A stretch of 33,861 bases of DNA from an uncultured Acholeplasmatales bacterium. Its GTDB lineage: Bacteria; Bacillota_I; Bacilli_A; Acholeplasmatales; Anaeroplasmataceae. Both the position numbers and the translations under genes were made by a program. Under the pieces are notes generated by a model. That model was not told where the DNA came from and made no database searches. It saw nothing but the letters and a program-made list of their open reading frames with translations. Below are positions 1-33,861 of the stretch, piece by piece. The DNA lies in the NCBI GenBank assembly GCA_944324725.1, contig CALUXJ010000009.1:1-33861 (forward strand), given 5' to 3'. How positions within the stretch are numbered: position 1 is the stretch's first letter; every line of letters begins with the position of its first letter.

Positions 1-1175
1 AGTGGTTTAGCAACTAGCGTATTAAAGTCAACTTCTTTTGCTACAAACATGCCCATTAACTCTTCAAAAGTTAAAACAAAATCAACATCTGAACGAATTG
101 ATTTTCTACTAGCTTCAAGCTTTTTAGCTGAACATGGTCCAACAAAAACAATCTTGCAATCTGGATGCATCTTCTTAACTAGGCGAGCCGTTAAAACCAT
201 TGGCGTTAGGGCCATAGAAATATTTTCCTTAAATTCTGGGAATAAAGTCTTAGCCATTACTGACCAACTTGGACAACAAGATGTACCCATAAATTTCAAC
301 TTGTTTGGTACTTCTTCTAAGAAATCCTTAGCCTCTTCAATAGTACATAAGTCAGCACCAATTGATACCTCATAAACTCCCGCAAAACCTAACTTTGACA
401 TCGCATCATCAATTGTTTTCAAATTAACTTTTGGGCCAAACTGACCAACAAAGGAAGGTGCCATAACTGCATAAACAGGTGTCTCAGATTTAATGGTTTG
501 AATAACTTGGAAAATTTGTGACTTATCAGCAATTGCTCCAAATGGACAATTAACTAAACACATACCACAAGAAACACATTTATCATAATTAATTTTGGCC
601 TTACCATATTCATCAGACTCAATAGCATCCATGCCACAAGCCTTTTGACAAGGTCTTTCTCTATGAATGATTGCTCCATATGGACATACATCCTTACAAC
701 GACCACATTTAATACATAAATCTTGATTAATATGTGAACGACCATTCACAATAGAAATTGCATTTTTTGGGCAAACATTACGACAAGGGTTAGCTAAACA
801 GCCAACACAAACATCAGATACGTAATATGAGTCAGTTGGACAAGCATTACAAGCAAAATCGATAATATTAACAAGGGGTGGTTCATAAAATCTTTTGGTA
901 GTAATAGCTTCTTCTATTCCCTTAGAAATGGCAGAGTGTTCATCGGCACTTCTAACAGGTAAGCCAATGGCTAAACGTAATCTTTCAGCAACGATTGCTC
1001 TTTCTAGGAAAATAGATTCTCTATATTTAGCTTGGCCATTCTTTTTTGCTTCGGAATTTAACAATTGATAAGGAATTTCTTCAATTCGCTCGTAATCGCC
1101 ATCATAAGCTAATTTGGCAACCTCTCTAAATACACTTCTTCTAATTCTTACTAATGATTCAAAACTATCAAACAT
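1..1175 (-). CDS. Monomeric-type [FeFe] hydrogenase (3' end outside window)
   Basis: Reading the minus strand from ATG at 1175 gives about 391 open codons running off the window edge. After an N-terminal region of ~108 residues come many cysteines: C109/C112, C123/C126/C131/C135, then two classic CxxCxxCxxxC [4Fe-4S] motifs (C154-C164 and C200-C210). The H-cluster domain follows, with the L1 motif TSCCPSW at 298-304 and an L2 motif GPCSAKKLE at 346-354. The third motif (ExMxCxxGC) would lie beyond base 1. The family reversibly reduces protons to H2 with ferredoxin-like electron carriers in the cytoplasm. GPC in place of the textbook MPC in L2 resembles the group B monomeric enzymes, which is inference from family knowledge. 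The start is supported by GGAG upstream (GGAGTTGAAAAAATG) and by a good promoter. The gene is monocistronic on its 5' side. Partner or electron donor cannot be told from here. Confidence 0.92.
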   Translation of the reverse strand, partial: MFDSFESLVRIRRSVFREVAKLAYDGDYERIEEIPYQLLNSEAKKNGQAKYRESIFLERAIVAERLRLAIGLPVRSADEHSAISKGIEEAITTKRFYEPPLVNIIDFACNACPTDSYYVSDVCVGCLANPCRNVCPKNAISIVNGRSHINQDLCIKCGRCKDVCPYGAIIHRERPCQKACGMDAIESDEYGKAKINYDKCVSCGMCLVNCPFGAIADKSQIFQVIQTIKSETPVYAVMAPSFVGQFGPKVNLKTIDDAMSKLGFAGVYEVSIGADLCTIEEAKDFLEEVPNKLKFMGTSCCPSWSVMAKTLFPEFKENISMALTPMVLTARLVKKMHPDCKIVFVGPCSAKKLEASRKSIRSDVDFVLTFEELMGMFVAKEVDFNTLVAKP

Positions 1176-1199
1176 TTTTTCAACTCCATCTCGCCTAAT

Positions 1200-1227
1200 A
1201 TTATAAACTATAAGCCCAATTTTGCAA
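1200..1227 (-). promoter_or_regulatory. Promoter of the hydrogenase gene
   Basis: On the minus strand TTGCAA (1222-1227) is followed after 16 bases by a perfect TATAAT (1200-1205). The expected start of transcription lies about 20 bases before the ATG at 1175. A sigma-A type promoter is inferred from the hexamers alone. Confidence 0.65.
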
Positions 1228-1249
1228 GATTTATTTTACTTTTTCCTAT

Positions 1250-1276
1250 AAAAAAAGCGCCTCGTTAAAGACGCTT
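1250..1276 (-). terminator. Rho-independent terminator after the SPFH gene
   Basis: On the minus strand AAGCGTCTT pairs with GAGGCGCTT around a short loop (9 pairs including G-U pairs), followed directly by seven T. It lies just after the stop codon of the SPFH gene and separates that operon from the hydrogenase promoter. Confidence 0.8.
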
Positions 1277-1287
1277 AAATTTATTAA

Positions 1288-2250
1288 TTAGTCTTTGGGT
1301 TTTTCTTCCTTCATTACTTCAGCAATTGTGCTTATATTGCCAACTAAATCTTGCATATTTGATGGAATAATTAATTTAGTTGCCTTACCATCTGCAATCT
1401 TTTGCATAGCTTCATAACTTAACATGGTTAAAACTTCTTTAGAAGCACTGGCATTCTTTAATAATTCTAGACCTTTAGCCTCAGCCTCTCTTAAGACCTT
1501 GATACCTTCTGCTTCAGCTTGCTTTACCTTTAAAATGGACTCAGCTTCACCCTCAGCCTTTTTAATCATAGCTAGCTTTTCGGCTTCAGCACGTAAAATT
1601 TGTGATTCTTTGTCACCTTCAGCTTGTAAAATTTTAGACCGCTTATCACCTTCAGCAAGTAAGATTTTTTCTCTTCTTTCTCTTTCAGCCCGCATTTGTC
1701 TTTCCATAGAATCTCTAATATCCTGTGGTGGTAAAATATTTTTTACCTCAACCCGGTTAACTTTAATACCCCATGGGTCGGTAGCTTCATCAAGAATAGA
1801 ACGCATTTTAGAATTGATTATATCTCTACTAGTTAAAGTGGCATCTAATTCTAATTCACCAATTATATTACGTAAGGTAGTAGCTGATAATTTTTCAATA
1901 GCGAAAATTGGGTTTTCTACCCCATAAGTATATAACTTAGGATCTAAAACCGTATAGAAAACTACTGTATCAATTTGCATTGTTACGTTATCTTTAGTAA
2001 TAACAGGTTGAGGATCAAAATCCTTAACTTGTTCCTTCATCGAAACAACACTTGCAACTCGATCGACAAAAGGCATTAAAAAATGAATACCAACATTCCA
2101 AGTAGTATGATAAGCCCCTAATCTTTCCACAATATACTTACTTGTTTGTTCAACAATTCTAATTCTTGTAATTAAATAAATAATTACAGCTAAAATTACT
2201 ACACATACCACAATTACCCCAGCAATAGCGCCGGCATTAACTAAAAACAT
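1288..2250 (-). CDS. SPFH/band-7 (stomatin/paraslipin-like) membrane protein
   Basis: This is a 320-residue protein. A hydrophobic N-terminal anchor (about residues 6-28) is followed by the band-7 domain (YIVERLGAY, TKDNVTMQIDTVVFY, the ELELDATLTSRD stretch, WGIKVNRVEVKNILPP). A long charged Ala/Glu-rich helix follows with repeated units of the type ILQAEGDK / ILRAEAEK (about 195-270). This order is typical of bacterial slipins, which oligomerise at the inner face of the membrane and scaffold membrane microdomains. The gene begins 4 bases after the NfeD stop; its AAAGGAG site lies in the end of nfeD. The slipin-NfeD pair is a widely conserved operon, which strengthens both calls. The exact client is unknown. 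Confidence 0.93.
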   Translation of the reverse strand: MFLVNAGAIAGVIVVCVVILAVIIYLITRIRIVEQTSKYIVERLGAYHTTWNVGIHFLMPFVDRVASVVSMKEQVKDFDPQPVITKDNVTMQIDTVVFYTVLDPKLYTYGVENPIFAIEKLSATTLRNIIGELELDATLTSRDIINSKMRSILDEATDPWGIKVNRVEVKNILPPQDIRDSMERQMRAERERREKILLAEGDKRSKILQAEGDKESQILRAEAEKLAMIKKAEGEAESILKVKQAEAEGIKVLREAEAKGLELLKNASASKEVLTMLSYEAMQKIADGKATKLIIPSNMQDLVGNISTIAEVMKEEKPKD

Positions 2251-2254
2251 AAAC

Positions 2255-2704
2255 TTAAATCTCCTTTCGTATTTGCTTTACAACAAGTTTATTTCCTTTA
2301 ATAGCCACAATTTGGCATTCCTCAAAGGCATTTATTGAATTTTCATCAGCAATAATCGCTTGATAGATAACATCATTAATCTTAACTTCGCCTGCTGCAT
2401 CTTTACTAATAGGCTTTAAGGCAACAACCTTTTGACCAATAAACTCATCCGCATTAGTCTGACGAATTTGATTTTTAAGCATTTTTTTGACAACAGGTCG
2501 TGTTAGCAATAAGGTTAGGCAAGAAACTACCACAAAAACAATAATTTCTACCCAATATGGTATACCATCAATAATTGAAAGAATTAAACTAACAAACGCT
2601 CCCGCGCTAAACCAAATAGAAACTAAATCTTGCGTTACTGCTTCAACAACCAAGGCAATAATAAATACTCCTAACCAAACCCATAACATATATTGTTCAA
2701 TCAT
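2255..2704 (-). CDS. NfeD-like membrane protein (short form)
   Basis: The protein has 149 residues with three membrane segments (about 6-25, 28-45 and 50-69). A soluble C-terminal part (about 85-145: IGQKVVALKPI...AGEVKINDVIYQA...) has the look of the OB-fold NfeD C-terminal domain. No N-terminal ClpP-like protease domain is present, so this is the short NfeD class, which pairs with slipins in membrane quality control or microdomains. Its ATG overlaps the preceding gene's stop (ATGA), and the AAGGAGG site is formed by that gene's last codons, so the two are translationally coupled. The slipin gene follows 4 bases downstream. Confidence 0.85.
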   Translation of the reverse strand: MIEQYMLWVWLGVFIIALVVEAVTQDLVSIWFSAGAFVSLILSIIDGIPYWVEIIVFVVVSCLTLLLTRPVVKKMLKNQIRQTNADEFIGQKVVALKPISKDAAGEVKINDVIYQAIIADENSINAFEECQIVAIKGNKLVVKQIRKEI

Positions 2705-3078
2705 TTAATTTCCTCCTTCATATTAATGACAATTGCTTTTTCGTCAGGAAGATACTTGGCATTAAATTTTAGAAAACTATTCTTAGGTATGGTTAAAGAA
2801 AAAGCATTTTCCACAAATTCAATGACACTTCTTTGTGATATTCTACCATAACTTTTTGTAATTGCCAATTTTAATAGAGAACTTTCACTATAAATTTCTG
2901 ATAAAGCTTCATCTTTTGATAATTTAAATAAATATATTTTCTTAGCTTCTTTGTCACAAGCCAAACGTACACGATAGGCATCGGCAAAGCAATTAACCAA
3001 ATTCTTATTTAGTAATAGATAATTAGTATAGAAACTAACATATCCGTTATTGTTATCTAAATCAAAAAATTCTAACAT
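2701..3078 (-). CDS. Small uncharacterised protein, first gene of the nfeD-slipin operon
   Basis: I do not recognise this 125-residue protein. The reading frame extends upstream to 3126, but TAAGGAGG just before ATG 3078 (protein MLEFFDLDN...) decides the start. It is soluble, with no signal or membrane segment. It is mixed alpha/beta in character, with a lysine-rich middle (KEAKKIYLFKLSKDE) and a C-terminal half containing SYGRISQRSVIEFVE. It ends in KEEIK with TGA overlapping the NfeD ATG. The coupling suggests a role connected to NfeD/SPFH, but the sequence gives no mechanism. Confidence 0.75.
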   Translation of the reverse strand: MLEFFDLDNNNGYVSFYTNYLLLNKNLVNCFADAYRVRLACDKEAKKIYLFKLSKDEALSEIYSESSLLKLAITKSYGRISQRSVIEFVENAFSLTIPKNSFLKFNAKYLPDEKAIVINMKEEIK

Positions 3079-3097
3079 ATTATGCCTCCTTAGCATA

Positions 3098-3126
3098 ATT
3101 ATACATTTTAATTCACAATAATACAA
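3098..3126 (-). promoter_or_regulatory. Candidate promoter of the small protein-nfeD-slipin operon
   Basis: On the minus strand TTGTAT (3121-3126), a 17-base spacer and TATAAT (3098-3103) precede the ribosome site. The leader would be only about a dozen bases, so the transcript start is tight against the Shine-Dalgarno sequence. This makes the call less certain. Confidence 0.45.
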
Positions 3127-3145
3127 GTGTTTATATTAAAAAACA

Positions 3146-3154
3146 TGTTATAAT
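3146..3154 (+). promoter_or_regulatory. Extended -10 promoter of the HAD gene
   Basis: TGTTATAAT is a perfect TATAAT (3149-3154) with the TGn extension. No convincing -35 box is present. It faces the minus-strand promoter of the neighbouring operon within the same 91-base intergenic space. Confidence 0.5.
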
Positions 3155-3169
3155 ATAGTTGGTGATAAT

Positions 3170-3919
3170 ATGATTATTATGGTAGATTTAGATGACACAC
3201 TTTTAAATAGTCAAGGTGAAGTGGGAAACTATACTAAAATGATACTTGAGCAGCTAAGACCTCAACATAAATTAGTTTTTAATAGTGCTCGTTCTTTAAC
3301 AGCTAGTCAAAAAATAGCTGATTTATTAAAACCTGATTGGCAAATTTTAAACGCTGGAAGCACAATATATGATAGCAATAATCATTTAATATATGAAAAT
3401 CCCATCGCAATTTCTGAGGTAAATTACATAGTAAAATATTTAAAATCAAAGCAAATCTTTAATATCTTAATTGAATCAGGTAATGGTTTTTTAAGTGATA
3501 ATCTAACTTTTATTTCTACTCATAGTTATGTTAAATATGCTAATTTAGATAATTATAAATATCCTGCCTATAAAATAGTTTATCACGATAATGACACTAA
3601 TAGTGGTACATATTTAGCTAAAAAATTTAATTTTGATTTTACAACCTACGTCAACTCAAATATTCATAAAATTAGTAAAACAAATAAAGGTCAAGGCTTA
3701 GATAGTTTTAAAGCTATAACCAAAACCACTGAGCCAATTATTGCTTTTGGTGATGATTTAGGTGATATTCCTATGTTATTAAAAGCTGACGTTGCTGTCA
3801 AAATGGCTAATAGCAATAATGCCCTTAATGACTATCCCTTTTTAACTTGTCCTGGTAATAATAGTGATGGCGTTGCCAAATTCTTACTTAGCTATTTAAA
3901 AAAGAAAGAAGGCATTTAG
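3170..3919 (+). CDS. Cof-type HAD-superfamily phosphatase
   Basis: The protein has 249 residues. HAD motif I is at the very N-terminus (DLDDT, residues 6-10). Motif II is probably NSARS near residue 38. Motif III/IV is the GDDLGDIPML segment near residue 195, followed by a cap-return region (VAVKMANSNNAL). This layout fits the Cof/YidA subgroup, cytoplasmic Mg-dependent phosphatases acting on sugar phosphates, nucleotides or flavin precursors; the substrate cannot be predicted here. Start ATG 3170 follows GGTGA by 5 bases; ATG 3179 is an alternative. The stop overlaps the convergent ssb stop by four bases, so the two transcripts run into each other. Confidence 0.9.
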   Translation: MIIMVDLDDTLLNSQGEVGNYTKMILEQLRPQHKLVFNSARSLTASQKIADLLKPDWQILNAGSTIYDSNNHLIYENPIAISEVNYIVKYLKSKQIFNILIESGNGFLSDNLTFISTHSYVKYANLDNYKYPAYKIVYHDNDTNSGTYLAKKFNFDFTTYVNSNIHKISKTNKGQGLDSFKAITKTTEPIIAFGDDLGDIPMLLKADVAVKMANSNNALNDYPFLTCPGNNSDGVAKFLLSYLKKKEGI

Positions 3920-4254
3920 CCCTCAACCTTAGTATCAATATTTGAGAAAAAAACGATGCGTTCGCCGACTAACTCAGTTTGATAAACATTAGTTCCATCG
4001 TCCTTGGTTTTACGATTAGAAACAATTCGACCTTTAACCCCAATCATTGCTCCTTTTCTAACATTATCCGAAACAATTTCCGCTGTGCTTTCCCATAATG
4101 TCACTCTTAATAGGTCATTTTCATATTCTCCCTCAGCATTACGAAAAGGCCTCTGAACAACGATTAATAGATTAAGAACATTTCTTCCATCTTCTAATGT
4201 TTTTATTTCAACATCTCTAGCTATTCGACCAACTAGCATAAAATAATTATACAT
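3916..4254 (-). CDS. ssb: Short single-stranded DNA-binding protein (SsbB-like, no acidic tail)
   Basis: This is a 112-residue OB-fold protein starting MYNYFMLVGRIARDVE, matching the standard SSB N-terminus. It contains NLLIVVQRPFRN, the LLRVTLWE strand and a KGAMIGVKGRI strand. It ends SNIDTKVEG and lacks the Gly/Gln-rich linker and acidic DDDIPF tail by which housekeeping SSBs recruit partners. In length it resembles Bacillus SsbB rather than SsbA. The frame is open upstream to 4302, but family alignment favours 4254. The AAAGGAGG at ~4266 is unusually far (about 14 bases) from that ATG. Standing alone, not between rpsF and rpsR, it is probably a second SSB paralogue, perhaps for DNA uptake or repair; that role is inference. 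Confidence 0.88.
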   Translation of the reverse strand: MYNYFMLVGRIARDVEIKTLEDGRNVLNLLIVVQRPFRNAEGEYENDLLRVTLWESTAEIVSDNVRKGAMIGVKGRIVSNRKTKDDGTNVYQTELVGERIVFFSNIDTKVEG

Positions 4255-4283
4255 TAATACTAATTTTTCCTCCTTTCGGCATA

Positions 4284-4312
4284 AATATAGCAAATTTATC
4301 ATTTTTTACCAA
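4284..4312 (-). promoter_or_regulatory. Candidate ssb promoter
   Basis: On the minus strand TTGGTA (4307-4312), a 17-base spacer and TATATT (4284-4289) lie just upstream of the AAAGGAGG ribosome site of ssb. Confidence 0.45.
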
Positions 4313-4582
4313 ATTGCTTTTAGGAGCTTTTTTTACTATTTATTTTTACATTAGGAAAAAATAGCCGTTTTTTCTAATAGCTGATAAAAAAGTTTTTTTA
4401 ATATTTTGACACCTTATGAAAAAAGCTTAAAAAATCGCCTTATTTACACTTTTTTTACTTTTTTTCAATTTTAATCTATTGGCAAAATTATTCAATCATC
4501 ATTTTAGTAATCAATTTTATAAAATTAATACCTATTATTTAATCTTACCATTAAATTTTGCTTACTTATCAATATTTGAACA
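4313..4582. other. AT-rich non-coding stretch with A/T tracts
   Basis: No gene is visible on either strand. The left part (about 4320-4460) holds many runs of six to seven A or T, several spaced roughly one helical turn apart, which may give intrinsic curvature. A near-perfect inverted repeat is present (TTAGGAAAAAA at ~4350-4360 against TTTTTTCTAA at ~4368-4377). The right part is plain AT-rich sequence. I see no tRNA or known riboswitch here. Confidence 0.5.
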
Positions 4583-4583
4583 T

Positions 4584-4654
4584 AAAAAAATACCTCCAAA
4601 GTAGACTAATAATTAGAGGTATTCATTCTTTAATTATTTTATTTGTCTACTTTG
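4584..4654 (-). terminator. Terminator of the deoC-deoD operon with an overlapping alternative stem
   Basis: On the minus strand AATACCTC (4616-4623) pairs with GAGGTATT (4589-4596) and runs into a stretch of T (4584-4590), a plausible intrinsic terminator. Interleaved with it, CAAAGTAGAC (4645-4654) pairs perfectly with GTCTACTTTG (4597-4606), whose 3' half sits in the loop of the first stem. The two stems are therefore in a pseudoknot-like or mutually exclusive arrangement. See findings. Confidence 0.6.
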
Positions 4655-4695
4655 AAGATATCATATCATCTTGAACTCTTCTTTTTATAGATTAA

Positions 4696-5421
4696 TTATC
4701 TTTTCTTTGTTGTAGCTAGCTCTAAAGCAATTTTCATCATATTAGTAAATGAGTTTTGTCTCTCGCTAGCACTTGTTACTTCATGTGTAACAAATGAATC
4801 GGAAATGGTTAATAAACAGCTGGCTTTCTTACCTAAAGCTTTAGCATTAGCAAAGAGAGCATAGCTTTCCATTTCTACACACTCACAACCATATTTGTCT
4901 CTAACTTCTTCATAGCTATTATTACCATAAAATACATCTGATGAATGACAAACTGCTGGTTTAAGTTCAATATTTAACGCTTCTGCAGCTTTAATTAATT
5001 TATTATTAATAGACTTACTGCTTTTTAACTTTTTGCTTCTAATGCCCCAGGCAACTTTAGCAAAGGTTGACTCACTATAAGCTTCTGTTACTAAAACTGT
5101 ATCATAGACATTTAAACGTCCTACATAAGCCCCTGCAGAACCAATTCTAACAATGGTATCTACATCATAGAATTTAAATAATTCATAAGAATAAATACCA
5201 ATAGATGGTTGACCCATTCCTGAGCCCATAACACTAATCCATTTACCTTTATACTTACCAGTATAACCATAAATGTTTCTTGTACTTGTAAATTGCGTAA
5301 CATCTGTTAAGAAATTTTCAGCAATAAATTTGGCTCTAAGTGGATCACCAGGCATTAAAACAACCTTAGCAATTTTATTAACATCATCACAGGCAATATG
5401 TGGGGTTGGGATATTACTCAT
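4696..5421 (-). CDS. deoD: Purine-nucleoside phosphorylase, DeoD type
   Basis: This 241-residue protein has the hexameric PNP pattern. TPHI with His8 is near the N-terminus, PGDPLRA at 24-30 binds phosphate (G25, D26), RIGSAGA is in the middle, VEMES contributes ribose contacts, and ISDSF carries the Asp that protonates the purine. The enzyme cleaves purine (deoxy)ribonucleosides with phosphate to the free base and (deoxy)ribose 1-phosphate in the cytoplasm. Its ATG lies inside the end of deoC (8-base overlap), with GGAGGAATATAAAC forming the ribosome site. Together with DeoC it releases purine bases and feeds deoxyribose phosphate into central metabolism. No phosphopentomutase gene is nearby. 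Confidence 0.95.
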
Positions 5422-6067
5422 GTTTATATTCCTCCATTATATTAACTCCAGCTGAAGCACCAATTCTTGTTGCTCCAGCCTTAATCATAGCTTCCATTTC
5501 AGCCATCGTTCTAACACCACCAGAAGCTTTAACACCCATATCAGGTCCAACTGCATCACGCATTAAGCTAACTGCATGCTCAGTAGCACCTGCTGTACCA
5601 AAACCAGTTGAAGTCTTAACGAAATCAGCACCTGCTTCTTTAGCAAGTTTTGAAGCTCTAGTAATTTCTTCGTCAGTTAAATAGCAAGTTTCTAAAATTA
5701 CCTTTAACGTTCTTGGCCCACATGCTTCCTTAACAGCTGCAATTTCATCGCGAACATAATCATTTAAACCATCTTGAAGAGCAGCGACATTAATTACCAT
5801 ATCTACTTCATCTGCTCCCGCCATAATAGCATCACTGGCTTCATAAACCTTAGCTGATGTGGTATTTTGTCCTAAAGGAAAACCAATAACTGTACATACT
5901 AAAACATCTGTGTCACGTAATACTTCCTTAGCGTGACTAACATAATACGGATTAATACAAACTGATTTAAAATGATAATTTTTAGCTTCTTCTAAAAGTT
6001 TATCAATTTCTTTTTTAGAGGCCATTGCCTTTAATAGGGTATGATCAATATATTTAGCTTTATCCAT
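5414..6067 (-). CDS. deoC: Deoxyribose-phosphate aldolase
   Basis: The protein has 217 residues, typical for Firmicute DeoC. It starts [14 protein letters not shown]. The Schiff-base lysine is in FVKTSTGFG (K151), with the supporting Asp in EVDMV (D89) and the second Lys in VKASGGVR (K180). The enzyme cleaves 2-deoxyribose 5-phosphate to acetaldehyde and glyceraldehyde 3-phosphate. AAGGAGG lies just before the ATG. It sits between an unknown gene (9-base gap) and deoD (8-base overlap), forming a small nucleoside-salvage operon. Confidence 0.96.
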
Positions 6068-6076
6068 AAATCCTCC

Positions 6077-6937
6077 TTAAATATCTAAGACTTTGCTAAA
6101 ATCTATTTTTTTAAGTTCTAAAATTAAAGGTGAAAAATTACCTTTGTTAAGAACTTTGTTAACTTTTTTCATTTCTCGTTGCGTCGTATAGTATAAATTA
6201 CTGATACTAGATTCAATTGGGTGAAAATTTTTTTTAGTCTGCTGATATAATTCCTCACTTGAAATAAAGATTTCCTCACCCTCGCCGACAATCTTTACCA
6301 TGTCAACAAAAAGGGGAAAAACAAATGGTTCAATTGGATTTACCTCAATAGCAGTGTAGACCTTACGTTTTCCTTCTACCGCATAAAAAGTAATTTTAGG
6401 AACAACTACATTATCTACTTTGAGTAAATCAGAAATTATACTTGATTGTTGAAGATAATCATATACTTTATTGAGATTTTCTCTATCCAAACGATAATAA
6501 CTAGCAATCTCGACAGGGTACTTATTTTTATAGGCTAATTTTACGATATCATATGCCTTAAGCATTAAACTTCGTTTAAATGGTGAAACATCTTCAAAAA
6601 CTTCATTATAGACACAAAAATTAAACATTTTGCAAATATCTTCACACAAATTTAAAACTAAATCAACATCATAAGTTGGCAAAAGAACGGAAAACTCTAC
6701 GCGCAAATTAACTTCTACATAACGTGGATCAAGTCTTTCAATGTTAGGAACGCTTGATTTTGATGCAATTACAAAATCACAAGCAAAATCCAAAGTTGGA
6801 TTAAAATAATGCGCAACCTTCTCTGTTTCATTTTTATTTAAAATATCAATATATGGGTTGGCATTGAAATAGCTGATTAAATCCGCCACATCATAGCGCC
6901 GCGACCCTTCTTTAAAAAAATAGTACCGAAAAAGCAT
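6077..6937 (-). CDS. Uncharacterised protein upstream of deoC-deoD
   Basis: I do not recognise this 286-residue protein. It has no signal peptide or membrane segment. The N-terminal half (to about 110) is rich in aromatic residues and beta-like stretches (VEVNLRVEFSVLLPTYDVDLVLNL). A central helical part (about 120-175: LKAYDIVKLAYKNKYPVEIASYYRLDRENLNKVYDYL) looks like a winged-helix or helical bundle. The C-terminal third contains KITFYAVEGKRKVYTAIEV and a basic helix (QREMKKVNKVLNKG). It starts with ATG 6937 after GAGGTTGATTAT. Being first in the deoC-deoD operon, a regulator is possible but nothing proves DNA binding. Confidence 0.75.
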   Translation of the reverse strand: MLFRYYFFKEGSRRYDVADLISYFNANPYIDILNKNETEKVAHYFNPTLDFACDFVIASKSSVPNIERLDPRYVEVNLRVEFSVLLPTYDVDLVLNLCEDICKMFNFCVYNEVFEDVSPFKRSLMLKAYDIVKLAYKNKYPVEIASYYRLDRENLNKVYDYLQQSSIISDLLKVDNVVVPKITFYAVEGKRKVYTAIEVNPIEPFVFPLFVDMVKIVGEGEEIFISSEELYQQTKKNFHPIESSISNLYYTTQREMKKVNKVLNKGNFSPLILELKKIDFSKVLDI

Positions 6938-6955
6938 ATAATCAACCTCTTAGTT

Positions 6956-6964
6956 ATTATATCA
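6956..6964 (-). promoter_or_regulatory. Extended -10 promoter of the deoC-deoD operon
   Basis: On the minus strand TGATATAAT gives a perfect TATAAT (6956-6961) with the TGn extension, about 20 bases before the ATG at 6937. The -35 region is weak. Confidence 0.5.
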
Positions 6965-7001
6965 TTTTTATTAAGCAAAGTATAGTACCTTTTTTTTGCT
7001 C

Positions 7002-7223
7002 TTAATGACGCCCTTTTTCAGGCAAATTGTTTGTTTTAAACAACTTGTAAAAATACTTACAGACTAAAATTCCAATAATTAATATTATAATTAAAAGAGT
7101 TAGCCATAGCCACAATAAATCAATAAAAATAAAACAATTGATAACTAAAGCTATCGGTCCCATGAGACAAATAAGTGTTAAAAAGAGGGCTAAAAGAAAG
7201 GCCTTTAAGTTAGATTTTTTCAT
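7002..7223 (-). CDS. Small two-helix membrane protein
   Basis: The protein has 73 residues: a short basic N-terminus (MKKSNLK), two hydrophobic helices (about 8-30 and 36-56), then a basic tail (YKLFKTNNLPEKGRH). It is not recognised as a family. Its ATG overlaps the end of the PDZ-Lon protease gene by 14 bases in another frame, with GAGGTG 9 bases before it, so translation is probably coupled. Being last in the ileS operon, it could be a partner of the membrane protease. That is only a contextual guess. Confidence 0.65.
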   Translation of the reverse strand: MKKSNLKAFLLALFLTLICLMGPIALVINCFIFIDLLWLWLTLLIIILIIGILVCKYFYKLFKTNNLPEKGRH

Positions 7224-8220
7224 TTAATAACACCTCTATTGCCTCTTTTAGAGTAGATACTTCAATTAATTTCATACTTGTTTGCTTCTTTAATTTGTCA
7301 TAAGTAACTAAAGCCTCTTCATAATTAGCAGATGGGCAGAAAAAAACATCTACATCCTTAGCTATTGCCGTATAAAGTTTTTGTTTAATGCCGCCAATAG
7401 CTCCAACATTACCACTGATAGAGATTGTTCCTGTACCAGCAATGTTAAGTCCTTGGGAAAGATCAACAGGCAGCAAGTCATCAACTAAAGCTAGTGTTCT
7501 TAACAAGCCACCTGAGGGTCCATTTGTATATCCTCTATTTATAGTAACCTTAGGTTTAATAGTTTCATAATCAATATCATAGTAAGGATAGCAATAAGTA
7601 TAATCTAGTTCACTATCAACAATGACATCTAATTTTTGACTATTTCGCATAATAGTTAACTTAGTTCCTAAATCAACCTTAAGCCACCCCACACCATTAG
7701 ATAGGTTCAAATTGCAATCCATAACTGGCACATCGTCAATAGCAATTATTTCATCGCCAACTCTAAATTTACTACCTGCATAATAATAGTTTACTACAAG
7801 TGAACTTAAACTATAATCAATAAATATCTCATCGTTATATTCTTTGGCAAACTCATATGCGCAAATAATGGTTTGCATAATAGATGAATTATGTTCTATT
7901 TCTCCCATCAATTGATTTTCTTTACTAGTAAAATAGGAATAGCTTGGAGTAATTTCACTAATTGTCGCTGAGGCAACAAATTTACTAATAAAGTTTTGGA
8001 AAATTGTTGAATGATTAAATGAGATTACATAAACCGTTGAATAACTGCCACTATTTTGACTAGAATCATTTACACTTAAAATGTCACGTGCTGCTACTAA
8101 ACCACCTTTAGCTGTAATAGTATAATTAGTCCTAATTGTAGCAATTAGGACTAAAAATACATTAATAAGCACTGTGACAAAAAGTATTATAATATGGCGT
8201 AAATTAAGCTTTTTTAGCAT
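7210..8220 (-). CDS. Membrane-anchored PDZ plus Lon-like (S16) protease, YlbL type
   Basis: The protein has 336 residues. One N-terminal membrane segment (about 10-28) is followed by an extracytoplasmic region. A PDZ-like part (about 137-200: FRVGDEIIAIDDVPV) precedes a Lon proteolytic domain (about 225-336). The catalytic dyad is visible: Ser236 in GPSGG and Lys279 in AIGGIKQK. The NVGAIGGI segment and FCPSANYEEAL are also Lon hallmarks. There is no ATPase domain. This order matches Bacillus YlbL, a membrane protease reported to degrade the cell-division inhibitor YneA after DNA damage; whether the target is conserved here is unknown. It overlaps ileS by 17 bases and the small membrane protein gene by 14, so all three are co-expressed under the Ile T-box. 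Confidence 0.9.
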   Translation of the reverse strand: MLKKLNLRHIIILFVTVLINVFLVLIATIRTNYTITAKGGLVAARDILSVNDSSQNSGSYSTVYVISFNHSTIFQNFISKFVASATISEITPSYSYFTSKENQLMGEIEHNSSIMQTIICAYEFAKEYNDEIFIDYSLSSLVVNYYYAGSKFRVGDEIIAIDDVPVMDCNLNLSNGVGWLKVDLGTKLTIMRNSQKLDVIVDSELDYTYCYPYYDIDYETIKPKVTINRGYTNGPSGGLLRTLALVDDLLPVDLSQGLNIAGTGTISISGNVGAIGGIKQKLYTAIAKDVDVFFCPSANYEEALVTYDKLKKQTSMKLIEVSTLKEAIEVLLNEKI

Positions 8221-10909
8221 TTACAATCTCATGACAACGATGACATAAGCCATCTTCTAATTCTTCTTCAACTATCATCCAACAACGACTACAAACGTGA
8301 CCCTTAGCCTCTGTTACCTCCACATAAAATTTAGAATCTTCAATAATTTCTAGTTGAGAAACTATCAAAATTTGTGCTAAATCAGCCTGAAGGGATTCTA
8401 ACAATTCAATAGTTTCTTTTGGTGCATGGATAGTTAATTTAGCATTAAAGCTCTTGCCAATAACCTTGTTAGCTCTAGCTTCTTCTAAGGCCTTTAAAAT
8501 ATCTACTCTTAAGAGCATAAATTTATCAAAACGTTCTTCTAAATCACGATCTAGTTTTTCAGGTAATTTGTCATAATTTAAAAGATAAACATCCTCTTCT
8601 TTACGATAAGGCATAGTCTTATAAGCTTCTGAGGTAGTGTGTGGAATAATTGGGGTTAAAACCTTTAATAAATTTAATAGGATATAGTAAAGAACTGTTT
8701 GTAAGCTTAAACGTTTTTTATCACTTGGATCTAAAATATATAAAATATCTTTACTAAAGTCTAGGTAGAATGAACTTAAAGTTGTATTAACATAAGTGTT
8801 TGTTAAACGATAGACATCTCCGAAACGGAAAGTGTCATAAGCTTTATAAACTTCACTTAAATAATTGATAAACTTGATATACATATATTTATCAATTGTT
8901 TCTAATTCTTCATATGGAAGAGCATCCTTTGGATTAAAATCAGAAGTATTAGCCAACATAAATTTGAAAGTATTACGAATTTTACGATAAGTTTCCCCAA
9001 TTTGTTTTAATAAATCTTTACTGATTGGCATATCAGATTGATAATCAACTGAAGCAACCCATAATCTTAAAACATCCGCACCACTTGTTTTACAAACATC
9101 AGCTGGATCAATGACGTTACCTAAAGATTTAGACATTTTACGACCCTCGCCATCAAGAGTAAAGCCGTGAGTTACAACTGTTTTATAAGGAGCGCTATCA
9201 AACATTGCTGTAGCGGTAATTAAACTAGAGTTAAACCAACCTCGATATTGATCAGCTCCTTCAAGATATAAATCCGCCGGGAACTTTAAATTGTGACGTA
9301 ATAATGTCATATAGCTAGAGCCACTATCAAACCAAACATCCATAATATCTTTTTCTTTAGTAAAAATACCATTAGGAGAGTGGCTATTAGTATAACCAGC
9401 TGGCAACAATTCTTTAGCTTCTTTCGCAAACCAAATGTCAGAACCATATTCGCCAAATAAATCTGAAATGTGACTAAATACAGCCTGATCAAGAACTGGT
9501 GTACCATCTTCACAGTAGAAAATAGGAATTGGGACACCCCAAGCTCTTTGGCGAGAAATACACCAGTCGTGGCGGTCCTTAATCATATTTGACATCCGGA
9601 CATCACCCCATTTAGGGTACCAGGTTACGTTTTTAACATTATGTAATAGTTGGTCTTTTATCTTATCAATTGAAGCAAACCATTGTGGGGTTGCTCTAAA
9701 AATAACTGGTTTTTTAGTCCGCCAATCATGCGGATAACTGTGAGTAATCTTAACAACTTTTAACAAATTATTTGAAGCAGCTAAATCTTTAATTACTTCC
9801 TCATTACAATCTTGATAGAATAAGCCTTCATATTTCCCAGCTTCTTTAGTCATATAGCCTTTACTATCAACTGGGCATAAAATATCAAGATGATAAATTT
9901 TACCAACATTATAGTCGTCTTCACCATGACCAGGAGCAATATGAACAAGTCCACTACCATCATCTGTAGAAACATAATCGCCTAAAATACAAGGGGAAAT
10001 CCGATGATATAAAGGATGTTCATATTGTAAGCCTTCTAAATCTTGACCGATATATTCCTTTAAGACAGTTACATCACCAAGCTCAAGTAAATCCTTAAGC
10101 TTTGTTAATAAATCTGCCCCAAAAATGTATTTACCTTTTGCAGTATTAGCCAATACGTATTTGATTTGTGGGCCAGCACAAACAGCTAAGTTAGCAGGAA
10201 TAGTCCAAGGGGTTGTAGTCCACACTAAGAATTTAGCATCCTTTAATAAGGCATCTTCACTAACAATTGGTAAGGAAAAATAAATTGATGAATCTTCCTT
10301 ATCATAATATTCAATTTCAGCTTCTGCTAAAGCTGATTCACTAGATGGTGACCAGTATACTGGCTTAAGTCCTTTATAAATAAGGCCTTTTTCAACCATT
10401 TTAGCAAAAACCTTGATTTGATCACGTTCAAATTCCTTTTGTAAAGTTAGATACGCTTCATCCCAATTGGCTAAAACACCTAAACGCTTGAAACCTGTTT
10501 TTTGTCTTTCAACTTGTTTTAAGGCATATTCATGACAATATTTTCTAAATTCTAAAGTAGAAATTTCTTTTCTTTTAATACCCTTTTTCGTAATAGCTAC
10601 TTCAATAGGTAAGCCATGAGTATCCCAACCAGCAATATAATAAGAATAAAAGCCTTGCATATTCTTATAACGAACAACAAAATCTTTTAAAATTTTATTT
10701 AAAGCATGACCTAAATGAATGTCACCATTAGCATAAGGAGGACCATCATGTAATGTATATTCCTTGCTGCCCTTATTTTTTTCTAATCTTTTATGAAATA
10801 AATCTTCATCTTCCCAAACTTTTTCAATTAATGGTTCCTTTTGACCGAGATTACCACGCATTTCAAAGCTGGTCTTACCCATAAATAGGGTATTTTTATA
10901 ATCTTGCAT
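8204..10909 (-). CDS. ileS: Isoleucyl-tRNA synthetase
   Basis: This class I aminoacyl-tRNA synthetase charges tRNA-Ile. The frame opens at 10921, but that first ATG is part of the TGGAGGT ribosome site. ATG 10909 (MQDYKNTLFMGKT) matches the family start, giving 901 residues. The HIGH motif is HLGH (65-68, in PPYANGDIHLGH) and the KMSKS motif is complete at 591-595. The CP1 editing domain contains the TTPWTIPAN region. A C-terminal zinc finger is intact (C873, C876, C889, C892), as in bacterial-type IleRS. Expression is controlled by the T-box leader directly upstream. The sepF gene lies before the T-box, an arrangement recalling the sepF...ileS order of other Firmicutes. Confidence 0.98.
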   Translation of the reverse strand: MQDYKNTLFMGKTSFEMRGNLGQKEPLIEKVWEDEDLFHKRLEKNKGSKEYTLHDGPPYANGDIHLGHALNKILKDFVVRYKNMQGFYSYYIAGWDTHGLPIEVAITKKGIKRKEISTLEFRKYCHEYALKQVERQKTGFKRLGVLANWDEAYLTLQKEFERDQIKVFAKMVEKGLIYKGLKPVYWSPSSESALAEAEIEYYDKEDSSIYFSLPIVSEDALLKDAKFLVWTTTPWTIPANLAVCAGPQIKYVLANTAKGKYIFGADLLTKLKDLLELGDVTVLKEYIGQDLEGLQYEHPLYHRISPCILGDYVSTDDGSGLVHIAPGHGEDDYNVGKIYHLDILCPVDSKGYMTKEAGKYEGLFYQDCNEEVIKDLAASNNLLKVVKITHSYPHDWRTKKPVIFRATPQWFASIDKIKDQLLHNVKNVTWYPKWGDVRMSNMIKDRHDWCISRQRAWGVPIPIFYCEDGTPVLDQAVFSHISDLFGEYGSDIWFAKEAKELLPAGYTNSHSPNGIFTKEKDIMDVWFDSGSSYMTLLRHNLKFPADLYLEGADQYRGWFNSSLITATAMFDSAPYKTVVTHGFTLDGEGRKMSKSLGNVIDPADVCKTSGADVLRLWVASVDYQSDMPISKDLLKQIGETYRKIRNTFKFMLANTSDFNPKDALPYEELETIDKYMYIKFINYLSEVYKAYDTFRFGDVYRLTNTYVNTTLSSFYLDFSKDILYILDPSDKKRLSLQTVLYYILLNLLKVLTPIIPHTTSEAYKTMPYRKEEDVYLLNYDKLPEKLDRDLEERFDKFMLLRVDILKALEEARANKVIGKSFNAKLTIHAPKETIELLESLQADLAQILIVSQLEIIEDSKFYVEVTEAKGHVCSRCWMIVEEELEDGLCHRCHEIVNAKKA

Positions 10910-10921
10910 TTTAACCTCCAT

Positions 10922-11132
10922 TAAAAAAGTCCTTAGAATAAATCTAAGGACGAAATAATCCGCGGTACCACCTTAATTCTAGTAAATATTTTACTAGCTC
11001 TTCTTGGCTTTAACGCAGCATACGTAGACTTTTTAAATCTAATTCATTCTAGTGATTCTAATATTTCCTTTTGCCTGCCTCACACCAAACGCAGTTCGCT
11101 GCCAAAAGATTTAATATTACGTCTAGAAATAC
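10922..11132 (-). promoter_or_regulatory. T-box riboswitch, isoleucine type (ATC specifier)
   Basis: On the minus strand the T-box consensus AAGGTGGTACCGCGG (10960-10974) is followed by a terminator before ileS. Upstream, a long Stem I is built from TTCTAG/CTAGAA at its base, TAATATT/AATATTA and CTTTTG/CAAAAG. The internal loop between the first two stems carries GA-ATC-AC on its 3' side, so the specifier codon is ATC (11054-11056), Ile, as expected for ileS. Uncharged tRNA-Ile would bind and favour the antiterminator. Limits are approximate: the start follows the predicted promoter and the end is the terminator. Confidence 0.93.
10923..10951 (-). terminator. Regulated terminator of the ileS T-box
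   Basis: GTCCTTAG and CTAAGGAC (8 perfect pairs, 7-base loop) are followed by six T on the minus strand. This is the T-box terminator that competes with the antiterminator formed by the T-box bulge. Confidence 0.92.
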
Positions 11133-11137
11133 AACAT

Positions 11138-11166
11138 ATTTTAACAAAAACTTAGCTAAAGGGCAA
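11138..11166 (-). promoter_or_regulatory. Promoter of the ileS T-box transcript
   Basis: On the minus strand TTGCCC (11161-11166), a 17-base spacer and TAAAAT (11138-11143) with a TGt extension. It starts 8 bases after the sepF stop, so ileS can be transcribed independently of the jet-sepF operon. No intrinsic terminator separates the two, and read-through is possible. Confidence 0.5.
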
Positions 11167-11174
11167 TAGTTTTT

Positions 11175-11498
11175 TTAATCTTCATCTAATTCATCGAGGA
11201 ATTCTTTTAAACTGCCATCCTCAAAATCTTCTTCTTTAGCAAATAAATACGTCGTTTCGTTAATTTTTATGGTTCTACCATGAGAAGCATAGCTAGCTCC
11301 CGTAAAGAAAGCTAAAAGCTTATTAGCTCCCATCAAGTCTAACTTTTCAAAATTTAAAACGAGTGGGTGATTAGCTTGGAGCTTATCGACTAATTCAGCA
11401 GCAGCTTCATCGTCATCTTCTAATTGTTCCATAATAAGACGTTCACTGGCTAAACCTTTTTCTTCCTTAACTTCTTTTTTGCGACCGAATAATCCCAT
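11175..11498 (-). CDS. sepF: Cell division protein SepF
   Basis: The 107-residue protein starts MGLFGRKKEV; the frame opens at 11510, but AAGGATGGTGA places the start at 11498. The SepF core is clear: a helix ELVDKLQANHPLVLNFEKLD, then NKLLAFFTGASYASHGRTIKI, and the diagnostic ending TYLFAKEEDFEDGSLKEFLDEL. SepF polymerises on the membrane and bundles/anchors FtsZ at the division septum. The linker between the N-terminus and core is short compared with Bacillus SepF (about 150 residues). Its ATG is one base after the jetC stop, so it is co-translated with the condensin genes, while ileS lies downstream as in other Firmicutes. Coupling to JetC is unusual; see findings. Confidence 0.92.
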   Translation of the reverse strand: MGLFGRKKEVKEEKGLASERLIMEQLEDDDEAAAELVDKLQANHPLVLNFEKLDLMGANKLLAFFTGASYASHGRTIKINETTYLFAKEEDFEDGSLKEFLDELDED

Positions 11499-11499
11499 T

Positions 11500-14400
11500 T
11501 TATTCACCATCCTTTTTAATGATTGGCATAACTTGGGCTTTAACCCCTTGACGGGCCATAATTAAAATAGTATTAGCATAGTCTTGTAAGAGACTCATTC
11601 TTTGTGGTGGGCAGGCAATAATTGTTTGTAATGGCATTGATGTAATGAAATCCATCATTGCCTTCATTCTATTACTATCCATCTTATCAAAGACCTCATC
11701 AAACATGACAAGACCAATTGGATCTCCGCCAAAGGCTTGAGTCTTGGTATAGATACGAACAAATGATGCAATTATTGCTACATAGAATGGTACTTGGGTC
11801 TCACCACCAGATTTTTCCTTAAAGACTTTAGAATAACTCATTGATTCCCCATCTTGGTTAGTAATTTTAATATCATAATCCATATAAGTTCTATAATCAG
11901 TGAATTTATTAATTACACCATGGGAATTAATTTCATCAACGGCTAAGCTATCAAACAATTCTTTAATTTGTTCTTCATATTTTGCCTCAAAAGAATTAGT
12001 AAATAATCCTGTTGTACCATCCGCTACATCAGCTTTAACCATTTCATAGAAAGCCCCATACTCACTAGACTTAGGGAAAACAAATTCATAGGTATCATTA
12101 CCGAAGCGAATATGACTTAGAGTATCATTAATCTTACCAATTTCAATTTCAGCTTGTTCAATATTAGCTCTCAGCTTAGCAATAAAGTCCTCTTTAAAAA
12201 TTAATTCCGCTTCTTCACGAGCTGTTCTAACCTTTTGTTCGTATTTAACTAACTCAGTTTTTTCTAACTTGTTAAGTTCACTATAATACGCTGGCATTTC
12301 ATTAATACCAATTGAGAAACTTGAATCATAATCATTGATGTATTGATATTGTCTTGTAACTAAGGCTTCTTGCAATGTATCAAAGGTATTATCATTAACG
12401 TTATATTTTTGTTCAAATAGTTGATAAGCTTCTTTGAAACTGCGTTGGCTGATAAAATCTTTAAATTCATTTTCTGCTCGATCTTTAATTGTAATATTTT
12501 GGTTATTTAGTTTAGCTAAATCATTTTTCTTAGCTTCTAATAAATTGTTTTGGTCATTAACCTTTTCCTCTAGGTTAACAATATTTTGTTCAATTCGTCC
12601 TATTTCTAAAATAATACTACTCCGTTTTTCTTCATTATTAGAAATAGTAGTTAGAATATGATTATAATCGTCTTCAACATCTTTAAGTGATGAGGTATTT
12701 AAGTGTTCTTTTTGGAGATGTAGTCCCTTTAAAGTGTCCTTCTCATATTCCAATTTTAAAGCACCATCAATACCCACTAGGATAGTTTGGAAATCTAAAC
12801 TATCTAATAAAGTTAAATCTTCTTCTAAATCACCAATCTTGCCAGTAACATTATCGTATTCTTGTTTAGCTAGATTTGCCTTTTCTTCCCAGGCTTTTTG
12901 TTGAGATTGGTAAGCATTTTTACCACAGAATGGTTTTTCAATTCGTGGATTCATGCTTCTAACCGTATATTGACTATATAATAAGTAATCATTAGTTACA
13001 GCTGTACTATATTTTTCTAACTCAAGCTCATTATCACACATTATGACGTTACCACACGTCATATTAATATAGCGTCTAGCATCCTCGTTTTCGGATGTCA
13101 TAATACTTGCCAAAGAATTAGGCTCAAAGCTATCAAAGTTACCTATCCTTTTGGTATTGACAAGACCAATACCATAAATTGGATGTCTATCTTTAATACG
13201 GGCAAAAATTTGTAAAGCTTGATCATAATAGCGTGGCTCAACAATCATATTAAACCTTCTATTACCTAAAAATACTTCAATAGTATCTTGCCATTTAGGA
13301 TCCATTATCTCAACTAACTCAGCAAAGATAAAAACAGGAATATCATAGTTATAAATTCTTTTTAAACCAGCTTGTATTTCATCTCGTAAAGCAATTAATT
13401 GACTAGGAAAATTAACCTTGTTTTGGCTTAATTTCTTCAAAGCAATAGCAATTTCATTAACATTTGCAATAATTTCACTCTTTTTAAGCGTTAAGGCACC
13501 TAAATCTTGATTATCCTTTTGTTTATATTGCTCAACTAAATTTCTCGCTTCTGTTAATTTTAGTCTTGTGAAGTCGACTTCATTTTGGTTAAGATTTATT
13601 AATGACATATTAGCCAAATCATTAAAAATTTTTCTTTGGGTATTCTTCTTTCTTAATGCGGTAATATTATCCTTAAAATTAGCAACATATTTTAAAAAGC
13701 GAGCATTGTCTTGTTCTAATTCAACAATATTTCTTTCTCTTGCTTCAATTTCACGCGTGATGTTTTCATTATTTTTAAAAGAATCATCATTAGCTAAAAC
13801 ATTATAAAGCTCTTTGCTACGTTGATTTAAGGCTGAAATTTCCCGCTCAATCTGTCTTAAATCACTTTCGCGATTAGATTTACGCAAGTTTTCTTTTTCA
13901 ATATCACGTTTTAAATTAGCAATATCATTATTTACTTTTTCTTTAGCAAATAAGGTATCTAGGTATTCAATATAATTCTTATTTTCAATGATTTTTTCTA
14001 ATTCTTCATGAATATTTGTGATTTCCTTTAAATCAGCAATCTTTTTCTTAATTAAATTTAGTGTATTTTCTAGTTCTTTATAAGAACGAATAGTATCTTT
14101 AATAGCTGAAACATCTATTTCTTTTTCTTCAAGAACATTTTGATAAATAAATTCCTTAACATCGGCAATAGGTTTAAAAGCTAAGGCCTTAGGAATTAAT
14201 TTGAAAAAGTCTTCATTTATAGAACCAAAAGCATTACGGAAAGCCCGTTTAGCTTCTTTTTTCGTTAAATAATATTCAAAGTCTGGGTTGTTCTTTCTAA
14301 AGACAACTGTTGAATAAATCATTCCTTGCTCAGATACAAACCAAGAATCATTCATTTTAGCATCAACTTTGTAGAATAAGCTTTTGACTGGCATTAGTTC

Positions 14401-14742
14401 CCCAAAAGCATCAATTACAACCCCGACTGTAAAATCAGTATTTTGCTTTTCATCATGGAACTCTAAAGCAACATGACCAGTAACATCACCATCACGTAAA
14501 TATTCTTTGTCATCTAAGCCCAATTTACATTTGACATAGCCTCTTAAATCCCGTTTTGATTTTTCGTTAGCAGCCATATTGAAGTTAGTTTCACCAGCTG
14601 TAATCACATACATAATGGCATCCATAATTGTTGATTTACCACTCGCGTTAGGACCTGTTAAAAGAATGTGACCATTTACATTAATCGTTTCATTAGCTAG
14701 GTAGTGCCAGTTAATAAGTCTTATTTTGGTTAGCTTTTTCAT
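11500..14742 (-). CDS. jetC: SMC/MukB-like ATPase JetC of a JetABC (MksB-like) condensin
   Basis: The protein has 1080 residues. Walker A is at the N-terminus (GPNASGKST, 30-38), after the family-typical opening KIRLINWHYLANETI. Long coiled coils follow (roughly 230-400 and 650-880), with a globular middle around 440-610 (NRRFNMIVEP...IYGIGLVNT). At the C-terminus are the ABC signature (SGGE, 978-981, with ETQVPFYVAIIASF) and Walker B (GLVMFDE, D1015/E1016). This is the SbcC/MukB-like subunit of Wadjet and MksBEF complexes, which extrude DNA loops. It overlaps jetB by 4 bases (ATGA) and is followed by sepF after one base. The nuclease subunit JetD is not found nearby. Confidence 0.9.
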   Translation of the reverse strand: MKKLTKIRLINWHYLANETINVNGHILLTGPNASGKSTIMDAIMYVITAGETNFNMAANEKSKRDLRGYVKCKLGLDDKEYLRDGDVTGHVALEFHDEKQNTDFTVGVVIDAFGELMPVKSLFYKVDAKMNDSWFVSEQGMIYSTVVFRKNNPDFEYYLTKKEAKRAFRNAFGSINEDFFKLIPKALAFKPIADVKEFIYQNVLEEKEIDVSAIKDTIRSYKELENTLNLIKKKIADLKEITNIHEELEKIIENKNYIEYLDTLFAKEKVNNDIANLKRDIEKENLRKSNRESDLRQIEREISALNQRSKELYNVLANDDSFKNNENITREIEARERNIVELEQDNARFLKYVANFKDNITALRKKNTQRKIFNDLANMSLINLNQNEVDFTRLKLTEARNLVEQYKQKDNQDLGALTLKKSEIIANVNEIAIALKKLSQNKVNFPSQLIALRDEIQAGLKRIYNYDIPVFIFAELVEIMDPKWQDTIEVFLGNRRFNMIVEPRYYDQALQIFARIKDRHPIYGIGLVNTKRIGNFDSFEPNSLASIMTSENEDARRYINMTCGNVIMCDNELELEKYSTAVTNDYLLYSQYTVRSMNPRIEKPFCGKNAYQSQQKAWEEKANLAKQEYDNVTGKIGDLEEDLTLLDSLDFQTILVGIDGALKLEYEKDTLKGLHLQKEHLNTSSLKDVEDDYNHILTTISNNEEKRSSIILEIGRIEQNIVNLEEKVNDQNNLLEAKKNDLAKLNNQNITIKDRAENEFKDFISQRSFKEAYQLFEQKYNVNDNTFDTLQEALVTRQYQYINDYDSSFSIGINEMPAYYSELNKLEKTELVKYEQKVRTAREEAELIFKEDFIAKLRANIEQAEIEIGKINDTLSHIRFGNDTYEFVFPKSSEYGAFYEMVKADVADGTTGLFTNSFEAKYEEQIKELFDSLAVDEINSHGVINKFTDYRTYMDYDIKITNQDGESMSYSKVFKEKSGGETQVPFYVAIIASFVRIYTKTQAFGGDPIGLVMFDEVFDKMDSNRMKAMMDFITSMPLQTIIACPPQRMSLLQDYANTILIMARQGVKAQVMPIIKKDGE

Positions 14743-15323
14743 TCTTCATCACCACCCTGTTTTATGCGGTTAATTGTTTGATATAGTGAATTAATATCAT
14801 CACTAGGAATAGCTAATAAAATAGTTGGCATTAACACTATCTTACAAGTTGAAGTAGATAAATCACCCGTAGCCTCAATTAGATTATATCTTCTAAACAA
14901 TCTTAAAGCTGCTACTAAATCTGTTTTGTTTAATTTCTTTTTTATTTCTAAATAATCATACTTCTCGTGAATATCCGCCACTTGACAAATTACATTATCA
15001 TTTAATGAAGTTTCCTTCATTTTTTCATGATATAAAAGTCGTAAAATAAGTAATACTAATGTTTCATCTCTTTTTAATCTAAGGGTCTGACCTTGACTAA
15101 AACCTTGAAGCATAACTGAACCTTGTTGTTGATTTAAAGTAATTTCTAATCCTAATATTTTAAAAAACTCATCAAAAATATCCTTATAGCTCATTAAAAA
15201 GTAATATGCTTCTTTATTATCTTTCTTGTCACGAGCTAAAAAGTTATAAGCCAAGAGTTTATTTGCCACATCTCTAAACATAGCTTGTTGGGGATTAGTC
15301 ATTTTTTCTAAGCTATCTAACAT
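14739..15323 (-). CDS. jetB: JetB (MksE-like, DUF4194-type) condensin subunit
   Basis: The protein has 194 residues. An N-terminal helical part (NPQQAMFRDVANKLLAYNFLARDKK...AYYFL) is followed by a tandem winged-helix region (about 60-175) containing LKRDETLVLLILRLLYHEK and TDLVAALRLFRRYNLIEA, the pattern of the DUF4194/JetB-MksE family. In condensins of this kind the KITE-like subunit bridges the kleisin and the ATPase heads. It starts two bases after the jetA stop and its own stop overlaps the jetC start, so stoichiometric coupled translation is likely. The call rests on size, fold signature and gene order; the sequence family is fast-evolving. Confidence 0.85.
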   Translation of the reverse strand: MLDSLEKMTNPQQAMFRDVANKLLAYNFLARDKKDNKEAYYFLMSYKDIFDEFFKILGLEITLNQQQGSVMLQGFSQGQTLRLKRDETLVLLILRLLYHEKMKETSLNDNVICQVADIHEKYDYLEIKKKLNKTDLVAALRLFRRYNLIEATGDLSTSTCKIVLMPTILLAIPSDDINSLYQTINRIKQGGDEE

Positions 15324-15324
15324 A

Positions 15325-16740
15325 CTAAACCTTCTTTCTAATTAAAAAGTCTTTCATACGCAAAGCAAAATTTTCAATTTTCTTATCACTTAAAACAAAC
15401 ACTTCATATTGCTCTTCATTGTCTAAGGCATAAAGAATGGCATAAATTGCTAACATACACGTATCTTTATCCGTTTCATATTTAATGACATCACTACCAT
15501 ACATACGGTCATTATCTAAATGAGCTAATAAGAAGTCTTTAGCTACATCTTCACTATATGGTGTTTGATACTGTCTAATAAAATCTGATTCAATATCAAA
15601 ATCAAAAAGAGCACCTTCATCAAGCATTAAATTATAATTATGTTTGTAGGCTCCTCTAGGAATATAGATAGATGACTCACTAATTCCTCGATTAGCTTCT
15701 AACTTATACATATTATTGACATCCCTAAGTGCCTTATCAAGATGATTTTCCTTATTGCTCTTTCGCACATACTTTAAGATAGCATTAACCTTACCAATAA
15801 TATTATCATCCTCTGAAATTAAGAACTTTATTTTGGCAATAGTGCTATTAATATAAGTTTTACTCTTTTCATCTATTTCGGTAATATATTCATCTAAAGC
15901 ATTAAACACATCAATAATTTCATCTATATCGCGAATGACACGGCCCATTTTTTTATCATCTGGTAAATTAGGGTAATTTAGGCTGATAGCATTTAGGATA
16001 TCTTCATTATTTTCGTATTCTTCTAAGCGTGATACAATCCGCAACCGATATCTATTAATGTTATCTGACATTTTTAGTTTAGCATAACCTTGTTCAACAA
16101 AATTTTCACGATATGATACTAAGTTTTCCATCAAATCTTTAACTTCTACTTGGTCAAATACTGAACTGATATAAGTTTTAAGTCTAGCATCTAAACGTCT
16201 AATAGAACGCAATAAAAGTTTAGTGTTACGATAAACCTCTTGCATTATCACACTATATTCTATACTATCACTATTGTTTAAAAGCGAATAAATAGTATAA
16301 ATATAACCTTGATACTCTCTACTATTATAGCTACTTGTTTCATTATCCTCAAAGCCCTGATAACTAGAACCATAGATTTGCATTAGGGCTTCGGTAATAA
16401 TAATACCAGCATCAGAAAAATTTAATATTTCAATATAATCATTTGTAACATCAACATAAATCCAACCACATTCTTCCATCTTACGCAAAGCATAATTAGC
16501 TAAGTCACGATTAGATTTTGGGTTAGCTTCCTCATCATCAATATCTTCAACATCATAACTATATTTGTTCGTATCTAAATAATGAACTAGTTCATCGGCA
16601 ACAATCTTTTTTTCAATTCCTAATATTGTGCCTGTTTCATATATCTTGAATGCTTCAATGATTAAAGAAACATAAATCCTTTTATTTTTTGAACTCAAAA
16701 GTGAAAAAAAGTTATCTGGAATAGCGTTAAAAATATCCAT
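15325..16740 (-). CDS. jetA: JetA (MksF/kleisin-like) condensin subunit
   Basis: The protein has 471 residues. It starts MDIFNAIPDNFFSLLSSKNKRIYV, typical of the Wadjet JetA (DUF5716-like) family. A winged-helix-like N-terminal part (about 20-130, including YALRKMEECGWIYVD) is followed by a long helical middle (about 140-350). A C-terminal domain (about 390-471: DVAKDFLLAHLDND...MLAIYAILYAL...) completes it. The kleisin would bind the JetC heads and JetB. ATG 16740 has GAGGTGA at good distance and a strong extended -10 promoter. It is the first gene of jetA-jetB-jetC-sepF. Assignment is by N-terminal signature, length and order with jetB and jetC. Confidence 0.85.
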   Translation of the reverse strand: MDIFNAIPDNFFSLLSSKNKRIYVSLIIEAFKIYETGTILGIEKKIVADELVHYLDTNKYSYDVEDIDDEEANPKSNRDLANYALRKMEECGWIYVDVTNDYIEILNFSDAGIIITEALMQIYGSSYQGFEDNETSSYNSREYQGYIYTIYSLLNNSDSIEYSVIMQEVYRNTKLLLRSIRRLDARLKTYISSVFDQVEVKDLMENLVSYRENFVEQGYAKLKMSDNINRYRLRIVSRLEEYENNEDILNAISLNYPNLPDDKKMGRVIRDIDEIIDVFNALDEYITEIDEKSKTYINSTIAKIKFLISEDDNIIGKVNAILKYVRKSNKENHLDKALRDVNNMYKLEANRGISESSIYIPRGAYKHNYNLMLDEGALFDFDIESDFIRQYQTPYSEDVAKDFLLAHLDNDRMYGSDVIKYETDKDTCMLAIYAILYALDNEEQYEVFVLSDKKIENFALRMKDFLIRKKV

Positions 16741-16764
16741 TCATTTCACCTCAATCTACTTTAG

Positions 16765-16794
16765 ATTATAGCATACTTAACCCTTTATATACAA
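16765..16794 (-). promoter_or_regulatory. Promoter of the jetABC-sepF operon
   Basis: On the minus strand TTGTAT (16789-16794), an 18-base spacer and TGCTATAAT (TATAAT 16765-16770 with TGn extension). The ribosome site GAGGTGA of jetA follows closely. Confidence 0.7.
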
Positions 16795-16839
16795 ATCTTT
16801 TTTACATTTTTAAATTATCTTTTTTCTAACCCGTAATTT

Positions 16840-16865
16840 AAAAAAACTCTCACACAAAGTGAGAG
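16840..16865 (-). terminator. Rho-independent terminator after the ABC exporter operon
   Basis: CTCTCAC and GTGAGAG pair perfectly around a 5-base loop and are followed by seven T on the minus strand, 8 bases beyond the last ABC gene. Confidence 0.93.
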
Positions 16866-16872
16866 CCCTTCT

Positions 16873-18606
16873 TTATTCAATTTTGGCAAACTGAGCCTCA
16901 TAAATTTCTTTATAAAAACCACCCTTAGCTAATAGCTCATCATGCTTACCTAATTCCACAATTTGTCCCTTATTTAAAACAATTATTAAATCAGCATCAA
17001 TAATAGTTTTAAGCCGATGGGCAATAACAAAGCTTGTTCGACCTTCCATCAGTTTATTAAAAGCCTGCTGAACTAAAACTTCAGTTCTAGTATCTATATT
17101 TGATGTAGCTTCATCTAATATTAAAACTGGTGGTCTTCTAAGCATTACCCTAGCTATACAAAGCAATTGTCTTTGTCCCTCAGATAAACTTGTACTGCTA
17201 TTAATAATGGTATTATAGCCTTGAGGTAAACGGGTAATAAAGCTATCGGCATAAGCTTCTTTAGCCGCCTTAATCACATCCGCCTTTGAGCAATCACTCT
17301 TACCATAAGCTATGTTAGCTAAAATACTGGCTTTAAAGGTCCAGGTATCCTGTAAAACCATTCCTATATTGGCACGTAATTGAGTCGGATCAAGTGTATA
17401 AATATCTTTATCATCCAAGAAAATTTTGCCTTGATTAACATCATAAAACCGCATTAAAAGATTTATTAAAGTTGTTTTACCAGCTCCAGTCGGACCAACA
17501 ATAGCAATCTTAGAGTTAGGCTTAACTACAAGATTAAAGTTAGTAATTAAAGGTTTAGTTGGTACATAGCTAAAAGAAACATTTCTAAACTCAACTTTTC
17601 CCTTAACTGTTGTAAGCTCTTGACTTACTGTATATGAGAACTCCTTTTCATCGATAACTTCGAATATTCTTCTTGCTGAAGCTAAACTATTCTGCAATTC
17701 CGTCATAACCTGACTAATATCGTTAAACGGCTTAGTATAGCTTTGAGCATAATTTAAAAACACCGTTAAATCACCAGCTGTTATTAAGCCAGCAACAGCT
17801 CTTAAAGCACCATAAATTCCCACACTAGCATAAACTAAACTATTAATAAAACGTGTGGTTGGATTAACTAAGGCAGATAGGAATTGGGCTTTTACTCCTA
17901 CTTTATATAACTCAGCATTAATCTCATTAGCCGTTTTATAACTTTCATCTTCATAATTATAAGTTTTAACAATTTTTAGCATATTGAACATTTCATTGTA
18001 ATGAGCTGAAAGTTTTCCTTTAATTTGCGCTTGAGCTTTAAAAGTTTTAAAAGAAAATTTAGCAATAAAATAAGCACTTAATAAAGAAAGTGGTGTCAAA
18101 CAAATAACAATTAGACCAACCTGATAAGAAACTATTAGCATAAAGGTTAATGTTAAAACAATCGTTATAATGCCACTAATCAAATTCGTTAAGGCCTGTA
18201 ATAACCCATCACCTAACTGATCAGCATCCCCTATCAAACGCATAAGAAGGTCACCCTCTTGGTGAGTATCAATATAACTTATGGGCAAACGATCTAATTT
18301 ATTAAAGAGACTATCTCGCAAATCTTTAACTGTACAATTAGTTACGTAAGCCATTAAGTACTGCATCAAATAGCCAAATAGCGCTTCAAGGCCACCTAGA
18401 ATTGCCACATATATAATTACTTGATTTAATTTATTAAAATTGACATCATTAGGACCAACTAAATAGTCAATTCCATCCGCTACGACTATTGGAATTAATA
18501 GGGTAGCTAGTACTTGAATGATACTAGCAAAAATAGCAATTAGTAAAGCTAGACGATGTTTTAATAAAACCCGTATAACCCGACTTAATGTTCCTTTTTG
18601 TTTCAT
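16873..18606 (-). CDS. ABC exporter, catalytic-site half (heterodimer partner 2)
   Basis: The 577-residue half-transporter has six membrane helices (about 1-310) and an ATPase domain (about 330-577). Walker A is GPTGAGKTT. Walker B is followed by the catalytic Glu (LILDEATSNID, E499), and the switch His is present (IAHR, H530). The signature is LSEGQ rather than LSGGQ. Intact Glu and His plus a modified signature is the pattern of the half carrying the competent site's Walker motifs in heterodimeric type IV exporters. It follows its partner with a 4-base ATGA overlap, and GAGGT lies in the partner's last codons. Such pairs export drugs, peptides or lipids; the substrate is unknown. Confidence 0.93.
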   Translation of the reverse strand: MKQKGTLSRVIRVLLKHRLALLIAIFASIIQVLATLLIPIVVADGIDYLVGPNDVNFNKLNQVIIYVAILGGLEALFGYLMQYLMAYVTNCTVKDLRDSLFNKLDRLPISYIDTHQEGDLLMRLIGDADQLGDGLLQALTNLISGIITIVLTLTFMLIVSYQVGLIVICLTPLSLLSAYFIAKFSFKTFKAQAQIKGKLSAHYNEMFNMLKIVKTYNYEDESYKTANEINAELYKVGVKAQFLSALVNPTTRFINSLVYASVGIYGALRAVAGLITAGDLTVFLNYAQSYTKPFNDISQVMTELQNSLASARRIFEVIDEKEFSYTVSQELTTVKGKVEFRNVSFSYVPTKPLITNFNLVVKPNSKIAIVGPTGAGKTTLINLLMRFYDVNQGKIFLDDKDIYTLDPTQLRANIGMVLQDTWTFKASILANIAYGKSDCSKADVIKAAKEAYADSFITRLPQGYNTIINSSTSLSEGQRQLLCIARVMLRRPPVLILDEATSNIDTRTEVLVQQAFNKLMEGRTSFVIAHRLKTIIDADLIIVLNKGQIVELGKHDELLAKGGFYKEIYEAQFAKIE

Positions 18607-20321
18607 AGTTGAACCTCACTTTCTGTTTGAGATTCATAAATTTCTTGATAAACATTACTACTTTTTAATAATTCTTCATGGCGTCCTTGAGCAACTAAAT
18701 TACCATCATCTAAAACTAAAATCAAATTAGCATCTTTAATTTGTTCAATTCGTTCCGTTACCAAAATGATAGTAATACCTAAGGCCTTTAATGCCTTACG
18801 CAAATTATAATCTGTTTTAAAATCTAAGGCTGATAAAGAATCATCTAGTAATAAGATTTGCGGATGGTTAGCCAAGGCTCGAGCAATACAAAGCCTTTGT
18901 CTTTCACCACCTGATAAATTTTTTCCACCTTGATAAATCATTCTATCTAGGCCTTCTGCATCATTTAAAACAAAGTTCGCTTCTGCCGTCTTTAAAGCCG
19001 CAATTAATTCTTGTTCAGATAAGTTAGGATTTTTCCAACATAAATTAGCCCTTATACTTTGATTAGCCAGCAAAGACTTTTGAAAAACAAAACCGATTTC
19101 TTGATTTAAGCAATTTTTAGTATAACTGGCTATAGCTAAATTATTGAGTTTAATTTCGCCTATGGTTGGCTCATAAACCCGGGCAAGAAGGCTTAAAAGA
19201 GTTGATTTACCACTACCAGTACCTCCAACTATACCTACAAAAGACCCCTGTTTAATCGAAAAGCTTATATCATTAAGAGATGGCTTACTCGCTTCTGGAT
19301 AACTAAAAGTTACATGCTTTAGTTCATATAAGTTATCACTTGCCACCATATTTTGAACCGTACCATATTTTATTTGTGGCTCTAAGGCAAAGACATCATT
19401 AATTCTACTAGCTGATGAAGAGGCCTTACCAAAAATTTGAATAAGGTTACAAACGACAAAAATAGCAACTAATATTTGATTTAAATAATTAACCAAAGCT
19501 GTGACATCACCCTGAGTAATAATGGCATTATTGACTAAATTGCCACTCAATTTTAAGACACTTAAAATAGCTAAGGCAATTAAAATAGCCGCAATTGGAT
19601 TTAACAAGGCTGCTATTTTAGCCACTTTATTGGCATCAGTTTTAAGTTGCCAAGTAGATTTTTCCAATCTCTTACGCTCATGTCCTTCTTTATTAAAGGC
19701 TTTTACCACTCGAATGCCATTTAAATTTTCTTTTGCAATGGTAGTTGTGACTTCTAAGTCCTTTTGGACTATCTTATTGCGAGGAATTGTAAAACGCATA
19801 ATTAATAAGGCTGAAACTAAAACTAATATACCTACAGCTAAAAAAATGAGACCAGTATAAATATTAATAACAAAAGACAAACAAATAGCTCCAATAACAA
19901 TGAATGGGGCCCTAATTACTAATCTAATTAACATTGCAACACTAGTTTGTACTTGATTTATATCATTGTTCATTCTTGTGAGTAATTCAGCTACTCCTAA
20001 TTGCTCAATTTGACCTAAATCAAGACCTTCAATATGTTTAAACAAATCATCTCTTAACTTTGTTCCTACCCCCTGACTAGCAACGGAGGCAAAATATTGG
20101 CAAACTAAAGTTGAACAAAAGCCAACCACAGCTACTACTACTAAAACTAATCCCATTTGCCAAATATAGCTAACATTTCCCTTATTAATACCATTATCTA
20201 TAATACGAGCCATAATTAAAGGGACTATTAGTTCAAAAATAGCCTCTAATAATTTAAAGAGAGGCCCTAATATGACCTCTTTTTTATAGAATTTCAAATA
20301 TTTACCATAAAGCTTAAACAT
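18603..20321 (-). CDS. ABC exporter, degenerate-site half (heterodimer partner 1)
   Basis: The 572-residue half-transporter starts at ATG 20321 (MFKLYGKYLKFYKKE) with GAGGGTGA upstream; the upstream TTG of the open frame is inside the preceding gene and lacks a ribosome site. It has six membrane helices, then Walker A (GGTGSGKST, K372) and a canonical signature LSGGERQ. After Walker B the catalytic Glu is Asp (LLLDDSLS, D494), and the switch-loop His is replaced (VTERIEQ, E523). These changes mark the non-hydrolysing site of a heterodimeric exporter and match the LSEGQ signature in the partner. It begins inside the last codons of the HAD gene (8-base overlap). Confidence 0.93.
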   Translation of the reverse strand: MFKLYGKYLKFYKKEVILGPLFKLLEAIFELIVPLIMARIIDNGINKGNVSYIWQMGLVLVVVAVVGFCSTLVCQYFASVASQGVGTKLRDDLFKHIEGLDLGQIEQLGVAELLTRMNNDINQVQTSVAMLIRLVIRAPFIVIGAICLSFVINIYTGLIFLAVGILVLVSALLIMRFTIPRNKIVQKDLEVTTTIAKENLNGIRVVKAFNKEGHERKRLEKSTWQLKTDANKVAKIAALLNPIAAILIALAILSVLKLSGNLVNNAIITQGDVTALVNYLNQILVAIFVVCNLIQIFGKASSSASRINDVFALEPQIKYGTVQNMVASDNLYELKHVTFSYPEASKPSLNDISFSIKQGSFVGIVGGTGSGKSTLLSLLARVYEPTIGEIKLNNLAIASYTKNCLNQEIGFVFQKSLLANQSIRANLCWKNPNLSEQELIAALKTAEANFVLNDAEGLDRMIYQGGKNLSGGERQRLCIARALANHPQILLLDDSLSALDFKTDYNLRKALKALGITIILVTERIEQIKDANLILVLDDGNLVAQGRHEELLKSSNVYQEIYESQTESEVQL

Positions 20322-21186
20322 TAGTCTCACCCTCAAATCGATTTTGGAAATTTTGGAGCTGTTTCATTTCTTTTTGGCGTAATTTTTCGTACAAAACCAT
20401 ATTTTCAATACTCATCTGAACAAATTTTTCTAAGCTAGAATTTTGGGAATAATCAGCTAAACAAACAAAATTAATTCGTGAATCATTAACTAGTTTCATT
20501 ACTTTTTCTTCATCATTGCTGCGATAAACAGCAATTGATTTGCCACCCTTATCCTTAACTACCTGCATACACGGAATATCAGTCATTCCATCGCCAATAT
20601 AAATCATATTACGATAAAACACATGACGTGCCTTATCTGGAGTATCGGAATTTAGTTTTTCCTCATCAATAATATCAAAAGCTCCCTTTGATATTCTAAA
20701 AATAAACTGAGTTTTTAGGGTGAAATTTATTGCCATCTTTGGCCATATTGCTTCGTTTGTTTCTTCATCATACAAGAATTCACAGCCATAAATTCTTTTA
20801 AACTCATGGGCAATAGTTGTTCCATCAATTATTTCTTTAGTACCAGAAGAAACAATATAATGTTCAATTTTGACACCTAAACTTTCTCCAAAGGCATTAA
20901 TTCTACTAAACCAAGTACTAACTCCTGGAAAATATTTAATGTTTTTACCTAAGCTGTTTAAGTATTCCTTAGTTAATTTAATATTTTTTTGTTTACACAT
21001 ATAAAGCATTTCATACATATATGCTAAAATCTTATCCATGCTATGATTATTACCTAAAACGCCTGTCTTGCCCCAAAACTCTTTTGGCGTTAAACCTAAA
21101 TTAGGAATAAAACTATAATTTTGCATATCTTCCGTACACAAGGTTTTATCAAAATCATATAAAATTGCAATTACTGGCTTTGCCAT
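20314..21186 (-). CDS. HAD-superfamily phosphatase (phosphoserine-phosphatase-like)
   Basis: The protein has 290 residues. Motif I is DFDKT (about 11-15), motif II is SSG (IVSSGTKEII), and motif IV is GDGMTDIP. A helical cap follows motif I (NSLGKNIKYFPG...), as in the subclass I phosphoserine-phosphatase-like enzymes. The open frame extends to TTG 21237, but that codon is the -35 box of a promoter, so ATG 21186 (MAKPVIAILYDFD) is chosen; its ribosome site AGTGAG is weak. It is the first gene of the operon with the two ABC genes, overlapping the next by 8 bases. The substrate is unknown; a link to the exporter is only positional. Confidence 0.85.
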   Translation of the reverse strand: MAKPVIAILYDFDKTLCTEDMQNYSFIPNLGLTPKEFWGKTGVLGNNHSMDKILAYMYEMLYMCKQKNIKLTKEYLNSLGKNIKYFPGVSTWFSRINAFGESLGVKIEHYIVSSGTKEIIDGTTIAHEFKRIYGCEFLYDEETNEAIWPKMAINFTLKTQFIFRISKGAFDIIDEEKLNSDTPDKARHVFYRNMIYIGDGMTDIPCMQVVKDKGGKSIAVYRSNDEEKVMKLVNDSRINFVCLADYSQNSSLEKFVQMSIENMVLYEKLRQKEMKQLQNFQNRFEGETNV

Positions 21187-21208
21187 TTTTATCAACTCAC
21201 TTTTTTTA

Positions 21209-21237
21209 ATTATATCAAAAAACATCATATAACGCAA
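21209..21237 (-). promoter_or_regulatory. Promoter of the HAD-ABC exporter operon
   Basis: On the minus strand TTGCGT (21232-21237), a 17-base spacer and TGATATAAT (TATAAT 21209-21214, TGn extension). This placement excludes the longer upstream start of the HAD gene. Confidence 0.7.
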
Positions 21238-21260
21238 ATAACAACTAATAACGCTATATT

Positions 21261-22274
21261 TTATAATTCATCCATATTAATTGGTAAAGCAAAAAAACCG
21301 ATATATATACTACTTTTATTTGTATTTTGTAAGGCATAATCATAATAACTATATTCTAAAATAATTGCATAAGTAATCCCCGGAGTGGCATTTTCCACCA
21401 AAATTTCATTATAGCATTCATTAGAACTATTTAAATCAGTAAATGAGGCCAATAAATTATCCTCTAAATCGACAACTTTTAATTCAAGTAAATTCATATT
21501 TAATTGTTTTGCATCAAAAGCAAAGGTTATAAGAAAACTAGTCTCATCTTGAATATAAAAGTCAACTAATGGGTAAATTTCTTCTTTAATGGTGCTAACC
21601 TCGTATTCATAGCCTCTATCTAAATCCATAAAACTTACATTAGTTGAATCACTTGTTTTATCAACATAATTGATTATATTCTCTTCTCTAATTAAGTAAA
21701 ATCTGTAAGTGCCTGAAATATATAAGTCTTCTAAAATATAATAGTTGATTGTGACCATATTTTCCAAGGAATCTATAAAACTAACCACAAAAGTTGGCCG
21801 GCTTTCTTCACTTACTCCCACCATAACCATTGTTTTAGCAACACTTAAATTAACATCTAAAATGCGATCATTATAAATATATTTGATACCTGTTATTTCA
21901 AAGGAGTAAGCACCTGGTTCGTTTGGAGCTGCCATTTTAATAATAATTTCTTCACTGGTACTACTATCCTGAAATTGATAAATTTGATATTTAGTATCTA
22001 AAATAGTTAAAGAAATTATTTCATAGGCGACGGGATTTTCTAACAAAATATGTAAATAAAAGGTTTGGTTAGGTTCAACAAAATGATCTATTTGTGCATC
22101 GCTTACAAGTACATCATCAGGAATATCGGTAAAATCAACATTTTTTTGATTGCCTTTAACTTCATCGGTAACATATATGCTTTGATAGATTGGCTCTGCT
22201 ACCAAATTAGAATCCGTTGTACAGCCAACTAACAAAAGAGCCAAAACTATTCCAAGAAAAAGCCACCTACGCAC
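21261..22274 (-). CDS. Secreted lipoprotein with repeated beta-sandwich-like domains
   Basis: The protein has 337 residues and no known family I can name. A lipoprotein signal is plain: MRRWLFLGIVLALLLVGC, with the lipobox LVGC (Cys18). The mature part is rich in beta-like segments, acidic and aromatic, with at least two repeats of the type YEI-SLTILD...YSFEITGIKYIYNDRI, suggesting Ig-like/fibronectin-like domains. It would be anchored on the outer face of the membrane. The start is GTG 22274, preceded by GAGGTGAT. This start overlaps the stop of a gene remnant that carries a similar domain (see next entry). Function is unknown; surface adhesion or binding is possible. Confidence 0.8.
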   Translation of the reverse strand: MRRWLFLGIVLALLLVGCTTDSNLVAEPIYQSIYVTDEVKGNQKNVDFTDIPDDVLVSDAQIDHFVEPNQTFYLHILLENPVAYEIISLTILDTKYQIYQFQDSSTSEEIIIKMAAPNEPGAYSFEITGIKYIYNDRILDVNLSVAKTMVMVGVSEESRPTFVVSFIDSLENMVTINYYILEDLYISGTYRFYLIREENIINYVDKTSDSTNVSFMDLDRGYEYEVSTIKEEIYPLVDFYIQDETSFLITFAFDAKQLNMNLLELKVVDLEDNLLASFTDLNSSNECYNEILVENATPGITYAIILEYSYYDYALQNTNKSSIYIGFFALPINMDEL

Positions 22275-22476
22275 TATAAATCACCTCTTGATAGCTGCTA
22301 TCTAAATATTTATAGAAAACTTCTACTTTATAAATATTAGTAACATCTGTCACTAATAAGGATAACATATCATCTTCATAAATAAAGTTAGTTAATTCTT
22401 TGTTATCATTAATCACCAGTTTAAGAATTTCAATATTAGTATTAACATTAGCACTTAGGAAAAAATTAATAGTTAA
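22267..22476 (-). pseudogene. 3' remnant of a lipoprotein-like gene
   Basis: Seventy sense codons (starting LTINFFLSANVNTN..., ending YKYLDSSYQEVIYSA, TAG) follow an in-frame TAA at 22477-22479. No ATG lies near the beginning; the only ATG is internal. The layout (hydrophobic strand, EILKLVIND, then IYKVEVFYKYLD) parallels the repeated domain in the lipoprotein downstream (EIISLTILD ... YSFEITGIKYIYND). Its stop overlaps the lipoprotein's GTG, and its last codons supply that gene's ribosome site. It therefore looks like the truncated end of a formerly translated upstream paralogue whose 5' part was deleted. A short gene with a non-standard start cannot be fully excluded. Confidence 0.6.
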
Positions 22477-22551
22477 TTATGGGGTATAACAACCCTCTAA
22501 TACTATTATGTATATGTTAAGAACTATTTTTTATCATTTTTAATAACAAAA

Positions 22552-22611
22552 TTTTAAAAAAAATAAAAGCGACTATTTTTTCAGCCTAAATGACTGTCTA
22601 AATAATCGCTT
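22552..22611 (-). terminator. Rho-independent terminator of the hisS-rluD operon
   Basis: On the minus strand AAGCGATTATTT (22600-22611) pairs over 12 positions (one T-G pair) with AAATAGTCGCTT (22567-22578). The large loop contains a further CAG/CTG pairing. The stem is followed by a T-rich run. Confidence 0.85.
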
Positions 22612-22624
22612 TGTCAACAATCTG

Positions 22625-22648
22625 AAACTGTTGTTAGAACAACAGTTT
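22625..22648. repeat. Perfect inverted repeat after rluD
   Basis: AAACTGTTGT and ACAACAGTTT form a 10-pair hairpin with a 4-base loop, 10 bases beyond the rluD stop and ahead of the true terminator. It lacks a following T-run on the minus strand. It could protect the 3' end of the mRNA or be an operator-like site. Confidence 0.6.
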
Positions 22649-22657
22649 TCACATACT

Positions 22658-23551
22658 TTATTCATTTCTTAATTCATTTAATAAATTAGTAAAATAAGCT
22701 GGTAAATCAACTTCAAAAGTCATTTTTTGTAAGGTTGTAGGATGAATAAAGGTTATCTTTTTAGCATGTAAATATTGCCCAATATTACCAAATGTACGCC
22801 TTGGACCATATAATGGGTCGCCTAAAATAGGCTTATTAATATAAGCTAAATGCACTCTAATTTGATGAGTTCTACCTGTTTCTAAAATACACTTAATATA
22901 GGTATTATTTTTAAAACGCTCAATTACCTCAAAATGAGTAATAGCCTCTTTACCATCACTTGTACAAGCCATCTTTATCCGGTCTTCTTTATCACGACCG
23001 ATAGGAGCTATAATTTTCCCTCGATCCTCAGCTATTACACCTACCGTTATAGCATGATATTCCCGATACATTGTATGATCTTTTAATTGTTCTGCTAGGG
23101 CTAAATGAGCTTTATCGTTTTTAGCCACTACAATTAAGCCTGATGTATCTTTATCTAATCGGTGAATAATACCTGGTCTAATTGTACCATTTATTCCGCT
23201 TAAATCTTTAATTTGATACATTAAGCCAGAAACTAAAGTATCATCATGATGACCTGGAGCAGGATGAACAACCATTCCCTTAGGCTTATTAATGACTGCT
23301 AAATCACTATCTTCATAAACAATTTCTAAATTAAGGTTTTTAGGCTTTATTTCTAAAGTTTCTAACTCTTTAAACTCATAGCTTATTTCATCGCCTAGTA
23401 AAACCTTATATGACAATTTTTGTTCTTGACCATTTACTAATAAGGTTACCAAATTGTTAGTTATAAAGCTTCTTGTTTGGCCACTTACTTCGCTTAAATA
23501 TTTATCTAATCTAAGACCAGCTTTAGTTTCATCAACAATTACTTTATTCAT
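22658..23551 (-). CDS. rluD: 23S rRNA pseudouridine synthase RluD-type
   Basis: The protein has 297 residues. An N-terminal S4 RNA-binding domain (about 10-60, LDKYLSEVSGQTRSFI) precedes the RsuA/RluA catalytic domain. The catalytic Asp is in HRLDKDTSGL (D133), with NKPKGMVVHPAPGH before it and TGRTHQIRVHL after it. These enzymes isomerise uridines in 23S rRNA (helix 69 for RluD). RluA-family members are hard to separate by sequence, so the exact target is uncertain. It overlaps lspA by 8 bases; the lspA-rluD pair is conserved in Firmicutes. It is the last gene of the T-box operon, before a strong terminator. Confidence 0.93.
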   Translation of the reverse strand: MNKVIVDETKAGLRLDKYLSEVSGQTRSFITNNLVTLLVNGQEQKLSYKVLLGDEISYEFKELETLEIKPKNLNLEIVYEDSDLAVINKPKGMVVHPAPGHHDDTLVSGLMYQIKDLSGINGTIRPGIIHRLDKDTSGLIVVAKNDKAHLALAEQLKDHTMYREYHAITVGVIAEDRGKIIAPIGRDKEDRIKMACTSDGKEAITHFEVIERFKNNTYIKCILETGRTHQIRVHLAYINKPILGDPLYGPRRTFGNIGQYLHAKKITFIHPTTLQKMTFEVDLPAYFTNLLNELRNE

Positions 23552-24047
23552 TGTTTTTTCTACGCTCCTCTAAAAAGATAATATCTATAACTAGCAAAAT
23601 AACTCCGATTACAAGACACATATCGGCGACGTTAAAAACCGGAAATTCATAAGAGCCAAAATTAAAGCTTAAAAAGTCGATAACACCATCTAAAACCTTA
23701 AATACCGTCAAAGTTCTATCAATTAAATTACCAAAAGCTCCAGCGACAATTAAGCACAAAGAAATTGAGTAAAGTTTTTTCTTGCTAAAATCATTTTTAC
23801 CAGCATACCAAATGGCAACTAAACCAGCCACCAAAGAAATTAAGGCTAATATTATCGTATAGCTATCACCAATTCCCCAAGCAGCTCCCTTATTAAATAC
23901 AAGCGTAATGGCAAAGAAATTGCCAATAACTGGTATTTCAGTACCCTGAATTTTAAGATTAGTTAAAACTACCACTTTTGTAACCTGATCAATAATGATT
24001 AAAATGGCAATTATTAAGTAAGTAAGCCAAAAATTCTTTTTAGTCAT
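23544..24047 (-). CDS. lspA: Lipoprotein signal peptidase (signal peptidase II)
   Basis: The protein has 167 residues with four membrane helices. The two catalytic aspartates are in GNLIDR (D110) and FNVADM (D142), and the conserved NKGAAWG is at 52-58. It cuts signal peptides of prolipoproteins in the membrane after lipidation, and the lipoprotein at 21261-22274 would be a substrate. It overlaps comEB by 8 bases and rluD by 8 bases. Confidence 0.96.
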
Positions 24048-24513
24048 TATAGCCTCCTACTATGATTTTTACCTCTGGCATCACTTGATAGGTCACACCA
24101 GCCGCATCAAACATTCTTTTGCTAGCTACATAGTACTCACTATCTTTATATTTGTCTTGCATATAAACAATATGCTTAATTCCACTTTGAATAATGAGTT
24201 TAGCACATTCATTACAAGGAAATAAAGTGACATAAAGTGTAGCACCTTTTAAACTAGATGTAGAATTTAAAATAGCATTAGGTTCTGCATGAACTACATA
24301 AGGGTATTTGGTATCTAAAGTTTCCCCTTCTCTAGCCCACGGGAAAACCTCATCTGAACAACCAAAAGGAAAACCATTATAACCAATACCAATAATTCGC
24401 TTATCAGTATTGACAATACAAGCTCCTACTTTAGTATTAGGGTCTTTTGAGCGATAGCTTGAAAGTAAAGCTACGCCCATAAAATATTCATCCCAAGAAA
24501 TATGTTTTGTCAT
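24040..24513 (-). CDS. comEB: dCMP deaminase (ComEB-like)
   Basis: The protein has 157 residues. The zinc deaminase motifs are HAEPNAI (His75, catalytic Glu77) and PCNEC (Cys100, Cys103). The [11 protein letters not shown] opening and [13 protein letters not shown] match dCMP deaminases, which turn dCMP into dUMP for dTTP synthesis. It overlaps lspA by 8 bases and lies 7 bases after aspS. The name ComEB is by analogy to Bacillus, and a competence role is not implied. Confidence 0.93.
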
Positions 24514-24520
24514 TTTACAC

Positions 24521-25822
24521 CTATGGATTTAATCTATCTGGACCACGGAAGATAAACATTGATTCCTTGATACCTTCATTAAAGATTAGCATTGTAATAC
24601 GATCGACACCTATACCAAAGCCACCATGAGGAGGGCAACCATAACGGAAGAAATCAAGATAAAACTTAACATCTTCACCTAAACCTTTTTCTTCGGCTTG
24701 AGCTTTTAAGATTTCATAACGATGTTCTCTTTGAGCACCAGTTGTAATTTCACAACCCTTCCAAATTAAGTCATAGCCACATGGCACACCTTTTTCATCA
24801 CGCATGTGATAGAACGCTCTATTTTCTTTGCTATAGCCTGTTACAAAAAGGAATTCATGACCATATGCATCCATACTGAATTTTTGACATAATCTCTCAC
24901 CTTCAGTAGTCAAATCGCCCTTTTCACTTTCTGGAACTTTATAGCCATAACGTTTCTCTAATTCATCATATAAATCGTGTAAATCAATAACTGGGAAAGG
25001 CATTGTTGGTACAACAACATCAATGTCATAAACCCGTTTAATTTCCTCACCATACTTATCTTTTACAGCTTGCAAAGCATAAGTAAGCATTTCTTCTTCT
25101 AAATGCATAACATCTTTATAGGATTCAATATAGGAGAACTCTAAATCAAAACCTGTAAATTCTGTTGCATGCTTACGACTAGCAAATTTTTCCGCTCTAA
25201 ATACTGGCCCAGATTCATAAATCCTTTCAAAGCCAGCAGCCATAGCCATTTGTTTATAGAATTGTGGTGATTGGGCAAGGAAGGCAAAACGATCAAAATA
25301 CTCAACCTTGAAAACACCAGCGCCTGATTCAGATTCAGCACCGATTAATTTAGGAGTATGAATCTCAGTAAAATCACGTTTATTTAAGAACTCACGGCAA
25401 GCGTTAATAAAATGAGATTGAACCTTAAACATTAAAGTATTCTTATCCGTTCTTAAATCAATCCAACGATAATCAAGACGTAAATCTATATTAGTCTCTT
25501 CTCCCTTAGGAGCAACAATTGGGCTTGGTTCAGCAATAGACATAATTTCTAGTTTATCAGGATACATTTCCATATGGTTTAGCTTAACATATTCACTAGG
25601 AACAACTAAACCTTCAACCTCTATAACTGAATCTATTGTTAACTTTTCTAACAATTCATTAAATTCTGGATGTTTTTCCTTTTCAATAGTTACTTGAATT
25701 TTTCCAGATACATCTCGTAAAACAATAAAGCACATTGTCTTTTTGTTACGTAAATTTTCAATAAAGCCTGCTAATTTATTGACTTCATTGAGCTTTAAGT
25801 CTTTAATTTGTACTCTTTTCAT
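24521..25822 (-). CDS. aspS: Aspartyl-tRNA synthetase of the archaeal/eukaryotic (short) type
   Basis: The 433-residue class II synthetase has an N-terminal OB-fold anticodon-binding domain (about 1-105) and a catalytic core. Motif 2 is [19 protein letters not shown]. Motif 3 is [13 protein letters not shown]. The protein ends FRGPDRLNP. It lacks the ~110-residue GAD insertion of bacterial AspRS (about 590 residues), so this is the archaeal-type enzyme. Such enzymes are often non-discriminating, charging tRNA-Asn with Asp and requiring GatCAB; discrimination cannot be decided here. The ATG lies inside the end of hisS (20-base overlap), with CGGAGG encoded in hisS. Expression is under the hisS T-box. 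Confidence 0.93.
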
Positions 25823-27113
25823 GACAATTTCCTCCGCAATTATGACATGTATTTAAATTTTTAATTAAATAACCTAATAATTCATCTAAACTAATGGTTA
25901 CCTGTTCTTTAGTATGGTTGTTCTTAACATTGATGGTTTTGTTAGCTAATTCATCTTCGCCTAGTATTAAAGTAAACATACTATTATTATTATCTGCTTC
26001 TTTAAATTGAGCCTTTAAACTATCACTAGCATAGGACATATCACACATTAGACCAGCTAAACGCATATTATAGATTAATTTTAGACCAAACTCCTTAGCT
26101 GACTGACCAAGAGTTATTAAAAAGGCATGTAAGTATTTAGGTTTAACTATCTGAATATTTTCATTTGCTAGCGCTAAAATTAAACGATCAACCCCAAAGG
26201 CTAAACCAACACCTGGTATCTCTGGTCCGCCCAAATCCTTCACTAAATCATTATAACGACCACCAGCACACAAGACATTTTGATTACCTAAAACATCTGA
26301 TTCATATTCGATTTCAAAAACCGTATCAGAGTAGTAATCTAAGCCTCTTACTAAATGTTCATCAACGACATAATCAATGCCCAAATTATCTAATTCAGCT
26401 AATACCTTAGCAAAATGTTCTTTAGAAACATCATTTAAATAATCGTTTATCTTAGGAGCATTTATTAAAACTGGATTATCTTTATCAACTTTACAATCTA
26501 AAATACGTAAAGGATTCTTAGCTAAACGCGTATGGCAATCTTCACATAATTCATCAATATGTTGACTGAAATAGTCAACTAAGACATCACGATAGTTTTG
26601 TCTTGACTCTTTATCACCTAAGGTATTAATTCTTACTCTAATCTTATTTAAGCCTACAGCCTTTAAAAGCATGCATGCAGTAGAAATTATATCAACATCT
26701 AGTAGGGGTGATTTAGGGCCATAAGCCTCTAAGCCAAATTGACTAAATTGTCTATATCTTCCCTTTTGTTGTCTTTCATAACGAAACATGGGACCAAAAT
26801 AAAATAGTTTAGTCACCTTGTTATTAACATATAATTTATTTTCAACATAAGCTCTAACACACCCTGCCGTTCCTTCAGGTCTTAAAGTCATCTTTCTTTC
26901 ACCACGGTCAATAAAATCATATGTTTCTTTATTAACCATATCAGAGCTATCACTATCATCCCTGTGGAAGGTTTCATATTGTTCAAAAATTGGAGTTCTA
27001 ATCTCTTCATAATTAGCTAAAGCACATATTTTTCTAATTACCTGCTCCAATTTTGCCCATATCCTACTATCAGCAGGTAGTACATCATAGGTACCTTTTG
27101 GTTTTGTTAACAT
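25803..27113 (-). CDS. hisS: Histidyl-tRNA synthetase
   Basis: The protein has 436 residues. It starts MLTKPKGTYDVLP, motif 2 is MTLRPEGTAGCVRAY, the QQKGRYRQFSQFGLEA segment is present, and the histidine motif is LVRGLDYYSD. The anticodon-binding domain fills the last ~100 residues. A cysteine/histidine cluster ([10 protein letters not shown]423/C426/C430) ends the protein and is unusual for HisRS; its codons GGA GGA also make the aspS ribosome site. The start has AGGAGG at 9 bases. It is the first gene of the T-box operon hisS-aspS-comEB-lspA-rluD. Confidence 0.97.
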   Translation of the reverse strand: MLTKPKGTYDVLPADSRIWAKLEQVIRKICALANYEEIRTPIFEQYETFHRDDSDSSDMVNKETYDFIDRGERKMTLRPEGTAGCVRAYVENKLYVNNKVTKLFYFGPMFRYERQQKGRYRQFSQFGLEAYGPKSPLLDVDIISTACMLLKAVGLNKIRVRINTLGDKESRQNYRDVLVDYFSQHIDELCEDCHTRLAKNPLRILDCKVDKDNPVLINAPKINDYLNDVSKEHFAKVLAELDNLGIDYVVDEHLVRGLDYYSDTVFEIEYESDVLGNQNVLCAGGRYNDLVKDLGGPEIPGVGLAFGVDRLILALANENIQIVKPKYLHAFLITLGQSAKEFGLKLIYNMRLAGLMCDMSYASDSLKAQFKEADNNNSMFTLILGEDELANKTINVKNNHTKEQVTISLDELLGYLIKNLNTCHNCGGNCHEKSTN

Positions 27114-27121
27114 AATTACCT

Positions 27122-27327
27122 CCTAAAAATATAAAACGTCCTTGATAATTCAAGGACGATAAATTCGCGGTGCCACCTTAATTCTAGTCATAAAACTAGC
27201 ACTTAATTCCGTTAACGCCTGGTACGTTTACCTTCAAGAAGTGTCTCCCTTATTAAACATTTCAATGCTTGCACCATCCATTGTCGCTAAATAATGTTAA
27301 TTAATAAGTCTTATTTCTTTACGTAAT
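27122..27327 (-). promoter_or_regulatory. T-box riboswitch of hisS-aspS (GAC/CAC specifier)
   Basis: The T-box AAGGTGGCACCGCGA is at 27165-27179 on the minus strand and is followed by a terminator. Stem I contains CTTATT/AATAAG, AACATT/AATGTT and CAATG/CATTG. The loop below CTTATT/AATAAG, closed by AAGAA/TTCTT, carries GA-GAC-AC on its 3' side. In register with the ileS leader (GA-ATC-AC) the specifier is GAC (Asp, 27243-27245); the overlapping CAC (His, 27241-27243) lies two bases further. Bacillus hisS-aspS is also T-box controlled. Stem assignments are by eye. Confidence 0.92.
27127..27158 (-). terminator. Regulated terminator of the hisS-aspS T-box
   Basis: CGTCCTTG and CAAGGACG form an 8-pair stem with a 6-base loop, followed by TTTTATATTTTT on the minus strand. 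Confidence 0.9.
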
Positions 27328-27333
27328 CGTCTT

Positions 27334-27362
27334 ATTTTACCAAATTTTTCTTTAAGAAACAA
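27334..27362 (-). promoter_or_regulatory. Promoter of the hisS T-box transcript
   Basis: On the minus strand TTGTTT (27357-27362), a 17-base spacer and TAAAAT (27334-27339). The -35 box sits in the last codons of the upstream gene. Confidence 0.5.
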
Positions 27363-28431
27363 GAGTATCCTCGTTTTTATCTTCACTATTTTCGACAATA
27401 TCTGTATATTCCAATAAAGCTTCTGCTAACTTTTGTGTTTCTGGATTGTAACCATCAATTAAAAAGCCCTGTAAGATATTAAGTGCCTTATGCATATAAC
27501 GATTAAAGTCGGTTGCCTCATATTCATATTTCAAAAAATAAGCCTTCGCAAATTGTAATAAATCACGTGCATAATAATTTTGCATTAAGTCATAGCGATT
27601 ATATTTTGTATTTACTCCGGCTGCAATTAGAGTATTAATCATTGAGCAAAATATTTCTGGGTTATTAATCTCTAATTTTGTAGGTAAACCATATTTTTGA
27701 AACATACTTATTAAAAAAGACCAAATTTGTTCTAGTGATAACTTATCTGTTATGAGAAAATCGGCAAAAAGCTCTGTTTTTTTGCCATAACCTAGAAAGA
27801 CCTTATAGGCATCTGGTTTTTCTTCAGTCAAAAAATAAGTCATGTAAAAAACATAATCAATTGTCTTTTTATCTAATTGCTTAAGCTCATCTAATAATTG
27901 GTAATTAATCCGCTTTAAGGGATAATTATAGGAATAAGGAATTTCTGTAATTTTAAATAATTCATATTGTTTTTCAATATCATCACAAACTAGAAAAACT
28001 TTATCTTCTGCACAAATAATAGATTTACGTGAATTTAAATCATGAATTAATAAATCCGTAATAAATTCCAAATCCTTAAGCCACAATTTGGGTATATTAT
28101 TTGATGAGGCCGCTTGCCGATTGAAGTTGCATAAAAGTTGGAAAGGCTTGTAATTAAAATCGGCAATACAACTAATTGTTTCATGTTCTGCACCATCAAA
28201 ATAAAGATTTGTTTGTTCATCAATAAAGGTTTTAAGTCCAGCATCTAATGGATATATTTCTACCCCAGCCGTACCTTCTTGGTAAGGAACTAATAGTAGG
28301 GTATAGATTCTATTTTTTTCGCCATGAAAAATTTTAACAAATACACTTTTGATTTTAGGGAAGGCCTTAGCTTTAATTTTTTTAATAATATATGTCATAT
28401 TATCTATTAATTTTGGTGTTAAATCATGCAT
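27352..28431 (-). CDS. Uncharacterised 359-residue cytoplasmic protein after rsmD
   Basis: I do not recognise the family. There is no signal or membrane helix. The N-terminal part (about 1-130) is beta-rich (KSVFVKIFHGEKNRIYTLLLVPYQEG). A middle segment (about 140-260) contains SRKSIICAEDKVFLVCDD and KLSLEQIWSFLISMFQKYGLPTKLEI. The C-terminal third is helical (YYARDLLQFAKAYFLKYEYEATDFNRYMHKALNILQGFL) and could be a TPR-like or helical bundle; the tail is acidic. Its start overlaps the end of rsmD by 13 bases, so it is co-translated with the rRNA methylase. It ends inside the hisS promoter. Confidence 0.75.
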   Translation of the reverse strand: MHDLTPKLIDNMTYIIKKIKAKAFPKIKSVFVKIFHGEKNRIYTLLLVPYQEGTAGVEIYPLDAGLKTFIDEQTNLYFDGAEHETISCIADFNYKPFQLLCNFNRQAASSNNIPKLWLKDLEFITDLLIHDLNSRKSIICAEDKVFLVCDDIEKQYELFKITEIPYSYNYPLKRINYQLLDELKQLDKKTIDYVFYMTYFLTEEKPDAYKVFLGYGKKTELFADFLITDKLSLEQIWSFLISMFQKYGLPTKLEINNPEIFCSMINTLIAAGVNTKYNRYDLMQNYYARDLLQFAKAYFLKYEYEATDFNRYMHKALNILQGFLIDGYNPETQKLAEALLEYTDIVENSEDKNEDTLVS

Positions 28432-28967
28432 TTTATCACCTCTAAAAAAACAACCTTTTTTTTGCCATAAGTTTTAGCTTTTATTAACTTATAATAATCA
28501 GCTGGTATAACCTCCTTAGTCAAACTAGCCATCTCAAAAACGACGATTGTTCCATTCTTACTCACTTTACTTTGCCATACTAAGGTTAAAATACTTGCAA
28601 TATCCGTATAAGCGTAAGGAGGGTCTAAAAAGATATAATCAAAGGCCTCTTTGGCATTGGTTAAATAAACTTGATAATCCAAATTAGTGGCTGTATAAGA
28701 CGTTATTCCTAAACTTTTTATATTACTAATAGCAACATCTAAGGCTTTTTTATTATAATCATTGACAGCTATATAGTTTAATCCCCGACTATAACCCTCT
28801 AGAGCCATAGCTCCACTACCACAAAATAAGTCTAAGCCTTTGCCTAAAATACTAGGTCCTAAGGCATTAAAAATCGCCTCTCTAATTCTATCTTGGGTTT
28901 CTCTTGTCGTTTCTATATTAGTTTCTTTAATAATTCGATGTCTTAACCGACCAGCAACTATTCGCAT
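28419..28967 (-). CDS. rsmD: 16S rRNA (guanine-966 N2) methyltransferase
   Basis: The protein has 182 residues. It starts MRIVAGRLRHRII. TRETQDRIREAIFNAL is the conserved segment near the N-terminus, SAM motif I is LDLFCGSGAMALE (45-57), and the catalytic motif is FLDPPY (DPPY 115-118). It methylates G966 of 16S rRNA in the 30S subunit. GGTGGTGAG precedes the ATG. It lies immediately downstream of the structured RNA at 29010-29167. Confidence 0.95.
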   Translation of the reverse strand: MRIVAGRLRHRIIKETNIETTRETQDRIREAIFNALGPSILGKGLDLFCGSGAMALEGYSRGLNYIAVNDYNKKALDVAISNIKSLGITSYTATNLDYQVYLTNAKEAFDYIFLDPPYAYTDIASILTLVWQSKVSKNGTIVVFEMASLTKEVIPADYYKLIKAKTYGKKKVVFLEVIKCMI

Positions 28968-28985
28968 TATCTCACCACCTTAACC

Positions 28986-29008
28986 AAAATAAAAAGGCCG
29001 TTAAGCCT
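28986..29008 (-). terminator. Weak intrinsic terminator of the 6S-like RNA
   Basis: On the minus strand AGGCT and GGCCT pair (5 pairs including T-G) around TAAC and are followed by TTTTTATTTT. The stem is short, so read-through into rsmD is likely. Confidence 0.5.
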
Positions 29009-29009
29009 A

Positions 29010-29167
29010 AAGATAAGGCTAGGAAGTCCATGAAGAACAATATTTCTTCAAAGGCAGAGTCCTCACGGTTTAGTAATTAGGATTCTTATAAGAATAAGCA
29101 TTCAACACATAAAAAACCTCAGACTCAATTTAGGTTAATTTGGGTTCCACGGGCTTCTTCCTAGCAA
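29010..29167 (-). ncRNA. Structured non-coding RNA, candidate 6S RNA
   Basis: No gene is present, yet the minus strand folds into a long imperfect rod. A 9-pair closing stem joins GCTAGGAAG (29157-29165) and CTTCCTAGC (29018-29026). A large open middle follows, whose 3' side holds a small hairpin (GAAGAA/TTCTTC, ~29031-29048). The terminal stem begins with GAGTC/GACTC and GGTTT/AAACC and ends in ATTCT/AGAAT. A closing stem, central bubble with a small 3' hairpin and a terminal stem in ~150-160 bases is the plan of 6S RNA, which mimics an open promoter and holds RNA polymerase. An excellent promoter and a terminator frame it. The identification rests on shape, not on sequence identity. Confidence 0.55.
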
Positions 29168-29171
29168 CATT

Positions 29172-29200
29172 AATATAGCATATTTTTAAACGGTTGTAAA
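29172..29200 (-). promoter_or_regulatory. Promoter of the 6S-like RNA
   Basis: On the minus strand TTTACA (29195-29200), a 17-base spacer and TGCTATATT (TATATT 29172-29177 with TGn extension). The predicted start falls at the base of the closing stem, which supports a dedicated RNA gene. The -35 box begins 4 bases beyond the stop of the small membrane protein gene. Confidence 0.8.
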
Positions 29201-29204
29201 GGTA

Positions 29205-29555
29205 CTAGCTTATATATGAAAAAATAATCGTACCGATGCCAAAGATTATTAATAAGGCTCCAACAACTCGCATTAATCTATCACCTTGATCAGAAGAATT
29301 AACATTATATTTATTTAAAATTGTCATTAAAACAGCTACTACTCCGACCGCTATTAAAGAAATACCTAAACCAAAGTGCTTAATAAAATAAGGGGTATTA
29401 TCCGGATCAATTGTAAAAACAACTACTGTCATAGCGACCGCAAAACCTAAACAAATCATAATCGCAATTGAAAAAATGACTTTTAAAATTTTATATTCTT
29501 TTGTTTCGGGTAAAGTCCTTCTTGTAACTGGTCTTCTACTATTTTTATCTTCCAT
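29205..29555 (-). CDS. Small three-helix membrane protein
   Basis: The protein has 116 residues. A basic/polar cytoplasmic N-terminus (about 1-22, RRPVTRRTLPETKEYK) is followed by three membrane helices (about 23-46, 58-79, 93-115). It is not recognised. It starts at ATG 29555 with AAAGGAG upstream (AAAAGGAGCTAGGAAAATG) and its own extended -10 promoter. It sits between rplT and the 6S-like RNA. Confidence 0.7.
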   Translation of the reverse strand: MEDKNSRRPVTRRTLPETKEYKILKVIFSIAIMICLGFAVAMTVVVFTIDPDNTPYFIKHFGLGISLIAVGVVAVLMTILNKYNVNSSDQGDRLMRVVGALLIIFGIGTIIFSYIS

Positions 29556-29587
29556 TTTCCTAGCTCCTTTTAACTTTGTTATCGTTA

Positions 29588-29596
29588 ATTATAACA
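29588..29596 (-). promoter_or_regulatory. Extended -10 promoter of the small membrane protein
   Basis: On the minus strand TGTTATAAT, a perfect TATAAT (29588-29593) with TGn, directly after the T-run of the rplT terminator. No good -35 box is visible. Confidence 0.5.
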
Positions 29597-29622
29597 AAAA
29601 AAAATAGGTTTTAAAACCTATT
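29594..29622 (-). terminator. Rho-independent terminator of infC-rpmI-rplT
   Basis: AATAGGTTTT and AAAACCTATT are perfect inverted repeats (29603-29622) followed by a run of T on the minus strand. The stem begins within the last codons of rplT and includes its stop codon. Confidence 0.9.
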
Positions 29623-30271
29623 TTGTAAGTAATTCGATAATTTCTGCTTTCTTTAATGTAGAGTAGCCTTTTACACCTTTTTCTTTACATAAAGCCTTTA
29701 AATCAGCTAATGTCATACTTTCATAATCAGGTGTTGCAGCCTTCTTAGCAACTTTCTTTGGTTCAGCTTTTGGAGCTTCTACTTTTTCTTCTTTAACAGT
29801 TTCTACTGTCTCAGCTTTTTTAACTGCAGCTACATGAGCAGCATGATTAGCAGTTCTTTCAGCCTTTGGAGCTGGTTTAACAAATACAGTTTCAACTACT
29901 TCTTTAGCTTTTGGATTAGCTAAACCTTCTTTAGCAACTGCTACTAAATCAGCGAAACCTTTAGCATCGTTAACAGCTAATTCAGCTAACATTTTTCTAT
30001 TTAAAACTACATCTTGATGTTTTAAGCCATTAATGAATGCTGAATAAGTAATGTCGTTTAAACGACAAGCTGCATTGATACGAACAATCCATAATTTACG
30101 GAAATCTCTTTTTCTAACCTTACGATCACGATATGAATATTGTAATGAACGCATTACTTGTTCATGAGCAGTTTTATATAATGTATGTTTTGAACCATAA
30201 TAACCTTTAGCAAGTTTTAATACGGCCTTACGACGGCGTCTTGCTACATATCCACCTTTAACTCTTGGCAT
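29618..30271 (-). CDS. rplT: Ribosomal protein L20 with a long SAP-like C-terminal extension
   Basis: Residues 1-117 are standard L20 ([43 protein letters not shown]), a 50S assembly protein. A further 100 residues follow: an Ala/Lys/Glu-rich linker (about 120-180, [19 protein letters not shown]) and an end of about 35 residues ([28 protein letters not shown]) with the helix-loop-helix pattern of SAP/Rho-N nucleic-acid-binding modules. The frame is continuous, and the terminator stem overlaps its last codons, so the extension is part of the gene. It follows rpmI, the standard order. L20 probably represses the operon through the leader. Confidence 0.95.
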
Positions 30272-30282
30272 GTTCTTTCCTC

Positions 30283-30483
30283 CTATAACATATTGCTGAT
30301 TAAGCTTTTAATACGCTTTTCATCAGTCTTATCTACTAAACCTGGCTTATGAAGATTGCGGTTTTGTTTATGAGTCTTATTAGTCTTCATATGACCAGTA
30401 TATGCATGGCTACGTTTGATTTTGCCAGTTGCAGTGATTTTAATTCTTTTCTTTAAACCGCTATGTGTTTTTTGTTTTGGCAT
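30283..30483 (-). CDS. rpmI: Ribosomal protein L35
   Basis: The protein has 66 residues: [23 protein letters not shown]..., with the conserved H-x-LHKP pattern near the end ([20 protein letters not shown]). It belongs to the 50S subunit. It lies one base after the infC stop with its ribosome site in the end of infC, the classic infC-rpmI-rplT arrangement. Confidence 0.97.
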
Positions 30484-30484
30484 G

Positions 30485-31021
30485 TTAATTATTCTCCTTT
30501 TGTTTTTTTGGAGCTACAGTGGCAAAAAGCATTTTGCCATCGAGCTTAATATCACTTTCAAGTGTTGAAGTTTGAGCTAATTCATCAACAAACTTTTGAA
30601 TTACTTCTTTAGCTAATTCTTGGTGAACAATCATTCTACCCTTTAGTCTCAAAGTAATCTTAACCTTATTACCCTTGTCCAAAATGGTTTGGGCTTTTCT
30701 AGCCTTAGTGTCAAAATCATGTTTTTCAATAGTTGGGCTTAGTTGAATTTCTTGGACAGTAACTACCTTTTGTTTTTTCTTCATTTCCTTTAATTTCTTT
30801 TGTTGTTCAAAACGGAAACGAGAATAATCCATCATTTTAGCTACTGGCGGATTAGAATCAACTGATACAACAACTAAATCAAGACCTCTTTTATAAGCTT
30901 CATCTAGAGCTCTAGCCTTTGGCAATAGTCCTAATTTTTCACCCTTGTCTGTGATGACAAGCATTTCTTTTAATCTGATACTTTCATTAACCATTTCTTC
31001 TGGTTTTTTTAGCGTGCTAAT
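30485..31021 (-). CDS. infC: Translation initiation factor IF-3 (AUU start)
   Basis: The protein has 178 residues starting at ATT 31021 (read as Met): STLKKPEEMVNESIRLKEMLVITDKGEKLG. The two IF-3 domains are clear: an N-domain to about residue 80 (VSVDSNPPVAKMMDYSRFRFEQQKK) and a C-domain (KVVTVQEIQLSPTIEKHDFDTKARKA, KGRMIVHQELA). A longer frame starts at ATG 31042, but GGAGGTG sits at the right distance (8 bases) before ATT and no site serves the ATGs. Rare AUU starts are the known means by which IF-3 limits its own synthesis. IF-3 acts on the 30S subunit to check the initiation codon and keep subunits apart. Confidence 0.93.
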   Translation of the reverse strand: MSTLKKPEEMVNESIRLKEMLVITDKGEKLGLLPKARALDEAYKRGLDLVVVSVDSNPPVAKMMDYSRFRFEQQKKLKEMKKKQKVVTVQEIQLSPTIEKHDFDTKARKAQTILDKGNKVKITLRLKGRMIVHQELAKEVIQKFVDELAQTSTLESDIKLDGKMLFATVAPKKQKENN

Positions 31022-31176
31022 GTGCTCCACCTCCATAATCACTTATTAGCCAATAAAAAAGGGACGTCAAGCGCCCCATTGAATTCGTCATTAAATTAAT
31101 GTGACCTTTTGCCTACCAACTCTAGTCGATCAGGCGAGAACGGGGGTTCTGCTTTTCACCTTTTCTATTACGTTGT
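31022..31176 (-). promoter_or_regulatory. infC-rpmI-rplT leader with attenuator (L20-leader type)
   Basis: A ~130-base untranslated leader between the promoter and infC carries several pairing segments (for example GCAGAACCCCCGTTCTCGC and TGGTAGGCAAAAGG) and ends in a terminator. In Bacillota this position holds the L20-controlled attenuator: L20 binding stops transcription before infC. Position and terminator support this; the L20-binding fold was not proved. Confidence 0.75.
31053..31077 (-). terminator. Attenuator of the infC leader
   Basis: GGGGCG and CGTCCC (6 pairs, one G-T) around a 5-base loop are followed by TTTTTTATT on the minus strand, 32 bases before the infC start. Confidence 0.88.
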
Positions 31177-31178
31177 GT

Positions 31179-31207
31179 ATAATACACTTTTTTTAAGTAT
31201 TTGTCAA
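31179..31207 (-). promoter_or_regulatory. Strong promoter of infC-rpmI-rplT
   Basis: On the minus strand a perfect TTGACA (31202-31207), a 17-base spacer and TATTAT (31179-31184). It is the best -35 box in the window. Confidence 0.88.
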
Positions 31208-31226
31208 CAATTATTTTGACATTTTT

Positions 31227-32105
31227 TTAACTTTGAGTTTTAGCCTTCTTTTTTCTAAACTTAATTAGTAAAATTATTGTCACAATAAGAATTAATCCAA
31301 TTAAGATAAATGGTAAAAATATAAATATTTCCATAATTAAATACGGACTCTTAAAAAAGCCAATAAACTTTTGCCAATTGGTTGGTTCTAATTTAATTTC
31401 TAAAATATTAACTGGAATTGTAATATCTTTATATTGATAGGTATTTTTATCTATCTTTTTAAAACCAACATTACTCTCACTTATAACAGGTAAACTAGCA
31501 TCCACATATAAATTAATCGTTAAATCAGCAAAGCTTTCCCACAGGGCAGCAGGTGCTAAATAATAGGTTAAGCTGGCATATTTATATTGATCTATTCGAT
31601 CTGGCCTACCACCTAACTCATAATCATAGCTGATTGTTACCAGTTTTTCCTCTTTAGCTTTAAAATCTAGGTCAAAATTGATTGTTTGTACATTATTAGT
31701 ACCATAAGGGTTAGGCTTTTCTAATATTACATATTCCCAACCATTAACATAGATATCATTAATATTTTGGCAAGAGTAAGATTTAGTTTCATAGTTTATC
31801 AAGCTACCATTAATCATAACCCTAACACTTTGTTCACTAAAGTTAGGCGAAATAAACATAGTAGGTGTACTAATGGCATAATCTTTATTATTTTGCATCG
31901 TATATTGGGCCGAAATATTTGCCTTGATGCCTGAAATTTTAATATCTAAAACTTCCCTAACAACGGCTATATCTTCATTTTTCGCAAATGTTATGGTACT
32001 AGCTATTCCATCTTCTTCGGGAGCAGCCATATTAGCTTTAGCTATAAACGGACTAGTTATTAGGATAAATAACAATAAACAAATACCAATAACTACCTTT
32101 TTCAT
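31227..32105 (-). CDS. Secreted membrane-anchored protein of unknown function
   Basis: The protein has 292 residues. A Sec signal peptide (about 1-24, cut likely after AKA) is followed by an extracellular beta-rich region (about 25-255). A C-terminal membrane helix (about 262-283) and a basic stop-transfer tail (KFRKKKAK) complete a type I topology. The opening of the mature part (EEDGIASTITFAKNEDIAVVREVLDI) and the SAQYTMQNN segment faintly resemble DUF4424-type proteins; this is a weak impression. It has its own promoter and no neighbour in its operon. Confidence 0.8.
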   Translation of the reverse strand: MKKVVIGICLLLFILITSPFIAKANMAAPEEDGIASTITFAKNEDIAVVREVLDIKISGIKANISAQYTMQNNKDYAISTPTMFISPNFSEQSVRVMINGSLINYETKSYSCQNINDIYVNGWEYVILEKPNPYGTNNVQTINFDLDFKAKEEKLVTISYDYELGGRPDRIDQYKYASLTYYLAPAALWESFADLTINLYVDASLPVISESNVGFKKIDKNTYQYKDITIPVNILEIKLEPTNWQKFIGFFKSPYLIMEIFIFLPFILIGLILIVTIILLIKFRKKKAKTQS

Positions 32106-32155
32106 AAATTGATTTTCCTTTCTTACCTATTAATAATCGCTTTATCTCTATAAAG

Positions 32156-32183
32156 ATTATAACATATTATAAATATATTACAA
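32156..32183 (-). promoter_or_regulatory. Promoter of the membrane-anchored protein gene
   Basis: On the minus strand TTGTAA (32178-32183), a 16-base spacer and TGTTATAAT (TATAAT 32156-32161 with TGn). Confidence 0.65.
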
Positions 32184-32250
32184 TTTACTCTCCTAGACTA
32201 AACAACTATAAAATAATTTATTTGCCTGTTATGACAAAATATTATATAAT
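32184..32250 (+). promoter_or_regulatory. Promoter region of rqcH/NFACT
   Basis: Two choices are visible: TTTACT-17-TATAAA (32184-32212) and TTGCCT-17-TATAAT (32222-32250). The second has the better -10 box, but its start would cut into the ribosome site GAAGGTGA at 32255. Confidence 0.4.
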
Positions 32251-32266
32251 TTATGAAGGTGATTTT

Positions 32267-33861
32267 ATGAGTTTTGATGGTATTTTTCTTTCTAAATTAA
32301 AGGATGAATTAACAGTTTTAAAAACAGGACGCATCAGCAAAATTAATGATTTAGTTGATAATAACTTTATTTTTACAATTAGAGCTAATTCGCATAATTA
32401 TAAATTATATTTAGGCTTTAATGCTCAAACGGCCCGAATTCATTTAACCGAAAAAGATTATATTAATAATCCAACTCCCAAAAATTTTACCCTTTTTTTA
32501 AGAAAAAATATTGAGGGTTACTTTATTAATGATATTTATCAATATGAAACTGATAGAATCTTGATTTTTGAATTAGTTGGTTATAATGAAATGAAGGACC
32601 GCTCTAGTAAGCTTTTAATTTGTGAAGTAATGGGGAAGTTTTCCAATTTAATATTAACTGATAATAACTATATAATATTAGATTCCTTACATCATGATGG
32701 GGTGGGGGAATTTAACCGGATTATTATGCCTAATGCTAAATATAGTTTTCCTAGCACCAATAAACTTAATCCTTATAAAGCTTATCAAACCTTTGATTTT
32801 AGTAAAATAACTTGTCCTAAAGATATTTTGACAAACTTTTTAGGAGTCTCTTATAGTTTTGCTAATCTTGTTTTTCAAAATGATAATATTAAAGAAAACT
32901 TTATTTTTCTATTAAATGAAGCTAATAACCCTTCTTTATATAAAGATATTAACAATAAGATTGATTTCTATTTCTATGCTAAAGAGCCTCTAAAAACCTT
33001 TTCTTCTTTATCTAGTTTATTAGATGATAATTTTTATACAATTGAAAAGGATAATCAAATAAAAAAAGAAACGGCTGATTTAGCTAAGTTCATCAAAAAA
33101 CAAATCACTAAATATGAGCAAAAAATTGTTAAATTAGCGGAGGAAAAAAGACAGGCTGAAGGTGCTGATATTTATAAGCTTTATGGCGAATTACTTCTTC
33201 AAGCTCCTAATTTAAAAGAAAAGGATAAAAAGATTGTCGTCTTTGACTATTACAATAATAAGGATATTATGATTACTCTAGATGAAAAATATACGATTTT
33301 AGAAAATAGTCAACGTTATTACAAAAAATACCAAAAGCTAAAAAAATCTTTATACTACATCGCTGAACAAACTAAAATTTGTGAAGATGAAATCAAATAT
33401 TTTACACTATTAGATGATCAATTAAAACGAGCTAATTTAAATGATGTTTTAGAAATGATTGAGGAATTAAAAAAATATAAATATTTACCAGCTAATTACA
33501 ATAAAGGTCCTTTAAAAAAGAAACAACCAAAATATCTAACCTACGTGGTAGATGGGACTTTAATCTATGTAGGCAAAAATAATATTCAAAATGACTACAT
33601 CACTCATAAGCTAGCCAAACCTAATTTCTTGTGGTTCCATGTAAAAGATGGTTCTGGGAGTCATGTCGTGATTGCTAAAGATAATGATTTTACAGAAAAT
33701 GAAATTAGAACTGCTGCTATGCTGGCTGCTTACTACTCTTATGCTAAAGATAGTTCTAGTGTGGCCGTTGATTATACTAGAATTAAATTTATTAAAAAGA
33801 TTCCTTGTCAACAGGGTTGTTTCGCTTCCTCCCCTACACAAACTACCACTCCTATTTACAC
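32267..33861 (+). CDS. rqcH: RqcH/NFACT family protein (Rqc2 homologue), 3' end outside window
   Basis: There are 531 codons from ATG 32267 (MSFDGIFLSKL), with GAAGGTGA upstream, to the edge. An NFACT-N domain with the Asp-Arg pair (TDRILIF, D96/R97) is followed by a helical coiled-coil middle (about 265-410) and an NFACT-R domain (TLIYVGKNNIQNDYITHKLA, WFHVKDGSGSHVVI). RqcH binds stalled 50S-peptidyl-tRNA and adds alanine tails to nascent chains for degradation; the family was once called fibronectin-binding protein. About 20-40 residues should be missing at the end. The last ~20 visible residues (CQQGCFASSPTQTTTPIYT) fit the family poorly, while the part before fits well (KDSSSVAVDYT). This looks like sequence error or an assembly edge. 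Confidence 0.93.
   Translation, partial: MSFDGIFLSKLKDELTVLKTGRISKINDLVDNNFIFTIRANSHNYKLYLGFNAQTARIHLTEKDYINNPTPKNFTLFLRKNIEGYFINDIYQYETDRILIFELVGYNEMKDRSSKLLICEVMGKFSNLILTDNNYIILDSLHHDGVGEFNRIIMPNAKYSFPSTNKLNPYKAYQTFDFSKITCPKDILTNFLGVSYSFANLVFQNDNIKENFIFLLNEANNPSLYKDINNKIDFYFYAKEPLKTFSSLSSLLDDNFYTIEKDNQIKKETADLAKFIKKQITKYEQKIVKLAEEKRQAEGADIYKLYGELLLQAPNLKEKDKKIVVFDYYNNKDIMITLDEKYTILENSQRYYKKYQKLKKSLYYIAEQTKICEDEIKYFTLLDDQLKRANLNDVLEMIEELKKYKYLPANYNKGPLKKKQPKYLTYVVDGTLIYVGKNNIQNDYITHKLAKPNFLWFHVKDGSGSHVVIAKDNDFTENEIRTAAMLAAYYSYAKDSSSVAVDYTRIKFIKKIPCQQGCFASSPTQTTTPIY

Follow-up and report, generated by a model that had tools for sequence, protein, structure and literature searches.

The jetABC genes of this uncultured Acholeplasmatales bacterium appear to encode a domesticated type I Wadjet motor that has lost the nuclease JetD and serves as a housekeeping chromosomal condensin in place of the lost Smc-ScpA, a reading to which we assign a probability of roughly 0.7. 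Wadjet is a defence system, and the host group comprises wall-less gut bacteria. In the proposed mechanism JetC supplies the ATPase motor, with JetA as kleisin and JetB as KITE subunit, and the complex would extrude loops of chromosomal DNA. With JetD gone there would be no DNA cut on completion of extrusion, so that the self-harming defence activity would have been lost while the activity in compaction and segregation was retained. In the Anaeroplasmataceae the operon would have been inserted into an ancestral ftsZ...sepF-ylmH-ileS region, and co-transcription of sepF with jetABC would allow the condensin and the Z-ring anchor to be produced together.

The window, meaning the whole stretch of DNA analysed (33,861 nucleotides), is an entire contig (G000:C9). 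The draft genome to which it belongs measures 1.4 Mb in 96 contigs and is 89% complete. ORF calls and the sequence itself place the operon on the minus strand, from 16740 to 11175, in the order jetA-jetB-jetC-sepF, with the following features:

16773-16765, minus strand: extended -10 element TGCTATAAT before jetA, read from the sequence as a consensus match only.
15325-16740, minus strand: jetA, 471 aa, kleisin subunit of a type I Wadjet-like SMC complex (PF18982, PADLOC and AlphaFold fold matches).
14739-15323, minus strand: jetB, 194 aa, KITE (MukE-like) subunit, 1-nt gap behind jetA (DUF4194, PADLOC JetB1).
11500-14742, minus strand: jetC, 1080 aa, SMC-type ATPase, 4-nt overlap with jetB (PADLOC JetC1, motifs and structure-profile matches).
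11175-11498, minus strand: sepF, FtsZ-ring membrane anchor, ATG one base past the jetC stop (PF04472).
10943-11143, minus strand: T-box leader of ileS (Rfam RF00230, E 4.9e-21; at 92 bits just short of the gathering cut-off of 93).

The tight spacing described in the original prediction agrees with these coordinates for the jetA/jetB gap and the jetB/jetC overlap, and with the sequence for sepF, whose start codon is the ATG one base behind the jetC TAA; an alternative in-frame sepF ATG at 11510 would overlap jetC. All three Jet proteins were recognised by the PADLOC type I models (JetA1 344, JetB1 203 and JetC1 1007 bits), and a JetA kleisin, a JetB KITE protein and a JetC SMC ATPase lie together in one operon, as in Wadjet type I. 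Weak family matches of JetA and JetB, which the original prediction had named as evidence against itself, were not seen: JetA scored 218 bits against PF18982 (cut-off 26.2) and JetB 107 bits against DUF4194 (cut-off 32.7), both far over the cut-offs. JetC retains the Walker A motif GPNASGKST, the signature SGGE and the Walker B residues DE, all in columns that are invariant among 22 homologues, and its profile matched the solved JetC chains 8as8 and 9qxt over the full length of the protein and MukB at the heads only. A sequence search of the PDB with JetA gave no significant match, and its structural identity came from fold comparison, in which JetA and MukF chains were the only PDB matches to the AlphaFold model (pLDDT 76) at E ≤ 0.001. 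SepF scored 38 bits against PF04472 (cut-off 27) and is the sole match in the source genome, which also encodes FtsZ (G000:C32).

Canonical Smc and ScpA, for which a search had been proposed, are both absent. No Smc scored over the cut-off in the source genome or in any of 60 relatives (10 of 14 controls were positive), and ScpA likewise was found in none of the 60 and not over the cut-off in the source genome (9 of 14 controls). Those relatives of the locus that carry names are MAGs of the Acholeplasmatales and Anaeroplasmataceae, and Haploplasma modicum belongs to family f3 (Acholeplasmataceae). JetA is present in 50 of the 60 relatives and in 34 of the 35 that belong to the Anaeroplasmataceae, G035 being the genome without a match. 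From the absence of Smc and ScpA, together with this conservation, we infer a chromosome-organising role for JetABC. Five phytoplasma-like loci (L093, L318, L319, L320 and L321; f3 g23) carry an intact lone JetA of ∼460 aa with no JetB or JetC nearby; that of L318 scores 195 bits against PF18982.

The survey was extended to 394 genomes of the class, each at least 90% complete and most of them draft MAGs (G060 to G413, together with the closer relatives). ScpA was found in 199 genomes, Smc over the cut-off in 199 and JetA in 117; JetA and ScpA occur together in 14, JetA without ScpA in 103, ScpA without JetA in 185 and neither in 92. Two clades that lack Smc and ScpA hold 103 of the 117 JetA-positive genomes, and the JetA-positive genomes of the Smc-less clades are JetD-less where examined, apart from accessory second copies and G045. 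On an RpoB+RpoC tree of 65 genomes, with Smc labels assigned per family, two changes are needed to account for Smc/ScpA loss, and clade X (f1-f5, f7, f9, f16, f19, f23 and f24) and clade Y (f11, f21 and f26-f28) are both fully supported. A search for JetC in 80 of the genomes with neither JetA nor ScpA found none, only short fragments of other ATPases, and neither kind of SMC complex seems to be present in families f5, f9, f16 and f19 or in part of f11. Since about 90 ScpA-negative genomes also lack JetA, a condensin is not obligatory after Smc loss. A few genomes in this category score positive in the Smc search, and the Smc in G269 may be contamination.

At the head of the operon, the jetA leader carries an SD-like GAGGTG in addition to the extended -10 element, and a terminator-like hairpin lies behind the ABC gene upstream. 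The single strong promoter proposed for the operon is plausible, but a simple scan lent its strength no support: promoter-like sites were not in excess (23 against 32 expected). At the other end, the T-box leader belongs to ileS (8204-10921), downstream of sepF, which makes sepF the probable last gene of the operon. Judged from these signals, jetABC-sepF looks like a closed operon between the jetA leader and the ileS T-box, in which jetABC and sepF would be co-transcribed and jetC and sepF are probably translationally coupled.

Linkage of JetA and SepF, on the same contig and at operon distance, was found in 32 of 36 Anaeroplasmataceae genomes (source included); in three of the other four the genes are found close to the ends of contigs, while the fourth is G035. 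The jetABC-sepF block, whose conservation across relatives was to be checked, is intact in 21 Anaeroplasmataceae loci (L127 counted) from seven genera, all of those sampled. Its flanks vary, with ychF or ppa upstream and ileS downstream, and ftsZ is also separated in several genomes. In the basal genus the order is ftsZ ... sigE-like, sigG-like, ppa ... ychF, jetABC, sepF, ylmH, ileS, and in L140 ftsZ stands immediately before jetA. The SigE-like and SigG-like sporulation sigma genes (L300:10175-11690, also in L073 and L081) lie between ftsZ and ppa...ychF-jetABC-sepF and score under the equivalog cut-offs. A 366-aa gene upstream of jetA was considered as FtsZ and proved to be YchF. In the sister families jetABC is found elsewhere and is followed by ptsI, a C1 peptidase gene, groESL (groES first) or rsmE, which encodes an rRNA methyltransferase.

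The reservation that sepF near ileS is ancestral was well founded. As sepF-ylmH-ileS is the ancestral order, still kept in the basal Anaeroplasmataceae genus, jetABC would have been inserted upstream of sepF into an ancestral division cluster. The sepF link probably reflects co-expression, and we lean towards operon lock-in as its cause, whereby sepF was left without a promoter of its own, and the gene order was kept for expression with no mechanistic coupling. Lock-in is compatible with a condensin role for JetABC and fits the ancestral ftsZ...sigE-sigG...sepF-ylmH-ileS arrangement still visible in the basal genus, the one-base spacing of the jetC stop from the start of sepF, and the restriction of the linkage to one family and its absence from the sister families. 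It is less easily squared with a block that all seven genera have kept even where ychF, ppa, ftsZ and ileS became separated from it, as happened in several genomes, a pattern that would also fit selection for co-regulation. The proposal that loop extrusion is coordinated with the FtsZ ring through SepF gained no support; the adjacency is confined to a single family, and direct contact between JetABC and SepF is unsupported. A more far-reaching reading, unlikely as a whole, is that in the Anaeroplasmataceae JetABC is physically tied to the Z-ring via SepF, folding the chromosome and clearing or positioning it at the division site, and that conversion of Wadjet to a condensin took place repeatedly in the Smc-less mollicute-like clades.

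No JetD-like gene lies in the window, as had been noted, and a profile search (PF09983) of the whole 96-contig, 89% complete draft found none. JetD is present in six of the 60 relatives and absent from 54, closed Acholeplasmataceae genomes among them. It adjoins a second, divergent jetABC in G003, G025, G027 and G029, the only jetABC of G045 (f5) and a Jet fragment in G018; four of the five Anaeroplasmataceae genomes with JetD thus have it next to a complete second jetABC. A jetD beside duplicate jet genes, which the original prediction had taken as a point against it, is lacking in the source genome but does occur in these four relatives, as part of a separate, divergent set. In Anaeroplasmataceae loci no JetD was found next to the resident jetABC, nor did any adjoin jetC in those Smc-less families with JetA that were sampled, f5 excepted. 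The coexistence of a JetD-less resident set and a complete second jetABCD in the same genomes suggests a division of labour. An IFDR-type JetD-binding motif at the JetB N-terminus was considered as a marker of JetD loss and was uninformative, since JetB proteins of Firmicutes showed no recognisable motif whether JetD was present or not.

It is unlikely, in our estimate, that JetABC still acts in anti-plasmid defence, with its nuclease encoded elsewhere or replaced by an unrelated, unrecognised effector. Such a role would suit proteins that score as type I Wadjet subunits, and in Smc-positive relatives JetA is sporadic and found together with JetD; the resident set, however, is nearly universal and largely vertically inherited, unlike a patchy defence system, and JetD is missing from the genome and from most relatives. 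Nor is there a constant partner, as the gene after jetC differs by family (sepF, ptsI, C1 peptidase, groES or rsmE); a constant alternative fourth gene was rejected, the genes at this position being unrelated housekeeping genes. Of the two possibilities first raised, a Wadjet set with its nuclease elsewhere is disfavoured by the distribution of JetD, whereas a nuclease-free JetABC of housekeeping type gains support from the lack of JetD in the genome, the absence of Smc and ScpA and the conservation of jetABC-sepF.

Outside the class, JetD comes after jetC in almost all loci that extend far enough downstream. In JetC trees (quick searches, unrooted) the JetD-less proteins fall into several groups that are nested within the JetABCD proteins: f1+f2+f4+f23+f24, the Acholeplasmataceae (f3), f7, and clade Y families near Caldicoprobacter. 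A single clade of all JetD-less JetC (AU p = 2e-4), one JetD-less clade within clade X (p = 4e-14) and a joint clade of the f1 and f3 groups (p = 1e-16) were each rejected. Because almost all outside loci that are long enough to show JetD do have it, it was probably lost repeatedly. The JetC subtree largely tracks taxonomy. Family f12, which is Smc-positive, has both JetABCD and JetD-less JetABC (loci L118, L308, L309, L311 and L312, with complete jetABCD also in G086, G095 and G111), the JetD-less proteins falling mostly in a clade of their own. Absence of JetD therefore does not strictly track absence of Smc, and f12 is a candidate for an intermediate stage. In L315, from the Smc-positive genome G152 (f17), a divergent jetABC is followed by an Fe-ADH gene instead of JetD.

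Within the genus, JetC and JetB show 75-90% identity and dN/dS of ∼0.1, like IleS, these values being rough because dS is near saturation; JetA and SepF evolve faster, yet are constrained. The phytoplasma-like genomes with a lone JetA indicate that decay does happen in reduced genomes, but a decaying or neutral Wadjet remnant is very unlikely here, given that across the Anaeroplasmataceae the ORFs are full length and the set of ATPase motifs is complete, that dN/dS speaks for purifying selection and that the genes are retained across deep clades.

The larger point, beyond the original prediction, is the loss of Smc-ScpA together with several independent JetD-less lineages. Conversion of a Wadjet system to a condensin can be traced here through these lineages and two Smc-ScpA losses, as well as through Anaeroplasmataceae genomes with both sets and a family (f12) with Smc, JetABCD and JetD-less JetABC. 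Acholeplasmataceae can be cultured, so chromosome organisation by JetABC alone is directly testable. A search of open-licence papers found no description of a JetD-less Wadjet motor as the core set of Smc-less bacteria.

The set shares with Wadjet type I (JetABCD, also MksBEFG or EptABCD) three homologous proteins, JetA, JetB and JetC, encoded in identical order; JetC can be aligned over its full length to the E. coli JetC structures and the JetA model matches JetA chains in fold. The present set differs in being JetD-less, co-operonic with sepF and the only SMC-type condensin found in the source genome, and the patchy, accessory distribution of Wadjet is replaced by near-universal presence in the family (34 of 35 relatives with JetA). 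Chromosomal activity of JetABCD systems was undocumented as of a recent review, which speculated that MukBEF and MksBEF arose from Wadjet via JetD loss, and Wadjet itself from Smc-ScpAB (PMC10586767). MksBEF of Pseudomonas aeruginosa, a MukBEF-like system with a clear contribution to chromosome organisation and segregation that is likely derived from JetABCD by loss of JetD (PMC10586767), is similarly a kleisin-KITE-SMC trio without MksG/JetD. In P. aeruginosa, however, Smc is also present (PMC7485682), and the JetB of the present set falls just under the cut-off of the MksE model PF21980 (25.4 against 27 bits) while reaching 107 bits with DUF4194. MukBEF offers a parallel as an SMC complex that took over from Smc-ScpAB in enterobacteria (PMC10586767), and among the fold matches of the JetA model MukF ranks next after the JetA chains; MukB, in contrast, is longer and distant in sequence, matching JetC at the heads only, and the putative replacement described here is a recognisable JetABC in several separate JetD-less lineages. 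Smc-ScpAB of Bacilli would be the functional equivalent of JetABC, although it is built from other protein families, and Smc and ScpA are absent from the source genome and the 60 relatives.
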